Shown here: piece by piece, positions 1 to 64,000 of the stretch
How positions within the stretch are numbered: the first letter of the stretch is position 1
Layout: each line of letters opens with the position of its first letter
Assembly (NCBI GenBank): GCA_014058405.1
Contig: CP047423.1
Coordinates: 3,952,501 to 4,016,500, forward strand
Reading direction: 5' to 3'
Source of the DNA: Candidatus Nitrospira kreftii
Lineage (GTDB): Bacteria; Nitrospirota; Nitrospiria; Nitrospirales; Nitrospiraceae
DNA: 64,000 nucleotides
The notes under the pieces: generated by a model
What the model was told of the DNA's origin: nothing
Seen by the model: the letters and a program-made list of their open reading frames with translations, nothing else
The model's database searches: none
Made by a program: the position numbers and the translations under genes

Positions 1-577
1 GTTCACCCGGCTGACTGATGCGGTCGATATGGACATCGACGATCAGGTTCCCCGCCTCTGTTTTAAACGGGATCCCATTTCGCTCTCTGAGGAGTACACG
101 GCTGTGGGTCAATGATTCAATCGCGCGGGCCGTGCTGCCCCAACCAAACGGGATCACCTCGATGGGGAGAGGGAAGGACCCACCGAGCACAGGAACTTGC
201 TTGGTATGATCGACCATCACGATGAACCGCTTCGCCGACGCCGCCACAATCTTTTCCTTCAGGAGCGCTCCACCTCCGCCTTTAATGAGATTGAATCCTG
301 GGTCCACCTGATCAGCCCCGTCGATAGCGACATCGATCTCCCAGCGATTTTCCGAATCGAGGATGGGAATCCCCATTTCTCTGGCAAGCGCGGCGGTTTC
401 TTGGGAGGTCGGCACGCCTCGTAGTTTCATGCCGGCTCGGACTTGTTCGCCGAGTGCGATCACCAGATGTTTAGCAGTCGACCCGGTCCCGAGTCCGACG
501 ACCATGCCATCGCGTACAAATTCAATGGCCTTTAACGCCGCGGCTTTCTTGAAGCCATCAAGATCGTGGGACGTCAT
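1..577 (-). CDS. rpiA: Ribose-5-phosphate isomerase A (3' end cut by window)
   Basis: Interconverts ribose 5-phosphate and ribulose 5-phosphate in the cytoplasmic pentose phosphate pathway. The minus-strand translation begins MTSHDLDGFKKAAALKAIEF and contains the family motifs GTGSTA, DGADQVD and KGGGGALLKEKIVA, which form the phosphate- and substrate-binding site. About 192 residues are visible of a usual ~220, so the C-terminus lies outside the window. The ATG overlaps the TGA of the upstream glucokinase gene (ATGA), indicating translational coupling as last visible gene of the pgi-pgl-glk-rpiA operon. The identification rests on several strong motifs. Confidence 0.95.
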   Translation of the reverse strand, partial: MTSHDLDGFKKAAALKAIEFVRDGMVVGLGTGSTAKHLVIALGEQVRAGMKLRGVPTSQETAALAREMGIPILDSENRWEIDVAIDGADQVDPGFNLIKGGGGALLKEKIVAASAKRFIVMVDHTKQVPVLGGSFPLPIEVIPFGWGSTARAIESLTHSRVLLRERNGIPFKTEAGNLIVDVHIDRISQPGE

Positions 578-1644
578 GGCGCGGGAGCGTGCGAGAGGGC
601 CGCTGCCACTGAGGCGGCGCCCAGGAGAGCGGTTTGCGGGTTCATGATGACTTTCACAGGCATTTGACTCATCAATTTCTTGTAACGACCTTTATTCGTA
701 AACGCTTTCATGAAGGTGCCATCTTGGAGTTTAGTAATGAGCTTCGGCGCGATGCCACCGCCCACATAGACCCCATCCATCGAGAGCGCCTTCAGAGCGA
801 GGTTTCCGGCTTCAGCTCCATAAATCGACGCAAAGAGGTCGAGCGCTTGCTGGGCGATTTCGGCCTGACCCTGCAATCCTGCCTGAGCAATTTCCGCAGC
901 TGGATTCCCGACCTTGATCTTTTCTGCAAGCCACGTCGGTTCGTTCTTTTTGGTGTCGCGGAGAAATTCATAAATGGCATGGAGGCCTGGGCCTGAGACA
1001 ATGCGCTCGTAGCTCACATGGAGATATTGGCTGCGGAGATAGCGAAGCAATTCAATTTCTTGGTCGTTGTTTGGGGCAAAATCCGCATGGCCTCCTTCAG
1101 ACGGCATCGGACGGTACGATTTGCCGTCCCAGAACAGGATGCCTTCGCCCAGCCCAGTGCCGGCGGCGATCAACGCCAGAGCCTGCCGCTTCTTTGGTGG
1201 ATTGCCCGCATTGAGAACTTCCAACTCGTCGGAGCGCAACCACAGCACACCGTACGCGGTGGATTCTAGGTCGTTCAGTAACTGGACTCGTGGAATTTCG
1301 AACTGCTTCGCAATGACTCGTCCGTCGACGATCCAGGGCAGGTTCGTCGTTTGACAGCGATTGTCGATGACCGGTCCGGCGATGCCGAAGCAAGCTGCCG
1401 CGAGCTTCAGCGGTTCAGAGGGTCGACCGTCATCTTGTTGGCCTTTGTCTTCTTCCTCGGTCTCCAGTGATTCGACGGATCGAGGCGGTTGCGGCGGTGT
1501 GAGAAATTCTACAAGAATGTCTTCGAGCGAGGTGTAATCACCACTGTGAAAACTTTCCAGCCGAACAGGCTCCACTCGCTCGCTGGTCCACTCATAGAGT
1601 GCCAGGTTCGTTTTTGTCCCGCCGATGTCGCCCGCTAAAATCAT
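574..1644 (-). CDS. glk: Glucokinase (Glk family)
   Basis: Phosphorylates glucose to glucose 6-phosphate with ATP. The protein is 356 residues and starts MILAGDIGGTKTNLALYEW, the phosphate-1 motif of the ASKHA fold. Further on are GTGLGEG (adenosine/phosphate loop) and EGGHADFAP, which matches the glucose-binding segment of E. coli Glk (EGGHVDFAP). An acidic insertion near residues 58-72 makes it a little longer than the E. coli enzyme (321 aa). It sits 8 bp behind pgl and overlaps rpiA by 4 bp, so it is co-transcribed with glucose-6-phosphate metabolism. In a chemolithoautotroph it probably recycles glucose released from storage polysaccharide (inference). Confidence 0.94.
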   Translation of the reverse strand: MILAGDIGGTKTNLALYEWTSERVEPVRLESFHSGDYTSLEDILVEFLTPPQPPRSVESLETEEEDKGQQDDGRPSEPLKLAAACFGIAGPVIDNRCQTTNLPWIVDGRVIAKQFEIPRVQLLNDLESTAYGVLWLRSDELEVLNAGNPPKKRQALALIAAGTGLGEGILFWDGKSYRPMPSEGGHADFAPNNDQEIELLRYLRSQYLHVSYERIVSGPGLHAIYEFLRDTKKNEPTWLAEKIKVGNPAAEIAQAGLQGQAEIAQQALDLFASIYGAEAGNLALKALSMDGVYVGGGIAPKLITKLQDGTFMKAFTNKGRYKKLMSQMPVKVIMNPQTALLGAASVAAALSHAPAP

Positions 1645-1652
1645 TCGTTGTC

Positions 1653-2417
1653 TCAGTCCGAGCGTTTCATTGTAAGTTGTTGTGCGGCGGCTTGGTCAAG
1701 CATCCACACGAGTCGGCCGGAATCAGGCGATACTTTCGCAGCGGGCAGAGAACGATCGGCTTCGGATTGGGGCTCAATCACTCGTCCAACCATTCCTGCT
1801 TTTCCAGATCCCGTCACCATGAACAGTACCACAGCTGCACGATTCAACACACCTAGTGTGAACGTGAGGCGATGTGTAATCCCCGTCGGAGCCTGGCCCA
1901 CGGTGACAAGCTTGAATTGTTCCTGCAGGGCTGCGGTGCCGGGGAACAGCGATGCCGTGTGGCCGTCATCTCCGAGACCGAGTAGGATTAAGTCTAGACG
2001 AGGAAATGCCGGAGGGTGACAGTGTGTCAGATCGCGAAGGGTTCTTTCATAGTCTTCGGCCGCCGCCATGGGATCTTGGTGTTCACCTTTCATCCGATGG
2101 ATGCGATCTGGTGCGATCCTCAGTGGTTGAAATAATTCAGTCTGCGCCATTCCAAAATTACTCTCAGAATGTTCAGGCGCGACGCAACGATCGTCTCCAA
2201 ACAGAAACACGATGCGCGACCAATCGAACCGGGTATTCCACTCAGGCGTCCTAATGGTCTGATACAGAGTCCTCGGCGTAGATCCTCCCGAAAGCGCGAT
2301 CAGACACCGCCCGGTAGATTGGATGGCCTGCTCGCTGACGCTGAGCATGAAGGCGGCTGTCTTCTCCGCCCAGTCCTGAACCGTACCCGCCACGACGATT
2401 TCCGGTGTGACGGCCAT
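1653..2417 (-). CDS. pgl: 6-phosphogluconolactonase
   Basis: Hydrolyses 6-phosphogluconolactone in the oxidative pentose phosphate pathway. The 254-residue product has the SOL/DevB-type motifs ALSGGSTPRTLYQ (sugar-phosphate loop) and FLFGDDRCVAPEHSESNFGM, then LILLGLGDDGHTASLFPG, all diagnostic of the family. The start ATG lies one base after the stop codon of pgi and the gene ends 8 bp before glk. No zwf or gnd is visible in the window, so the dehydrogenase steps must be encoded elsewhere. Length is typical (about 230-260 aa). Confidence 0.94.
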   Translation of the reverse strand: MAVTPEIVVAGTVQDWAEKTAAFMLSVSEQAIQSTGRCLIALSGGSTPRTLYQTIRTPEWNTRFDWSRIVFLFGDDRCVAPEHSESNFGMAQTELFQPLRIAPDRIHRMKGEHQDPMAAAEDYERTLRDLTHCHPPAFPRLDLILLGLGDDGHTASLFPGTAALQEQFKLVTVGQAPTGITHRLTFTLGVLNRAAVVLFMVTGSGKAGMVGRVIEPQSEADRSLPAAKVSPDSGRLVWMLDQAAAQQLTMKRSD

Positions 2418-2418
2418 A

Positions 2419-4113
2419 TCAGCGGCGAGTGACTCGACGACGTTTCTTCACCGTCGCTCGTCGTCGTGACGGTGATGGCCGAATGGCTGTAGTGATACGG
2501 TTCACTGTTCCGGCTGGATCTAGTCCGAGTTGAACACGGATGGCGTGACGATGGTGCGCACGGAGCGACTCGAGATCACCGGCTGCCTGTGCTTGCGCCA
2601 GGGTGCCGAAAGAGAAGGGCTTTCCTGGGATCGCCAGATCGGGCTTCATGCGATCCACTAATTCGAGAAAGACGCCCGTGTTGGCCCCGCCTTTGTGAAG
2701 TTGGCCTGTCGAGTGGAGGTACCGTGGGCCGTAGCCAAAGGTGGTGGCGACTCGGTGCTTGCTCATCATGGCTTTGCGTAGTCGACTCATCGCCGTTTCG
2801 AACGAACGTGATGGCGTGGCATACGCCAACACCGAGACATAGGTACCGGGTTGAACGTGGTGCGTGAGATCTGCTGCGACACTTTTCGGATCGGTATTGG
2901 TCTGCTCCGGAAGTCGTCCTGTGGATTGATACGCTTCTAAGACTCGATTGGTATTGTCCTTACTCTCCTGAACGTTCGGTTGGTCAAACGGCTGAATGCC
3001 GAGGAGGTGCCCGGCGACGGCCGTCGCAAACTCCCATCGGAAAAATTCGCCGGCCACGTCATAGCGATCTCGAAGATCGAACTGTATGACTGGATGTTGT
3101 GCTTTGATCAGAGCCCGAACCGCTTGATCCAGGGCTCCGTTCTTTTCTCCCTTGAGCTTTAGATAGACAAAGAATCGGTCGTTCCCGTAGGCCTGTGGCC
3201 TCAGGACCGGTTCTTGTGCAATAGGAATGAGGCCCGTCCCTTCTTTGCCTGTGCTTTCAGCAAGGAGCTGTTCGACCCATAGACCGAATGTGGCCAGTGC
3301 GGGCGATGCGATGATCGTGACTTTATCCCGACCGGTTTTCGCGAAGCTCCCCATAGCGGCCCCCAAATAAGCACCGGGATTGGCTTCTACATCGTCCTGG
3401 TTTCGGCATCGCTCCGCCATGCCAGTTGCGCGGTCCAAGAGCCGAGCGATATCGAGACCCAGGAGTGCGGCAGGGACAAGACCGAAGAGGGAGAGGACGG
3501 AATAGCGTCCACCGATGTCGGCTGGATTGGTGAAGGTCTGCCCAAATCCATACTCCTTTGCCATGCGCTCAAGACCGGTCCCAGGGTCGGTGATTGCGAC
3601 AAATTGTTTTCCGCCATGATTGCCTTTGGCCTGTGAGACCAATTTCCAAAAATGACCGAACAGTGACATCACCTCGATCGTTCCCCCGGATTTGCTGGCA
3701 ACGAGAAAGAGTGTTTTCGATGGGGATATGGCCTTCGTGACCTGTCGAACCCAACCTGGAACGGTCGAGTCTAAAACCCAGAGACGAGGCGCGGCTTTCT
3801 GCATTCCAAAGACCGAACGGAACACTTCCGGCCCCAGGCTGCTGCCGCCCATTCCCAGGAGCACGACATCCTTTACCTTCATCTCCTTCGCCACAGACAC
3901 ACAATGATGCAGTTGAAGAAGCTGTCGCCGCATCTGATCCTGCACCGTCAACCACCCAAGACGGTCACTGATCTCCTTGGGATTGTCCTTCCAGACGCGA
4001 TGATCTTTGTCCCAGATGCGATCAACCACGTGATCACGCCGGAGATTCTCAAGGGCTGAATTGACTGTGGGTACAAAGGATGACGGGAGTCTGTCGCTCG
4101 GCCGTGTGGGCAT
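2419..4113 (-). CDS. pgi: Glucose-6-phosphate isomerase
   Basis: Interconverts glucose 6-phosphate and fructose 6-phosphate. The 564-residue protein has two SIS domains: LLGMGGSSLGPEVF near residue 92, SKSGGTIEVMSLFGHFW near residue 142 and a GGRYSVLS segment near residue 200. The N-terminal stretch (RIWDKDHRVWKDNPKEISDR) resembles the isomerase half of the fused transaldolase/Pgi proteins rather than E. coli Pgi, so it looks like a free-standing version of that subfamily. The C-terminus is a basic tail (KKRRRVTRR). An AAAGGGGA ribosome binding site precedes the ATG. It is the first gene of the pgi-pgl-glk-rpiA operon. Confidence 0.93.
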   Translation of the reverse strand: MPTRPSDRLPSSFVPTVNSALENLRRDHVVDRIWDKDHRVWKDNPKEISDRLGWLTVQDQMRRQLLQLHHCVSVAKEMKVKDVVLLGMGGSSLGPEVFRSVFGMQKAAPRLWVLDSTVPGWVRQVTKAISPSKTLFLVASKSGGTIEVMSLFGHFWKLVSQAKGNHGGKQFVAITDPGTGLERMAKEYGFGQTFTNPADIGGRYSVLSLFGLVPAALLGLDIARLLDRATGMAERCRNQDDVEANPGAYLGAAMGSFAKTGRDKVTIIASPALATFGLWVEQLLAESTGKEGTGLIPIAQEPVLRPQAYGNDRFFVYLKLKGEKNGALDQAVRALIKAQHPVIQFDLRDRYDVAGEFFRWEFATAVAGHLLGIQPFDQPNVQESKDNTNRVLEAYQSTGRLPEQTNTDPKSVAADLTHHVQPGTYVSVLAYATPSRSFETAMSRLRKAMMSKHRVATTFGYGPRYLHSTGQLHKGGANTGVFLELVDRMKPDLAIPGKPFSFGTLAQAQAAGDLESLRAHHRHAIRVQLGLDPAGTVNRITTAIRPSPSRRRATVKKRRRVTRR

Positions 4114-4558
4114 CGATATCCCCTTTCGACTTATTCCACGTGATGCAATGGGTAGGTAGTGCTTCGTATCTTATGGAGCTCGCCTCGAAAAGGCAACGCT
4201 TCTTCGTGTCCGTGCATGACAGGGAAGGTGTGATTTGTGATCCGTTGCTCCATTCATAAACTAAGAGCGAGAAACCATCATCAGGATTTAATCTGGAACT
4301 ATGGAGGTGGAAGATGGAACGGAGCATCCCGATGATCCCGTCAGTGGGATACAGAGCCACATCTGGTTCTCTAGGTCCGCCTTGCAGCCCCGACTGTGTG
4401 TATGCACAATACAAGCTCTCATGAAATGAAAATGGTTGGCACATCCGAGAGCTCTTTCGACCGCTTCCATTTATTCGCTGCCGTGGGGAACTTTTTCCTG
4501 CCGTACGCGTCTTAGTGGGTGAATAGACCAATTTGAGAGTCCTAGCCCAACACCTAAT
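4114..4558. other. Divergent intergenic region between pgi and the ECF operon
   Basis: A 445 bp gap that must carry the promoters of the leftward pgi operon and the rightward sigma factor operon. The only element I can support is the ECF-type promoter listed at 4487-4514. A long open frame on the minus strand runs through it into the sigma gene, but it has no recognisable protein content and I treat it as a shadow. Confidence 0.6.
4487..4514 (+). promoter_or_regulatory. Candidate ECF sigma promoter (autoregulation)
   Basis: GGAACTT at 4487-4493 followed after 16 bases by GTCTTA at 4509-4514. This matches the GGAACTT-N16-GTC pattern typical of RpoE-like ECF sigma promoters, which usually include the promoter of the sigma gene itself. 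It lies about 45 bp upstream of the sigma factor start. The match is seen in the sequence; use by this sigma factor is inferred. Confidence 0.55.
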
Positions 4559-5176
4559 ATGCCTGCAGGATTGATGGCACACTGTACGGAGGAAAGCACT
4601 GATGGCCGTACCTTCTTTGAAGAGAAGGTACGTGGTCTGTTGGATCAGCTCTATGGGGCTGCGCTTCGACTGGCAAAAAACAGAGATGAGGCGGAGGATC
4701 TGGTGGCTGAGGCCGTCGCCAAAGCCTGGGCTTCCCGGCGCGCTCTCAAGGATCCTGAACATTTTCGATCCTGGATATTCCGGATCTTGACGAATACATT
4801 CCTCAGCGACTGGCGTAAACGGATGGTCCGTCCTCAAACCCGAGCATACGATGAACATCTGGCCGATCAGGAGACCACCTACTCGCTGTTTGATGAGCTC
4901 CACCAACCGTTCCTGCTGTGGTGGGGAAATCCAGAGAAGGACTTTCTCAATAAACTACTGTCCCACGATATCGAAAAGGCAGTGGATGCTCTTCCAGTGG
5001 CGTTCCGCATGGTAGTCGTGCTTTCTGATATGGAGGGATTTTCGTACCGAGAGATCTCCGAGATCCTCAAAGTCCCTGTAGGAACCGTCCGTTCCCGGCT
5101 AGCCAGAGGACGCGGGTTGCTTCAGAAATCCTTATGGGAACATGCAAAAGAGGCCGGGTTGATTCAGCCGCGATAA
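4559..5176 (+). CDS. ECF-family RNA polymerase sigma factor
   Basis: Directs RNA polymerase to stress promoters. The 205-residue protein has region 2 (LYGAALRLAKNRDEAEDLV... FRSWIFRILTNTFLSDWRK, about residues 30-90) and region 4 (ALPVAFRMVVVLSDMEGFSY followed by REISEILKVPVGTVRSRLAR, about 145-195). No region 3 is present, as expected for ECF factors. It is followed directly by a zinc-finger protein that should be its anti-sigma factor. A second ATG five codons in is an alternative start; neither has a good ribosome binding site. A GGAACTT/GTC promoter lies just upstream. Downstream methyltransferases and a lipid hydroxylase suggest a membrane or oxidative stress regulon. Confidence 0.92.
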   Translation: MPAGLMAHCTEESTDGRTFFEEKVRGLLDQLYGAALRLAKNRDEAEDLVAEAVAKAWASRRALKDPEHFRSWIFRILTNTFLSDWRKRMVRPQTRAYDEHLADQETTYSLFDELHQPFLLWWGNPEKDFLNKLLSHDIEKAVDALPVAFRMVVVLSDMEGFSYREISEILKVPVGTVRSRLARGRGLLQKSLWEHAKEAGLIQPR

Positions 5177-5192
5177 TGGAGTGAGGTTATCG

Positions 5193-5459
5193 ATGACCAA
5201 GGTAAAGAACATCGGATGTAAAGAGGCCCTTCAACATCTGCTTGCTTATCTTGACCAGGAGGTTGGAGCGATCACACACCGTGAGGTGGAACATCACCTT
5301 GAGATCTGCCGAACCTGTTTTTCGCGGGCCGAGTTTGAACAACTGTTGAAGACCCGCCTTCGAGAGGCGGGGCGAGGAACGATGCGAGCCTCATTTGAGA
5401 ATCGGATCAAAACTCTCTTTGATCGCTTTGAAAACCAATATCAGCCAGAAAATTCATGA
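5193..5459 (+). CDS. Zinc-finger anti-sigma factor (ZAS family)
   Basis: An 88-residue soluble protein starting MTKVKNIGCKEALQHLLAYL. It has the H-x3-C-x2-C signature of zinc-binding anti-sigma factors (EVEHHLEICRTCFSRAEFE), with C9 as a possible further ligand. Proteins of this class hold the sigma factor inactive and release it on thiol oxidation. There is no membrane segment, so it would sense a cytoplasmic signal. An upstream GTG at 5181 is in frame, but GGAGTGAGG lies 7 bp before the ATG at 5193, which I therefore chose. It begins 17 bp after the sigma gene. Confidence 0.85.
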   Translation: MTKVKNIGCKEALQHLLAYLDQEVGAITHREVEHHLEICRTCFSRAEFEQLLKTRLREAGRGTMRASFENRIKTLFDRFENQYQPENS

Positions 5460-5618
5460 GCGCTCAAAAAGAGGTCATGTTTTTCAAGCTGGCAGTTGCG
5501 GGCACTCTCTCCCAACTTTTCATCATCTTCGGGGCGAGGATGGGACCGGCGTCCGGATAAACGGAATCTGGCTGTCTAATACCTTAATTCCCGATGAATT
5601 TATAAAAGGAGTCTATCA

Positions 5619-6404
5619 ATGGTCGCATTTGTCGGGGAGAAAAAAGAGTCGATTTTCAGAGCGGTTTCCGAGATGTATTCCGAGGTGGCGCTTCATCCGG
5701 GTCGACGGTTCCATTTTCCGACTGGACGCACGGCTTGTCTCTTCGTTGGATACCCGAAAGCACAGTTGGATGTGATTCCCGAGACCGCCATTGAGTCATT
5801 TGCCGGCGTCGGCTACCCGTTCGCCGCTGGCGCCATTCAGCAGGGGCATCATGTGTTGGACATCGGGTCAGGATCCGGCACCGACGTCCTGATCGCATGC
5901 ACCTTGGTTGGCTCTCACGGAAGGGTCTACGGACTGGACATGACTGAAGCGATGCTGTCAAAGGCCCGGGCGAATGCCGAACAGATGGAGACATCTCATA
6001 TAGAATTTGTGAAAGGGAACGCCGAGTCGATCCCCCTTCCCGACGCTACTGTCGACAGCGTCACCAGTAACGGAGTTTTGAATCTCGTTCCAGATAAGCC
6101 CAAAGCCTTTTCTGAAATCTTTCGGGTCCTTCGCTCTGGCGGTCAACTTCAGATCGCGGACATTGTGCTGGGGAAGCCCATCAAGGCTGAGTCCAGGAAC
6201 GATCCGCAGCTCTGGGCCGAGTGCATTGTAGGCGCGGTGCAGGAAGAGGATTATCTTACGCTGCTCCGTGCGACCGGTTTCAAGAATGTCACGGTGATCG
6301 GGATGCTGGACTACTTTTCTAAGAGCTCGGAGGCCGACACACGAGAGGTGGCGGAAAGGTATGGGGCAGTGACCCTCGTGATCTCTGGCCGCAAGCCTTC
6401 TTGA
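5619..6404 (+). CDS. SAM-dependent methyltransferase, ArsM/UbiE-like
   Basis: A 261-residue class I methyltransferase. Motif I is VLDIGSGSGTDVLIA (about residue 80), followed by the acidic LDMTEAMLSKAR and SNGVLNLVPDKPKAFSEIFRVLRSGGQLQIADIV. The C-terminal AECIVGAVQEEDYLTLLRATGF resembles the DC-SGA segment of arsenite methyltransferases, including one cysteine, but the other ArsM cysteines (N-terminal pair) are not evident. An AAGGAG site lies 7 bp before the ATG. It follows the anti-sigma gene by about 160 bp. Arsenic, lipid or quinone methylation are all possible; the exact substrate is unknown. Confidence 0.8.
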   Translation: MVAFVGEKKESIFRAVSEMYSEVALHPGRRFHFPTGRTACLFVGYPKAQLDVIPETAIESFAGVGYPFAAGAIQQGHHVLDIGSGSGTDVLIACTLVGSHGRVYGLDMTEAMLSKARANAEQMETSHIEFVKGNAESIPLPDATVDSVTSNGVLNLVPDKPKAFSEIFRVLRSGGQLQIADIVLGKPIKAESRNDPQLWAECIVGAVQEEDYLTLLRATGFKNVTVIGMLDYFSKSSEADTREVAERYGAVTLVISGRKPS

Positions 6405-6495
6405 TGCGGCGTCACATACAGATTTTTTGTGTTTCTAGCAATGGAGTAGTCAAGGTTACATGCCTATCCATTTCTCTCAGGAAAGGAAACTCTTC

Positions 6496-7311
6496 ATGAA
6501 TCCAAATCAAGCATTGTGGGAAAAGGGAGACTTTACTCGGATTGCAGCCAGCATGCGTGAAAGTGGAGAGATACTGGTGAAGAGTCTCGGGGTCGCAAAG
6601 GGACTGAACGTACTGGATCTTGCCTGCGGCGATGGGACTACTGCCCTGCCGGCGGCCAAACTCGGAGCGGATGTGTTAGGGGTGGATATTGCCGGAAATC
6701 TTGTGACAGCCGGAAACCGTCGTGCGCAAGAATACGGTCTTACGAATTGTCGATTTCAAGAAGGCGATGCAACCAATCTGGAAAATCTCGCAGATCATAG
6801 TTTTGATCTTGTGGTCAGCATCTTCGGCGCCATGTTCGCCCCTAAGCCGTTTGATGTGGCCAAAGAAATGGTCCGCGTGACCAAGCCCGGAGGGCGGATC
6901 GTGATGGGAAACTGGATTCCTGACGATCCCACGCTCGTCGCACAAATTTTGAAAATCAGCTCGGCATACTCCCCACCACCACCGGAAGGCTTTGTCAGTC
7001 CGATGACGTGGGGCATCGAGAATCATGTGATCGAGCGATTTGCCAAGGCCGGGGTTGCCCAGGAGAAGATCTCTTTCCTTCGAGACACATATACCTTCAA
7101 CTATCCCGGCACACCCTCGGCATTCGTGCAAGCATTCAGACAATACTACGGGCCCACCATGAATGCCTTCGAAGCGGCGGACAAGAATAGTCGAGGCGGG
7201 GATCTGTTGAAGGAGCTGGAGACACTGTTCGCCGACCACAATACCAGTCCAAGAGCGGAAGCGACATCGATTCCTGCAACGTTCTTACGTGTGACGGTAG
7301 GCGTAAACTGA
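6496..7311 (+). CDS. Class I SAM-dependent methyltransferase
   Basis: A 271-residue methyltransferase with motif I NVLDLACGDGTTALPAAKLG and the acidic loop VDIAGNLVTAGNRRAQEYGL, then VSIFGAMFAPKPFDVAKEMV and a post-motif III stretch KPGGRIVMGNWIPDD. Similar proteins are annotated only as class I methyltransferases, so no substrate is assigned. An upstream in-frame ATG at 6460 exists, but GAAAGGAAA lies just before the ATG at 6496 and the shorter protein fits the family better. It belongs to the ECF cluster by orientation and spacing (about 90 bp after the previous gene, 33 bp before the hydroxylase). Confidence 0.82.
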   Translation: MNPNQALWEKGDFTRIAASMRESGEILVKSLGVAKGLNVLDLACGDGTTALPAAKLGADVLGVDIAGNLVTAGNRRAQEYGLTNCRFQEGDATNLENLADHSFDLVVSIFGAMFAPKPFDVAKEMVRVTKPGGRIVMGNWIPDDPTLVAQILKISSAYSPPPPEGFVSPMTWGIENHVIERFAKAGVAQEKISFLRDTYTFNYPGTPSAFVQAFRQYYGPTMNAFEAADKNSRGGDLLKELETLFADHNTSPRAEATSIPATFLRVTVGVN

Positions 7312-7344
7312 TCTTCTCCGGTTCAGCTCACTAGGAGAATATGT

Positions 7345-8163
7345 ATGACCACGCAAGACGTGATCCGGATCGGCGCATACATGTCGGTGCTCACTCTGAT
7401 GAGGCTATGGGAACTGATGCAGCCACGAAGGCCGAGGACCCTCTCAACGCTTTGCAGATGGGGAGGAAACTTGACGATCGTTGCGCTGAATACGGTCCTG
7501 GCCAGGCTCCTTTTTGCGGGTGGAGCCTTCACAGTGGCAGCCGCGGCTCAGGAACGTGGCTGGGGCTTGCTGCACCTAGTCGAGGGGCCGGTGTGGCTTG
7601 AAGCGGCCATAGGAATCCTGGCGCTCGATTTCATCATCTATTGGCAACATCGGATCTTTCATGTCGTGCCGTTGTTCTGGCGGTTTCACATGATGCACCA
7701 CTCTGACCTGGATTTGGATGTGACAAGCGGCGTTCGGTTTCATCCGATGGAAATTGTGCTGTCTTTAGCGGTGAAAGTTATGGCGATCATGGTGGTTGGG
7801 GCGTCGCCGATCGCGGTGATGATCTTTGAGGTCGTTTTGAACGCCACTTCTCTTTTCAACCACGGCAACGTGCTGATACCTCAGCACGTTGAGCGCCTGC
7901 TCCGCTGGATGGTAGTGACTCCGGACATGCACCGCATTCATCATTCCATGGACGTGCGCGAGATGAACAGCAACTATGGATTCAACGTGCCCTGGTGGGA
8001 TCGAGTGTTCGGGACCTATTGCCCCGAACCCGCATTAGGCCACCTGGCCATGCGCATAGGGCTAGAACATCTTGGTCCTTCTACCTGCTTGAATATCTTC
8101 ATGATGCTGCGTTTCCCGTTCAGCACCAGCCTGAAACGGTACTCAAGGCAATCTCCAATCTAA
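7345..8163 (+). CDS. Sterol desaturase / fatty acid hydroxylase family membrane protein
   Basis: A 272-residue membrane protein of the di-iron hydroxylase superfamily. The three histidine clusters are visible: H102-x3-H106 (QHRIFH), H115-x2-HH119 (HMMHHSD) and a C-terminal HRIHHSMD, plus a further histidine in SLFNHGN between them. Hydrophobic segments lie before and between the boxes. The family oxidises lipids (sterols, fatty acids, carotenoids) with O2 and two iron ions. It ends the ECF-sigma cluster, suggesting that the regulon remodels membrane lipids under stress (inference). TAGGAGAA lies upstream of the start. Confidence 0.88.
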   Translation: MTTQDVIRIGAYMSVLTLMRLWELMQPRRPRTLSTLCRWGGNLTIVALNTVLARLLFAGGAFTVAAAAQERGWGLLHLVEGPVWLEAAIGILALDFIIYWQHRIFHVVPLFWRFHMMHHSDLDLDVTSGVRFHPMEIVLSLAVKVMAIMVVGASPIAVMIFEVVLNATSLFNHGNVLIPQHVERLLRWMVVTPDMHRIHHSMDVREMNSNYGFNVPWWDRVFGTYCPEPALGHLAMRIGLEHLGPSTCLNIFMMLRFPFSTSLKRYSRQSPI

Positions 8164-8261
8164 TGATGAAGTCCAGATGAAAGACTGACGCCATCGCTGC
8201 CAAATTTTTGCACGATTCTATCGCAGAGGGTGGACATGCCTATATCGCACGTATCGCCTGC

Positions 8262-8900
8262 TTATTGATCGGCTGAACGCCTGATGAGTACAGCCATGCC
8301 ATCGACCAGCGACCAAGCCAATGACTGCGCATGATCAACGGAAACGATGACTTCAAGCGGAGCAGCTGATGTTGATGGTTGATCCGTCCCGATCATGCTG
8401 GTCCAGTTTTTTAATCGACGCCACCAGGATTTCCCCATGAAGGTAATCGCTTGCACGAGATTGTCCTTTGCAGCCAAAGGTGCCACGTTGATCGTCAGCC
8501 CGGATGAAAACGAGAGGTCATAATACGTTGGCATGTCTGCCAAGGAGATCGGCTCCTGTTCATCCCCCTTGCCGGGTTCAATCCTGCGACGGACAACTTG
8601 GGGACGTGCAACCAATCGATGAATGCCGGTCAATTTCTCCCACGATCCCACTGACCACTGCACGATGGGCATGTGGTGCAGCTCTACCCCTCGCCCCTTG
8701 ATCTGAATGGTGTTTCCGACCAAATCGATCAGGACATAGGTATGGGGACGTGCGGCAAGTTTGAGTTCTTCCTCCAGGACTCGAGTGGCTTCTTGGACGC
8801 TACGAGGGTCGTTGAGATTGAGGTTGGGAAAGGCTTCAAGATCCTTCCCCCAGCTGGGAGTCGTCAGAGCGAAGAGTAAAAGAATAGCGCAGAAGTTCAT
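8262..8900 (-). CDS. Exported hypothetical protein of the L,D-transpeptidase operon
   Basis: A 212-residue protein with a signal peptide (MNFCAILLLFALTTPSWG, then K-D). Its middle (YVLIDLVGNTIQIKGRGVEL) has the pattern of the first strands of a YkuD-like domain, and similar wording occurs in the neighbouring transpeptidases, but no HGC catalytic motif is present. It is the last gene of a minus-strand operon and starts 24 bp after the upstream transpeptidase. A non-catalytic partner or chaperone of the transpeptidases is a guess from context; I do not recognise a named family. Confidence 0.7.
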   Translation of the reverse strand: MNFCAILLLFALTTPSWGKDLEAFPNLNLNDPRSVQEATRVLEEELKLAARPHTYVLIDLVGNTIQIKGRGVELHHMPIVQWSVGSWEKLTGIHRLVARPQVVRRRIEPGKGDEQEPISLADMPTYYDLSFSSGLTINVAPLAAKDNLVQAITFMGKSWWRRLKNWTSMIGTDQPSTSAAPLEVIVSVDHAQSLAWSLVDGMAVLIRRSADQ

Positions 8901-8924
8901 AAGCCTGATCTGCGCGCTGAGTGA

Positions 8925-9563
8925 TCAAAAGATCATAATCGGTGTCCCGACTCGCGCGAGTGTATAGACACCTTTAAGGTCGGTATCATTAAGACGAATA
9001 CAGCCATGGGTCACGTTTTTTCCCAGCAATCGAGTGTAGAGCGTCCCATGGATGAAATACCCTTTCCCAAAGCCTAAGGCATAGTCACCAAGAACACCCT
9101 GTTCAGCTCGCTCGGCCGCATTCTTCGGCACTCCGAGTCCCTCTTCAATAAATGCCCAATCCGGTTTGATCCAGGTGGGCTTCGTGAGTTTCGACTGCAC
9201 GAGAAACTCGCCGCGTGGCGTGTCAAAAATCCACTGGCTGCTGTTATCGCCGGGTTTGTCGAGAATCGTCCCACTGCCGGTCGACGCGATGGCATCAAGG
9301 ACCACTTCTCCTTGGTGCTTGACGTAGAGTCTGTTCCTCGCCGTGTCGACCAATATATATGGTTGGCTCGGCTTCAACTGGAATAGCTGTTTTGAGAGGG
9401 TCTTGTATCTGGCTTGCAACGCACGTAGGCCCGGTCCGTCTTGGACAACAGGGCGGTGCACAACCTGTGACGATGCGGAGATTACGGGCCTGGTATCCGG
9501 CGCTGTCGCGATCAATACGAGAAGAAACGTGACTGCTGCACAGGCTAGAATGACTCGGCCCAT
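8925..9563 (-). CDS. L,D-transpeptidase (YkuD domain)
   Basis: Cross-links peptidoglycan (3-3 links) or attaches proteins to it in the periplasm. The 212-residue protein has an N-terminal membrane anchor or signal (VILACAAVTFLLVLIATA). The YkuD domain begins at YILVDTARNRLYVKHQGEVV and carries the catalytic signature FIHGTLYTRLLGKNVTHGCI-RL, with the HGC cysteine and following arginine intact. The C-terminus GTPIMIF is the usual end of the fold. It lies 11 bp downstream of a second YkuD gene in the same operon. Confidence 0.92.
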   Translation of the reverse strand: MGRVILACAAVTFLLVLIATAPDTRPVISASSQVVHRPVVQDGPGLRALQARYKTLSKQLFQLKPSQPYILVDTARNRLYVKHQGEVVLDAIASTGSGTILDKPGDNSSQWIFDTPRGEFLVQSKLTKPTWIKPDWAFIEEGLGVPKNAAERAEQGVLGDYALGFGKGYFIHGTLYTRLLGKNVTHGCIRLNDTDLKGVYTLARVGTPIMIF

Positions 9564-9574
9564 GTGGTCCTCTC

Positions 9575-10711
9575 TCAGATTTCCTGTCTATTATGATGTG
9601 CCAGCTCGGACAGGGCAAGGGCCACGGCATTCTGTCCCGTTAAGGCGCCGACGATGGTGATCGGAGTTCCGACGGAGACGCTTTCGAAGAGTGCCGCCAT
9701 GCTGCGATTATCCAGCATGACACACCCAAGCGTCTGCTGCGCAAACTCATTCTCGACTCCGTGGATTTCGATCAGGCCACCGATCCCCTTTCCCAGACCG
9801 ATTTGACCGGTCTTTTTCGCCAGATCGAACCGGCGGCGGTCCTCGGTATTGGGGTAGTCGAGAACGAGGGCACGATAGAACTGTGTTTGCCCTGGTCCGC
9901 GTTTATCGATCACACGATATCGGCCTTCGGGTGTAGCGCCGTCCCCCTGGAACTGCTTTTCTCGAATGCCGTTGAACCCCAGTCGGACGGGGTATGAGAG
10001 TACCTTGCGTCCATTTTTGTAGAGGGTTAGTTCCCGCTCGGCTTTGCTCACGACGATGGCCGGGGATTGGTGTGTTCGCGACCAGTCCATCGTCTGTTGA
10101 GCCATGGCCTGCCACCACGCGATGCGTTTACCGTCGGCATATCGTCCTAGTTCTTGAGTCAGCAATGCTGTCTGGTGCAGGAGTGCTTGATTGGCCTCTT
10201 CGGCCATTTGAATGGCCCGCTGGTAGTCTTTCTGCTCAAAGAAGGTCCGGGCTTGCTTCACAAGGAGATCTGTTTGGACGACTCGTTCTCCGAGGACAAT
10301 CCGCCCGTCAATCGACACAACATGAGACCTCATGAGGTGAAACCGATCCTCGACGCTCTCCACTTTCGATTGGGCCGTGCGTTGCCGATTGGCTTGACGA
10401 TCATGGAGCTGCGACACAGTTCGCGCCCCCCAGAGATGGAGACCTCGTAGTTCGTTCTCCAGCTCGCTCGTCTCCCATGGCCATCGGATCACATCATCAT
10501 CCAACTCCACTCGCGACTTCAGCGCAATCCACTGTCGCACGAACGCACCGTACTCTTCAGGCGCTGTTTCCGGAGCGCGCAACGCAATCATGTCCTGATC
10601 GATGGATTCAAGAGCCGCAAGGAGGTCAGGGGGAACTGCCTGCACACACCCGCTGAAGCAGACGACGCAGAAAGCCGATGTCAGCGCTCGATTTACTCGA
10701 CCTAAGAGCAT
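9575..10711 (-). CDS. YafK-like L,D-transpeptidase lipoprotein
   Basis: A 378-residue protein with a signal ending at a lipobox-like FSGC near residue 22, so probably membrane-anchored. Residues about 25-230 are helical with a repeat-like stretch around QARTFFEQKDYQRAIQMAEE. The YkuD domain follows (AIVVSKAERELTLYKNGRKV) and ends with IEIHGVENEFAQQTLGCVML. The catalytic cysteine is kept, but SHGC-x-R is replaced by TLGC-x-M, as in the YafK branch of the family. It lies 10 bp after the lipoprotein gene at 10722 and 11 bp before the classical L,D-transpeptidase. Confidence 0.86.
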   Translation of the reverse strand: MLLGRVNRALTSAFCVVCFSGCVQAVPPDLLAALESIDQDMIALRAPETAPEEYGAFVRQWIALKSRVELDDDVIRWPWETSELENELRGLHLWGARTVSQLHDRQANRQRTAQSKVESVEDRFHLMRSHVVSIDGRIVLGERVVQTDLLVKQARTFFEQKDYQRAIQMAEEANQALLHQTALLTQELGRYADGKRIAWWQAMAQQTMDWSRTHQSPAIVVSKAERELTLYKNGRKVLSYPVRLGFNGIREKQFQGDGATPEGRYRVIDKRGPGQTQFYRALVLDYPNTEDRRRFDLAKKTGQIGLGKGIGGLIEIHGVENEFAQQTLGCVMLDNRSMAALFESVSVGTPITIVGALTGQNAVALALSELAHHNRQEI

Positions 10712-10721
10712 AGGAGCAGCC

Positions 10722-11339
10722 TTATTGTCGCCTTGAAAGAGACGGCTTGCCTCTTCCCACCTTGGCCAGGGCGTTTTGTATTTCGGTTTGAACTCCCTGG
10801 CTCATATCGTGAATCGCCTTGGCTTGGGTTTGTGCCGCCGGGTAATCTTGCTTGTCGATTGAATCCTGTACCTGTTTCAGTAGTGACTTCAGCCCTTCCA
10901 CATCGTTCTTGATTGCCTCTACCGCTGCACGATCTTTGCCGACTGGCGCTTTGGCGACCAACTGTTGAGCCGCCTTCACGGCTTCCTCGGCCACCTGTTG
11001 TGCCTGCAAAGCAGCGGCTTTGCCTTCTTCCTTCTTTTGGGCGGTGGCTACCTTTATCCGTTCACTTTCTGATTTCGCCGAAATTGATAGCTGCTCTGCC
11101 TTCCCATAATCTCGAAACAGCGCGAACTTTCCATCTTGCTCTGATACTTCCTTCCGTAAGGTATCGAGAGTGCCTTCGAGTTTTGCGTATTCGTCAGGGG
11201 AATAGGTGGACGCACCGCTTTCCTGCGCCTCTTTAAGCGCTTTTTCAGCTTCTTGGATTTGTTGAGTGGGTGGGTCCGCGCATCCGGCCGTTATCACGAT
11301 AGTAAGTGCTATGGGTATAAGGAATACTCGGCTCTGCAT
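10722..11339 (-). CDS. Helical lipoprotein (DUF4398-like)
   Basis: A 205-residue protein with a lipoprotein signal (IPIALTIVITAGC, lipobox TAGC) and an otherwise almost wholly alpha-helical, Ala/Gln/Lys/Glu-rich body (QEAEKALKEAQESGASTYSP, then DEYAKLEGTLDTLRKEVSEQ). The segment with a YSPDEYAKLE-type motif is typical of DUF4398 lipoproteins. It is the first gene of the minus-strand envelope operon and probably acts in the periplasm with the two transpeptidases, for example as an elongated spacer or peptidoglycan-associated factor (inference). Confidence 0.78.
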   Translation of the reverse strand: MQSRVFLIPIALTIVITAGCADPPTQQIQEAEKALKEAQESGASTYSPDEYAKLEGTLDTLRKEVSEQDGKFALFRDYGKAEQLSISAKSESERIKVATAQKKEEGKAAALQAQQVAEEAVKAAQQLVAKAPVGKDRAAVEAIKNDVEGLKSLLKQVQDSIDKQDYPAAQTQAKAIHDMSQGVQTEIQNALAKVGRGKPSLSRRQ

Positions 11340-11804
11340 ATAAGAGGCCCTCCTTAAGAGTTCGATTGCCAGCTTGTGTGCTACTTTACCTATTCATTCA
11401 CCACGTGTAACAGTTGTGTCCTGTTTCAGCCCTACTGTCGCCATGGCATGGGATGATAGAGAAGCTTTTACCTTAATTTTTCGTACGTTTCAAAAAGACC
11501 TTCACACCTAGAGACGAGCAAGCTCGATGCCACTACTCATTCTGATTGTTCAGTTAGCCTATAATGTATTTCGCATATTTAGATAGAAGTCAACGAGGAA
11601 CCTGTATCAAACTTGTGGCATTCTGGCACAAGGCCGCAAAAGCGCCTCAAACATGAAGACCTGCAGGTGCCGATTTTATAGTATTGGATCCAAAGTAGTC
11701 TTCCTCGTCAAAACATCATCAAATTGACTCCTCCCAATGCCTCCCCTATAATTCACCGTTCATTTTACGCAGCATCCTAACCGTACGTGAGTGGAAGGAG
11801 AGCT
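11340..11804. other. Intergenic region upstream of rpmH
   Basis: A 465 bp divergent gap between the envelope operon and the rpmH operon. It contains the sigma-70 promoter at 11724-11752 and an AT-rich stretch around 11470-11600. I looked for DnaA boxes (TTATCCACA-like) because rpmH often neighbours dnaA and oriC, and saw no cluster, so I do not call an origin here. Confidence 0.6.
11724..11752 (+). promoter_or_regulatory. Sigma-70 promoter of the rpmH operon
   Basis: TTGACT at 11724-11729 and a perfect TATAAT at 11747-11752 separated by 17 bases, about 50 bp before the rpmH start. The strength of the match fits a ribosomal protein promoter. Confidence 0.8.
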
Positions 11805-11942
11805 ATGTCTTTTACATCTCGACAACCGTCGAACTTAAAGAAGAAGCGCGAGCATGGATTTAGAAAACGCATGAGCACCAAAAACGGCCGTAGGGTTCTG
11901 GCCCGCCGTCGGGCGAAAGGACGAGCACGGTTGACCGTTTAG
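11805..11942 (+). CDS. rpmH: 50S ribosomal protein L34
   Basis: A 45-residue, highly basic protein: [20 protein letters not shown] followed by [20 protein letters not shown] and ARLTV. This is the standard L34 pattern of the large ribosomal subunit, with the core GFRKRM-T-NGR-VL-RRR-KGR. GGAAGGAGAG lies immediately upstream of the ATG and a strong sigma-70 promoter 50 bp before it. It precedes rnpA, the conserved bacterial order. Confidence 0.97.
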
Positions 11943-12080
11943 ACACCGTGTGTCTGACCAGCGCTGTTCTTCGGAGTGCGTTCAAATCCCTTCGTGTTGC
12001 TGTGTACGGGCCACCTACCACCTCGTAATCTCCATATGGATCATAGGGTGGGATAGAGCGAAGGACGACTCCTTTTTCGC

Positions 12081-12443
12081 ATGACGCCGAAGACACCGCG
12101 ACCTACGACGATCTTTTTACGGAGCACCCGTGATATCCAAACGGTCAAACGTCATGGCCGCCGAGTTTCGACGAATCTCTTCAATCTTCTCGCCTGCACG
12201 ATGGGCGATACTCCCACACGCGTGGGGATCATTGTTGGGAAGCGATTCGGGAATGCAGTCCGACGTAATCGTGCAAAACGAGTGTTTCGAGACTTGGCGA
12301 GACAACTGCACCCGGACATGGTGGCAGGCCGTGGGGTGCTTGTGTTTCCTAAACGGGATGCCCTCTTGCAATCGCGTGAAGAATTGACTCGGATATGGAA
12401 ATCGTCACTGGAACGCATGCGCCTTCTGCGTCAAAATACATAA
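12081..12443 (+). CDS. rnpA: Ribonuclease P protein component
   Basis: Protein subunit of RNase P, which matures the 5' end of tRNAs. The 120-residue basic protein contains the RNR motif in [28 protein letters not shown], the RNA-binding signature of the family, preceded by the [14 protein letters not shown] segment. It sits between rpmH and yidD as in most bacteria. The 138 bp leader between rpmH and this gene holds no other gene that I can see. Confidence 0.95.
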
Positions 12444-12457
12444 AGGCACCACCTGGT

Positions 12458-12667
12458 ATGCAACGCCTGTGTCTCTGGCTGATTCAAGGCTATAGAATGG
12501 TGATTTCTCCGTTATCCGGACCGACATGCCGGTTCAATCCAACTTGTTCGGAATATGCGTCTGACGCGATTACTAAATACGGGGTGTTGCAGGGTATTGG
12601 GCTGGCGATGGTTAGGCTCCTGAAGTGTCATCCTTTTCATCCCGGGGGTGAAGACCCGGTCAAGTAG
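12458..12667 (+). CDS. yidD: Membrane protein insertion efficiency factor YidD
   Basis: A 69-residue protein of the YidD/Haemolysin-like family that aids YidC-dependent membrane insertion. The start is [20 protein letters not shown], followed by [20 protein letters not shown] and [12 protein letters not shown], with the conserved cysteines and the terminal H-P-GG-DPV motif. Earlier in-frame starts from 12395 would overlap rnpA; the ATG at 12458 leaves a 14 bp gap and gives the normal family length. It lies 36 bp upstream of yidC, its functional partner. Confidence 0.94.
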
Positions 12668-12703
12668 TGTCAATTTTATCTTTAAAGAAAGCATAGTCTT
12701 CGC

Positions 12704-14413
12704 ATGGAAAAGCGCGTCGTTGTGTTCCTAGTACTCTCCCTGGCGATCATTTTTGGCTACGAATACGTCCTCACTGAGCTCGGTCTGCTCCCGAAATCAA
12801 CGGTATCTGCGCCTTCCGATCAGACACCTGCAGAGGGATCATCTCCTGCCGAGACCGATCAAGGTCAAGGCCCGGAAACTCATACCCCGAGCTCAAATGC
12901 AAAAAGCGAGGAACCGCTCCTAAAACCATCCGCGGACGATCTGAAGGCACATGCGGCAGGGAAGGAACTTGCCCTAGCCGAAACTGTCAAAGTTGAGACT
13001 GACCTCTACCGTGCCACATTCACCACCCGAGGGGCCGCTCTCACAAGCTGGGAATTGACACGTTACCGTAGTACCTCAGATCCTGAAGCTCCTGTCCAGC
13101 TCGTCAGGCAAGGGGGCAAGTTTGCAGAGCCCCTGATCATCACAACGGATGACGCCACCGTCACAAAGGAGTTAGGTCAAGGTATCTATAGCGTGAAAAG
13201 AGATTTCACGGTAATAGACCAGGACCATCCAACCGGACATCTTACGTTCTCCTATGATAATCCCGAAACGGGGATTCGGCTGGAGAAGCGGGTGACCTTT
13301 CATGCGGCAAGCTATGTCGTGGATATGGAAGTGGTCCCGACTGGTTTACCTGGGTCGGTCAAAGTGGAGTTGGGGACCAACTTTGGTGTCGTGGATTGGG
13401 GAGAAGGATTCATCGGATCAGTAGGGGCTGCGTCGCTGGTCGATGACAAGGTAGAAAAGAGCACACCTGAATCCGAGGCCGAGCGGAAGGGTGCCGTAAA
13501 ATGGGCAGCTCTACAAGACAAGTATTTTATTGCGGCGCTGATGCCGAAGGTGAGTTCTTCGGTCCTGGTCAAGAATCAGGGTGAAAAGTTGGTCTCCAGC
13601 GCTGTTCGTATGCCGATCGATGCCTCTGGAGTCCCGCTTCATTTTCAACTATTTGCCGGCCCCAAGGAATATGACACGCTTGCGAGTCTGCAAATCGGCT
13701 TAGAGGATACGATCGATTTCGGATGGTTCCTTTTTGGAAGCTGGGACACAGTTCGAGCCGTCGCCAAACCAATTTTCTACGTCCTCCGCTCAATCAATGA
13801 GTATACGCATAACTATGGGTTGACCATCATCCTTCTGACGGTTGGGATCAAAGTGCTGTTTGTGCCTCTGCAGTACAAGAGTTACAAATCTATGAAGCAG
13901 ATGCAGAGTATTCAGCCAAAGGTGGCAGCTCTGCAGGAAAAGTTCAAAGATGATCGAGAACGGCTGAACAAGGAACTCATCAAGGCCTACCGCGATAACA
14001 AGGTGAATCCGGTGGGCGGCTGTCTCCCGATGGTGTTACAGATGCCGGTGTTCGTGGCCTTGTTCAATATTCTGTATATGACGATCGATCTACGCCAGGC
14101 ACCCTTGGGGCTTTGGATTACCGACTTATCCGTGCAGGACCCTTACTACATTCTCCCCGTCATCATGGGAGTCAGCATGTTCGTCATGCAAAAGATCCAA
14201 CCCACCACCATGGATCCAAACCAGGCGAAGATCATGCTGATGCTGCCCGTGTTCATGACGTTTCTCTTTATCAATTTTCCTGCCGGCTTAGTGCTCTACT
14301 GGTTGACCAACAATGTATTGAGCATCGTTCAGCAGTTTGTCACCGATCGTTTCTTCTTCAAGAATCGCCCCATTTTGCCCAACGTAGAGGAAGCAGATGG
14401 TAAGAAGGCATGA
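12704..14413 (+). CDS. yidC: Membrane protein insertase YidC
   Basis: Inserts and folds inner membrane proteins, alone or with SecYEG. The 569-residue protein starts with a transmembrane anchor (VVVFLVLSLAIIFGYEYVL), then a Pro/Ser-rich linker, the large periplasmic domain characteristic of Gram-negative YidC, and the conserved C-terminal 60KD_IMP core from about residue 355 (NYGLTIILLTVGIKVLFVPL, then YKSYKSMKQMQSIQPKVAAL; LPMVLQMPVFVALFNILY; a conserved hydrophobic end). Gene order rpmH-rnpA-yidD-yidC is classical. The usual jag gene is missing between yidC and mnmE. Confidence 0.97.
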   Translation: MEKRVVVFLVLSLAIIFGYEYVLTELGLLPKSTVSAPSDQTPAEGSSPAETDQGQGPETHTPSSNAKSEEPLLKPSADDLKAHAAGKELALAETVKVETDLYRATFTTRGAALTSWELTRYRSTSDPEAPVQLVRQGGKFAEPLIITTDDATVTKELGQGIYSVKRDFTVIDQDHPTGHLTFSYDNPETGIRLEKRVTFHAASYVVDMEVVPTGLPGSVKVELGTNFGVVDWGEGFIGSVGAASLVDDKVEKSTPESEAERKGAVKWAALQDKYFIAALMPKVSSSVLVKNQGEKLVSSAVRMPIDASGVPLHFQLFAGPKEYDTLASLQIGLEDTIDFGWFLFGSWDTVRAVAKPIFYVLRSINEYTHNYGLTIILLTVGIKVLFVPLQYKSYKSMKQMQSIQPKVAALQEKFKDDRERLNKELIKAYRDNKVNPVGGCLPMVLQMPVFVALFNILYMTIDLRQAPLGLWITDLSVQDPYYILPVIMGVSMFVMQKIQPTTMDPNQAKIMLMLPVFMTFLFINFPAGLVLYWLTNNVLSIVQQFVTDRFFFKNRPILPNVEEADGKKA

Positions 14414-14460
14414 CCGTCGATCTCTTCCGATACGAGTAGGCATTGGGAGTGGTGGGGATC

Positions 14461-15912
14461 ATGCCTCTCGATGGATCGCCTGACGATACCATCTGCGCAA
14501 TCGCGACGCCCATAGGCGAAGGCGGTATCGGAATCCTCCGTATTAGCGGCCCGGATGCTCTCCACGTTGCAAGCAAAGTCGTGAGGCTGCGCTCCCATCA
14601 GTCGCTGGATACCACTTCATCACACACGCTTCATGTCGTTGATATTTTCTACCTTTGTGACCCTGCTCTCTGTGCTGGCTCATTCTCTGATACACCTTTC
14701 GACGATGAATACATCATCGATGAAGGTCTCGTGGTCTACATGAAGGGGCCCCGGTCCTTCACTGCAGAGGACGTAGTTGAAATTCATTGCCACGGGGGTG
14801 GGATGGCTCTCAAACGGGTCTGCGAAGCATGCGTTCATGCCGGCGCCCGCTTAGCCCAACCTGGGGAGTTTACAAAGCGGGCATTCCTAAACGGACGTCT
14901 GGATTTATCTCAGGCGGAGGCTGTGTTGGATACCATCAAGGCGAAGTCGGACCTGGGCTTGAGAATGGCCCAACGTCAGCTCCGTGGAGCGCTGGGGCAG
15001 CAGGTAAGTGGATTACGAGATTCTCTTATGGCTTTACTGGCTTATGTCGAGGCTGGGATCGACTTTTCCGAGGAAGATATCTCATTTGTCGGGCGAGAAG
15101 AACTGATGACGTCTCTCCAAAGCACACGCGTTCAGATACAACGGATGGTCGCGACGGCAGAGAGCGGTCGCGTGTTACGAGAAGGAGCCCGCGTTGTCAT
15201 TGCAGGGAAGCCCAACGTTGGGAAATCCAGCTTGCTGAATACCCTGCTTCATGAGAATCGGGCGATTGTAACGGATATTCCTGGAACGACTCGAGATGTG
15301 ATTGAAGAGTCGGTCGATTGGCAAGGGCTGCGCATCACATTTGTCGACACCGCCGGCCTTCGGGAGACCGCCGATGTAGTTGAACGAGAAGGCATGAATC
15401 GATCCCGCATAGCTCAGGAAGAGAGTGATATGGTCCTCCACGTGGTGGATGCAGCGGAACTTGCCAAGCCCGGAAGGAATGACTTGGCGTTCCCCGCACT
15501 GGTGCGGGAGGATTTAATTGTGCTGAACAAGATCGATCTACTTGACTCAACTGCGGTCGTCCGGCTCTGTGAGTCGTTCTCTCAACGGTCCCACCACAAG
15601 GTGGTTTCTCTTTCGGTACGAACTGGAGAAGGCTTAGGTGAGCTGAAGCGAGTGATTGAATCTCGATTCCTCGGTCCCTCGTTAGAGGCCAGCGATGGGT
15701 TGATCATCACGAATGTACGCCATCGCCTGGCTTTAGAGCGAGCGGCGAGTTGCCTTGATGAGGCGCTGGCGTCGGTAGGAGGAGGTATCCAGCCCGAGTT
15801 TGTTGCCGTTGATCTTCGTGGAGCCGCCGATGCGCTCGGGGAGATCGTAGGCGTTGTAACGACCGATGATATTTTGGATCGTATTTTTTCAGAATTTTGC
15901 ATTGGAAAGTAG
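14461..15912 (+). CDS. mnmE: tRNA modification GTPase MnmE
   Basis: With MnmG it forms the 5-carboxymethylaminomethyl group on wobble uridine 34 of tRNAs. The protein (483 aa) has the N-terminal folate-binding domain ([20 protein letters not shown]), the helical domain, an inserted G domain with [12 protein letters not shown] (P-loop), DIPGTTRD (G2), DTAGLRET (G3), NKID (G4), and ends in the invariant FCIGK. A TTG in frame at 14443 is possible, but GTGGGGATC precedes the ATG at 14461, which fits the family start. It overlaps neither neighbour and ends 2 bp before mnmG. Confidence 0.97.
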
Positions 15913-15914
15913 GG

Positions 15915-17813
15915 ATGCCCTTGTCCACAACATTTGATGTGATCGTGGTCGGTGGCGGCCATGCGGGGTGCGAGGCGGCCCTCGCGGCGGCACGAATGGG
16001 GGCCAACACGTTGCTCTTGACCATGGAATTGAGCCGCGTTGCACAGATGTCTTGCAACCCGGCAGTTGGAGGGATTGCCAAGGGGCACTTGGTCAAGGAA
16101 ATCGATGCCCTCGGCGGTGAAATGGGGCGGAATACAGATCGCGCTGGCATTCAGTTTAGGTTTATCAACACCAGTAAAGGCCCGGCGGTGCGTGCACTGC
16201 GCGCCCAATGCGACAAGTCGCTGTACCGTACCGCGATGCAAGAAACTCTCTCGTTGGAGAAATATCTGACTTTGGCGGAGGGTGTCGTAGACAGATTGTT
16301 GGTAGCTACAGGAACGGTCACCGGTGTCGTGACGGGATCTGGTGAGACCATTCATGCCAAAGCAGTCATTCTGACATCAGGTACTTTCCTTAGGGGTCTT
16401 ATCCATATCGGTCTCAATCATTTTCCAGCCGGTCGCGCCGGAGAAGCCGCGGCTGAACATCTTACCGATTGCATGCGCGATCTTGGGTTTGAGACAGGAA
16501 GACTGAAGACGGGAACGCCGCCTCGATTAGACAGAGACACAATCGATTTCTCAGCCATGATTCCTCAACCCGGAGATACTCCTCCTCCCGCCTTCTCATA
16601 TCGAACTCGTGAAATCACGACGAAGCAAGTCCTTTGTCATTTGACCTATACCGGATCTGAGACCCACCACCTGATTCGGGAGAACCTCGATCGTTCCCCT
16701 CTCTACAGTGGTGTGATTGAATCGATCGGACCTCGATACTGTCCCTCTATCGAGGACAAGGTCGTTCGCTTTGCAGAAAAAGAGCGGCATCAGATCTTTA
16801 TCGAACCGGAAGGTCTTGACTCCAACGAATTCTATCCAAATGGTATTTCAACCAGCCTTCCGGTTGATGTCCAGCTAGCCATGTTAAAGACAATTCCTGG
16901 ATTAGAATGTGCCAAGATGCTCAAACCTGGTTATGCCATCGAGTATGACTATTTCCCACCCCGTCAACTGTACAGAACTCTCGAAGCAAAACATGTTGCT
17001 GGTCTTTATCATGCCGGACAGATCAATGGTACTTCTGGTTATGAAGAGGCCGCTGCGCAAGGTTTAGTCGCGGGAATAAATGCGGTCTTAAAGATACGAG
17101 AACAGCCTCCGCTGATTTTTGATCGATCTCAGGCCTATATTGGCGTCCTTATCGACGATCTCATTACGAAGGATGCCTACGAGCCTTACCGTATGTTTAC
17201 ATCTCGAGCTGAATATCGGTTACTGTTACGGCACAGCAACGCTGATCTTCGTCTCATGCAAATCGGACATGATGTTGGTCTGATTCCGAACGAGGCATAT
17301 GAGAGATTCGAACAGAAGAAGAGCATGATAGAAGCGGAGATCGAGCACCTACGCACTGCCAGGCCGCAGTTTACTGATGAAATCTACCTAAAAACCAAAG
17401 GTACCTATCTTGAGAATGCCTCACCCAGCCTCACTATGGCACAGCTTCTTCGAAGGCAGGAGGCCAATTATCGAGATCTCTTAGAGTTTTTTGGGGAAGA
17501 CGTGATTAGCGACCATGAAATCGCTGACGAAGTTGAGCTTCAAATCAAGTATGAAGGGTATGTACGGCGACAACTCCAACAGGTCGAGAAATTCAAAAGA
17601 CTTGAAAATAAGTTAATTCCACAGAGTTTCGATTACAAAGCTGTTCCTGGATTTTCTCGTGAGGTCAGAGAAAAGTTAATCAGAGTCAGACCTGAGACGA
17701 TTGGTCAAGCATCTCGTATATCAGGTGTAACTCCGGCCGCCATATCGTTACTCCTCATATCAGTCGAAAAGAGTAACCGACTATTCCGTTCAAATAAGCA
17801 GTCTGTGTCATAA
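15915..17813 (+). CDS. mnmG: tRNA uridine 5-carboxymethylaminomethyl modification enzyme MnmG
   Basis: FAD-dependent partner of MnmE. The 632-residue protein has the dinucleotide-binding motif [20 protein letters not shown], the [20 protein letters not shown] signature, TGTPPRL, and [22 protein letters not shown], all typical of GidA/MnmG, plus the C-terminal helical MnmE-binding domain. The ATG at 15915 follows GGAAAGTAGGG; an upstream TTG would overlap mnmE. Codon use in its second half is more AT-rich than in mnmE, as are rsmG and parA after it. Confidence 0.97.
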
Positions 17814-17864
17814 AATTCCTTGGCCCTCCCATTCGCTATTGACCTTCAACGAACATCAGCGTAA

Positions 17865-18530
17865 TTGTTCCACGTGGAACAAGGGGTCGCTCTCCCGTCT
17901 TTAATTCAGGAATGTTCTACGAATATTGGAATTACTCTCAGCACCGAACAGATCCGTCTGTTCATCGAGTACATCAAGAATCTGCAAACCTGGAATCGGT
18001 CTATTAATCTTACGACTATTATCTCAGATGAAGAAATCGTCATTAAGCACTTCGTGGACTCTTTTGCTGCCTTGAACGCCGTATCGATGAACTCTGGATC
18101 ACGACTCCTTGATGTGGGAACCGGTGCCGGTTTTCCTGGAATTCCATTGAAGATTGTCCGACCTGATCTAAGCCTTACGCTTGTCGAGCCATCCCCAAAA
18201 AAGACTTCTTTTCTTCGTTTTATCGTCGGCGTACTCCATCTTGAAAATGTCGACATATTTCAGGGAAAGCTTGATCGATTTATCGATACCCGATCGGTCG
18301 TTGGATCGTATGATTACGTCACGACTCGTGCGTTGAAACCAAGTTTAATTATGACCATTGGGACTAACCTGCTTCGACCAGGTGGAGTGGCAATTTTCTA
18401 TTCCTCACAGCCTACGAATGGGATTGGCCTCCTTGATCGCTGGAATGTAGTGAATCTTCACCAATTCGATCTTCCAAGGGGATTCGGGAAAAGGTGCATT
18501 TCAGTTTGCTCGCCTCCTTCTGACATTTGA
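17865..18530 (+). CDS. rsmG: 16S rRNA (guanine527-N7)-methyltransferase RsmG
   Basis: Methylates G527 of 16S rRNA using SAM. The product has the GidB pattern FIEYIKNLQTWNRSINLTTI, LLDVGTGAGFPGIPLKIVRP (motif I), LVEPSPKKTSFLRFI and VTTRAL. The frame opens with TTG at 17865 or GTG at 17874; no ATG is available near the expected N-terminus, and both candidate starts lie within or next to the parS palindrome. Length from the TTG is 221 residues, normal for the family. The C-terminal region is slightly diverged and short. Confidence 0.93.
   Translation: MFHVEQGVALPSLIQECSTNIGITLSTEQIRLFIEYIKNLQTWNRSINLTTIISDEEIVIKHFVDSFAALNAVSMNSGSRLLDVGTGAGFPGIPLKIVRPDLSLTLVEPSPKKTSFLRFIVGVLHLENVDIFQGKLDRFIDTRSVVGSYDYVTTRALKPSLIMTIGTNLLRPGGVAIFYSSQPTNGIGLLDRWNVVNLHQFDLPRGFGKRCISVCSPPSDI
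17866..17881. promoter_or_regulatory. parS site 1 (ParB-binding centromere)
   Basis: TGTTCCACGTGGAACA, a perfect 16 bp palindrome identical to a bacterial parS consensus variant. ParB loads here and spreads for chromosome segregation. It lies at the very 5' end of the rsmG reading frame, so its codons read F-H-V-E-Q. Confidence 0.92.
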
Positions 18531-18540
18531 GGAATTCCAT

Positions 18541-18556
18541 TGTTCCACGTGGAACA
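18541..18556. promoter_or_regulatory. parS site 2 (ParB-binding centromere)
   Basis: A second exact copy of the palindrome TGTTCCACGTGGAACA, in the 50 bp gap between rsmG and parA. Its position just upstream of parA-parB could also let ParB influence transcription of its own operon. Confidence 0.93.
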
Positions 18557-18580
18557 TAAACCTGGTGCTGGAGCATCTTA

Positions 18581-19357
18581 ATGGCAAAGATCATCGCTAT
18601 CGCGAATCAAAAAGGTGGTGTTGGAAAGACAACTACGGCTATCAATTTATCTGCCGCCATTGCACTTGATGGGAAATCCGTCCTACTCATTGATATGGAT
18701 CCTCAGGGGAATGCCACAAGTGGCTTGGGGATAGACCAGCAATCGGTAACGAACGGCACCTATACCTGTCTCGTGAATAATACTTCCGTCAAGGAAACTT
18801 CCATCGAAACATCAATTCAAGGACTTTCACTGCTGCCAGCCAATGCAGATCTTGCCGGGGCAGAAGTCGAACTCGTCAATATTGAAGGGCGTGAAGGGTA
18901 TTTGAGATCAATAATGGGCGATGTGAAGGAAGAGTATGATTATATTTTCCTCGATTGCCCACCCGCCCTAGGAATTCTTACGATCAACGCCCTCACCGCT
19001 GCAGATTCAGTGCTCATACCTGTCCAGTGTGAATACTACGCCATGGAAGGTCTTACCAGACTCATCGGCAGCATTGATCTTATCCGGCAATCATTTAATC
19101 CAAACCTACAAATTCAAGGAATCATCCTCACCATGTATGATTCACGAAACAGCTTGGCTCGACAGGTGACAGAACAAATACGATCCCATTTCGCTGAAAA
19201 AGTGTACCAAACACTCATTCCTCGCAATGTGGCTCTGGCAGAAGCGCCGAGTTATGGTCGCCCGGGGATCTTGTACAATGCAGCATCTTCCGGTTCGCAA
19301 TCTTACGTACTTTTCGCTAAGGAGTTTGTTGCCCATGGAGAAAAAAGCTCTCGGTAA
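18581..19357 (+). CDS. parA: Chromosome partitioning ATPase ParA (Soj)
   Basis: A 258-residue Walker ATPase that drives segregation of ParB-parS complexes. It begins MAKIIAIANQKGGVGKTTTA, the deviant Walker A motif (KGGVGKT), and continues with LLIDMDPQGNATSGLG and YIFLDCPPALGILTINAL. Length and motifs are standard for chromosomal ParA. The 3' end overlaps parB by 23 bp, so the two are translationally coupled. A parS site lies just upstream. Confidence 0.97.
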   Translation: MAKIIAIANQKGGVGKTTTAINLSAAIALDGKSVLLIDMDPQGNATSGLGIDQQSVTNGTYTCLVNNTSVKETSIETSIQGLSLLPANADLAGAEVELVNIEGREGYLRSIMGDVKEEYDYIFLDCPPALGILTINALTAADSVLIPVQCEYYAMEGLTRLIGSIDLIRQSFNPNLQIQGIILTMYDSRNSLARQVTEQIRSHFAEKVYQTLIPRNVALAEAPSYGRPGILYNAASSGSQSYVLFAKEFVAHGEKSSR

Positions 19358-20183
19358 GGGACTTGGCGCCCTTTTACCACCACCCAGGGTCAGCCCGCCT
19401 GCAGAGATAGCCGATGTTCAACGGATCCGCTTAGAGGCCATTGTGCCCAATCGCTACCAGCCTAGGCATGTATTTCCGGAGGATGAACTTGCTGAGCTCG
19501 CTGCCTCTATCAAGGAAAGTGGAGTCCTCCAGCCTATCATCGTTAGACGAAAAGGGGACGGCACCTACGAACTCATTGCGGGAGAACGGCGATGGCGGGC
19601 TTCCAAACAAGCTGGCCTGGACACCATCCCGGTTGTTATTAAAAATTGCACGGACCAAGAGTCGCTATTGCTGGCTCTGGTTGAGAATCTTCAACGGGAA
19701 GACTTAAATCCCATGGAAACGGCGAGGGCCTATTCCCGCATGATAAATGAGTTTGGCTTGACCCAAGACGCGATTGCAGTGAAGGTCGGCCGTGATCGAT
19801 CGTCGGTCGCAAACTTTGTTCGTCTCAACCAACTGCATCCGGAAATCCAGCAGTTGGTTGAAACGGGAAGCCTGTCTACTGGTCACGCAAAAGCGATTCT
19901 GGGGCTATCCTCTCCAGAAGACCAGTTGCGGGTGGGTAAGGTGGCCGCCTCCACCGCCCTTTCAGTCCGAGAAACAGAAAAACTTGTCGATCGTTCCCTC
20001 GAAGGGAAAAAGCACCACGCAAAGCCTGGACGGAACTCCTTATGGGCCGATCTGGAAGCACGATTACAGAAGCGGCTGGGAACTAAAGTAACCATTCAGC
20101 CACAGAAACAGGGAGGAAAGCTGGTCATCCACTATTTTTCGAAGGAAGAGCTTGACGGCGTTGTCGAAATACTGCTCGGTTAG
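19335..20183 (+). CDS. parB: Chromosome partitioning protein ParB (Spo0J)
   Basis: A 282-residue CTPase that binds parS and forms the partition complex. It starts MEKKALGKGLGALLPP, the typical ParB N-terminus, followed by the ParB/Srx domain with NRYQPRHVFPEDELAELAAS, the CTP-binding GERRWRASKQAG, and the helix-turn-helix segment LTQDAIAVKVGRDRSSVANF. The C-terminal dimerisation domain is present. An in-frame start at 19227 would lie far inside parA, so I take the ATG at 19335 (23 bp overlap with parA). Confidence 0.97.
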   Translation: MEKKALGKGLGALLPPPRVSPPAEIADVQRIRLEAIVPNRYQPRHVFPEDELAELAASIKESGVLQPIIVRRKGDGTYELIAGERRWRASKQAGLDTIPVVIKNCTDQESLLLALVENLQREDLNPMETARAYSRMINEFGLTQDAIAVKVGRDRSSVANFVRLNQLHPEIQQLVETGSLSTGHAKAILGLSSPEDQLRVGKVAASTALSVRETEKLVDRSLEGKKHHAKPGRNSLWADLEARLQKRLGTKVTIQPQKQGGKLVIHYFSKEELDGVVEILLG

Positions 20184-20356
20184 CCTTTCAGAACAGCCCT
20201 CAAGCTGGCCAGCTACCTAAAAATCCGCCTCTCTTGGCGCTTTGGCACAAATTCAACGCTAAATATCTCATCGAGACCAACCGATACGATACCTAACGGC
20301 AATGAACTCATTGCTCGGCTGGGGAACGGCATTCCACCCTGAGAGGAGGCAATCGT

Positions 20357-20848
20357 ATGTGGAAGGAAAAGCAGGATGGCAGACGCTCTGATGAGGTTGA
20401 CCTTGATGGTCCCGGAGGAAGTTTCGAATCCACAAGGTCCGACCCTGGACAAGACATCAGTGCATTTGTCGGAAAGGGTGTCGTCTTCAAAGGGACGATC
20501 ACCTATCACGGAACGGTCCGAATTGATGGAACACTCGATGGCGAAATCCACACCGAAGGTGTCTTGTTGGTCGGTGAGGAGGCGGTGATCACCGCAAAAG
20601 TAACGGCCGGAACAATTGTCTGCAAGGGTAAGATCACCGGTGATATCCATGCCAAAGATAAAATGAAGTTGCGCGCTCCTGCTATGATTAACGGGGGCGT
20701 CACCACCCCAATGCTCTCCATGGAAGACGGAGTGTTCTTTAACGGTACCTTGGAGATGGAACAACCGGTACATTCTGTCCAAAGGGAAACTGTGCTGCAT
20801 CCGGTCGGACCAACCGGCGACACACCACTCAGGAAAGTGAGCGCGTAG
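20357..20848 (+). CDS. Bactofilin (polymer-forming cytoskeletal protein)
   Basis: A 163-residue protein whose core (about residues 35-130) is a regular beta-helix of short repeats: GTITYHGTVRIDGTLDGEIH, then GVLLVGEEAVITAKVTAGTI. This is the DUF583/bactofilin fold, which polymerises without nucleotide into filaments in the cytoplasm and often scaffolds cell wall enzymes or chromosome-partition proteins. N- and C-terminal tails are disordered, as in other bactofilins. GAGGAGGC precedes the ATG. A second bactofilin follows 112 bp downstream, and parAB lies upstream. Confidence 0.9.
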   Translation: MWKEKQDGRRSDEVDLDGPGGSFESTRSDPGQDISAFVGKGVVFKGTITYHGTVRIDGTLDGEIHTEGVLLVGEEAVITAKVTAGTIVCKGKITGDIHAKDKMKLRAPAMINGGVTTPMLSMEDGVFFNGTLEMEQPVHSVQRETVLHPVGPTGDTPLRKVSA

Positions 20849-20960
20849 ACATGTGATATCCTTCACCTGTACCAAATTAGCGGGATGCCACTCGTCCCAC
20901 ACCTGGTACATGTAAGGACACCGCCTCGTCGGTTTTGGTAACAAGGAGCTGGGAAAGCTG

Positions 20961-21407
20961 ATGTGGGCCTTAGGCGACAAGCAAGCTCAGGACGCAGGTG
21001 ACAGCGAAAGTTTCACGTTTCTCGCAAAAGGGGTGGATTTTAAGGGAATCGTCAGCTTTGATGGAACGATCCGCATCGATGGTCGCGTGGAGGGGGAAGT
21101 CCATACTACAGGAACGCTGATCGTCGGAGAACAAGCAACGGTGAAAGGTATTATCTCAGCCGGGATATTGATGACCAGTGGCAAGATCAATGGAACGGTA
21201 ACCGCCACGGCCAAAATCCAGATTCAAAAACATGGTGTCCTGATCGGCGATATTCGAACCCCTGGCATTTCTATAGAAGACGGGGCCCATTTTCACGGAA
21301 TGTGTGATATGGGGGCCCATAAATGGGTCGAGGAGCAACCGGCGTCGCCGAAGTATGCTCAAGATTTTACCGGACATCGGAGCAAGATGCGGACTTCAGA
21401 CCTCTAG
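20961..21407 (+). CDS. Bactofilin, second copy
   Basis: A 148-residue bactofilin paralogous to the preceding gene: GIVSFDGTIRIDGRVEGEVH, GTLIVGEQATVKGIISAGIL and ASGKINGTVTATAKIQIQKH-like beta-helix turns. It shares the FLAKGVDFKG and VFKG entry motifs with the first copy but has a shorter N-terminus and a different C-terminal tail. The two could co-polymerise. An AAGGAGCTGG site lies before the ATG. Confidence 0.9.
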   Translation: MWALGDKQAQDAGDSESFTFLAKGVDFKGIVSFDGTIRIDGRVEGEVHTTGTLIVGEQATVKGIISAGILMTSGKINGTVTATAKIQIQKHGVLIGDIRTPGISIEDGAHFHGMCDMGAHKWVEEQPASPKYAQDFTGHRSKMRTSDL

Positions 21408-21443
21408 CTCTTCACCCACTCCTCCCGCTACAATGTCATCCAT

Positions 21444-22526
21444 ATGACTCGTCCCTCCGTTCTTCTTGGAATGAGCGGCGGAGTTGATAGCTCCGTCGCA
21501 GCGGCATTGCTCGTTCGCCAAGGCTACGATGTCCATGGCCTCACCCTCCAGGTGTGGGAACACGAAGACGAATCAGTGCCTACCTCGAAAAAATGGCAAG
21601 AACGGGGTTGCTGTAAGGTAGGGCTCGCCAAACACGTTGCCAAGCTTCTCAATATTCCCCACGATGTTCTTGATACTCGTGAGAGTTTTCGGACAGGCGT
21701 GATTGATGATTTTCTCCATGGCTATACGAATGGCACAACGCCCAATCCCTGTGTGCGATGTAATGAACGAGTGAAGATTCGAACTCTGATTGACACTGCG
21801 ACTGCACGAGGCTTTGACTACGTGGCCACGGGTCATTACGCTCGTATCCAGAGAAATGAGCCATCACCCGTCCTTTCTCGAGCTGCTGATCACCGAAAAG
21901 ATCAAACCTACTTTCTCTATAGACTGCATCCTCAATGGCTACAGAAACTCCTTTTCCCAGTAGGTGAACTTCAAAAATCTGCAGTATGGGAAGAGGCAGA
22001 GGCCCTGGGTCTTCCGGCTGACGAGATCAAAGAGAGCCAAGAAATCTGCTTTGTGACTCAAGGAGATTATCGGACATTTATCGGAAATGAGCTTCCCACA
22101 GCCAAAAAGCCAGGTCTCTTTATCGACGAAGCCGGTCTCCCCCTGGGCCAACACGACGGGATCGCCTTCTACACACCCGGTCAGCGCCGAGGACTCGGCA
22201 TCGCCACCGGCCAACGCCTCTACGTTCAGCAGGTGAACCCGTCAACCAATACCGTCCTTCTTGGCCCAGAAGAGTCGCTCCTCAAGAACGAGTGCACCGT
22301 CTCTGACCTTAACCTTTTCGATCTCCGACTCGCTCAATATCAAACGGAGATTCAGGTCAAGCTTCGCTATGCTACACCCGCTACACCAGCATCACTCTCA
22401 CCCGTAGGCTCTTCCATTCTCCAGATTCGATTCCATCAGCCACAACGAGCCATCAGCCCAGGGCAATCTGTCGTCTTCTACGACGGCGATATCGTCCTCG
22501 GGGGCGGTATCATTCAACCCCTCTAA
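21444..22526 (+). CDS. mnmA: tRNA-specific 2-thiouridylase MnmA
   Basis: Introduces the 2-thio group at wobble uridine 34, on the same nucleoside that MnmE/MnmG modify. The 360-residue protein opens with the PP-loop VLLGMSGGVDSSVAAALLVR, has the catalytic cysteine pair context NPCVRCNERVK (first Cys) and ESQEICFV (second Cys), GHYARI, and DQTYFLYRL. All hallmarks are intact. It stands alone at the end of this housekeeping block. Confidence 0.96.
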   Translation: MTRPSVLLGMSGGVDSSVAAALLVRQGYDVHGLTLQVWEHEDESVPTSKKWQERGCCKVGLAKHVAKLLNIPHDVLDTRESFRTGVIDDFLHGYTNGTTPNPCVRCNERVKIRTLIDTATARGFDYVATGHYARIQRNEPSPVLSRAADHRKDQTYFLYRLHPQWLQKLLFPVGELQKSAVWEEAEALGLPADEIKESQEICFVTQGDYRTFIGNELPTAKKPGLFIDEAGLPLGQHDGIAFYTPGQRRGLGIATGQRLYVQQVNPSTNTVLLGPEESLLKNECTVSDLNLFDLRLAQYQTEIQVKLRYATPATPASLSPVGSSILQIRFHQPQRAISPGQSVVFYDGDIVLGGGIIQPL

Positions 22527-22675
22527 CACCTCATTTTCCTCCCTCTTTATCTTGACTTGGGGCAGAATCTTCTATAGCCTTCCCTCTCATCGAAAGGATG
22601 GGGGGATTATTCTGCTCCAGACTGGCTTCTTATCCCTAGAGGCCGCTATTAATCGTTAGATTTGAGGCAGTACTC

Positions 22676-22942
22676 ATGTTCGGTTCATTTGGGTGGATGG
22701 AATTGCTGCTGATCCTGATCATTGTTCTGATCATTTTCGGCGCGGGTAAACTTCCCCAACTAGGAGAAGGCCTCGGCAAAGCCATTAAAGGATTTAAAAA
22801 GTCGGTCCATGAGGCCGATGCGATCGATGTCACGCCAACAGACCAAGCTCAACAAGCTCAATCCCAGGCCACGACCCAATCAGACCCCACACAATCGCCC
22901 ACTCAACAAGCAACGCAACCAGGCCAGATGAAACAAGGCTAG
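22676..22942 (+). CDS. tatA: Twin-arginine translocase subunit TatA
   Basis: An 88-residue protein with one N-terminal membrane helix ([20 protein letters not shown]) followed by the amphipathic helix [20 protein letters not shown] and a Gln/Thr-rich disordered tail. The FGAGKLP hinge is the TatA signature. It forms the protein-conducting part of the Tat pathway. A second Tat gene follows; no tatC is in the window. Confidence 0.92.
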
Positions 22943-23011
22943 AAGCATAGCGTGTGGCGTGACGACCAGAAAGCAGCAAATCTCAACATCATCACTCAAC
23001 CTCTGTGAATC

Positions 23012-23311
23012 ATGTTCGGATTGGGCGCAAGCGAGATCTTAATCATCTTAGTGATCGCCTTTCTCTTGTTCGGCCCTAAACAGCTTCCGGAAGTGGGAAG
23101 ACAGGTCGGGAAAGCCATTAAAGGATTCAAAGATACCGCTGAGGATCTTCGGAAATCGGTAGAGCCCGAGCTCAATCTTATTCAGCAGGAAGTCAAGATG
23201 GTGGAACAGGACTTTCAGGCTTCCATGAAAGAAGCAGAAGAAGAAATCACCGCCGCAGGTCGACCACCAGAGGAAGGTAACGAGTCAGCCAATAAGTCGG
23301 GCCCCGCCTGA
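23012..23311 (+). CDS. TatA/TatB-family translocase subunit
   Basis: A 99-residue paralogue of the preceding gene: ASEILIILVIAFLLFGPKQL, then [20 protein letters not shown]. The FGPK-LP hinge and the longer, acidic helical tail (LNLIQQEVKMVEQDFQASMK) point toward TatB, which forms the substrate receptor with TatC, but the TatA/TatB distinction is uncertain from sequence alone. Confidence 0.82.
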   Translation: MFGLGASEILIILVIAFLLFGPKQLPEVGRQVGKAIKGFKDTAEDLRKSVEPELNLIQQEVKMVEQDFQASMKEAEEEITAAGRPPEEGNESANKSGPA

Positions 23312-23577
23312 CAAGGAGCGCTAACAAACTATGTCGGCTGTTCATGAAACGGATACCGGCTATATACCTGCTACAGTCAATTCTGCCTAGCAAGGATCTT
23401 CCCCGGCGACAATCGTATAGCCCAAACCCATTGCCCACTCCCTGAGCGGGCTCTACCCTCGATTGGAGCTGAGACACGGCCTAGCTTTTGAGCTTGTTAC
23501 CTGTCCATGGGAATAGTTCGGATCACTGTCATTTTCACCACAGTGTTAGAACCGTAACCATTATGGGAGCACACATC

Positions 23578-25218
23578 ATGTCGCGCAGTTGGACCAAGAT
23601 ATTGAACGGGCTCTTATCCGCTGGGTGCCTCCTGACATACACTGCAACAGCCAATGCAGCATTTCAGTTACCTGAAGGCGAAAAGATTACCAATCCAATC
23701 GTCATCGGTCGCGGCATTCCCCAAAAAGAAGCCTACGAGTTGTTTGACCCGAAGATCGGACGGAATTTTGACATCCGAAATCTCTGGATTCGCGCCGACC
23801 TGCGTGTGCGCCCCGAGTACCGAAATAACGTGTGTTTTGGCGGTGGCATTGGAGGCGCCGGAGAGTGTAATGCTCCCCTTGCGAGCCCCAATAGCCTGAC
23901 CGGCAAAGCCAACGATCAATTCATTCAGCAGCTAACCAGGTTTGGCATCGGGTATGACCTGTCTCCGGATGTCAATTTCTATCTCGAACTCATCGATTCA
24001 CGCACCTGGGGAGGTAACCAAGACCCTATCATGCAAACTTGCGGCCCCGCTCTCAGTAGTGGCCGATCGACTTGCTCTCTTGGAATCCGCGCCGGTTACA
24101 TGCTCATTCGTAACTTTGCCGGGGTTAAAGGCCTTGGCCTTAAAGCAGGCCGTCAATATCTCGTCTTCGGAGACCAAAGCTTGCTCGGACACTTCGATTG
24201 GGCCAATACCGGCTTCTCGTTCGACGGAATCAGGACGGACTACAGTACTGAATTCATGGACTCTTCTTTCGGCTGGTTCAGACTCGCCGAGACAGATCTT
24301 CCACAAGGCGCGCCACTCGGGAGCGGAGGGCCGAATCTTTCCCAATCAGGCCAGTCAAAAAATGCAAATGGGGATGTCGATATGCTGGTTTTCTATAACC
24401 AAATCAAGACAGTTCCCTGGGCGTTGATCGAACCCTTCTATATCTATTACAAGAACAATCTAGGGGCAGCAGGCAATAATGTCCAAGGTCTCGGCACGCC
24501 CAAGCATGGCAACCAAACCCGCCACACGATTGGGAATCGTATCGCTGTCAAAAAGGGAGGTTTCGACTTCTCCAACGAGGTCGTCTACCAGTTCGGGCAG
24601 ATGGGAGACACAGCTGCCAGCGCCAGCAGCTTGTGCGGTAACCCCGGAGGCGAGGGGAAATGTCTTCACATCAATGCCTGGGCAACCAGAAACTGGATTG
24701 GCTACACCGCGTTCAACCTACCGGGAAAACCTCGCCTAGCCTTCAATTTCGACTATGCCTCGGGAGATGGCCGTGCGAATTGCACACTAAATGCTGCCTA
24801 CGGTACGTGTAAGACCGCCAACACCTTTGAGAACCTCTTCCCGACAAATCACATTCACATGGGGTACATGGATGTCATGGCGTGGAAGAACATGATGAGT
24901 TTCTCAGGCAATTTTCAAGCGCGTCCGACCCCCAATGATCACATCGAAGTATGGTACTCGAATTTGCACCTGGCGAATGCAAAAGATAATTGGTATCGCG
25001 CCAGCCAAGGAGTCTATGTCTTCTCACGACCGGACAACACCGTAACCCATGTTGGTGACGAAATCAGTGCCGTGTGGACTCATTTTTTCATGAACGGCAT
25101 GGTTGCCTTTCAGACCGGTTATGGACATCTGTTTCCTGGTCCGTATATTTCCCACAACTTAGGCCGCCGAGCCGTCGGTCAAGACTGGGCCTACGCCCAA
25201 CTTTGGATCAACTTCTAG
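23578..25218 (+). CDS. Outer membrane beta-barrel protein (alginate-export/porin-like)
   Basis: A 546-residue exported protein. The signal peptide MSRSWTKILNGLLSAGCLLT-YTATANA is followed by a mature chain rich in alternating aromatic and polar residues (FDIRNLWIRADLRVRPEYRN; WIGYTAFNLPGKPRLAFNFD; VGQDWAYAQLWINF). The C-terminal residue is Phe, the usual outer membrane barrel end. It resembles the alginate-export/OprD-like porins common in Nitrospira. GGAG lies 10 bp before the ATG at 23578; upstream in-frame starts would put extra residues before the signal peptide. Substrate unknown. Confidence 0.82.
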   Translation: MSRSWTKILNGLLSAGCLLTYTATANAAFQLPEGEKITNPIVIGRGIPQKEAYELFDPKIGRNFDIRNLWIRADLRVRPEYRNNVCFGGGIGGAGECNAPLASPNSLTGKANDQFIQQLTRFGIGYDLSPDVNFYLELIDSRTWGGNQDPIMQTCGPALSSGRSTCSLGIRAGYMLIRNFAGVKGLGLKAGRQYLVFGDQSLLGHFDWANTGFSFDGIRTDYSTEFMDSSFGWFRLAETDLPQGAPLGSGGPNLSQSGQSKNANGDVDMLVFYNQIKTVPWALIEPFYIYYKNNLGAAGNNVQGLGTPKHGNQTRHTIGNRIAVKKGGFDFSNEVVYQFGQMGDTAASASSLCGNPGGEGKCLHINAWATRNWIGYTAFNLPGKPRLAFNFDYASGDGRANCTLNAAYGTCKTANTFENLFPTNHIHMGYMDVMAWKNMMSFSGNFQARPTPNDHIEVWYSNLHLANAKDNWYRASQGVYVFSRPDNTVTHVGDEISAVWTHFFMNGMVAFQTGYGHLFPGPYISHNLGRRAVGQDWAYAQLWINF

Positions 25219-25275
25219 GCGTCCTGTTACCACGCCATAGATTTCCGCTCGGAGCCCGCTCACGACCGGTTCACG

Positions 25276-25896
25276 TCAACACAAGATTGCCCCCGCATTG
25301 GTAAGTCGTCCCTGCAATTCACTGTACGTCTGCGTAACTGGAAACTGTGGAAATTCTTTCGGTAAATGCTCCGGCGGGCGAAAGAAAAAACCGGCATCGG
25401 CTTCGCCTAACATTGCCGTATCGTTGTACGAATCACCAGCTGCCATGGTCAGGAAGTTCAGCGATTTGAAAGCAGCCACTGCATGCTTCTTTGGGTCCTT
25501 CATTCTCATGTGATAGGCGAGGATCCGTCCACTCCCATCAATTTCAAGCTGATTACAAAAGAGGGTAGGAAAACCCAGTTGTCGCATGAGCGGCTCCGCA
25601 AACTGATAGAACGTATCAGATAAAATGACGACCTGATACCGATCCCGTAACCACGCGACGAATTCCATCGCGCCGTCCAGTGGACCCATCTGAGCAATCA
25701 CACCTTGAATGTCGTGAATTTTTAACTGGTGTTGATCCAGAATCTTCAACCGCCGTTCCATAAGTTTATGGTAGTCCGGCATCTCACGTGTCGTGATCTT
25801 CAAGTCCTCGATCCCGGTCTTTAACGCGACATTAATCCAGATCTCGGGCACCAGCACCCCTTCCAGATCCAAACACACCAGCACCGGCTTACGCAT
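25276..25896 (-). CDS. thrH: ThrH-type phosphoserine phosphatase / homoserine phosphotransferase
   Basis: HAD-superfamily enzyme of 206 residues. It has VCLDLEGVLVPEIWINVALK (the ThrH nucleophile motif, with DxE rather than DxD), VVILSDTFYQFAEPLMRQLG and AAGDSYNDTAMLGEADAGFF, closely following Pseudomonas ThrH. That enzyme releases phosphate from phosphoserine and can transfer it to homoserine. A GTG six codons upstream is in frame, but GAAGGAG covers it and serves the ATG at 25896. It converges with the porin gene. Confidence 0.92.
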   Translation of the reverse strand: MRKPVLVCLDLEGVLVPEIWINVALKTGIEDLKITTREMPDYHKLMERRLKILDQHQLKIHDIQGVIAQMGPLDGAMEFVAWLRDRYQVVILSDTFYQFAEPLMRQLGFPTLFCNQLEIDGSGRILAYHMRMKDPKKHAVAAFKSLNFLTMAAGDSYNDTAMLGEADAGFFFRPPEHLPKEFPQFPVTQTYSELQGRLTNAGAILC

Positions 25897-25942
25897 CTCG
25901 GCTCTCCTTCTCACGGCCTAAGGCTTAAACTACTATCACCAC

Positions 25943-26731
25943 TTACTTGGCAGAATCTTTGACACTTTTCGCAAAAGACTGGCCCAAAAAACGCCATGTT
26001 TTGTCCAACGCCTGATCGAACAATTCATCACCTTTCCACGTGCGTCGACTTTCTGCATCGTATCGGTCCGCCCATTCCAACGCCAATGGGAGTGGGATCA
26101 ACATGGCAGGAGCGTTCGCTAGTTCCTGCCACACCAGGCCCAACACCGTACTCACCTGTATCGGCACAGAAACTGGCTCAATCGGTGTCTTGGTTAGGTC
26201 CTCGCAGTGCGTAGGCGGGGATGTTACGAGGAGCTCCCGGCACGCAGCGGGTCGATCGTCATAGATACTACAGATCTCGTCTTCGAGAAATGGACATGGG
26301 AGACGTAATGCATAGTACATCCGATTCATACCATCCAGAGCCACATCGTCCGTCGTCAGAGGGGTCTCGCACAGAGCAGAAAGTTGTTGCCAAAGACCGT
26401 GTGAAAGCAGACGAACCTTTGCTTCAGAAAAACGACGCGCGATACGCTCTTGTTCCTCAGCTGGACGAGAGCGAACCCAATCTCGCAACGCAAAGGCCTC
26501 CGGGGCCGACAGGGGAACCAGCATTCGGCAGCATGCTGCACAGCCTTTATGACAGGAGGGGGCTTTGCCGGATTCGGTCGACCGAGCCACCTCGAGCGTT
26601 TGCGCTTCCTCCCCCAAACGTCGCATCAGGGGTACGATGGCGCTGACCGGCACAAAGCCCGTGGGGACGTCGACGGCGCTCGTGACTTGGCCGGCCGGCG
26701 TGGTCAAAGCGATTTCAAACCGTTGCTGCAA
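25943..26731 (-). CDS. YkgJ-family cysteine cluster protein
   Basis: A 262-residue protein with the zinc/iron-chelating signature C-x3-C-x2-CC (APSCHKGCAACCRMLVPLSA) and the downstream CPFLEDEICSIYDDRPAACR, as in UPF0153/YkgJ proteins. The eight-cysteine cluster is thought to bind metal; no enzymatic role is established. A long C-terminal helical part (EPVSVPIQVSTVLGLVWQEL) follows. It lies 46 bp upstream of thrH and is probably co-transcribed. A second, shorter family member is at 35517. Confidence 0.85.
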   Translation of the reverse strand: MQQRFEIALTTPAGQVTSAVDVPTGFVPVSAIVPLMRRLGEEAQTLEVARSTESGKAPSCHKGCAACCRMLVPLSAPEAFALRDWVRSRPAEEQERIARRFSEAKVRLLSHGLWQQLSALCETPLTTDDVALDGMNRMYYALRLPCPFLEDEICSIYDDRPAACRELLVTSPPTHCEDLTKTPIEPVSVPIQVSTVLGLVWQELANAPAMLIPLPLALEWADRYDAESRRTWKGDELFDQALDKTWRFLGQSFAKSVKDSAK

Positions 26732-27253
26732 TGGATGACTCCTCTGATCTCGGAATAACCTTGGGTAGTGGGGTAGTCAATTCATCGTGACCTGAACGTA
26801 ATATGCAGGTGTAGAATCAATCAAGATCTACCCTCTCGACACACGGTACTTTGGGCTACCCTATTCCTTCAACTTTCGATATTGTGTGATTGCATGCGAT
26901 CCGGAAGACCGCCCCACTTGCTCCTGCTCATTCATACCCCCAAACGGCCTCACACCTAAGGCCATCTTCGGCATTGTAGGACTCAGAAAAAGGTGTAGAG
27001 TATAACGTGCGCGGGTACATCGCCACTGCCTGTTTTCACGTATAGCCCATGCAAGGCGCAACTTGATAGCCTGGCAGCGCAATGTACCCCCGCTCAATCC
27101 TCATCCTCACCCTAATGGACACCACAGAACGTACCGACACAGCCCATTGGTATTCCGGAACTGAAACCCACACGTCCTGAACCTTAGCGCCTGCAGCACG
27201 CTTCTACACACACCCAGCCTTGCTCCCTTCTTAAAGAAACCGGATAATGGCAC
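26732..27253. other. Intergenic region without recognised genes
   Basis: A 522 bp gap between divergent genes. A 78-codon frame on the minus strand (26861-27097) has no ribosome binding site and no protein-like composition. I see no RNA gene, repeat or clear promoter in it. Confidence 0.5.
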
Positions 27254-27640
27254 ATGGAGCCACGAATCGTCTTCTCTGGCCACATCATCGGCCTCTTGAA
27301 AGAGTACATGCAGGATCTGGTCGATCAGGCCTCTCAAGAGGCACGCTCACAAGCGCAGTTTGGTTTCTCTGTACCACCATACCGTCCTGACCAGGCCATT
27401 TCAGATCTCCTGGCCCTCTTGGATGATCGCATCGAGTCCGAAGGAGTTCAAGTTGGTATGCCCGAAGGGTTTCTCCACGACATGTGGAGTCTCTGTGATG
27501 AGGCACTTCCTCATGTATCAGACAGAGTCTGGCTGGAGGGAAACCTCGAGAATCAAGACATCGGTAAGGCACGAACACGGGAGCTGACCTATCGGGTCCT
27601 GATCGAATTCATCGAGTCACGTTCATGGGAAGGTAATTAG
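27254..27640 (+). CDS. Conserved hypothetical protein
   Basis: A 128-residue acidic protein, MEPRIVFSGHIIGLLKEYMQ DLVDQASQ-, predicted to be mostly helical and soluble. I do not recognise a family. The frame has normal codon use, starts shortly before an EVE-domain gene in the same direction and ends 58 bp before it, so the two may be co-transcribed. No clear Shine-Dalgarno precedes the ATG. Confidence 0.6.
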   Translation: MEPRIVFSGHIIGLLKEYMQDLVDQASQEARSQAQFGFSVPPYRPDQAISDLLALLDDRIESEGVQVGMPEGFLHDMWSLCDEALPHVSDRVWLEGNLENQDIGKARTRELTYRVLIEFIESRSWEGN

Positions 27641-27698
27641 TGTTTTCCCCTGCTCGTCGATGGTCTTCTCTCACAGCATTCACCAAGGAGAAACAGGA

Positions 27699-28169
27699 AT
27701 GGTGCCCAAGAACTTTTGGTTGATGAAGTCAGAACCTTCCACGTTCTCACTCGACAATTTGCGGCGATCACCCAACCAAACCACCTCGTGGGAGGGGGTG
27801 CGAAACTATCAGGCACGCAATTTCATGCGAGCGATGGCGGTCGGTGATCACGTCTTCTTCTATCACAGCAATGCCGAACCGCCGGCGGTCGTGGGCATCG
27901 CGAAGGTCGTCAAGACCGCCTACCCGGATTCCACGCAATTCGACAAGAGAGACAAGCACTACGACCCAGACAGCACCCCGTCGCAGCCTCGATGGGACAT
28001 GGTCGACATCAAGTATGTGAAGGCCTTTCGTAGGCCTCTGACGCTGGATGAACTACGGAAGGAGATCAAACTGAGGGGGATGGTCTTGCTACAGAAAGGC
28101 TCTCGGCTTTCCGTTCAGCCTGTGACTCCCCTGGAGTGGAAACACATCATCACCTTGGCAAAAAAGTGA
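27699..28169 (+). CDS. EVE domain-containing protein
   Basis: A 156-residue protein starting MVPKNFWLMKSEPSTFSLDN. WLMKSEP, WEGVRNYQARNFMR, GDHVFFYHSNAEPPAVVGIA and DPRWDMVDIKYV-type motifs define the EVE/thymocyte nuclear protein 1 family, PUA-like domains that bind modified bases in DNA or RNA. CAAGGAGAAACAGGA precedes the chosen ATG; earlier in-frame starts lack one. Function in bacteria is unsettled, often linked to modified-DNA recognition. Confidence 0.92.
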   Translation: MVPKNFWLMKSEPSTFSLDNLRRSPNQTTSWEGVRNYQARNFMRAMAVGDHVFFYHSNAEPPAVVGIAKVVKTAYPDSTQFDKRDKHYDPDSTPSQPRWDMVDIKYVKAFRRPLTLDELRKEIKLRGMVLLQKGSRLSVQPVTPLEWKHIITLAKK

Positions 28170-28181
28170 ATGTTACACGCC

Positions 28182-28460
28182 TTAGGTGCTCGCTTTACCG
28201 TCGTCCATATAGCGATGCTGCCAGTCCAACCACGCATGGCCAAGCTCATGCGCCAGGATATATCGACGGCGGGTCACAGGAAGCCGCTTTCGCACATAGA
28301 TGGTTTTGGTGTCGTCATCCCAAATTCCATCGGCATTCGCATCCCGCTTATCCATTTCACTATCGGAGAGCTGTCGGACTGAAATCCTGTACCCGAATGG
28401 GAGGACCACTCGATTGGGTATACGCAACATTTTCCTTCGTTCTCTGAGCATCGTCGCCAT
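28182..28460 (-). CDS. Small zinc-metallopeptidase-like protein
   Basis: A 92-residue protein whose C-terminal half contains RRRYILAHELGHAWLDWQHR, the HExxH zinc-peptidase motif in the HELGHAW-x4-H form seen in ImmA/IrrE-like and SprT-like mini-peptidases. The N-terminal half holds YRISVRQLSDSEMDKRDANA, then DGIWDDDTKTIYV, a plausible substrate-strand region. It is shorter than most such enzymes, but the motif is complete. It converges with the EVE gene (12 bp apart). Confidence 0.72.
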   Translation of the reverse strand: MATMLRERRKMLRIPNRVVLPFGYRISVRQLSDSEMDKRDANADGIWDDDTKTIYVRKRLPVTRRRYILAHELGHAWLDWQHRYMDDGKAST

Positions 28461-28622
28461 CGTTCACTCCATCTAGCCTCACAGTGGAATTAGCCTACCA
28501 CAACCAGCCAGCCAGAGTGTCTTCATTTTTTCTTATTATATATCAGTGCCTTACGGTGTCTATCCGGCCCATTTTGCAAAAATCCCATTTCGTCTCTTCG
28601 CCCACTCTTACCCATTCCACCA

Positions 28623-29414
28623 GTGAAGAAATTTGTGTATGATCGCGCTATGGATACCATCACTGGTGACTCATACCCCAATTCATACCCCAACTGCGTC
28701 CGCCTGGCTGGAGTGAAGGTTAGAGGCCGCGGAGAGGTGAAGAAGCTCGGTGCAACTGGCCTGCCGCTGCACGCCGGAGACCCGGTCTTGATCGAGGTGG
28801 AGGATGAGCTGACCTACGGCATCGTTCACACAGAACCCTACTCAACGCCATTCCTTCCTCCTATGCGAGCCATGAAATCCATCGTGCGGTTGCCCGATAC
28901 AGACGAAAAATCCTTAATCGCCAGACTAGAACAGCTCTCTCAAAATGCAACCGTATATTGCCGTGCCAGAGCCGCTGAAATCGGCCTTCAGCTCAAGCTG
29001 GTCGAAGTGTATGGAGCCTTGAGTCGTCGACAGCTCACCTTTGTCTATACGGCTGAAGATCGGATCGATTTCCGAGATTTAGTTCGAGACCTGGCACGTC
29101 GGTTTGGTGGTCGCATCGAAATGCGTCAAGTCGGGGTACGGGAAGAGGCTCGACGGCTCGGAGGGATCGATACTTGTGGCTTGGTCCTTTGTTGCGCAAG
29201 CTTTCTGACCGATGTGAAGCCCATCACAGCGAAACAAGCCAAAAAAATGGATCTAGCAATTGATGACCCCCGATTGTTGGGGGTCTGCGGTCGACTGAAA
29301 TGCTGTTTGATGTTCGAAATGATGGACGCACAGGGAAAGATCGCACCTCAAACCCAACATCTCATCACACCGACCAGGCCCAGTTCCTCTTCCACGCCCA
29401 CCCTGGAGTCATAG
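28623..29414 (+). CDS. PSP1 domain protein (RicT/YaaT-like)
   Basis: A 263-residue protein with the PSP1 C-terminal region: AMKSIVRLPDTDEKSLIARL, LKLVEVYGALSRRQLTFVYT, ADDRIDFRDLVRDLARRF-like and GIDTCGLVLCCASFLTDVKP, LLGVCGRLKCCLMFE. The CC and C-x2-KCC cysteine pairs are typical of RicT, part of the Bacillus RicAFT iron-sulfur complex involved in RNA processing. Here the domain is followed by a Ser/Thr/Pro-rich tail. Start is GTG at 28623, with ATG at 28650 as an alternative. Confidence 0.88.
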   Translation: MKKFVYDRAMDTITGDSYPNSYPNCVRLAGVKVRGRGEVKKLGATGLPLHAGDPVLIEVEDELTYGIVHTEPYSTPFLPPMRAMKSIVRLPDTDEKSLIARLEQLSQNATVYCRARAAEIGLQLKLVEVYGALSRRQLTFVYTAEDRIDFRDLVRDLARRFGGRIEMRQVGVREEARRLGGIDTCGLVLCCASFLTDVKPITAKQAKKMDLAIDDPRLLGVCGRLKCCLMFEMMDAQGKIAPQTQHLITPTRPSSSSTPTLES

Positions 29415-29574
29415 TCCAACACTTCCCAACTTAGTACCTTGTTGCGGAGTGTTTCCCTAGAAATAGCCGAATCCTTTTCCCCTCAACTCTCTCTAATCCG
29501 CAATCACATGCAGAGGTGTTCCTCGACCTGGATGGGCTGGGCGAGTGCTCCTCACACTTAGGAGGGTTATGACG

Positions 29575-30093
29575 ATGAGAAAGGGACTGTTAGCCATGGT
29601 CGCGATGGCAGCTGTTGGCTGTAGTGGAGTGGCCACCCAAAAGGCCGTGAGTGGGGAACCAGGAAGCCCAGCCGTCGGATACGACATCCATGTTCAGGCA
29701 CCTCACATGATGCCAGACGGGACTCCAGGAGGCCCGTTCCATCACTATTGTAAAGGCATTTCCGACAAGATCCTTCAATGCCTTCTCTTCGAATCCACCG
29801 ACCCCAAAGCACCCTTGGTCGCGGTCGAATATTTTGTTGCCAAAGATCTCACCCGAAAACTCCCTGCTATTCAGTGGCACCGACATTTCCACGATCATAA
29901 GGTAGAAATCGCAACAGGCCGAGTCCAAGTTCTTGGTGTCCCCCCTGACCAGGCGACGAAGATCGCAGAGGCCGCAGCAGAGACGGACGGAGTCATCTAT
30001 CAGCTGTGGCAGCACGGACAAGAATTCCCGGATGGCACAGTCACGTTCCCGCAGTCTCTCGGACACAAATTCCCTGGATATTCCGACAAGTAA
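29575..30093 (+). CDS. DUF1264 lipoprotein
   Basis: A 172-residue exported protein. The signal MRKGLLAMVAMAAVGC ends in a lipobox-like AVGC. The body matches the DUF1264 pattern: HHYCKGISDKILQCLLFEST, APLVAVEYFVAKDLTRKLPA, WHRHFHDHKVEIATGRVQVL. The same domain occurs in plant oil-body-associated proteins, function unknown. TAGGAGGG lies 8 bp before the ATG at 29575; two in-frame upstream ATGs are too close to or before that site. Confidence 0.82.
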   Translation: MRKGLLAMVAMAAVGCSGVATQKAVSGEPGSPAVGYDIHVQAPHMMPDGTPGGPFHHYCKGISDKILQCLLFESTDPKAPLVAVEYFVAKDLTRKLPAIQWHRHFHDHKVEIATGRVQVLGVPPDQATKIAEAAAETDGVIYQLWQHGQEFPDGTVTFPQSLGHKFPGYSDK

Positions 30094-30177
30094 GTGAACC
30101 GGATGAGACGAGCCTAGCCCTTTCCTTATAAACTGAAGGGGGCTAGGCGTCGATTCACACAAGATACCAGAGGGGCT

Positions 30178-30657
30178 ATGATAGAACGCCAAGCGTGCGG
30201 GTTCGTGACCTTGACGGTCGTCGCGACGGGAGCCCTGATATCATGGGGTTCCGCTTCGTTTGCTGCCGACGAAGCCGTACTCAAACCGCGAGTGCCGATC
30301 GACCAGATCGAAACCGTCAAGGCCTGGACCAATCCTCTTCCTGCAACCGAGGAAACTATTGAAAAAGGCAAGAGACTTTTCCAGGGAAAAGCCTTCTGTA
30401 TGACTTGTCACGGGAAAGATGGCAAAGGATTGGGCGCTGATATCGAGCCCGGCACACTGAGAGGTCCTCTACCGAGAAACTTCACGGACCAGGACTGGCA
30501 GAAGACTCGAACAGACGGCGAACTCTTCTGGATTTTGAAGAACGGGAGTAAGGGCACCGCAATGGCGCCCTTTATTCCACTCATTCTGACTGAAGAAGAA
30601 GCTTGGCAGGTGCTGCGTTACGTACGATCGTTCGGCCAGACCCAGGGCCAACCATAA
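30178..30657 (+). CDS. Class I cytochrome c, periplasmic
   Basis: A 159-residue exported monoheme cytochrome. After a signal peptide (CGFVTLTVVATGALISWGSA, cleavage near SFA-AD) the protein carries the heme motif CMTCHGKDGKGLG and a C-terminal methionine ligand candidate in KGTAMAPFIPLILTEEEAWQ. It resembles small electron carriers of nitrifiers. It stands 84 bp downstream of the DUF1264 gene. Confidence 0.88.
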   Translation: MIERQACGFVTLTVVATGALISWGSASFAADEAVLKPRVPIDQIETVKAWTNPLPATEETIEKGKRLFQGKAFCMTCHGKDGKGLGADIEPGTLRGPLPRNFTDQDWQKTRTDGELFWILKNGSKGTAMAPFIPLILTEEEAWQVLRYVRSFGQTQGQP

Positions 30658-30707
30658 GCGAGTAGACGTCCGTAAAAGGTTTCACGGCATTCTCTCGCGT
30701 CGTACAC

Positions 30708-32054
30708 TTACCCTCCCAAACCAGCCGTTCCTGAGCGCTCTTGGTCCTGTAGGAGTGACTGGATTGTCTCTCCTGCCAACTCCTTCTGCACTGCTTTGTC
30801 CCGTCGACGCAAGAGAGCGGACACCCGATCACTGTTCTCAAGGTGAGGCGCGACCCATGGTGGAGTTCCGTTCCGAACGCTATCCAACACTTCTTTCACG
30901 AAGATGAGCTCCGGCGACTTAATGAGGCTCACCCCTTCGGGCTCTTGAAGGCGACCCACAAACCCATTGTCAGTGAGCCGCTCGATTTCTTCCTCCACCA
31001 GAGATACGGGCATGTTCAGTTCGCTTGACAGCTCCGGCAGTTTCAGGGGGCGATCACCCTTGAGGTAGTGATGCCCCAGGACTCGTAAGACTTTAAGAGC
31101 CAACTGTTCACGAAACACGAAGGTGCCCTGTTCCCACAGCAGGCGAGACAAATAGGCGGTAGGATATTGGTGGAAGAAGGAGAACTGCGCACCGATCAGC
31201 ACGATCATCCAACCTGCATACAGCCATAGCAGGAACAGGACCAACACCGCGAAACTGGAATAGATCGCACTGTAACTGGCGGAGGCCGCCACAAATTTGG
31301 CAAACGCTTCGCCGGCGATGATCCAGAGGATGGCCGCCGAGACACCCCCCATCACTGCTGAACGGACTTGGACATGGGTATTGGGGATCATCTTGTACAA
31401 GAACGTGAAGACGGCGCACAGCATCGCGAAGGGAACCAAATCGCCGCTCCAGACTAGCAGAGTCCCAAACGGCTCCATTTCCAGAAGTCGTTGAACCATC
31501 GTATGGCTTTGAAGCGATGCGAGCAGACCGAACGCGCTCACGACGAGAACCGGCCCCACGAGGACTGCACTCAAATAGTCGGCAAACTTCCGCTCCCAGG
31601 TGCGTCCCTGTTTGACCTGCCAGATCGCATTCAAGGCCTGCTCGATCTTGTCGATCAGCGAATAGGTCGTATAGAACAGTCCGGCGATGCCGGCGACCCC
31701 CAGCACCCCGATCTTGATATTGTCCACGAAGCCGATAATGGTCGTGGTGATTTCCCGACTCTTGGGGCCGAGGGGCTCGAGCGTCTGAGCCAAGAAGGGT
31801 TCGATCACATGATGGACATCGAAAGCCTTCAAGACCGAGAACATCACGGCCAGAAACGGCACGAGAGAAAGCAGCGTGGTGAAAACCAGCCCGGCCGCCC
31901 GGGCATCGAGCAAGCGATGGCGGAACTCCATGCCGACCGCAGTGGCCAGTCGGAGCGCCCGAGTGCCCAACCGATGGAGCAATGGCATGGTCGACAGATC
32001 CTTGGTCCAAAGATTGTGCTTCGAAAAATGAGAGATATCCGTGGAGCGCCTCAT
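30708..32054 (-). CDS. YihY/BrkB family inner membrane protein
   Basis: A 448-residue membrane protein. About six hydrophobic segments are visible (AAGLVFTTLLSLVPFLAVMF; GVLGVAGIAGLFYTTYSLID; YLSAVLVGPVLVVSAFGLLA; LVPFAMLCAVFTFLYKMIPN; YSSFAVLVLFLLWLYAGWMI), matching the family once called ribonuclease BN. A C-terminal cytoplasmic part of about 140 residues includes a winged-helix-like segment (LPELSSELNMPVSLVEEEIE), seen in one branch of the family. The second ATG (31994) is preceded by AAGGA and may be the true start. Function unknown, possibly transport or envelope related. Confidence 0.87.
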   Translation of the reverse strand: MRRSTDISHFSKHNLWTKDLSTMPLLHRLGTRALRLATAVGMEFRHRLLDARAAGLVFTTLLSLVPFLAVMFSVLKAFDVHHVIEPFLAQTLEPLGPKSREITTTIIGFVDNIKIGVLGVAGIAGLFYTTYSLIDKIEQALNAIWQVKQGRTWERKFADYLSAVLVGPVLVVSAFGLLASLQSHTMVQRLLEMEPFGTLLVWSGDLVPFAMLCAVFTFLYKMIPNTHVQVRSAVMGGVSAAILWIIAGEAFAKFVAASASYSAIYSSFAVLVLFLLWLYAGWMIVLIGAQFSFFHQYPTAYLSRLLWEQGTFVFREQLALKVLRVLGHHYLKGDRPLKLPELSSELNMPVSLVEEEIERLTDNGFVGRLQEPEGVSLIKSPELIFVKEVLDSVRNGTPPWVAPHLENSDRVSALLRRRDKAVQKELAGETIQSLLQDQERSGTAGLGG

Positions 32055-32290
32055 AGGTCCTGCTCTACGTAGCAGGTTGTTCTAAATATTATGCCTGCCT
32101 TCCCTGGTTAGATGGCCTGCCCTAAGAAGATCCTCACCCCAACTCCCACCATATCTCTTCGACTACTGAAGGCACACTCTACCGCGAATGGGACCCGTTT
32201 GTTAATGGACCAGTGTTCCTGAAAACCTGGATGCACCACGGAGGAAGTGAGTGGCTTGAAAACACGCAGTGTGATACGGTCCGTCCTCTC

Positions 32291-33709
32291 ATGCCGGACT
32301 CGGTTCCCACCTCCTTCACTCTTGTCGATGTTCCCGGCGCGGTGCCTCTGCTCGGCCACCTCGGTACATTCAAGAAGCGCCCGTTGGAATCCCTGTCGTC
32401 GTGGTGGCGTCAATATGGCGATGCGTTGCGCTTTCGGCTTGGCCCGAGGAAGCTTTATCTGTTCAGTCATCCAGATCTCGCCGAGGAGGTCCTCGTCAAA
32501 CAATCCGACCGTTTTGTGAAGGTCTACGATCCTCAGCGGCCAACCGGCCTCGCACTCGTCCTGGGTAATGGGTTGGTGACGAGCTCAGGCGAGGTGTGGA
32601 AACGACATCGCCGCATCATCCAGCCGATCTTTCACCGCTCGCGCATCGCCACGATGGCCGATCGCATGGCCCAGGTCGGTGAGCAGCGGATTGCCGCATG
32701 GGAACACCAGGCGGGAAGTACGATCGACATCGCAGCGGAGATGATGAAGCTCGCCCTTGAAGTGATCTCCCAAACGATGTTCAGCACCAGCATGACTCAG
32801 CACATTGATCGAATCAGTCATGCGCTGCAGATAAGCATCAAGTACGCCTTCGATTCCTTCAGTAATCCACTGTTTCTTCCACGATGGGTGCCCACCGCAC
32901 GCAACCGTGAATTTCATTCGGTGATGCAGTTTATGGACGGACTGATCTATGGGTTGCTGGCCGAACGACGTCACAGCGGTGCGCACCACGATGACCTTCT
33001 GGATCTGCTTCTTCAGGCTCGCGACGAAGAGACCGGTCAGAAACTGAGCGATCAAGAGCTGCGTGATGAAGCGTTGACCATCTTTGCAGCCGGACACGAG
33101 ACCACCGCGAACGCGCTCGCCTGGACCTGGTACCTCCTGGCAACCCATCCCGAAGCGAGACAGCGTTTTCACGAAGAAATCGACCACGTTCTCCAGGGAC
33201 GGACACCCACTGCCGACGACCTTCCTCACCTCCCCTATACACGCGCCGTATTCGATGAATCACTCCGTCTCTATCCGCCGGCACCGGCAGTCCAGCGCAA
33301 AGCCGCGACTCGCACGACCGTCGGTGGTGTATCACTGCCGGAAGGATCATTCGTCTTAGTCGGCACGTACAATCTGCACAGACATCTAGACTTTTGGCCG
33401 AACCCCGAACAATTTCGTCCGGAGCGCTGGTTGGATGGCGAGAAACCAACTTCCCGCTATGCCTACATGCCGTTCGGCGCGGGACCGCGCACCTGCGTGG
33501 GGCTCCACTTTGCTTCCATTGAAGGAGCACTCCTTCTGGCCCTGATCGGTCGTCAGTACCACCTCCAACTGGCGCAAGACAGTGTAGAACCCTACCTTAT
33601 GGTGACATTGCGGCCCAAGGGTGGCATCCGTATGACACTCCAGCCGCGGCAAGTGCAGGCTACATCACCTGCCAAACCGGCAGCGCCGCATACAGGCGAA
33701 TCATCTTAG
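32291..33709 (+). CDS. Cytochrome P450
   Basis: A 472-residue heme-thiolate monooxygenase. It has the proline-rich entry VPGAVPLLGHLGTFKKRPLE, the I-helix oxygen-binding motif FAAGHETTANALAW, the K-helix ESLRLYPPAP (ExxR) and the heme loop MPFGAGPRTCVGLHFA with the axial cysteine. It lacks a membrane anchor. The frame extends upstream to a GTG at 32213, but the ATG at 32291 gives the usual distance to the proline-rich region; neither has a good ribosome binding site. No redox partner is adjacent. Substrate unknown; lipids or carotenoid-like compounds are possible. Confidence 0.92.
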   Translation: MPDSVPTSFTLVDVPGAVPLLGHLGTFKKRPLESLSSWWRQYGDALRFRLGPRKLYLFSHPDLAEEVLVKQSDRFVKVYDPQRPTGLALVLGNGLVTSSGEVWKRHRRIIQPIFHRSRIATMADRMAQVGEQRIAAWEHQAGSTIDIAAEMMKLALEVISQTMFSTSMTQHIDRISHALQISIKYAFDSFSNPLFLPRWVPTARNREFHSVMQFMDGLIYGLLAERRHSGAHHDDLLDLLLQARDEETGQKLSDQELRDEALTIFAAGHETTANALAWTWYLLATHPEARQRFHEEIDHVLQGRTPTADDLPHLPYTRAVFDESLRLYPPAPAVQRKAATRTTVGGVSLPEGSFVLVGTYNLHRHLDFWPNPEQFRPERWLDGEKPTSRYAYMPFGAGPRTCVGLHFASIEGALLLALIGRQYHLQLAQDSVEPYLMVTLRPKGGIRMTLQPRQVQATSPAKPAAPHTGESS

Positions 33710-33796
33710 AATAGACTACGCGAAGAATTTATCCGCCTCTACCAATCGCGAAAAACGATAATGGGAGGTGTAGGGGGTGGAGCCTACGGTTCGCGG

Positions 33797-34357
33797 TCAT
33801 CTTTTAATTTGCAGCTCGACGTTAATGAGCTTTATTTCTGTGAGATCCGCAAGCCGCGGACACCAACGTGTGCCGGCACGCCATAAGGCTGAGTCCAGTT
33901 GGTCGTAAACCGTCCCCGGGTGGTCATAGTGAATTCCATACGCGTGAGAAGCCGCACGCCGACACGGGAACACGAACGACTTCGTCGACTCGTCGGGCTC
34001 CACCTCGAATCGTGTCACGGTCAGGTCAAAGGTGAGCCGGATCTTGAACCAACAATGAGCATGATGGTCGTCGACCTGCATCGAGTGCTGATAGCACTGC
34101 AACACATCACGGACATCAACCATGATCAACGATGTGTTTCCCGAAAAGACCTCGGCTCGCTTATCGAGCACCAAGGCCTTGGCCAGGGACAGGGCGTGTG
34201 CGACCTGAATCGGGTTCAGGAGGTCGAACGCTGATTCGTAAATGACGATGTTGGGATGGACTTTGAATTCACGTAGAATTCCCCGCTTGGCCAACTCGAG
34301 GCTCCAGTAAAAGTCCACAGCCTGAGACTGGCGGAAACGAAAGGTAAGTAGGTTCAT
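33797..34357 (-). CDS. Hypothetical protein
   Basis: An 186-residue protein beginning MNLLTFRFRQSQAVDFYWSL. It shows mixed alpha/beta composition (FKVHPNIVIYESAFDLLNPI; SLIMVDVRDVLQCYQHSMQV) with no signal peptide, membrane helix or motif I recognise. An in-frame start at 34405 would add 16 residues; the ATG at 34357 looks more natural but the ribosome binding site is weak. It converges with the P450 gene. Confidence 0.55.
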   Translation of the reverse strand: MNLLTFRFRQSQAVDFYWSLELAKRGILREFKVHPNIVIYESAFDLLNPIQVAHALSLAKALVLDKRAEVFSGNTSLIMVDVRDVLQCYQHSMQVDDHHAHCWFKIRLTFDLTVTRFEVEPDESTKSFVFPCRRAASHAYGIHYDHPGTVYDQLDSALWRAGTRWCPRLADLTEIKLINVELQIKR

Positions 34358-34755
34358 ACTTCCGTACCCGTCCTTACGGTTAGCCGGATTTGGAACCTTG
34401 AGCAAGATACTCGGTGCAGTTAGTCTACGCCAACTTCTACCTCTTCTGCAGCTCTCTCTTCTACGCCTATCTGCCGTCGCATGTCACACCTACCCACGGG
34501 GGGTATCCTTGCGCAGACTCTCTCAGACTATACCGAGGGGGACCTGACCAGTGCTAGCGAAAACCCGAGATAATAAGTCGCGTCCTAACTATTTGCATAT
34601 AAAACATCGGGCAGGACAGGTCATAGCTCTCTCAACCGTCAGCAAGAAGGTCTTGATCCAATATGAGATTGCGTCCCTAACGGGACTTCTAAATGGGGAA
34701 GTGCTCCCCATACTGTGAATATCTGTTCGCACCGTGCACAGGTCCTTCCGCCCAC
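34358..34755. other. Intergenic region without recognised genes
   Basis: About 400 bp between two leftward genes. A short GGGGA-AGTGC-TCCCC hairpin near 34695-34709 could end transcription of the gene at 34756, but it is weak and lacks a U tract. Nothing else is recognisable. Confidence 0.4.
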
Positions 34756-35109
34756 TCAGCTGTTTGCCGCCGCCGGGGTGGTTGGCATCCCCCCAATTTC
34801 GGCTTCAACGCCAAAAAAGCGTATCGGACGATCACGACTGAGATGGTCCGGCGTAATAATGTAAGTCCCATACATGCTGGGGATCCAGATTCCTTTCGCC
34901 GTGGTCTCACAGAATCCCGAAAACACATAGGTGACTCCACCGACGATTCCACCACCGAGAGCAAATGCTGCTTTAAACGGGAAATAGAGGATCGTGGCAG
35001 CCGCTGCAGTTAGCTGTATGTCAGGAGGGGTTGACTGACTCCAAGCCGGAGGAACCAGCACCGAACAATAGGTGATGACTATGACGAGAACTACGAGTGA
35101 GAATCTCAC
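34756..35109 (-). CDS. Exported hypothetical protein
   Basis: A 117-residue protein with a signal peptide (FSLVVLVIVITYCSVLVPPA-WSQS), a glycine-rich hydrophobic segment (FKAAFALGGGIVGGVTYVFS, then GFCETTAKGIWIPSMYGTYI) and the end ITPDHLSRDRPIRFFG. The layout resembles small exported proteins often seen in Nitrospira genomes, but I cannot name the family. The start is followed upstream by the tRNA pair. Confidence 0.65.
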   Translation of the reverse strand: MRFSLVVLVIVITYCSVLVPPAWSQSTPPDIQLTAAAATILYFPFKAAFALGGGIVGGVTYVFSGFCETTAKGIWIPSMYGTYIITPDHLSRDRPIRFFGVEAEIGGMPTTPAAANS

Positions 35110-35239
35110 GTGCAGCCCCTTCGTTCTTTCACCCTGAAGCTCCCCATGGGGTCGAAACCTTGGATGGAATCAAGCCGACATGCACATTATCGCAGTCAGC
35201 TTGGTTGGTAGGGAATTAGAAACGGTAATTTGTTGATTT

Positions 35240-35315
<76 letters not shown>

Positions 35316-35357
35316 CACCGGGTATTGAATTGTCGATGCCAGCTACAAGAAGCGGTT

Positions 35358-35434
35358 TGGTGCGCCTGACAGGATTTGAACCTGTGGCCCTCAGCTCCGG
35401 AGGCTGATGCTCTATCCAGCTGAGCTACAGGCGC
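35358..35434 (-). tRNA. tRNA-Arg (anticodon CCG)
   Basis: On the minus strand acceptor GCGCCTG pairs with CAGGCGC, the anticodon stem TCAGC/GCTGA encloses loop CTCCGGA, the T loop is TTCAAAT and CCA is encoded. Anticodon CCG reads CGG arginine codons. It lies 42 bp upstream of tRNA-Lys and is probably co-transcribed. Confidence 0.96.
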
Positions 35435-35516
35435 TCCCTCTACCAAGGAAAGTCACCTTAGCATAGCGTGAAAGATACTGTCTAGATCGTGCCCATCGCG
35501 TTTCCCACCATTCCTC

Positions 35517-36128
35517 TTAATCAGGCAAGAACGCATACGGCAACAACACTTCTCCTCCCTGCCCTCCATTATGGTGACATACGGCAGCCAGTTCCCCCGC
35601 TTCTTTCCACGCGAGAAGGTTTTCTTCCTCTCGAAGGGCATTGGAGAGCCGAATGAGAGGAACGGATGTCTGAACAATACAAGCGCCTGACACAACACCA
35701 TCACTGTCCATCGGAAGTCCCATAGAGCGACAAACCAGCGGGCGATTTTCATACACACTGCAGCGACCGTCGGGGTCCAGAGCTGGACATGGCAACGCAT
35801 CGAATCGTTCCACGAGTGTGTCCATCTCCTCATCCGGCCACCGATCAACGAACTGATTCGTACACAGACGCGGTGCGGCAATGCGTAGTTGACTAACCTG
35901 CTCCTGGGCTTTGGCCTCCACCCTCTTCCGGTGTTCCATGGGAAGCAACTGAAGTCCGCGCTGGATCTCCTGCTTATCAAGGAGCGTCACAGAAAAAAGA
36001 CCGACACAGCAGTGGGAACAGCCTTGGCAACAGGGAAGCGTGTCGAGGAGCGAGGCCTTGGCACGTTCAAACCACCAAGCAGTTTTTTTAAATAGCGGTG
36101 TCGGTTGTAAGAGAGACGTCTCTGACAC
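35517..36128 (-). CDS. YkgJ-family cysteine cluster protein, short form
   Basis: A 203-residue protein starting at GTG (M-S-E-T-S-L-L-Q). It has the signature LPCCQGCSHCCVGLFSVTLL (two close cysteine pairs) and the second half CPALDPDGRCSVYENRPLVC-RSMGLP, as in the YkgJ metal-binding family. The reading frame stays open to 36260, but that part overlaps the end of the upstream gene in another frame; the GTG lies one base beyond that gene's TGA, so I place the start there. Function unknown; a larger relative is at 25943. Confidence 0.82.
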   Translation of the reverse strand: MSETSLLQPTPLFKKTAWWFERAKASLLDTLPCCQGCSHCCVGLFSVTLLDKQEIQRGLQLLPMEHRKRVEAKAQEQVSQLRIAAPRLCTNQFVDRWPDEEMDTLVERFDALPCPALDPDGRCSVYENRPLVCRSMGLPMDSDGVVSGACIVQTSVPLIRLSNALREEENLLAWKEAGELAAVCHHNGGQGGEVLLPYAFLPD

Positions 36129-36129
36129 G

Positions 36130-36690
36130 TCAGGTTTCGTTCGCGATCGAGAGATCCACGATGAGTTCGCCTTTGGGGGAGTAGAAACCTTGATTGTCGA
36201 TCTGGACAATCCCATCGCATTGCTCTTGATAAAACTCGAGAATCCACCCATTAAAATCATAGCCCTCGTCGGTCACATCATGCTCAGCCATACGCGTGGT
36301 CAGGATAAAACGACACCGTGTCACGTATTCGAGCGCGAGTTGTGCCTCCATACCTGCATGAGCGGACAGCATTTCGATGAATTGCTTCTTTTCCTGATCG
36401 TACACATCAAGATAGCTGCCGCGATCACGTATACAAAACAATTGAATGGGTTTGCGATCACGATGGTATCCCAAGGCGATTTGAACCCATGCCCATTCCT
36501 GGAGAACCGATTCATCAAGATTGGGGGGAACGATCGGACTTTGCCCACGAGACTGAAGGAATTCGATCAACAATTTCAGAGGGGGAGAGTTTTCCTTCTG
36601 ACAAAACACTCGCGTATAAATAAAGTTCTCTGATCCCTCAGCACTGGGCTGAGTGGTACGTACGGATAAAATCGGTAGGTCTTTACCCAC
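36130..36690 (-). CDS. Conserved hypothetical protein
   Basis: An 186-residue soluble protein (MGKDLPILSVRTTQPSAEGS...). It contains WVQIALGYHRDRKPIQLFCI followed by RDRGSYLDVYDQEKKQFIEM and ends at a TGA next to the GTG of the YkgJ gene, so the two form a coupled pair. Mixed alpha/beta, no signal peptide or membrane segment, no family recognised. Confidence 0.65.
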   Translation of the reverse strand: MGKDLPILSVRTTQPSAEGSENFIYTRVFCQKENSPPLKLLIEFLQSRGQSPIVPPNLDESVLQEWAWVQIALGYHRDRKPIQLFCIRDRGSYLDVYDQEKKQFIEMLSAHAGMEAQLALEYVTRCRFILTTRMAEHDVTDEGYDFNGWILEFYQEQCDGIVQIDNQGFYSPKGELIVDLSIANET

Positions 36691-36822
36691 AGTGCGCTCT
36701 CCGGACTCTTCGCCTTGTCTGACTCACAGGAGGACCATCCGGCTCTACTGTACCCCTCCATTTAATTAATCCGCAAGAGGCCACTGGACGCATTTTCCCC
36801 ACGCCAGGTGCAGTTTTTCTCG

Positions 36823-36851
36823 TTGACACGCTTTGGACTCTTGGCTACACT
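36823..36851 (+). promoter_or_regulatory. Sigma-70 promoter of the HU gene
   Basis: TTGACA at 36823-36828 and TACACT at 36846-36851 with a 17 bp spacer. It would give a leader of about 125 nt before the HU start, long enough for post-transcriptional control. Confidence 0.6.
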
Positions 36852-36983
36852 CTCGCGGGCTTTCACCTTGTGAGCACGAGTCCACAGTAAGGATACCCAA
36901 TGCCAGCAAGGACGTTGTTGCACCAGGCACATCAGGCAAAATACTAGGCGTCTTTCATCCCTTACCCTCAAGGAGGTTCACGA

Positions 36984-37271
36984 ATGGCAAAATCAATGAC
37001 GAAGTCGCAGATTGCAGACTATCTCGCCGGGAAAGCCGGCATTACGAAGAAAGGTGCTGTACAGATCCTTGATGATTTTGCCGCCCTCGCGTACCGAGAG
37101 GCAAAAAATGTCTTTACCGTACCTGGCATCGGTAAGCTCAAGCTCGCCAACCGGAAGGCGCGCATCGGCCGAAATCCTCAGACCGGTGCAGAGATCAAGA
37201 TCCCAGCCAAACGCGTTGTCAAATTTCGTGTGGCCAAGGCTGCTAAAGACGCGATCCTCGGGAAAAAGTAA
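36984..37271 (+). CDS. HU-family DNA-binding protein
   Basis: A 95-residue nucleoid protein: MTKSQIADYLAGKAGITKKG, AVQILDDFAALAYREAKNVF and the beta-arm GRNPQTGAEIKIPAKRVVKF. This is the HU/IHF fold with the GRNPxTG DNA-intercalating arm. It compacts and bends DNA. CAAGGAGG precedes the ATG, and a sigma-70 promoter lies about 130 bp upstream. Confidence 0.95.
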   Translation: MAKSMTKSQIADYLAGKAGITKKGAVQILDDFAALAYREAKNVFTVPGIGKLKLANRKARIGRNPQTGAEIKIPAKRVVKFRVAKAAKDAILGKK

Positions 37272-37348
37272 TACTGATTCGCATCCAGTGCCATCAGAAG
37301 AGCTCCGCACTTACGGCGGACAACTCGCCAAAGCTTTCGAGTCATCAA

Positions 37349-37379
37349 GGGGTCGAGACCTACACAGGTTCTCGGCCCC
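37349..37379 (+). terminator. Possible terminator after HU
   Basis: GGGGTCGAGACC and GGTTCTCGGCCCC form an imperfect hairpin with a TACACA loop, about 80 bp beyond the HU stop. There is no U run after it, so this is only a candidate. Confidence 0.35.
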
Positions 37380-37399
37380 GCTCTGTTCATGGACCTCAC

Positions 37400-37675
37400 T
37401 TACGAGTGAGAAGGGCCAAGGCCACTGCCCCCCATTCCGTCGTGCCCGATTAAACGAATTGTGTCCCCATCGTGGACCATTGAATCATCACTGGCGATCT
37501 TCTTATTGATTGTCACCAAGACCTTCTTTTCTCGAATCAACTGAAGGATATGACGAAGTTGAATGCCCTGCCGCTGAATGAGTTGCCGAATAGACATAGA
37601 TCTGTCTATCTCACATGCCAGATCACGCTCCCCGTCAATAGTCTGCAACTGTCCGGTGAGAACAATGGTCACCAT
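37400..37675 (-). CDS. MoaD/ThiS-like ubiquitin-fold protein
   Basis: A 91-residue protein with a beta-grasp pattern: MVTIVLTGQLQTIDGERDLA, SIRQLIQRQGIQLRHILQLI, VTINKKIASDDSMVHDGDTI, RLIGHDGMGG. The DGDTIRLI motif and the internal -GG resemble sulfur carriers MoaD/ThiS, but the GG is not terminal: SGLGPSHS follows, so it would need trimming or it is a non-carrier relative. It converges with the HU gene. Confidence 0.72.
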   Translation of the reverse strand: MVTIVLTGQLQTIDGERDLACEIDRSMSIRQLIQRQGIQLRHILQLIREKKVLVTINKKIASDDSMVHDGDTIRLIGHDGMGGSGLGPSHS

Positions 37676-37763
37676 ACCCCTAGCTCCTTGTGCCTCCGAC
37701 GGCAGTCACTCATTGGCAGCCTTTAGTTGACTCACCACGCATCACTGCGGATAATGAACGCGT

Positions 37764-38189
37764 ATGCCGTCGCTCAATGTTCAAAACCCAGGAATGCCCG
37801 ATCTTCAGTTTGTCCTCTTCGTATCGGCTCTGTGTACCTCTGACCTCACGACGATCAATCTCCCACCAGAGCTTCGCAACACCATTTTTGACCGGTGCTG
37901 GTCGTTGATACACACCGAAGCACCACCGACCGATCCAAAAGAGAGGGTGCTTGACCTCCGAGGCGGGACAGAGCTTACCCTTGATGCCTGCGCCGCCACA
38001 ATCCGATCGCTCCTGCAGGAGGCTCACATTACAACCCTCGTGTGGGACCACCCGGTCAGTGAGCCGAGCATGAACAGCTCACCTGAGGCCCTTCCTCTCG
38101 TCGATCGTTTGGGGAAATTGTACCCTGAGAGACCGGACATCGTCGATCCAACCAACCGGCCATCGAGCGGATCGAATCCGACTTCCTAA
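37764..38189 (+). CDS. Hypothetical protein
   Basis: A 141-residue protein (MPSLNVQNPGMPDLQFVLFV...). No signal peptide motif fits well; the segment TLDACAATIRSLLQEAHITT could be helical. An alternative ATG lies at 37794. Proline- and serine-rich C-terminus. I do not recognise it. It ends 12 bp before rfbC, in the same direction. Confidence 0.5.
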   Translation: MPSLNVQNPGMPDLQFVLFVSALCTSDLTTINLPPELRNTIFDRCWSLIHTEAPPTDPKERVLDLRGGTELTLDACAATIRSLLQEAHITTLVWDHPVSEPSMNSSPEALPLVDRLGKLYPERPDIVDPTNRPSSGSNPTS

Positions 38190-38201
38190 GCAAGGGATGC
38201 C

Positions 38202-38762
38202 ATGCGTGTGACACGAATTGATATTCCAGGTGTGCTCTTGCTCGAACCGACTCTTCTTTCCGATCATCGAGGGTCGTTCATGGAGACATATCATGAAGAC
38301 CGCTACCGGAACGCTGGTATCACCGAACGGTTTGTCCAAGATAACTTTTCACGATCCATCCGGAACACACTTCGAGGACTCCATTTTCAGGAACCGCAGG
38401 CCCAAGGGAAACTCGTCATGGCGCTCGAAGGAACCGTGTATGATGTGGTTGTCGATATCCGTAAAGGCTCACCATCGTTCGGCAAATGGTACGGAATCGA
38501 GTTATCAGGAGACACCCTTCAACAGATGTACATTCCCCCAGGCTGCGCTCATGGCTTTTGCGTGACGAGTGCCACCGCGTCGTTCCTGTACAAGTGCACC
38601 GCCTATTATTCACCAACCTATGATCACGGAATCCTCTGGAACGATCAGACCTTGGGGATTCATTGGCCGATTAGCGAGCCTATCCTCTCCTCAAAAGACC
38701 AGAGTCTCCACACCCTCGCTGCGATGGACACGGCGCTGCCGGTCTATAAGCCGGCCGCCTAA
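38202..38762 (+). CDS. rfbC: dTDP-4-dehydrorhamnose 3,5-epimerase
   Basis: Epimerises dTDP-4-keto-6-deoxyglucose in dTDP-rhamnose synthesis for surface polysaccharide. The 186-residue cupin has GVLLLEPTLLSDHRGSFMET, FVQDNFSRSIRNTLRGLHFQ, the catalytic His of RGLHFQ, VVDIRKGSPSFGKWYGIELS and YIPPGCAHGFCVTSATASFL. All RfbC motifs are intact. rfbA, rfbB and rfbD are not in the window. Confidence 0.95.
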   Translation: MRVTRIDIPGVLLLEPTLLSDHRGSFMETYHEDRYRNAGITERFVQDNFSRSIRNTLRGLHFQEPQAQGKLVMALEGTVYDVVVDIRKGSPSFGKWYGIELSGDTLQQMYIPPGCAHGFCVTSATASFLYKCTAYYSPTYDHGILWNDQTLGIHWPISEPILSSKDQSLHTLAAMDTALPVYKPAA

Positions 38763-38905
38763 CACGTTCTACGAGCATCCATAGGCGCATCATCTGGCCT
38801 CGTTGCATGGCTCAACCAATGAGCTCGTCGGATCTCCACTCTTCCTAGTGACAGCACGACGACAAGTGTGGTATGAGTTCGATGGTTCTCTTGCCATATT
38901 GGCTC

Positions 38906-38983
38906 GTCCCCATCGTCTAGCCTGGCCTAGGACATTGCCCTTTCAAGGCAGTAACACGGGTTCAAATCCCGTTGGGGACACCA
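38906..38983 (+). tRNA. tRNA-Glu (anticodon UUC)
   Basis: Acceptor GTCCCCA pairs with TGGGGAC, the anticodon loop CTTTCAA sits in a TTGCC/GGCAG stem, the T arm is ACGGGTTCAAATCCCGT and CCA is encoded. Anticodon TTC specifies glutamate. Length is 78 nt including CCA. Confidence 0.95.
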
Positions 38984-39129
38984 CCTTCCCGATTCAGGTC
39001 GGCACTGGTCTTGGCCATCGCTATTACAGACGGCATGAAGGCAGGCGTTTGAGACTGCCCTGCAATCCCCTGACTACAGTATCTCCACTGATGAGAATAT
39101 TCCTTCTGCCAAAGTAACCCCAACAACAG

Positions 39130-39519
39130 CTACCCCTCAAAGGCATGACTGCATTTCCGGCAGAGAAATTTCGAGGCAATCGTATCCTTCCAATCATTCA
39201 ACTTCTGGGTATAATTTCTAGATTTTAGTGCACCATACCCAACCCACACACCTATAAAAGCAACGGAGGAGGCTATGTCCGCCATGGCCACCTCCGACTC
39301 CCCACCCTGTGGAGACGTCATACTCAACATGACCACAGCATTAACAGGTACGCCAAGCAAGAAGCCTTGTACATACGCCCACGGAGCCTTCGGGGGATGA
39401 TAGGACGAAGGGACACCCTCCAGGTCTTTAGGTTTCATACTTTCCGGTTGACGGAATATCTCACTTATCCTTTGAGCTTTCTCTGTACTACAACTTGGAC
39501 ACTTCCGCTGAGAAGACAT
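39130..39519 (-). CDS. Membrane protein with split zinc ribbon
   Basis: A 129-residue protein with CPSCSTEK near the N-terminus and LCRKCSHAFEG at the C-terminus, so two C-x2-C halves of a zinc ribbon are separated by two hydrophobic segments (YVQGFLLGVPVNAVVMLSMT and MADIASSVAFIGVWVGYGAL). The two halves could meet on the cytoplasmic side. No family recognised. It lies downstream of amoC and its terminator. Confidence 0.6.
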   Translation of the reverse strand: MSSQRKCPSCSTEKAQRISEIFRQPESMKPKDLEGVPSSYHPPKAPWAYVQGFLLGVPVNAVVMLSMTSPQGGESEVAMADIASSVAFIGVWVGYGALKSRNYTQKLNDWKDTIASKFLCRKCSHAFEG

Positions 39520-39616
39520 CGAAATGCTCCTTTCTTCTCAAAATACAATTCCTACAGTACATATTGAAAAGAGTCCTCCCAATCGACCTGTACTGGGTTA
39601 AACACATTTTCCTTCC

Positions 39617-39664
39617 AGAAAAAGAAACGGCCCGGCGCTCCATCTACGGGAGCCCCGGGCCGTG
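39617..39664 (-). terminator. Rho-independent terminator of amoC
   Basis: On the minus strand ACGGCCCGGGGCTCC and GGAGCGCCGGGCCGT form a strong GC-rich hairpin around CGTAGAT, followed by TTTCTTTTT. It lies about 30 bp beyond the amoC stop codon. Confidence 0.85.
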
Positions 39665-39692
39665 TTCACACCCACCTAACTGTCGCTACGTG

Positions 39693-40502
39693 CTAGTAGA
39701 CGCTCTTGGACCCTGGGCCCACCTGGCTGGGAAACGGATCCAGGATACTCTTGGGCGCATTGTTCCAGATCACGTCCGCGAGGTTCGACATGCGGCTCAC
39801 GATCTGGGCCGCCACCCCGCCGGCCGCCCCGAACAACCCGCACCAGCCCAACGTCACAAAGCCCCAGTGCAACGGCGCCGAGAACAGCTCATCGACAAAC
39901 CAGAACGCATGGCCCCACTCATTCAACCCCACGTTCGGCAGAATGAACATCGGCCCCACCACCGCCGCCACCAACGCAAACGACGTCGCTTGGCTATACA
40001 GCGGCAACCGCGTCTGCGCATACAGATAGCTCGCCACGCCGCACGTGATGTACAACGGGAAGGTCCCGTAGAACGCCACGATGTGGCTCGCCGTGAAGCT
40101 CGTATCCCGGATGATCACCTGGTGCCACGCCGCATCCTGCTCCAGGGTGTAGCTGCCCGCGTAGTACACGCCCCAGATGTAGCACACCAGCCAGCCCATC
40201 CAGTAGAAGTACCGCTTCAGCTCCAGTTTCGGGTCCAGGTTCGTCAGGTTCCGATCCCGCGTCACCCAGATCCAGCCGATGGTCACGGCAAAGAACGCCG
40301 CATTGGCCAGAATGTTAAACCGCCACAGTCCCATCCAGACGGAGTCAAACTCAGGGGTCATGGAGTCCAACCCGTGGGAATACCCAAACGCCCGCTGATA
40401 CAGCACCCAAAAAACGCCGATCGCCAGCATTGCAAACCAGCCGATCTTCACCGGCTTCGAGTCATACCACTGCGAAATGTCATACCCGCGATCACTTGCC
40501 AT
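39693..40502 (-). CDS. amoC: Ammonia monooxygenase subunit C (stand-alone copy)
   Basis: Membrane subunit of the copper enzyme that oxidises ammonia to hydroxylamine. The 269-residue protein reads [117 protein letters not shown], which follows Nitrosomonas AmoC almost motif for motif, including the Asp/His/His metal-site region. About six membrane helices are expected. No amoA or amoB is adjacent, as with extra amoC copies of comammox Nitrospira. GGAAGGAGGATAAACC precedes the ATG. Its very GC-rich third positions leave a long opposing open frame. Confidence 0.95.
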
Positions 40503-40903
40503 GGTTTATCCTCCTTCCGATAAAAACTAAATCTTTATGCTAAAGATATTCGGAACAACAGACCTCTAAGAAATAACTTTCCCCTTTCTCTCACGCTCAA
40601 ACAAATTCTACTCCAATGAAACAGACCATTTCAACACCCTTTGCCGGTTCCCAAGATTCATCCACCTCGCGTGACAACAGAGCTACCGTCGCCCGATCGA
40701 TGCCTTTCCCCCTTGCTGTTCAAGCTTAACTATCAATGGCTTACTCATCATCTTTATTTTATATACTCGGTCACTTGCCGTATCACCCTGGAGCCCATCC
40801 CCCACACCATGGTGGAAAGAAATGCGACATTGATCGCCCATGCGGTCGTAGCGTAGGATTGAAACCTTAGAGTTCGCATCACTCTCTCGCACTTCCGATC
40901 CAT
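40503..40903. other. Divergent intergenic region upstream of amoC
   Basis: A 401 bp AT-richer gap between amoC and the DUF1566 gene. It supplies the amoC promoter and a leader of unknown length. I see no clear sigma-70 boxes at a good spacing and no hairpin that could be a riboswitch. Confidence 0.5.
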
Positions 40904-41467
40904 ATGACATCGAGAAACCTAGCGTTGAAACTGGCTCTTCTTACAGTGAGCATAGGTGCATGCCTAGCTCTCTACCAACTCTGGAACCGCCCGACAACTC
41001 AGAAAGAAGTGCTAATTGCTAGTATCATCAATAACTGGCAACAGGCGCACACATCGGATCACCGATTTCAGATTTTGCCAGAATTCAACAATGACGCAGT
41101 CCTCGACACGGAAACTGGGCTGATATGGGAAATCTCTCCTAGCTCAACAACCATAACTTGGAACGAAGCCCGTTCCACTTGCCTCATCAGATCCATTGGA
41201 GGTCAAAAAGGCTGGCGCCTACCGGCGCCCTCTGAAATGCGTAGCCTCGTGGGGCCGGCAGTGGACTCACCGATTCCCAATATCCCCCCAGGGCATCCAT
41301 TTTTGAACATTCAGCCGACATCCTATTGGACCGTAGTCCCGGAAGATAATCAGCCTTCCTATGCGCGCTATGTGGATGCATTCCTCGGGAACGTACTGAG
41401 TTTCATCAAGGTCTACACCTATCCGGTCTGGTGCGTTCGCGGGCCGATTAAGTCCGATGACCATTGA
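40904..41467 (+). CDS. DUF1566 (Lcl) domain protein, membrane-anchored
   Basis: A 187-residue protein with an N-terminal anchor (LALKLALLTVSIGACLALYQ). The exported part holds the DUF1566 pattern: LDTETGLIWEISPSSTTITW, NEARSTCLIRSIGGQKGWRL, PAPSEMRSLV, and ends in the SYWTV...WCVRG strand pair. Such domains are C-type-lectin-like, the same fold class as the SUMF1 proteins further right. Function unknown. It is divergent from amoC. Confidence 0.78.
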   Translation: MTSRNLALKLALLTVSIGACLALYQLWNRPTTQKEVLIASIINNWQQAHTSDHRFQILPEFNNDAVLDTETGLIWEISPSSTTITWNEARSTCLIRSIGGQKGWRLPAPSEMRSLVGPAVDSPIPNIPPGHPFLNIQPTSYWTVVPEDNQPSYARYVDAFLGNVLSFIKVYTYPVWCVRGPIKSDDH

Positions 41468-41657
41468 GCTCAGCAGTCACGCGTTACTGGAGTAGCTCAC
41501 CAACAAGTTAACCATTGGTCCTCCTCGGGCGATTGTGTACTCGCGCGGCTCAACTCGCGTATTTTTCCCCGTCTGCGGATTCCCCAAAGCTCTCTCCCGT
41601 TGTGACTCGTTATGAAGTCGCGATGGACATCGCGAAGCTCCAAATTGATGGGCCTCC

Positions 41658-42575
41658 TCACTGATACACGCGCTGGCGCATCGACAGAAGAATCATGAGG
41701 CGGCTGTGAAGAGCGGTGAGATCATCGAGCAGTTCGATCTTCATATTCCGAAGACGATCTCCGAAAGCGTGGGCACTCTGGCCCCCCACGGCAACAGGCC
41801 ATCGGGTGACCAGGTGTTCAAATTCCTTGAGTTGTTGTCGAATAGCGGCCTCGGACTTTGCTTCAGTGAGAGAGAGAAGCACGAGATCTGGACTGATCTT
41901 CTCGCAGAAGGCAACGAGGTCAGACATCGGAAGGTTAGGGCCAAGGTAATACACCTGGCAACCTCGGGTCGCTGCGATATATGCAACGGCTTGGGCCCCG
42001 ATTTCATGCGTTTCCCCTTCCGGGCAAGCGATCAACACACGCGGACCGAATTCATTCACGGGAAGCTGATTCATGACAGAGAACAACTTCTGCTGGATGA
42101 GCTTCGTGACGTAATGTTCGATGGCGGTTCCAAGAAGACCTTGGTGCCACAATTCCCCGATTCGTCGTTGCAGTGGGAGTAAAATACGCTGGACAGCTTC
42201 TTCGAAGGGAATGACGGCCACTGCGCCGTTGAGTTTCCGCTCGAACCCCGCCTTGTCGATCGGGTCAAGCATTCCAAGCAAATCATCTAATAGATGCTCA
42301 TGCGGCTTCTGTTCCTCTGAGACAAATGGGGTTGCGAGACGCATACGTGCGAGTAGCGAATCGCGTCCCTCTGTTGCAAGACCACCGATTGTTGCGCCTT
42401 GCTCCATCTGCGCTTTCACAAAGCGCAGGAGTGCCACATCCTCATCACTGTATTCGCGATAGCGATTTGAACTTCGCGAAGGTGTGACAAGACCATACCG
42501 CCTCTCCCACACACGAATCACGTCTTTCGAGAGTCCTGTTAATTTCGCAACTCTATGAATTCTATGTTTATTCAT
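41658..42575 (-). CDS. CarH/LitR-type B12-dependent photoreceptor repressor (copy 1)
   Basis: A 305-residue MerR-family regulator. Residues 1-70 form the winged helix (RVAKLTGLSKDVIRVWERRY; NRYREYSDEDVALLRFVKAQ). A four-helix cap and a Rossmann cobalamin domain follow. The light-sensing residues of Thermus CarH are kept with identical spacing: W143-H144-x8-E153-H154 (WHQGLLGTAIEH), and the axial His is H190 in EGETHEIG. In this family dark AdoCbl-bound tetramers repress and light releases DNA. The start M4 of the frame aligns with copy 2. It is divergent from a tetraheme cytochrome gene across a shared operator. Confidence 0.9.
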   Translation of the reverse strand: MNKHRIHRVAKLTGLSKDVIRVWERRYGLVTPSRSSNRYREYSDEDVALLRFVKAQMEQGATIGGLATEGRDSLLARMRLATPFVSEEQKPHEHLLDDLLGMLDPIDKAGFERKLNGAVAVIPFEEAVQRILLPLQRRIGELWHQGLLGTAIEHYVTKLIQQKLFSVMNQLPVNEFGPRVLIACPEGETHEIGAQAVAYIAATRGCQVYYLGPNLPMSDLVAFCEKISPDLVLLSLTEAKSEAAIRQQLKEFEHLVTRWPVAVGGQSAHAFGDRLRNMKIELLDDLTALHSRLMILLSMRQRVYQ

Positions 42576-42593
42576 AAACAACAATACATTAAA

Positions 42594-42704
42594 ATTATAT
42601 TATAATGTCCAATGTTTGTCAAATACTATTATAAACATCTATTGACACCTTAGACATATTCAGTTATACATTAGACGTATAAGATACAAACATTGAACAT
42701 AAGC
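42594..42704. promoter_or_regulatory. Divergent CarH promoter/operator 1
   Basis: Two strong overlapping-region promoters. Leftward (to carH copy 1): TTGACA (complement of 42617-42622), 17 bp, TATAAT (complement of 42594-42599). Rightward (to the cytochrome): TTGACA 42642-42647, 17 bp, TATACA 42665-42670. Copies of a GACAT-type element recur at 42653, 42674 and 42696, about two helical turns apart, and one lies inverted inside the leftward spacer (42605). Nearly the same arrangement occurs at 52941-53050. Confidence 0.75.
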
Positions 42705-42717
42705 CAGGAGGGTCATC

Positions 42718-43344
42718 ATGCTAGGGAGGTTCAGGCAATACTTGGGCGCGTCGGGCGGCGCCCTGCTTCTTGGCGCCGTTCTCATGGTCGGAGCAATCGC
42801 CGTGGTCTTCGGCGGGGAGCACGCCCTCTCCAGAACCGAGTTCTGCGTGAGCTGTCATTCCCAAACCTACCCGTGGGAGGAGCTGAAAAAATCCTCGCAC
42901 TATGGCGCACTCGGGGCCGATCCAGGCTGCAAGGACTGCCACGTACCTCAGGGCTTGGGGAACTTCCATCTGGCCCTATGGACACACATCTATGACGGGT
43001 CGCGCGCCGTACTTGCGGAGATGAAGTATGACTACTCGACAATCGAGAAATTTAACGAGCGCCGGCCTATCATGGCCCATTACGCGCGCATGTCCCTCAA
43101 AAACTGGGACAGCGTCACTTGCCGGGATTGCCATAAGAACACCAAGCCACCCGGCGCATCGGCGAAGGCCGCGCACAAGAAAATGGAAACCGAGGGTGCC
43201 ACCTGCATCGATTGCCATCAGAATCTGGTCCATAAGAAAGTCCCGGAGAGCGATCTCAATGCAAGTTTAGCGAAGGGGATCATGGTATTGAAGGAAGTAA
43301 AAAAGGGAACGGAAGACACTGAGGATTCGGATGATAAGGACTGA
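42718..43344 (+). CDS. NapC/NirT/NrfH-type tetraheme cytochrome c
   Basis: A 208-residue membrane-anchored quinol dehydrogenase. An N-terminal helix (GGALLLGAVLMVGAIAVVFG) is followed by four CxxCH heme motifs at C43-H47 (CVSCH), C71-H75 (CKDCH), C135-H139 (CRDCH) and C163-H167 (CIDCH). Members pass electrons from quinol to periplasmic reductases or, as cM552 (CycB), between HAO cytochromes and quinone. It is the first gene right of CarH operator 1; CCAGGAGGG precedes the ATG. A charged C-terminal tail (KGTEDTEDSDDKD) is unusual. Confidence 0.9.
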   Translation: MLGRFRQYLGASGGALLLGAVLMVGAIAVVFGGEHALSRTEFCVSCHSQTYPWEELKKSSHYGALGADPGCKDCHVPQGLGNFHLALWTHIYDGSRAVLAEMKYDYSTIEKFNERRPIMAHYARMSLKNWDSVTCRDCHKNTKPPGASAKAAHKKMETEGATCIDCHQNLVHKKVPESDLNASLAKGIMVLKEVKKGTEDTEDSDDKD

Positions 43345-43551
43345 TGTAGCCCCCAGGCCCGGGACTAATCTGATATCTCGGTAAATTTCTGATTCACAGT
43401 TGGACACCATCAGACTAAGATCCATATGACCGTTTCATCTTGATGACCAGAATTTATGTCATCCACCCACGGTGGTGGAAGGTGTTATCGCAGAAGAGTA
43501 TTCATATTCAGTGCTTCGAGGCATCCAAGTGGAAAGAGCAGGAGGTAGCGA

Positions 43552-44748
43552 ATGCGGAGAATGAAGATCGGGCAATTCGTCCTGGTGATGACATTCAGCC
43601 TAACTCTGTCGGGAGAGATAGCCTCAGCAGCCGAACTCATGCCATTAGATCCAGTGCCAGCCGCTTATGCCGACAAACACATGCCGCCCGGCTGGTGGAC
43701 GGATCGAAAGGTCATTAAGGAGGGAAGAGACATTTATTTCGGTGAAGCCATCACACTTGTCGCCTGTCACTCTTGCCATGGTCAGGATGGACGTCCGGTA
43801 AGCAGTGGCGGGGGACTCCGTGACCAAAACAATACCAGCCGTTTCTCAGACAGCTACTGGTATTGGCGAGTGGCGGAAGGGATTCCAAAAACGCCAATGA
43901 TGCCCTGGAAATCGCTCCTCTCAGAAGATCAGATTTGGAAAGTGATCGCGTTCATACATACCTTCTCGCATAAGGATAAACCCTCGAAGCACACGGATTA
44001 TAAGGCAGAGGCACGACCGAAGAAGGTCATCGTCAAAGATGCCGCACCCATGATGCTGGTGCCGGCGGGGGAATTTATCATGGGATCCAACGAAGGGGAT
44101 GGCCATGAGAAGCCCGAGCACAGAGTCCTTCTCGATGCCTATTACATGGACATGCACGAGGTGACGGTCGGGCAATATGGGGAGTTCCTAGAAGCCAACA
44201 GTTTTGACCCTCCGCCGTCGTGGACAACCATGGCCGAACCTCCCCATGAGAATCGCCCTGTCGTCAATGTCGATTGGAAGGATGCGAACAATTATTGCAA
44301 GTGGGCCGGCAAGCGGCTGCCGACGGAAGCCGAGTGGGAGAAGGCGGCCCGCGGAACGGATGGCCGGATCTATCCCTGGGGCAACGATCCTCCGGATCCC
44401 CTCAAGGCCAACTATGGGAAGGAGAAGTGGGACAACCACAATGCACTAGTGCCGGTGGGGCAATTGAAAGACGGCCAGAGCTCCTATGGGATCTATGATC
44501 TAGCGGGAAATGTCTCAGAATGGGTGAGCGACTGGTATGACCCAGATTATTATGCGACCAGCCCATCGAAAAACCCGCAGGGACCTGAAAATGGTAAATA
44601 CAAAGTCTTGCGGGGAGGCTCATGGGACTTTGCTGCTGAGAATCTGCGATCGTCGCGCCGGGACTTCAACATACCATCGGCCACCGACTACGACTCACCG
44701 GCGTATCGGAACTTCAACAGTGGGTTTAGGTGTGCAAAGAATCCATAG
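43552..44748 (+). CDS. Cytochrome c - SUMF1/FGE-fold fusion protein
   Basis: A 398-residue exported fusion. The signal peptide (IGQFVLVMTFSLTLSGEIAS-A) leads to a cytochrome c domain with C72-HSC-H76 and a methionine ligand candidate in PKTPMMPWKSLLSEDQ. From about residue 165 a formylglycine-generating-enzyme-like domain follows (MMLVPAGEFIMGSNEGDGHE; GKRLPTEAEWEKAARGTDGR; YDLAGNVSEWVSDWYD; KVLRGGSWDFAAENLRSSRR; FRCAKNP). The Cys pair that FGE uses in GGS-x-C-x4-C is absent, so formylglycine formation is unlikely. AGGAGG lies before the ATG. It follows the tetraheme gene by about 200 bp. Confidence 0.88.
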   Translation: MRRMKIGQFVLVMTFSLTLSGEIASAAELMPLDPVPAAYADKHMPPGWWTDRKVIKEGRDIYFGEAITLVACHSCHGQDGRPVSSGGGLRDQNNTSRFSDSYWYWRVAEGIPKTPMMPWKSLLSEDQIWKVIAFIHTFSHKDKPSKHTDYKAEARPKKVIVKDAAPMMLVPAGEFIMGSNEGDGHEKPEHRVLLDAYYMDMHEVTVGQYGEFLEANSFDPPPSWTTMAEPPHENRPVVNVDWKDANNYCKWAGKRLPTEAEWEKAARGTDGRIYPWGNDPPDPLKANYGKEKWDNHNALVPVGQLKDGQSSYGIYDLAGNVSEWVSDWYDPDYYATSPSKNPQGPENGKYKVLRGGSWDFAAENLRSSRRDFNIPSATDYDSPAYRNFNSGFRCAKNP

Positions 44749-45000
44749 GCTTTAAGTCTTGGCTCTGTCATTGCAGTCGGAGGTGTACTGATTGCGATCA
44801 GGACCTGGTCAAAAAAAAGTCCGGGATATGGCTCTTAACGTTTGTAAAGAGCCGGGCACCATGGTCTTGAAGGAAGAGAAGGAAGTGGTGTGACTGACAT
44901 AGCGCGCTTAACCGGTCGTTAGTGCTCTTTAAACAATCAGCAGTGAACATATTATTTATCAATGGCCGTCGATGTTTTCACTCAAACCGAGGAGGTTCCC

Positions 45001-45339
45001 ATGTATTCAATTCCAAAAGTAGTCGGCGTCATGTCTTGCGCTTTCTTGCTGTGCTTTGGTCTGGCTGGCACTACCGCTCTAGCTGCAGACGATATGCAAC
45101 TTGGCCCATCTGGTGAGCGGATAGGCGGCCAATCTGGTCAGAGGGCCGATAAAGATAAATTACAGGGTGGAGCAGGCGAACACTCCGATAAGAGGATGGG
45201 CGGTCAAGCGGGTACGAGAGCCTCTAAAGACAAGTTGAAGGGCGTCATTGCTGACGACGCTGATCACAGAATGGGCGGTCAAGCCGGGCACAAGGGCGCT
45301 GAAGATATGCTGGAGCGCCCCGCGAAAACGAAAAAGTGA
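45001..45339 (+). CDS. Small exported GGQ-repeat protein
   Basis: A 112-residue protein with a signal peptide (MYSIPKVVGVMSCAFLLCFG, LAGTTALA-AD). The mature part holds three imperfect repeats of about 25 residues around R-(I/M)-GGQ-(S/A)-G-x-(R/K) followed in two of them by xxxKDKL-x-G (ERIGGQSGQRADKDKLQGG; KRMGGQAGTRASKDKLKGV; HRMGGQAGHKGAEDMLE). Very charged and probably disordered. GAGGAGG lies just before the ATG. No family recognised; a CarH-like half site sits about 55 bp upstream (44941). Confidence 0.7.
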   Translation: MYSIPKVVGVMSCAFLLCFGLAGTTALAADDMQLGPSGERIGGQSGQRADKDKLQGGAGEHSDKRMGGQAGTRASKDKLKGVIADDADHRMGGQAGHKGAEDMLERPAKTKK

Positions 45340-45527
45340 CGTTGGTTGTGTTCCGAGGCAGGACTTAACTATGTCGGCGAGTCACCGATTGAGGATGGCA
45401 TCCTGCCATCCTCGGCCTTAGGACGGCTGATCCAGTGGCACAGTCTGTTGTCTGCGGCTAACAAGGTGGTTTCAACGTGGTTTCAATGAGCGGCTTCTAA
45501 CGTCTTTGAGTAAAGTGGGGGGTGCAT

Positions 45528-45917
45528 ATGACACGACAACACACACGACTAGCTCTAGCACTGACCGGAGTTCTGGCCACGATCCTCACCACTGGTATGC
45601 CGCTCCAGTCGGCATTCGGCGAAGGTGGGGCACGACGTGATGTGGTGCGACAAGAGCAGCAGAACATCAAAGATGCCATCATGCACGCGACGGAGGCAGT
45701 GGAACACGGCAAACAGGGTCATGCCGAGAAGCTTGTGACCCATGCCGAAGCGTCGCTGCAGCACGCAGTTAGAGGAGGGGAGGACCCGCATTTGGGAGAA
45801 GCGATGACCCATCTGAAAGAAGCGATTGAGCATGGTAAAGCTGGTCATACTGACGTGGCCGCGAAACATGCCGAAACCGCCGTCACACATCTATCTCAAA
45901 TATCTCAAATCAGGTAA
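45528..45917 (+). CDS. smbP: SmbP-like small metal-binding protein
   Basis: A 129-residue exported helical protein. After the signal (LALALTGVLATILTTGMPLQ-SAFG) come repeated units such as HATEAVEHGKQGHAEKLVTH, AEASLQHAV and HLKEAIEHGKAGHTDVAAKH, with histidines spaced about every seven residues. This is the pattern of SmbP, the periplasmic copper-binding protein of Nitrosomonas europaea. Copper storage or detoxification fits an organism with copper monooxygenase. The GTG two codons upstream is an alternative start. Confidence 0.85.
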   Translation: MTRQHTRLALALTGVLATILTTGMPLQSAFGEGGARRDVVRQEQQNIKDAIMHATEAVEHGKQGHAEKLVTHAEASLQHAVRGGEDPHLGEAMTHLKEAIEHGKAGHTDVAAKHAETAVTHLSQISQIR

Positions 45918-46009
45918 AGAATGAATGCCTATCGCGAAGGATGGTTAGAAGAGCGAGGGGGGGACATGACCCTGACCTGCAAAGATACGAACTGCCACAC
46001 AAGACTTAG

Positions 46010-48262
<2,253 letters not shown>

Positions 48263-48760
48263 TCTTCCCAGTTGCTCGACGTGAGTCGGACTGGTCTGTA
48301 TCGGACGCCTTGGCCGCCAGAGGCCGCCGTTCTACCGATCCTCCATGAATCGAACGGCTCGGCCCGTAGACTCAGACCCATCCCACAGTGGGCGATCGCC
48401 CACTGTGGGTGCAATGGCAGGTTCAGACCCACCTGCGGGTGAATCGCAAAGCGATGTATCGTTGTGAAGCGGCAGGGCAGGTCCCTACATCAGTGCGTCT
48501 ATACCCGGCGGCCTCTCGTGGCTGCCGCTTGTAACAGACATTCGACGCGGCGTGGAAGCCGGGGCAAGCTGGGAGCATCCAATAGTTCATTCGGATACTC
48601 ATAGAGGATTGTGTCTGGTAGCACGTATTTCTATCATTCGAGGAGACGCGGCAGATGATCGGGAATGGCCGGCAGTGCGATGTGCCCGTCACTTTATCTT
48701 CCAGTCACAGACTACTGCTGGCCCCCGCAACAACTTGGGATAAAAGCCTCTTAGTATAAA
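48263..48760. other. Intergenic region after katG
   Basis: A 498 bp gap between katG and the epimerase gene, both rightward. It holds the 28 bp palindrome at 48382-48409 and a nearby GACCCACCTGCGGGTG stem. No frame in it looks like a protein. The promoter for the next gene should lie near its right end, but no clear boxes are seen. Confidence 0.5.
48382..48409. repeat. Perfect 28 bp palindrome
   Basis: CCCACAGTGGGCGA followed directly by its reverse complement. The inner part also contains GGCGATCGCC. It could form a 13-14 bp stem as a transcription terminator for katG (no U tract) or be a protein-binding site. Confidence 0.7.
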
Positions 48761-49837
48761 ATGGCAACAATCGAAACAGGGTTGGGAACAGTGATTATTA
48801 CCGGCAGCAGTGGGCTGATCGGCAGCGCATTCCTTGCTCACGTCGGAGAACGCTATACGGAGCTGTGCTTGGACTCCAAAGGGCCGCTTGGTGTGCCTCC
48901 CAAGACGGCACACATTATCCCTTGCAACCTCGCCTCGGATGAGAACCTCCACCAAGCGCTGGACGAGGTTCGTCGGCTCGGCCACAGGCGGATCGCCTCA
49001 ATTCTTCATCTCGCCGCGTACTATAGTTTCGCAGGTGAGTCCAGTCCCCTGTACGAGCAGGTAAACGTGCGTGGCACCGAACGGTTGCTGCATGGGCTGC
49101 GCGATTTTGAGGTCGAGCAGTTTCTCTTTGCCAGCACTATGCTCGTGCACCAACCTTGCCGACCGGGATCGCGTATCGACGAAGATTGGCCGCTCGACCC
49201 GAAATGGGCTTATCCTAAGTCGAAGGTCGCGGCGGAGCAACTGATCTTGCGTGAAAGGGGCGACGTGCCGGTGCTGCTCATGCGCATCGGCGCCGTGTAC
49301 GACAATCACTGCCATTCAATTCCCCTCGCACAGCAAATCAGGCGTATTTACGAAAAGCGATTCGTCAACCGTATATTGTCCGGCGACGTCACGCATGGAG
49401 TCGCTTTCTTACATATGGAGGATATGGTCGCGGCGTTGGTACTCGCAGTCGAACGACGCAAGGAGCTTCCGCAGGTCACGGCGTTACTCATCGGCGAATC
49501 GGAAACGCTCAGTTACGACGAGCTTCAACGTACCATCAGCCGTCAGCTTTACGGCCAGGAATGGAAGACGTATCAAATCCCCAAGACATTGGCCAAGCTT
49601 GGCTGCTGGCTCCAGAACTTGTTGCCCGGTGCAGATCCGTTCCTCAAGCCGTGGATGATCGATATCTCTGACGACCATTATGCGTTCGACATCTCCCGCG
49701 CACGCACACTTCTTGGATGGGAGCCCCGCCACTCTCTACGCACATCACTGCCAAACATCATCAACGAGCTGAAGCTCGATCCAGAAGGCTGGTATAAGCA
49801 CAACCATCTGAGAGCGAATACCCTTCCGTCTCAGTAG
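48761..49837 (+). CDS. NAD-dependent epimerase/dehydratase family protein
   Basis: A 358-residue extended short-chain dehydrogenase. The nucleotide-binding motif is TVIITGSSGLIGSAFLAHVG; the YxxxK pair appears as AYPKSKVAAEQLIL, and SILHLAAYYSFAGESSPLYE plus FLFASTMLVHQP are typical of the sugar-nucleotide epimerase fold. The C-terminus (GWEPRHSLRTSLPNIINELK, then LDPEGWYKHN) is characteristic of a subfamily seen beside oxidative genes. The substrate is unknown. No clear ribosome binding site precedes the ATG. Confidence 0.87.
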   Translation: MATIETGLGTVIITGSSGLIGSAFLAHVGERYTELCLDSKGPLGVPPKTAHIIPCNLASDENLHQALDEVRRLGHRRIASILHLAAYYSFAGESSPLYEQVNVRGTERLLHGLRDFEVEQFLFASTMLVHQPCRPGSRIDEDWPLDPKWAYPKSKVAAEQLILRERGDVPVLLMRIGAVYDNHCHSIPLAQQIRRIYEKRFVNRILSGDVTHGVAFLHMEDMVAALVLAVERRKELPQVTALLIGESETLSYDELQRTISRQLYGQEWKTYQIPKTLAKLGCWLQNLLPGADPFLKPWMIDISDDHYAFDISRARTLLGWEPRHSLRTSLPNIINELKLDPEGWYKHNHLRANTLPSQ

Positions 49838-49874
49838 TGTCCGATTAAACGCGAACAGATTTGGGAGGGTACAG

Positions 49875-50900
49875 TTAGAAAAAGGTTTCGTGGCGGATAT
49901 GCTCAACCTGCATGCCTTTATTGATGAGCAATCGTTTGACCTCCTCAATCATGGGGCGCCCTCCACAGAGGTATGCGTCCGTGTTTGAGACTTGGTCCGC
50001 AGACACCTGTTCATGAATCAAGTCCGTGACGCGACCTCGCAATCCGCGCCAGCCCATCGGGTCTGGCTGTGAGAGAATGATGGTCGGTTCGAACCGGAGG
50101 TGGTTCTCTCTCAGATCACTGAGCCATTTGGTATAAAAGAGGTCGGAGACATTCCGCAATCCGAAGAACAATCGGATCCGGCGACTGCCGGTCTGTCCAA
50201 GAAGAGACAGCAGCATCGACTTGATCGGCGCAATACCGGTTCCCGTCGCGATCATCAGAATGTCTCGCTGTGATCCGTCGGCCAATCGAAAGTCACCGTA
50301 GGGGCCTTCGACCTGGATACAATCCCCTGGGCGGAGCCGATGAATGAAATTAGAACAGAACCCACCGGATACAGCGCGCACGCAAATCTCGAAATGTGTC
50401 CTGTCGGAAAGATGTGAAGAAATCGAGTAGGATCGCCGAATGACTTTGTCGAGTCCCGGTACATGAAAGATCATATATTGGCCAGGAGAAAATTTGATTT
50501 CCCCCGACTCGATCGCAAATCTCTGCTCACAGACCGTCAAGGTAAGTGGGCGATATTCTTCAACGCGTGCCTTGAACAAACCAAGTGAGGCGGCCCCGTG
50601 TTGCGTTTTCGCGCTCGCCCCCAAGGTGAGCGTTCCGTGGACGTCCGCCAAGCACAAGAGTCGATACTGCTTAGGGTCCAGACCATTACTTTCTAGTGTC
50701 CGAATCTCTCGAGCTCTCTGCGGTCCTAGGCTCTCCTCGCCTTGCACGATCTGAGTCGCACAGGTGCCACAGGCGCCAGCTTTACAGGCAAATGGGACTG
50801 ACGCTCCAGCGGCCTCACACACGTCATACAACCATTGTCCCTCTTCCGCATCGTAGGTAATCTTGTCCTGTTGAAAGGTAACGTGGTGGATCGTTCTCAT
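49875..50900 (-). CDS. 2Fe-2S ferredoxin - FAD/NAD reductase fusion
   Basis: A 341-residue electron transfer protein. The N-terminal plant-type ferredoxin domain has CKAGACGTCATQ plus a later cysteine in LLCLADV. The FNR-like part has RRSYSISSH (FAD), GPYGDF, MIATGTGIAPIKSMLLSLLG (NAD) and the end DAYLCGGRPMIEEVKRLL. This is the layout of reductases feeding oxygenases (BenC, MmoC type) and of related soluble reductases. No adjacent oxygenase; the P450 at 32291 is far away. A GTG ten codons upstream (50930) is an alternative start. Confidence 0.9.
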   Translation of the reverse strand: MRTIHHVTFQQDKITYDAEEGQWLYDVCEAAGASVPFACKAGACGTCATQIVQGEESLGPQRAREIRTLESNGLDPKQYRLLCLADVHGTLTLGASAKTQHGAASLGLFKARVEEYRPLTLTVCEQRFAIESGEIKFSPGQYMIFHVPGLDKVIRRSYSISSHLSDRTHFEICVRAVSGGFCSNFIHRLRPGDCIQVEGPYGDFRLADGSQRDILMIATGTGIAPIKSMLLSLLGQTGSRRIRLFFGLRNVSDLFYTKWLSDLRENHLRFEPTIILSQPDPMGWRGLRGRVTDLIHEQVSADQVSNTDAYLCGGRPMIEEVKRLLINKGMQVEHIRHETFF

Positions 50901-51581
50901 CGAGTGATATAGGCCATGGCAGATAAGCACTTCACCTTGTTCAATATTATTATCTTCCTGGTTGGAATTCTCATCAGGCGCCGAGTTCTTCGAACTCCGG
51001 GTGAAGAATGATATGGGGGGGAATGAGAGACAGTTTTAACCTTGAACCACTAAGTTCTTGCATGTCAAGCACGGCCGCCCCTCCCATCATTCATTCTCAG
51101 TTGTCCCCTTCATCTGCGTCAGAGGCATTCATGTCCCTTAAGTTGAATCTCCCTCGGAGAACAGAGAGTTCATCGGAGGTGTCTTTGACCTCTGAGGTCT
51201 AGCTGATCATCGCGTGCGTCCTCAAGGAATTGCGACCTAAGGAACCGTTTCATTAAAACAGGTGGCAGGGCTCTCTCCAGAAATCATGTGGAACCATGTG
51301 TTCCCAGCCACCCACTCCTAGCGCCGTCCAAGCTAGTAGCCCGTATTTCCGGCGTTCGAGGAGGCAGCGGATCATTCGGGACCGGATGCAGTGGTACGAC
51401 CAGGAGCCGCCGCATCAAGCACTCGGCTACCGCGGCCTGATCACATACTAGCTAGGACCGAACAATCATCCCAGGCAGGTCGATTTCAGGGGAAGCACCA
51501 CAGCTCCGAAGAGAGACCCTCATGTTCCAGCGCGCTCTGCTCGATCACGCGGCATCTGTTGCAGCAATGGTGTCAATCAGT
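50901..51581. other. Low-coding region with transposase remnant
   Basis: About 680 bp between two leftward genes, with no convincing intact gene. It contains the decayed transposase end listed at 51338-51451. The rest shows stop codons in all frames and no clear regulatory motif. Confidence 0.5.
51338..51451 (+). pseudogene. Remnant of an IS3-type transposase C-terminus
   Basis: In one frame the sequence reads RRQRIIRDRMQWYDQEPPHQ followed by ALGYRGLITY and a stop. The WY-x2-E-PHQALGYR signature is the C-terminal end of IS3/IS481-like DDE transposases. Nothing of the catalytic core is recognisable upstream, so it is a decayed fragment. No inverted repeats were found. This suggests past insertion between the two CarH loci. 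Confidence 0.5.
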
Positions 51582-51992
51582 TCACAGACTCTTCCGGCTT
51601 GAACCGGCTGACCTGCATGCGTCTCCCGCACAGGTATGCGAGCGACCGGTGAGCTTCAAGCGGTTCCGTGCAAACCAGGCATAGGCCCTCACGACAAGTG
51701 GCTCGACTAGAGAAAGACGGGTAAGCCTCGCCAAAAATCCCAGGCCGACTGCCTCCCACATAGCTCGGAACACATCGACGCCGGTGATGACGGTCCCATC
51801 ACCCCAACGGGCATGAATGATTCTCCCAAGTTCAGCGGGGGATATGTTTATTGATGTCGGGTCATAGTCCGGTCGTGAGAAGTCGCACAATAACAGCCGC
51901 CGATGCCTGTCCAATCTCCTCATAAGGGCGATCTCTCGATCGCAAATTGGGCAGGCTCCATCGAAGAATATTGTGAGCGGGTATGATGCCAT
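51582..51992 (-). CDS. DCC-family thiol-disulfide oxidoreductase-like protein (DUF393)
   Basis: A 136-residue protein starting MASYPLTIFFDGACPICDRE. The FDGACPICDREI motif with the C-x2-C pair defines DUF393/DCC proteins, thioredoxin-like putative oxidoreductases. It starts 18 bp after carH copy 2 on the same strand, so it is probably in one operon with it and under the same control. DCC genes recur beside photolyase and LitR-type genes in other bacteria (family knowledge). Confidence 0.86.
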   Translation of the reverse strand: MASYPLTIFFDGACPICDREIALMRRLDRHRRLLLCDFSRPDYDPTSINISPAELGRIIHARWGDGTVITGVDVFRAMWEAVGLGFLARLTRLSLVEPLVVRAYAWFARNRLKLTGRSHTCAGDACRSAGSSRKSL

Positions 51993-52010
51993 CTGATCGG
52001 CCTCTCCTCG

Positions 52011-52928
52011 TTACCCGCGAGAGACGGCTTGCCTCATCAATCGATCCAGCCGGTGATCCAAGTCAGTGAAACTCTCCAGAACCGTAATATTGTGTGTCCT
52101 GAAAAGGTCACGCATGGCGAGCGCGCCATGCCCGCCGACGGCAAGATCGGAGGCAGGACGCACTGCATCGGCAAGGGTTTGAACCAACTCAGCCGCATGG
52201 GCCTCTGGAAGTGCGACAGGAAATGACATGATGGTCAGATCTGGTTCAACCTCATTGCAGAGCTTGGCCAATGAGCCAAGCGGCACATTGGCTCCCAAAT
52301 AGTGAACTCGGCAGCCGCGAATACGACATCGATAGGCCACTGCAAACGCGGCGATGTCGTGTTCCTCGCCAGGCGGACAGCCCACCACCACTTTGGCGCC
52401 GAACTCAGCGACTGGAAGCTGATTCATGGCGGAGAAAATCTTTTGTTGGATTTGCCTTGTGACGTAATGTTCGATCGCCACGTCCAGATGACCATCGTGC
52501 CAGAGCTGCCCCACCTGTTCCTGAAGCGGGAGTAAGATCCCATGCAGCGCTTCCTCAAAGGGAATCACCGCCACGGCGCCGTTCAAACGCTTCTCAAAGA
52601 TCACCCGATTGAAGGGATTCAAACTAGACAGCAGTTCCTGCAGGAGCCTACTGAATGCATTCTCGACGAACGACACTTGCGGTGCAGTGGCTCGTGCTCG
52701 ATTCAACAACTCCTCTCGCCCTAATTTCGACAGCTCTCCGATCGAGCCTCCAGCATCCAACTGCTCCTTCAGGAACCTGAGTAACGCGACATCTTCATCG
52801 GAATAACTCCGATAACGATTGGCTCCTCTAGTCGGTTTTAGGATTTCAAATCGACGTTCCCATACTCGGATAACATCCCGCGAGAGCCCTGTGAGTTTTG
52901 CAACTCTATGAATTCTATGAGTATTCAT
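52011..52928 (-). CDS. CarH/LitR-type B12-dependent photoreceptor repressor (copy 2)
   Basis: A 305-residue paralogue of the regulator at 41658, colinear along its length. The MerR helix is RVAKLTGLSRDVIRVWERRF. W143-H144-x8-E153-H154 (WHDGHLDVAIEH) is intact and the axial His is H190 in PPGEEHDIAA, where the usual Gly of HxxG is Ala. The linker AVAVIPFEEA is almost identical in both copies. It is followed by the DCC gene and divergent from the promoter region at 52941-53050. Predicted to be a dark-state repressor opened by light. Confidence 0.9.
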   Translation of the reverse strand: MNTHRIHRVAKLTGLSRDVIRVWERRFEILKPTRGANRYRSYSDEDVALLRFLKEQLDAGGSIGELSKLGREELLNRARATAPQVSFVENAFSRLLQELLSSLNPFNRVIFEKRLNGAVAVIPFEEALHGILLPLQEQVGQLWHDGHLDVAIEHYVTRQIQQKIFSAMNQLPVAEFGAKVVVGCPPGEEHDIAAFAVAYRCRIRGCRVHYLGANVPLGSLAKLCNEVEPDLTIMSFPVALPEAHAAELVQTLADAVRPASDLAVGGHGALAMRDLFRTHNITVLESFTDLDHRLDRLMRQAVSRG

Positions 52929-52940
52929 AATTGGAGTCCA

Positions 52941-53050
52941 ATTCTATTCCAATGTTCAATGTTGGTCAAATTTTTAACAAATAACACTTGACACAGTGGA
53001 CATATTTGTCTTATACATTGGACATACTTATGACAAACATTGACCATAAG
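52941..53050. promoter_or_regulatory. Divergent CarH promoter/operator 2
   Basis: Leftward (to carH copy 2): TTGACC (complement of 52964-52969), 17 bp, TAGAAT (complement of 52941-52946). Rightward: TTGACA 52988-52993, 18 bp, TATACA 53012-53017. GACAT-type elements recur at 52999, 53021 and 53043, 22 bp apart. The rightward half aligns almost base for base with operator 1 (for example AAACATTGA-CATAAG in both). No strong gene starts within 250 bp on the right. Confidence 0.75.
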
Positions 53051-53628
53051 CATCATCTACACAGAAAAGCATACCGTCTCAGCCACTTCAAATGGCATGG
53101 CCTTTTGCTACATCAGTACGCTTCATCTTGTTGCAGATTTCCTCAGAGATCTTCATCCCTCACCCAACCATCTCGCTTAACTAGAGAGGTTTTCAACCAG
53201 TTGCAGCGTTCCTGGTGGTCACATTGCGTGGCCCCCGTTTTGCCTAGGCCTCTAGTACGGTTGGTGAGTTCCTGCCCGGAATCATCGGTGCCGGGAGGGA
53301 AGGGTGATTTCTATGAGAAGGACAACCTACATAGTCTCTGTTGCTCCGGCATGTGGACCGGCGAGCATAATCATTTCCGTCACCAGTCGATCGATAGAAA
53401 CGAGACAACGAACGATCCGAGGCACTGTGGTCGCTACAGACGATTCCGTCGATCTTTAGACTATCTGGGTGCAAGTATTGCTCCCTACATAACGAAGCGC
53501 ACCTGGGCGAAGGTTGTGTGCCGACAGATACGAGGATTATGAGAGAGAAACAGCTGCCCGTAAGACGCATATCACGTACCTCAAGATAGCTAATGGTTTG
53601 ATGATCGATCAAGCAGATGGAGGTCATC
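53051..53628. other. Leader or low-coding region right of operator 2
   Basis: About 580 bp between the rightward CarH promoter and the next convincing gene. One short frame, 53313-53459 (48 aa, MRRTTYIVSVAPACGPASII), has a purine-rich GGGAGGGAAGGG before its ATG and could be a small peptide. A longer frame starting in the promoter is not protein-like. The stretch may also be a long 5' leader or decayed coding DNA. Confidence 0.4.
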
Positions 53629-53922
53629 ATGGCGAGCTCAGAGCACAATACGAGAATCCGTGAGATTCAGGGTCAATCAGATATCTCTTCAGCACTGCTT
53701 CAGTCAAGCTGCCTGAGATGCGGCGGTCTCATGGTGAACGAAGTCTCCATGGACCTGATGAACAGCAGTAGCGAACTGGAATGTGCCACAAAACGATGCG
53801 TGCAGTGCGGTGACATCCTTGATCCTGTCATCTTGCGAAATCGTCGCATTCGTCAAGAACCCATGCCAGTCCAACGTGACGGACACTCGTTGCCAAGCAA
53901 CTCGGCAATAGGACGTGGATAG
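53629..53922 (+). CDS. Small zinc-ribbon protein
   Basis: A 97-residue protein starting MASSEHNTRIREIQGQSDIS. Two C-x2-C pairs, SCLRCGGLMVNE and KRCVQCGDILDP, are 30-40 residues apart and look like a zinc ribbon; proteins with CxRCGGLM-x-E recur in Nitrospira. GGAGGTCATC precedes the ATG, closely resembling the leader of the tetraheme gene at operator 1. It is the first clear gene right of operator 2. Confidence 0.7.
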   Translation: MASSEHNTRIREIQGQSDISSALLQSSCLRCGGLMVNEVSMDLMNSSSELECATKRCVQCGDILDPVILRNRRIRQEPMPVQRDGHSLPSNSAIGRG

Positions 53923-54053
53923 ACAGCATGTCATGTGGTCAATATGAATCAGATTTTGCTTAGGGATAGTGCGATCATGACTTTGGAATAGGCGGGTAAC
54001 GATGGTCAGGCAACCAGGGTAGTCCTGGTGTTCTAAAACAAGGGGGGTGTTCT

Positions 54054-55019
54054 ATGCGGAGTCGAATGGTCTTTCAGGTGGCATTGGGAGTGGCATTGAT
54101 ATGCGGAGCAATCTCCGTCGCAACAGCGGCGGACATGCCGACCAGCGAGAAGGACATGGTGCTCATCCCGAAGGGCGAGTTTACCATGGGCAGCAGCGAA
54201 CATTCGGATGAGGCTAAGCACCAGGTGGTGCTTGATGCCTATCTGATCGATAAGTTCGAAGCCTCGAATGCACGATACAAAGAGTTCATGAAGGCTGCCG
54301 GTCACCCGGCACCAGCCTATTGGGATGACCCGCGACTTAATAAGCCAAGTCACCCGGTTGTGGGTGTGAGCTGGACTGATGCGAGCGCATTCTGCAAATG
54401 GGAGGGCAAGCGTCTTCCGACTGAAGCAGAGTGGGAGAGAGCGGCAAAAGGACCAGACGGAGACAATCATTATCCATGGGGACACACACTTGACCCGAAA
54501 AAGGCCAATTATGGTCAGAACGTTGGCCGCACAACGCCCGTGGATTCCTATCCAGACGGAGTCAGCGGGTTTGGGGTCTACAACATGGCCGGCAACGTCT
54601 TCGAGTGGGTGGAGGATTGGTATGACCTGACCTACTATAAGAACAGCCCGGCCATGAACCCACGGGGCGCAGAGAAGGGCTACAACTTCGCCAACCAAGG
54701 ACCGGTGCGGGTACTGCGCGGCGGTTCATGGCTTGCGCCAGAAACGTCACTACACACGAGTCACCGATTCTGGAATCAGCCGGACAACAACTCCTACGGC
54801 GTCGGTCTCGGATTCCGTTGCGCAAAGTCAGCCCAGACGGTGTCCGACGAAGCCGCGCAAGCAGCCCGCGACTCATTCGTGCAGGCGCTAGTCGCTATGG
54901 GTGCTGAGAAGCACGCCGATGCATTGGCTTCTATTGAGAAGGCATTGGCGTCGGATCCGGGGAACCAGGAGTACCTTGCAACCCGTGAACTGATCAAGAA
55001 GAGCATGAAGAAGAAATAG
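54054..55019 (+). CDS. SUMF1/FGE-fold protein with helical C-terminus (copy A)
   Basis: A 321-residue exported protein. Signal: MVFQVALGVALICGAISVAT-AADM. The SUMF1 domain runs from KDMVLIPKGEFTMGS to VGLGFRCAKSA, with GKRLPTEAEWERAAKGPDGD, YNMAGNVFEWVEDWYD and VLRGGSWLAPETSLHTSHRF. The two catalytic cysteines of formylglycine-generating enzyme are missing at GGSW. A C-terminal TPR-like helix pair follows (AAQAARDSFVQALVAMGAEK, DALASIEKALASDPGNQEYL). AGGGGGG lies before the ATG. Function unknown; the fold also occurs in EgtB and PvdO. Confidence 0.87.
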   Translation: MRSRMVFQVALGVALICGAISVATAADMPTSEKDMVLIPKGEFTMGSSEHSDEAKHQVVLDAYLIDKFEASNARYKEFMKAAGHPAPAYWDDPRLNKPSHPVVGVSWTDASAFCKWEGKRLPTEAEWERAAKGPDGDNHYPWGHTLDPKKANYGQNVGRTTPVDSYPDGVSGFGVYNMAGNVFEWVEDWYDLTYYKNSPAMNPRGAEKGYNFANQGPVRVLRGGSWLAPETSLHTSHRFWNQPDNNSYGVGLGFRCAKSAQTVSDEAAQAARDSFVQALVAMGAEKHADALASIEKALASDPGNQEYLATRELIKKSMKKK

Positions 55020-55032
55020 TGGCGTGACTGAC

Positions 55033-55054
55033 GAGGGGGGCGTTCGCCCCCCTC
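55033..55054 (+). repeat. GC-rich hairpin between copy A and the SDR gene
   Basis: GAGGGGGGCG-TT-CGCCCCCCTC, a perfect 10 bp stem just 14 bp after the stop codon of the SUMF1 gene. It could be a terminator or RNA processing/stabilising hairpin; no U run follows. Confidence 0.6.
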
Positions 55055-55084
55055 CGATGGCCGAGGTCGTTAGGGAGGTCTCAC

Positions 55085-56641
55085 GTGAGTACATCGGAAA
55101 CCACGAGTTCAAGTCACTCGATAGCGAACCCAGCGGCAATCCCAGGAACCTCCCTCGTCCTTCTCACTGGTGCGAGTGGCTACATCGGCGGACGTCTCCT
55201 GCCGTCTTTGGAGAATCAGGGTTACCGCCTGCGCTGTCTGGCCAGGCGCCCAGAGATTCTTACGCCGAAGGTCAGTCCATCAACGGAAGTTGTCGCAGGT
55301 GACGTCCTCGATCGAGCGAGTCTCGACAACGCGTTACGCGGAGTCGACGTCGCCTACTACATGGTCCACTCCATGAGTTCGACTGGCTCGTTTGAGGAGA
55401 ACGACCGGCAGGCGGCGCGGAACTTTAGTGAGGCAGCGAAGGCAGCGGGTGTGAAGGGCCTCATCTATGTAGGAGGCTTGGGCAGCGACGAAGAGGAGCT
55501 GTCAACACATCTGCGTAGTCGGCACGAGGTTGGAGACATCTTGAGGCAGTCGGGCATCCCACTGTGTGAGTTTCGCGCCTCGGCCGTGATTGGTTCCGGT
55601 AGTGCCTCGTTTGAGCTCGTTCGCGCACTGGTAGAACGTTTGCCGATCATGCTCACACCAAAATGGGTCAAGGGGAAGGCGCAGCCAATCGGAATCGACG
55701 ACTTGCTGGATTACCTGATAGAAGCGCTTCGGATTCCGACCTCCAGTTATCGCATCTACGAAGTCGGCGGGGCGGACAAAGTCTCCTACGCGGAGATGAT
55801 GCGTGCGTACGGGCGGCAGCGTGGCCTTAAGCCTCTTATCATCCCAGTGCCGGTCCTCACCCCTTGGCTGTCTGCTCTGTGGTTGGGGTTGATCACGCCG
55901 CTCTACGCTCGCATCGGCCGAGCGATCATTGAGAGCATCGTCCATGTCACGGTGGTACGGGACAATGCTGCGCTGACGACCTTCTCTGTGCGTCCGATGG
56001 GAATCGACGAGGCCATACGCCGTGCCCTGGCCCATGAAGAGACGCATTTCGCCGCCACGCGCTGGTCCGACTCGCTCTCTTCTTCCGGCAGGCAGCGGTC
56101 GTGGGGAGGCGTCCGGTTCGGCACGCGCATCGTCGATTCACGGACGTTGACAGTTGAAGCGCCGGCTGACGTTGTCTTCAGATGCATCGAGAGGATCGGC
56201 GGTGACCATGGCTGGTATGCCTGCGACTGGTTGTGGCGGGTGCGCGGCTTCATCGACCTCCTTCAAGGAGGTGTCGGCATGGGACGGGGGCGGCGTTCTC
56301 CCACGGCCCTCCGCGTCGGCGACACGGTCGACTCATTTCGCGTCGAAGCGATTGAGCCGAATCGGCGCCTGCGGCTCAAGTCCGAGATGAATTTGCCCGG
56401 GCGGGCGTGGCTGGAGTTCGAGGTGACGGAGACCGGCTCTTCAACGCAGATACGTCAGACAGCGATCTTTGATCCGGTGGGACTGAAAGGTCAACTGTAC
56501 TGGTATTCCCTCTACGGGCCGCACGAGCTTGTATTCAATGGGATGTTACGGGGAATCGCGCAAGCAGCGTTGCAAGAAATGAAGGACCTCGATATGTCGA
56601 AAATACCAAATGGGCAGACGGCGACGCAGCACCGCCGCTGA
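55085..56641 (+). CDS. SDR family oxidoreductase with DUF2867 domain
   Basis: A 518-residue two-domain protein. The N-terminal atypical short-chain dehydrogenase has SLVLLTGASGYIGGRLLPSL, VAYYMVHSMSS and GLIYVGGLGSDEEELSTHLR, as in YbjT-type proteins. From about residue 335 the DUF2867 domain follows (RTLTVEAPADVVFRCIERIG, WYACDWLWRVRGFIDLLQGG, GRGRRSPTALRVGDTVDSFR). This fusion recurs beside photolyase, TIGR01777 and LitR-like genes in light-response clusters. Start is GTG at 55085 following TTAGGGAGGTC. Substrate unknown. Confidence 0.88.
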   Translation: MSTSETTSSSHSIANPAAIPGTSLVLLTGASGYIGGRLLPSLENQGYRLRCLARRPEILTPKVSPSTEVVAGDVLDRASLDNALRGVDVAYYMVHSMSSTGSFEENDRQAARNFSEAAKAAGVKGLIYVGGLGSDEEELSTHLRSRHEVGDILRQSGIPLCEFRASAVIGSGSASFELVRALVERLPIMLTPKWVKGKAQPIGIDDLLDYLIEALRIPTSSYRIYEVGGADKVSYAEMMRAYGRQRGLKPLIIPVPVLTPWLSALWLGLITPLYARIGRAIIESIVHVTVVRDNAALTTFSVRPMGIDEAIRRALAHEETHFAATRWSDSLSSSGRQRSWGGVRFGTRIVDSRTLTVEAPADVVFRCIERIGGDHGWYACDWLWRVRGFIDLLQGGVGMGRGRRSPTALRVGDTVDSFRVEAIEPNRRLRLKSEMNLPGRAWLEFEVTETGSSTQIRQTAIFDPVGLKGQLYWYSLYGPHELVFNGMLRGIAQAALQEMKDLDMSKIPNGQTATQHRR

Positions 56642-56717
56642 ACCGGGCGTGTCGAGAGAGGCGCGACCGCTCCTATGGAGAAACTACGAAGAAATCAACT
56701 TGTGATGGAGGTCCGCA

Positions 56718-57776
56718 ATGCAAACAACACAAATCATTGTGATCGCGGTGTTGGCAACCGCATTCACCATAGTGAACCAGACAGTCCGTGCGGAGGAGCA
56801 CCTGACACCAAAGGACATGGCATATATCGGGCAGGGAGGATCGGTGATGGGGCTCGACCGGGAACAACCCGTAGACACGGGCAAAAAGCTCACACTTTAC
56901 GAACGACGGATGAAGACACCCTGGTCTGCCGACGCACTGAACGACGAAAGCCCCGCTCATATGGTGTTCTTGGATCCATACTTCATTGATAAGTACGAAG
57001 TCTCGAACAAAGACTATGGTGATTTCATCAAGACAAAAGGTCACCCGGCTCCGGCTTACTGGGACGATCCCCGTTTAAATAAGTCCCAACTGCCCGTCGT
57101 CGGGGTGAATTGGGAGGATGCGAGAGCCTTCTGCGAATATCGCGGCAAACGGCTGCCGACGGAAGCAGAGTGGGAAAAGGCCGCCCGAGGGCCAGATGGT
57201 AATCTCTATCCCTGGGGCAACGCTTTTGATCCGGCGAAAGTCAATTATGGGAAAAAGCACGATGCCACCATGCCCGTTGATTCATACCCAGAAGGAGCCA
57301 GCTATTATGGCCTACACCACATGGCCGGCAATGTCTTCGAGTGGGTCTCAGACTGGTACGACCCCCGCTACTATGGACGGCTTGAAACGAGTGTGAATCC
57401 AAGCGGCCCGGCTCAACCCCTGTGGATGGGCGGAACCGGGACATACGTGGATCGTCTGACGGTCGGCGAGAAGCGGGTCATACGCGGTGGCTCCTGGATC
57501 GCCCCGGAGGGCACAACTAGGGCGACCCACCGGTTCTGGAATCATCCACTCAATAACAGCTACGGCGTGGGTCTGGGATTCCGCTGCGCGAAAACTGCCC
57601 CACCAGAAATCGATCAGCGTATCAAGGAAGCCGCCATCTTGACGTACGTCGAAATGGGGCGAGAACACTTCGCAGAGGCCCAGCAGGCCCTTGCTCAGGG
57701 ATTGGCCCTTGACCCCAAGAATACAGAGCTGCTGGAGCTTCGGCAATTGATTGAGCAATCGATGAAGCGACCGTGA
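56718..57776 (+). CDS. SUMF1/FGE-fold protein with helical C-terminus (copy B)
   Basis: A 352-residue exported protein closely related to copy A. Signal: IIVIAVLATAFTIVNQTVRA-EE. The domain shows KDMAYIGQGGSVMGLDREQP, DKYEVSNKDYGDFIKTKGHP, GKRLPTEAEWEKAARGPDGN, HHMAGNVFEWVSDWYDPRYY and VIRGGSWIAPEGTTRATHRF, ending in the same FRCAKT and TPR-like helices (AILTYVEMGREHFAEAQQAL). An insertion near residues 45-75 and another after NPSGPAQPLWMGG distinguish it. No cysteine pair in the GGSW loop. GGAGGTCCGCA precedes the ATG. Confidence 0.87.
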   Translation: MQTTQIIVIAVLATAFTIVNQTVRAEEHLTPKDMAYIGQGGSVMGLDREQPVDTGKKLTLYERRMKTPWSADALNDESPAHMVFLDPYFIDKYEVSNKDYGDFIKTKGHPAPAYWDDPRLNKSQLPVVGVNWEDARAFCEYRGKRLPTEAEWEKAARGPDGNLYPWGNAFDPAKVNYGKKHDATMPVDSYPEGASYYGLHHMAGNVFEWVSDWYDPRYYGRLETSVNPSGPAQPLWMGGTGTYVDRLTVGEKRVIRGGSWIAPEGTTRATHRFWNHPLNNSYGVGLGFRCAKTAPPEIDQRIKEAAILTYVEMGREHFAEAQQALAQGLALDPKNTELLELRQLIEQSMKRP

Positions 57777-57829
57777 AGGAAGGTTTCACGGGTTCCTGAT
57801 TATAGTTTGATCGTGACGGAGGCGCACAG

Positions 57830-58198
57830 ATGATACACAACAAGATGCTTTATCGAGGGATTGTCCTCATCGCCCTCCTGGGAGCCTCATCCCTCCACGC
57901 AGGGCCCATCGATTCACCCGGGCACCCGCATGAGGATAAGGCCCAGCTGGTCCATGAAGCCAATCATGAAGTGGACCAGGCATGGGAGGTCTACCACCGG
58001 GCAGCATTGGGAGGAACAGTGGCCTCGCCTGCCCTTCAGGCGGAAATCGAGCAGCACCTGCACGAAGCCAGAACCCTCGTGACCCAGGCGCAAGAGGCAG
58101 CCGATCGGGGGGACGAGCGCCAGGTGGAGGAACTATGCAAGCAAGTGAGACTCCATACCGCCCAAGCCATTAAGGGTAGCAAGGAGCAGAAGAGATGA
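57830..58198 (+). CDS. Small exported His-rich helical protein
   Basis: A 122-residue protein with a signal peptide (GIVLIALLGASSLHA-GP). The mature part is predicted helical: DKAQLVHEANHEVDQAWEVY, IEQHLHEARTLVTQAQEAAD, VEELCKQVRLHTAQAIKGSK, with eight or more histidines at intervals recalling SmbP-like proteins. A metal-binding role is possible but not shown. Its TGA overlaps the ATG of the next SUMF1 gene (ATGA), so the two are coupled. Confidence 0.72.
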   Translation: MIHNKMLYRGIVLIALLGASSLHAGPIDSPGHPHEDKAQLVHEANHEVDQAWEVYHRAALGGTVASPALQAEIEQHLHEARTLVTQAQEAADRGDERQVEELCKQVRLHTAQAIKGSKEQKR

Positions 58199-59040
58199 TC
58201 ACTGGTCTGTGGCCCAGATCAACTCAGTTCAACAGAATGACGATGGTCGTTATCACGGTCCTTGCGCTCATGCAGTCGCTTCCCGGGGAAGCGTTGCCTG
58301 AAACGAAGGAGCCTGACCCGGTGCCGATGGTCACGATTCCGGCCGGCGAATTTCTGATGGGCAATCCAGAAGGAAAAGGCCGGGACGACGAACGACCGCA
58401 GCGATCTGTCTACCTCGACGAGTTTGCGATCGATCAAGTCGAAGTGACGAACGAGCGGTATATGGCCTTTGTAAAATCCATTGGCCATCGCGCACCACCC
58501 AATCCCTATGGCACCGGGAGCCTCCAATCCATTAAGGGCATTGAGCAACTCCCGGTGGTCCAGACGACTTGGTACGACGCCAAGGCCTATTGTAGTTGGG
58601 CGAAGAAACGGCTGCCGACGGAAGCAGAGTGGGAGAAGGCTGCTCGTGGGACCGACGGTCGGCTCTACCCCTGGGGAAATGAACCGCCCACGGCGAAGCG
58701 GGCGAACTTTGATCGGGAGTGGGAGGATGAGAAGACCCTGCACGCTGTCGGATCGCTTCCCGATGGAGATTCACCCTACGGGGTAAAGGATATGACCGGC
58801 AACGTCAGGGAGTGGGTCTCCGATTGGTACGACGCGGAATACTACCAACATGCGCCCAATCGGAATCCACAAGGTCCCGACAAAAAGGGCGTGGTTCGGT
58901 CGATTCGTGGTGGCTCCTGGCATAGTCCGGCATCGGATATCACCGCATCGGCGCGTGGTCGTGGCGGGTTCGCCTTGCAGACTCATGGAACAGGGTTTCG
59001 CTGTGTCCGTGGTCTTGAGGCAGCCACCCGGCAGAAGTAA
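58195..59040 (+). CDS. SUMF1/FGE-fold protein without helical C-terminus (copy C)
   Basis: A 281-residue exported protein. Hydrophobic signal MTMVVITVLALMQSLPGEAL-PE. The SUMF1 domain includes VPMVTIPAGEFLMGNPEGKG, QVEVTNERYMAFVKSIGHRA, KKRLPTEAEWEKAARGTDGR, KDMTGNVREWVSDWYDAEYY and SIRGGSWHSPASDITASARG, ending in FRCVRGLEAATRQK. It is more distant from copies A and B and closer in loop pattern to the cytochrome fusion. The FGE cysteines are missing. It is coupled to the small helical protein gene by a 4 bp overlap. Confidence 0.87.
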   Translation: MITGLWPRSTQFNRMTMVVITVLALMQSLPGEALPETKEPDPVPMVTIPAGEFLMGNPEGKGRDDERPQRSVYLDEFAIDQVEVTNERYMAFVKSIGHRAPPNPYGTGSLQSIKGIEQLPVVQTTWYDAKAYCSWAKKRLPTEAEWEKAARGTDGRLYPWGNEPPTAKRANFDREWEDEKTLHAVGSLPDGDSPYGVKDMTGNVREWVSDWYDAEYYQHAPNRNPQGPDKKGVVRSIRGGSWHSPASDITASARGRGGFALQTHGTGFRCVRGLEAATRQK

Positions 59041-59154
59041 CCGGTCGCGGTGAACGTGCGAGGCAATACGATGGCAGCGACAAGAGTTCGGAGGCCGGTT
59101 TATTGGTTTGGCAGAGGTGACGCCGCACTCCGCACGGCGTCGCCCGCTGAAGCC

Positions 59155-59185
59155 GACAGGTCCCCTCATTCATGAGGGACCTGTC
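59155..59185 (+). terminator. Terminator-like hairpin after SUMF1 copy C
   Basis: GACAGGTCC-(C)-CTCAT and ATGAGGGACCTGTC pair into a long stem with a short loop and one bulged C, about 115 bp after the stop codon. No U tract follows, so it may be a factor-dependent terminator or stabiliser. Confidence 0.55.
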
Positions 59186-59254
59186 ACTTCGGTGGGGCTC
59201 AACCTTTGTAGGCGAGCAGATAGTTCCAGACTCGGGATGGATAGGGGGAACGAT

Positions 59255-59386
59255 ATGGATATGAGTCTAGTCTTATTGATAGCTGTTGGATTGCTGGCTT
59301 GCGGTATGGCGACGGGACTCTATCAGACCGCTACCGTCGTCGTCAGACGGCGGGCTGTGAGAGTACACAAGACCAGTAAGAAGTAA
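59255..59386 (+). CDS. Small single-helix membrane protein
   Basis: A 43-residue peptide: MDMSLVLLIAVGLLACGMAT followed by GLYQTATVVVRRRAVRVHKT and SKK. One hydrophobic helix and a basic tail fit a tiny inner membrane protein. ATAGGGGGAAC lies before the ATG at 59255. The frame extends upstream to 59108 but that part is not protein-like. No family recognised. Confidence 0.55.
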   Translation: MDMSLVLLIAVGLLACGMATGLYQTATVVVRRRAVRVHKTSKK

Positions 59387-59509
59387 TAGGTCATCAATAT
59401 GCCGCATTTCACAATGCGGTTGTTCAGATGAGGCAGTAATCGGATTCGCACCGCGAGCGGAACAGAAGCTCGTGATTGACCATTGGTGCCTTTGCCGGGA
59501 GATAGCCCT

Positions 59510-60448
59510 ATGAATATCGTGGTGACCGGGGGAACGGGATTCATCGGCGGCGCGTTGTGCCGTTCGCTGACAGGTGAGGGCCATAGAGTAAGCATCCTGA
59601 CGAGACGGCCAGGACAGATTTCCCGTCAGACGGACGTACGCATCAACTCGGTGCCCTGGAACGCGCAAGACACCGGGCCCTGGGAGCAAGTTCTTGAGGG
59701 GGCAGATGCCGTCATCAATCTCGCTGGTGCGCCGATCGCCGAGGCACGCTGGACCGACGCACGCAAGCAACTCATCACCGACAGTCGCGTACTCACCACC
59801 CGCTTACTGGTCAGAGCCATGTCACGGCATGCTTCTAAACCAGCAACGTTCATCAGCGCGTCCGGTATCGGTTATTACGGCGCGAGCGACGATCGCCGTC
59901 TGGATGAAGGAGCGGCGCGCGGCCAGGGCTTCTTAGCCGATTTATGCCTCGCATGGGAAGCCGAGGCCCTTCGAGCTGCGGAGTTCGGCACGCGTGTCGT
60001 CATCTTACGAACCGGGATGGTCCTGGAAGCAGATGGTGGTGCATTGGCCAAAATGCTGTTGCCCTTCAGACTGTTCACAGGCGGTCCGATCATGCCGGGA
60101 ACACAGTGGGTGTCCTGGATTCACCGACGTGACCACATCGGTCTCATTCAATGGGCACTAGCCAACAGCACTATTTCTGGGCCACTCAATGCGGTCGCCC
60201 CGGAAGCGGTCACCATGAGGGATTTTTCCTTGAGGCTCGGTCGTGCATTGCATAGACCATCGTGGTTCCCCGTGCCGGAATTCCTCTTGAAGCTGGCCCT
60301 GGGAGAATTGGGATCGTTGATGACCACGGGCCAACGAGTGACTCCAAGAAAAGCCCTCGAGGCCGGCTATGCGTTTCACCATGCGACGCTGGACTCCGCT
60401 CTCCAGGCGATCTTTCCTGAAACGGCAGTGATCCGCCGAGCGGCGTGA
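59510..60448 (+). CDS. TIGR01777 family epimerase (YfcH-like)
   Basis: A 312-residue NAD(P)-binding protein. It starts MNIVVTGGTGFIGGALCRSL, has the family segments DAVINLAGAPIAEARWTDAR and TFISASGIGYYGASDDRRLD, GQGFLADLCLAWEAEALRAA and the C-terminal PLNAVAPEAVTMRDFSLRLG followed by a helical DUF1731-like end (VPEFLLKLALGELGSLMTTG). The frame is open 27 bases further upstream, but the ATG at 59510 is the family start. Such genes commonly sit with photolyase and LitR. Substrate unknown. Confidence 0.93.
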   Translation: MNIVVTGGTGFIGGALCRSLTGEGHRVSILTRRPGQISRQTDVRINSVPWNAQDTGPWEQVLEGADAVINLAGAPIAEARWTDARKQLITDSRVLTTRLLVRAMSRHASKPATFISASGIGYYGASDDRRLDEGAARGQGFLADLCLAWEAEALRAAEFGTRVVILRTGMVLEADGGALAKMLLPFRLFTGGPIMPGTQWVSWIHRRDHIGLIQWALANSTISGPLNAVAPEAVTMRDFSLRLGRALHRPSWFPVPEFLLKLALGELGSLMTTGQRVTPRKALEAGYAFHHATLDSALQAIFPETAVIRRAA

Positions 60449-60486
60449 CGTAAGTGAGTGAAGTGCTTTTCGAGCAGGAGGACATT

Positions 60487-61068
60487 ATGAATGCAAAACA
60501 GATCAACGGAATGGTTCCAAGTGGGATGTTCTTCATCTTCGCCCTTCTCGGACTAACCATAGGAGTTGGTGAACCGTCTCATGCGGCGGGAAATGACAAC
60601 CAGCCGACCTTTACAGTTGGGGATCGACTGCCGGATGCGACACTGATCGGATTCCATGGAAAGTCCGTCCGACTGACGGATACGCAGAGCCGAGTCAAGT
60701 TGATCAGCATCGTGCCCCAGCTCAATACCCCGGTTTGTGATGAGCAGACTCATCATTTCAGCGAGCAAAACGCCGGGCTCGATCGAACGGTTGAGATCAT
60801 AACCCTCAGCACAAATCCGTCGGACGACCAGGCCGCCTTCGCCAAAAAGGCTCGCATCTCGAACATCACGTTCCTTTCCGATGCTCCCTCATTTGAGTTT
60901 GGGAAGCGCACCGGCCTGCTGCTTCCGAAGCACAGCATCCTGCATCGCGCGGTTATCGTCGCAGATGCTGACAACATCATCCGCTATGTGCAAGTGGTTC
61001 CAATGGGAGATTTACCAGACTTCAACGCCGCGTACGATGCGGCGCGTAAACTCGCTGCGGCGAGATAA
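60487..61068 (+). CDS. tpx: Thiol peroxidase (Tpx-like), exported
   Basis: A 193-residue peroxiredoxin with an N-terminal hydrophobic signal (MFFIFALLGLTIGVGEPSHA-AG). The thioredoxin fold contains FTVGDRLPDATLIGFHGKSV, LISIVPQLNTPVCDEQTHHF (peroxidatic cysteine in TPVCDEQT, as in Tpx), and AFAKKARISNITFLSDAPSF. The resolving cysteine of E. coli Tpx in the F-C-x-A region is replaced: the segment reads LSDAPSFEFG, so no second cysteine is seen. It is preceded by GCAGGAGG. Periplasmic peroxide removal fits with the exported KatG. Confidence 0.88.
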   Translation: MNAKQINGMVPSGMFFIFALLGLTIGVGEPSHAAGNDNQPTFTVGDRLPDATLIGFHGKSVRLTDTQSRVKLISIVPQLNTPVCDEQTHHFSEQNAGLDRTVEIITLSTNPSDDQAAFAKKARISNITFLSDAPSFEFGKRTGLLLPKHSILHRAVIVADADNIIRYVQVVPMGDLPDFNAAYDAARKLAAAR

Positions 61069-61083
61069 GTCCCGGGAGGGGAC

Positions 61084-61560
61084 ATGGTGATGACTGCTGT
61101 TCTGAACTACCTCCATCTTCTAGCAACCGGAGTCTTGATCGGAAAGGTTGTACTCCTATCCTTTGTCGTGGCGCCTATCCTCGCAAGAACGTTGGAGCGG
61201 GAACCTTTCGGTCAAGTGGCCCGACAATTATTTCCAACCTACTATGCGTTGGGCTTGGGCGCAGCAGGCCTTGGGTTAATTGCTCTGTGCGGGATCCTGA
61301 TGATCCGGGGATTGTCCCCGACTCTGGTGTTGGCCTGGAGCATCTGGATGGTTGTTCTGGTCGCCGAGTCTTACTGTCGAACGCCATTGACCTCGCAAAG
61401 CAATGCGATGAGAGATCGTCTGAAGGAGCAGGAGACTCGAGGTGGGGTAGATCCCACGCTTCAGGAATCGTGGAACCAATTGCACCAGCGGTCGATCTAC
61501 TTGAATTCGCTCGTGCTGGTCGCGGGACTTTGCTTACTTGGAGTGGCAGGTCATGTGTAG
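61084..61560 (+). CDS. DUF4149-like membrane protein
   Basis: A 158-residue protein with four hydrophobic segments: LHLLATGVLIGKVVLLSFVV, YALGLGAAGLGLIALCGILM, PTLVLAWSIWMVVLVAESYC and IYLNSLVLVAGLCLLGVAGH. The FFVAP-ILARTLEREPFGQVARQLFP pattern matches DUF4149/TMEM205-like proteins. Function unknown. GGGAGGGGAC precedes the ATG, and its stop codon touches the hairpin covering the ribosome binding site of the next peptide. Confidence 0.8.
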   Translation: MVMTAVLNYLHLLATGVLIGKVVLLSFVVAPILARTLEREPFGQVARQLFPTYYALGLGAAGLGLIALCGILMIRGLSPTLVLAWSIWMVVLVAESYCRTPLTSQSNAMRDRLKEQETRGGVDPTLQESWNQLHQRSIYLNSLVLVAGLCLLGVAGHV

Positions 61561-61576
61561 CCCACCAGGAGGTGGG
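61561..61576 (+). promoter_or_regulatory. Hairpin enclosing a ribosome binding site
   Basis: CCCACC-AGGA-GGTGGG: a 6 bp stem whose loop and right arm contain the AGGAGG ribosome binding site of the peptide starting at 61580. It begins right after the stop codon of the preceding gene, so ribosomes ending there could open it (translational coupling). Confidence 0.5.
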
Positions 61577-61579
61577 CCC

Positions 61580-61681
61580 ATGAGAATTCCCGACAACTAT
61601 ATTCATGTTGCAGCAGGATTGTTGGCAGGCTTTCTCGCAGTTGCGGCACTGTCTTTACTCGGATTGATAATTGTTCGGTGA
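61580..61681 (+). CDS. Tiny single-helix membrane peptide
   Basis: A 33-residue peptide MRIPDNYIHVAAGLLAGFLA then VAALSLLGLIIVR, i.e. one membrane helix with short polar ends. Its first residues (MRI) and the next gene's (MRIRGFHIAAGLIMGL) are alike, suggesting related leader sequences. The Shine-Dalgarno AGGAGG is in a hairpin. No family recognised. Confidence 0.55.
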   Translation: MRIPDNYIHVAAGLLAGFLAVAALSLLGLIIVR

Positions 61682-61712
61682 TCAATGGGGTCCTTAAACA
61701 GGAGGTGCGTTT

Positions 61713-62162
61713 ATGCGAATTCGTGGCTTCCATATTGCGGCAGGATTAATCATGGGCCTTCTCATCGCCGGTTCAGCCATGGCTGACCAGCACAAAAGCC
61801 AGGTTCCTTATGGGCATCGAGACGACACGACACTCCCTAACGGTGTCATCGGCATTTCCCTTCAGGTAGGAGCCGAGCGGATCGGCGATCCAGCCATCCT
61901 GTATGTCGGCATGGTCCATCCCGAAGGACCGGCCCACAAGGCAGGACTTCGGCATGGGGATGAAGTCGTGAGTGTGGATGGTACTCCCGTGACGGGAAAG
62001 GCTTACGAGCAGGTCGTCAAGATGATCCGAGGGGAAGAGGGAACCGTTGTGAAACTTGGCGTGAAGGACGAGAAAGGCCTTCATGAACTCTCCGTGGAGC
62101 GCGTAGCAGGCGACAAACTCCCAAAAGGGCCGGCGGGATCTCATGGAAATCAGGAGCGGTAA
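61713..62162 (+). CDS. Exported PDZ-domain protein
   Basis: A 149-residue protein with a signal peptide (HIAAGLIMGLLIAGSAMA-DQ) and a single PDZ domain: GVIGISLQVGAERIGDPAIL, VGMVHPEGPAHKAGLRHGDE, VVSVDGTPVTGKAYEQVVKM, IRGEEGTVVKLGV. The GDEVVSVDG motif is typical. No protease domain is attached, so it may be a binding adaptor in the periplasm. ACAGGAGGTGCG lies before the ATG. Confidence 0.85.
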   Translation: MRIRGFHIAAGLIMGLLIAGSAMADQHKSQVPYGHRDDTTLPNGVIGISLQVGAERIGDPAILYVGMVHPEGPAHKAGLRHGDEVVSVDGTPVTGKAYEQVVKMIRGEEGTVVKLGVKDEKGLHELSVERVAGDKLPKGPAGSHGNQER

Positions 62163-62185
62163 CCCTACGAAGCAGAGGTGGGTAC

Positions 62186-63631
62186 ATGCGTGGGATCGTT
62201 TGGTTTAGGCGCGATCTTCGATTGCATGACCAGCCGGCACTCACAGCTGCCTGCCAAGAATGCGACGAGGTCGTTCCGCTGTTTGTGTTCGATGAGCCAC
62301 TGCTGCGGTCGCATGAGTTCGGATCAGCTTGCGTAAACTTTATGCTGGGATGCTTGGATGAGCTCCAAGCATCCCTCGCCGCCCTCGGACTCACTCTGCA
62401 GTGGCGACGCGGTGAGCCAGTTGAACAAATTGTTCAAATGGCAACCGATTGGAAGGCCGACGTAGTCTATTGGAATCGCGACTACGAACCGGGCGCGATA
62501 GAGAGGGACCGCCTGGCTCACCAGCGTTTGGCAAAGCTCGGAGTGGCAGTGCGAACGTTCAAAGATCATGTTGTGTTTGAAGCGTCTGAAGTGCGGGGAG
62601 CAACCGGGGAACCGTTACAACGATACAGCGCGTATCGCGCACGCTGGTGGACCAAATGGCATGCAACAACCCCAGCAGTTCAACCGATCCCAACCACCCT
62701 TGCAAAAAAGAAAGCCGCACCGCTGCCACTCTCTCGTCCTCTTCCCACCGCCGGTGAGCTAGGGTACGAATCCATCGTCTTGGCGTTTGAGCCTGGCGAG
62801 CAGAACGCCCTGAAGCGATTGCGCTGGTTCATGAAAGGACCGCTTCATTCTTATGCGCAAGGTAGAAACCTGCCGGCGATCGATGGCAGCTCAACACTTT
62901 CCCCGCACTTCCGGTTCGGCACACTGTCGCCGCGCGTGGCCATTCACGCAGTGTTGAATTCACTGACCAAAGGCGGGCCAGTATCCCGGACTGATGTCTT
63001 GACCTGGGTCGATGAGTTGATCTGGCGTGACTTCTTCCAACAAGTCCTCACGGGGTTCCCACATGTCGCGAAAGGGCCATTTAAAGCGGTTCCCGTACCA
63101 CCATCACGAGCGGCGGGGCGTGAGCGGGATCAATTGTTTCGAGCCTGGTGTGAAGGAAAGACCGGCTATCCGATCGTGGATGCAGGCATGAGGCAACTCG
63201 ACCACACAGGATGGATGCATAACCGTGTTCGAATGGTCGTCGCATCATTCCTGATCAAAGATCTTCGGATCGATTGGCAGAGCGGCGAACGGTATTTCAT
63301 GCAGCACCTGATCGATGCTGATGTGGCGGCAAACAACGGTAATTGGCAGTGGTGTGCGTCAACCGGCACCGATAGTATGCCCGGGTATCGGATCTTTAAC
63401 CCTGCGCTTCAGAGTAAAAAGTTCGACCCGGACGGAACCTACATTCGCCGGTATATTCCTGAACTGGCCCGTGTATCGGCGAAGAGGATTCATGAGCCCC
63501 ATCTCATGACCGCAGATGAGCAAGAACGGGCCGGATGCCGAATCGGGACCGATTATCCGTCACCGGTTGTGGACCATCACCTCGCCCGTCAGGAATATCT
63601 CAACCTCGGGAAGCAGGAGGCAACGAGATGA
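62186..63631 (+). CDS. phrB: Deoxyribodipyrimidine photolyase, class I
   Basis: Repairs UV-induced cyclobutane pyrimidine dimers using FAD and blue light. The 481-residue protein has the antenna-binding N-terminal domain (MRGIVWFRRDLRLHDQPALT), then the FAD domain with RYSAYRARWW, SPHFRFGTLSPRVA, VDELIWRDFFQQVL, AGMRQLDHTGWMHNRVRM and NWQWCASTGTDSMPGYRIFN, including the tryptophans of the electron chain. Start is ATG at 62186. It overlaps the DUF523 gene by 4 bp (ATGA). Photolyase is a classical member of LitR/CarH-controlled clusters. Confidence 0.95.
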   Translation: MRGIVWFRRDLRLHDQPALTAACQECDEVVPLFVFDEPLLRSHEFGSACVNFMLGCLDELQASLAALGLTLQWRRGEPVEQIVQMATDWKADVVYWNRDYEPGAIERDRLAHQRLAKLGVAVRTFKDHVVFEASEVRGATGEPLQRYSAYRARWWTKWHATTPAVQPIPTTLAKKKAAPLPLSRPLPTAGELGYESIVLAFEPGEQNALKRLRWFMKGPLHSYAQGRNLPAIDGSSTLSPHFRFGTLSPRVAIHAVLNSLTKGGPVSRTDVLTWVDELIWRDFFQQVLTGFPHVAKGPFKAVPVPPSRAAGRERDQLFRAWCEGKTGYPIVDAGMRQLDHTGWMHNRVRMVVASFLIKDLRIDWQSGERYFMQHLIDADVAANNGNWQWCASTGTDSMPGYRIFNPALQSKKFDPDGTYIRRYIPELARVSAKRIHEPHLMTADEQERAGCRIGTDYPSPVVDHHLARQEYLNLGKQEATR

Positions 63632-64000
63632 CGACCTCCCCGCTTCGTCTTGGAATCAGTCGGTGTCTTCTCGGAGATGAGGTCCGCTTCGACGGAGGAC
63701 ACAAGCAGGACCATTTCCTAACCGATATATTGGGCCAGTACGTCGAATGGGTACCGGTCTGCCCTGAGGTGGAGGCGGGATTGAGCACCCCAAGGGAAGC
63801 CATGCGCTTGGTAGGCAATCCGCATCGCCCCAGGCTGATGACCATCACGAGCAAGCATGATCACACCGAAGCGATGGAGACAATGGTCAAGGGCCGACTC
63901 GATTCTCTCAACGAACTGGACCTCTCAGGGTTTGTCTTCAAGAGAGGCTCACCCAGTTGCGGACTCGAACGGGTACGCGTGTACACGACACAGGGGATGC
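63628..64000 (+). CDS. DUF523 protein (YbgA-like), 3' end cut by window
   Basis: The visible 124 residues begin MTTSPLRLGISRCLLGDEVR and contain FDGGHKQDHFLTDILGQYVE, VPVCPEVEAGLSTPREAMRL and FVFKRGSPSCGLERVRVY. These are the DUF523 signatures, with cysteines in GISRCLLG, VPVCPE and SPSCG that may bind a metal cluster. In many bacteria this domain is joined to DUF1722 and linked to photolyase genes. Translation is coupled to the photolyase (ATGA). Confidence 0.92.
   Translation, partial: MTTSPLRLGISRCLLGDEVRFDGGHKQDHFLTDILGQYVEWVPVCPEVEAGLSTPREAMRLVGNPHRPRLMTITSKHDHTEAMETMVKGRLDSLNELDLSGFVFKRGSPSCGLERVRVYTTQGM

Follow-up and report, generated by a model that had tools for sequence, protein, structure and literature searches.

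Closest described systems

Among the described systems closest to the locus analyzed here are the operators of CarH in Thermus thermophilus and Bacillus megaterium, in which a unit nnnnTnnACAn is repeated in tandem 11-bp steps over the −35 or −10 box, imperfect units being allowed, and in which the cognate regulator joins a MerR HTH to an AdoCbl domain (PMC9304148). Characterized CarH operators consist of three to five units. At the Pcrt operator of the CarH-CarA system of Myxococcus xanthus and Cystobacter, perfect and imperfect repeats (DR and dr) are combined, the −35 box lies inside a unit, and two paralogous regulators have common operators. The Pseudomonas class II LitR regulon (PplR/PmlR) offers a further likeness: several paralogues of LitR are encoded close to photolyase and stress genes, the promoters are sigma-70-like, and repair functions are induced by light (PMC9758184).

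The window (the whole 64,000-nucleotide stretch of DNA that was analyzed, from Candidatus Nitrospira kreftii, hereafter the home genome) contains two copies of what is, judging from the sequence, a genuine conserved CarH-type operator, a kind already known. In contrast to the T. thermophilus and B. megaterium operators, it sits between divergent genes and has two oppositely oriented arms, one with two clear units and the other with a DR-dr-DR-dr-DR series; no adjacent carotenoid gene was seen, and there are two paralogous regulators with one operator copy each. The Pcrt operator differs in controlling a carotenoid operon; at the present locus, no gene for an antirepressor was identified. Class II LitR proteins are without the Rossmann B12 domain and depend on a LOV protein, whereas both B12 subdomains are retained in the Nitrospira proteins. 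In the literature searched, Nitrospira and CarH/LitR were linked only in passing, in a paper on Leptospirillum and in a review on vitamin B12.

Anatomy of the two divergent regions

Positions 42594-42704 form a divergent intergenic region between carH1 on the minus strand and a NapC/NirT-family cytochrome gene on the plus strand, and a second such region lies beside carH2. Their features are as follows.

41658-42584, minus strand: carH copy 1, with MerR HTH, B12-binding helical bundle, and Rossmann B12 domain (Pfam)
42594-42622, minus strand: carH1 promoter, TTGACA (42622-42617), 17-bp spacer, TATAAT (42599-42594); 12/12 consensus match
42606-42622, minus strand: left operator, tandem 11-bp units TTGACA (42622-42617) and TGGACA (42611-42606), covering the −35 box and spacer
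42642-42670, plus strand: rightward promoter of the NapC/NirT-type cytochrome gene, TTGACA (42642-42647), 17-bp spacer, TATACA (42665-42670); 10/12 by sequence
42651-42699, plus strand: right operator, TAGACA (42651), TAGACG (42672), GATACA (42683), and TGAACA (42694), in steps of 21, 11, and 11 bp
42718-43344, plus strand: NapC/NirT-family multiheme cytochrome, the right arm's first gene (Pfam Cytochrom_NNT, E 5e-43)
52011-52928, minus strand: carH copy 2, with the same domain set as copy 1 (Pfam)
52941-52969, minus strand: carH2 promoter, TTGACC, 17-bp spacer, TAGAAT, with tandem units TTGACC (52969) and TGAACA (52958)
52988-53046, plus strand: right arm of copy 2, promoter TTGACA (52988-52993), 18-bp spacer, TATACA (53012-53017)
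From 52997, plus strand: right-arm units of copy 2, TGGACA (52997), TGGACA (53019), ATGACA (53030), and TGACCA (53041), in steps of 22, 11, and 11 bp
53617-53922, plus strand: small zinc-ribbon-like protein

An earlier sequence-only reading had proposed two near-perfect sigma-70 promoters in copy 1, a description that fits the leftward promoter; the rightward one is good but not near-perfect. It also placed an inverted element in the leftward spacer, and GGACAT is indeed present there on the minus strand at about 42610-42605. GACAT elements had been listed at 42653, 42674, and 42696; the first is exact, but the second reads GACGT and the third is GAACAT at 42695-42700. The proposed recurrence of the layout at 52941-53050 was borne out, with both promoters present, elements at 52999 and 53021, and a degenerate one at ~53042. 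The left core consists of tandem 11-bp units in each copy, with TTGACAAACAT followed by TGGACAT in copy 1 (two units) and TTGACCAACAT followed by TGAACAT in copy 2.

The ATG at 42575 is the likely start codon of carH1. Both predicted carH start codons lie only ~12-20 bases from the −10 box (42575-42594; 52926-52941), and therefore the carH mRNAs may be nearly leaderless. A catalase/peroxidase (KatG) with an N-terminus that looks, by eye, like a signal peptide is encoded at 46022-48262, downstream of the cytochrome genes. Rightward after carH2, the segment 53617-63631 encodes several SUMF1-like and NAD-dependent epimerase-like proteins, a thiol peroxidase-like protein, and a photolyase. About 570 bp (53050-53616) separate the second right arm from the zinc-ribbon gene. 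In relatives, the zinc-ribbon orthologue begins immediately after the right arm, and in two of them (L080 and L083) the ribosome site of the gene directly follows the operator. The stretch 53050-53616 has a single 68% match elsewhere in the home genome (222045-222401); terminal repeats were looked for in it, as were Rfam families, and none were found.

The regulators and a proposed mechanism

Both flanking regulators are of the CarH or class I LitR type, as read from their sequences, with the AdoCbl/light signature residues intact. CarH1 and CarH2 each match the Pfam families MerR_1, B12-binding_2, and B12-binding above the cut-offs, as well as T. thermophilus CarH (5c8d), with E-values of 3e-34 and 5e-24, respectively. 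When CarH1 was aligned to 5c8d, the W, H, E, and H residues and the lower-ligand H were all matched; the signature GxxW, Wx9EH, GxxH, GxxxP is present in both proteins, and W, H, E, and the ligand H are retained in 29/29 homologues. NCBIfam NF052513, the CarH equivalog model, is the best NCBIfam match of both proteins, although their scores (148 and 112 bits) are well below its cut-off of 400 bits, which, by that model, makes them members of the family but not equivalogs. CarH1 and CarH2 are 69% identical in the HTH region and 36% identical in the Rossmann part; thus, both could plausibly read the same repeats.

Very probably, the region is a divergent, autoregulatory operator of the CarH type, repressed in the dark by AdoCbl-CarH, released by light, and serving a small regulon. 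By analogy with characterized CarH proteins, AdoCbl-loaded oligomers of CarH1, CarH2, or both would bind the tandem 11-bp TnnACA repeats in the dark, on the left over the carH −35 box and spacer, and on the right from just past the −35 box to beyond the −10 box. Bound oligomers would block RNA polymerase at both divergent promoters. Light would cleave the Co-C bond of AdoCbl, the oligomer would disassemble, and both sides would be transcribed. The two divergent arms would thereby couple autoregulation with output, and the shared operator would tie together a small regulon of two carH loci and a glutathione peroxidase/sigma-70 pair.

It is unlikely, but deserves consideration, that one or both paralogues form a B12-independent switch like CarA, binding the same repeats and being relieved by an antirepressor, redox, or reactive oxygen species (ROS). 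In CarH2, two residues or segments deviate from the full B12 motif (ExHx2A instead of G, and SFP instead of SxT/V), and the protein may therefore be B12-independent like M. xanthus CarA, which needs no B12 yet has operators in common with CarH. Also in favor of such a switch, class II LitRs act via a LOV protein, and the genes associated with the operator here are peroxidase and redox genes. The intact W, H, E, H, and lower-ligand H residues in both proteins argue against it and favor the AdoCbl-dependent, light-released operator.

The repeat frame

Read in frame, the operator unit is the 11-bp direct repeat TnnACA, and the earlier framing around GACAT was mis-set. Tandem 11-bp TnnACA units were found in the left arms of both copies and at site 3 of the home genome, the right arms being partly degenerate. 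Counting imperfect units, the right arms hold four to five, whereas the left arms have two clear units only. Both arms overlap promoter elements, as the left arm contains the −35 box and the right arm spans the spacer and −10 box. Within the right arm, the second unit is weak, and most sequences show a phase slip of 1 bp; like the low unit number of the left arm, this speaks against a CarH-type operator. In the two copies, right-arm units fall at +30/31, +41/42, and +52/53 from the −35 box. Taken alone, the number of bare TnnACA units is unusual in copy 1 (P=0.012) but not significant in copy 2 (P=0.19). The commonest spacing between pairs of TnnACA is 11 bp, observed 23 times against 0.8 in shuffles, a contrast that is not a probability because the sequences are related.

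The two-turn spacing of the sequence-only reading has a real basis, since the best right-arm units are 21-22 bp apart; however, the true step is 11 bp and the two-turn distance picks out every second unit. It is very improbable, then, that a conventional MerR dimer or tetramer reads a GACAT-centered element at 21-22 bp: that spacing does hold for the best-matching right-arm units, but the step is 11 bp in the left arm and among right-arm units 3-5, and CarH reads single 11-bp direct repeats.

Classical MerR activators have a −35/−10 spacing of 19-20 bp. The arrangement found here is not the classical activator site, a palindrome within a 19-20-bp spacer, but direct repeats with spacers of 17, 17, 17, and 18 bp, a spacing that suits a blocking repressor. 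A CarH/MerR-type oligomer predicted to block polymerase over the −35 and −10 boxes, much as previously suggested, is still the best-supported reading, with the repeat itself reframed.

Conservation and genomic distribution

Homologues of carH were found in 26/59 related genomes (E<=1e-30), the carH-bearing contigs including, by name, those of N. moscoviensis and many Nitrospira MAGs. The carH upstream regions used for comparison number 26, a set from which L073, which is masked, was left out, as were the distant homologues L077-L079, whose upstream stretches, as far as read, show no comparable array. Both left-arm units match at 3/4 or better in all 26, from Nitrospira and other genera of the order, with unit 1 exact in 23 and unit 2 exact in 17. 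Right-arm units at offsets 9, 30, 41, and 52 from the −35 box are present in 54-85% of sequences (at least a 3/4 match).

A genome scan had been named beforehand as the refuting test, and the motif proved not to be common at random. At up to 2 mismatches, the 18-mer TKGACAWACATTGRACAT has four sites in 4.13 Mb, all within three divergent intergenic regions, and at up to 3 mismatches, it has 12 matches against 1 in the control. The three regions are those of the two carH genes and one between a divergently transcribed glutathione peroxidase and sigma-70 factor; this third region, which was first found by a pattern derived from the window alone, has tandem units on both strands. A 36-position sequence model gave the three regions E-values of 2e-8, 2.6e-6, and 1.2e-5 (next best, 0.59), which are descriptive, the model having been trained on the sites of those same regions. 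Close orthologues of the sigma factor carry the operator upstream in four relatives (G013, G019, G007, and G034). In G007, which is 94% complete, carH was not detected; this exception counts against the CarH reading, though it may reflect incompleteness.

Two further sets of matches were set aside. Three tandem TnnACA units with two mismatches gave 161 matches in a genome scan against 160 in the control, which is background, so the bare unit is too short for defining a regulon. Outside Nitrospira, isolated pattern matches lacking a coherent target gene were taken as noise.

The claim that conservation between the copies supports function needs qualification: the copies do share the operator, but this is weak evidence alone, and the strong evidence comes from the 26 carH regions and the glutathione peroxidase/sigma factor site. 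The least probable reading is that of a strong sigma-70 promoter pair without a specific operator, the copies being alike through −35/−10 consensus and common descent, for although the repeats overlap TTGACA and TATAAT-like boxes and the carH copies are paralogous, the spacer (AAACATTGGACAT) is as strongly conserved as the boxes, the T, A, and C of the second unit are invariant in 27/27 aligned sequences, and the motif, nearly unique in the genome, recurs at unrelated genes.

A possible link to ammonia monooxygenase

With five copies of amoC and an apparent amoCAB operon (amoA and amoB assigned by position and by eye), the home genome is taken to be comammox. Its amoC copies are without the operator within the stretches read. 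A lone amoC at 39693-40502, near carH1, has a copy of equal length and equal score at 3548927, the latter preceded by an AmoD-like gene.

Relatives have a divergent operator flanked by glutathione peroxidase and an AmoD/AmoE-like gene, and in several contigs amoC comes after the latter. Among the best 30 loci of this protein in the genus, 12 have the operator nearby (G006, G074, G011, G097, G072, G032, G061, G100, G034, G062, G070, and G013), and the same operator criterion gave zero matches in 106 kb of other home-genome loci. On six of these 12 pieces amoC was seen (G011, G097, G032, G061, G100, and G013), and most of the other pieces stop at a contig end or close to one. In G034, the AmoD/AmoE-like gene sits behind the glutathione peroxidase gene. 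The promoter is ~300 bp upstream of the AmoD/AmoE-like gene in several loci, so there may be a second promoter. A CxxxxxxxLxH...C motif in the protein resembles the Cx7MxHxnC of the PmoD/AmoE type, with L in place of M, but neither Pfam nor NCBIfam gave a match for the protein.

An operator upstream of the AmoD/AmoE-like gene hints at light-derepressed expression of an AMO subunit. We consider it possible, though somewhat short of probable, that a CarH-type light switch in comammox Nitrospira jointly governs glutathione peroxidase, a dedicated sigma-70 factor, and a lone AmoD/AmoE-like-amoC operon, such that light, an inhibitor of ammonia oxidation, would derepress a replacement AMO subunit and peroxide defense.

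Implications

Nitrifiers are light-inhibited. In the literature searched, a CarH-type operator in nitrifiers and its possible amoC link are unreported. The outcome of this analysis is a named sensor, a defined DNA site, and a short, directly testable list of targets. If the proposed switch is correct, light-sensitive nitrifiers may turn on repair and replacement genes in the light.
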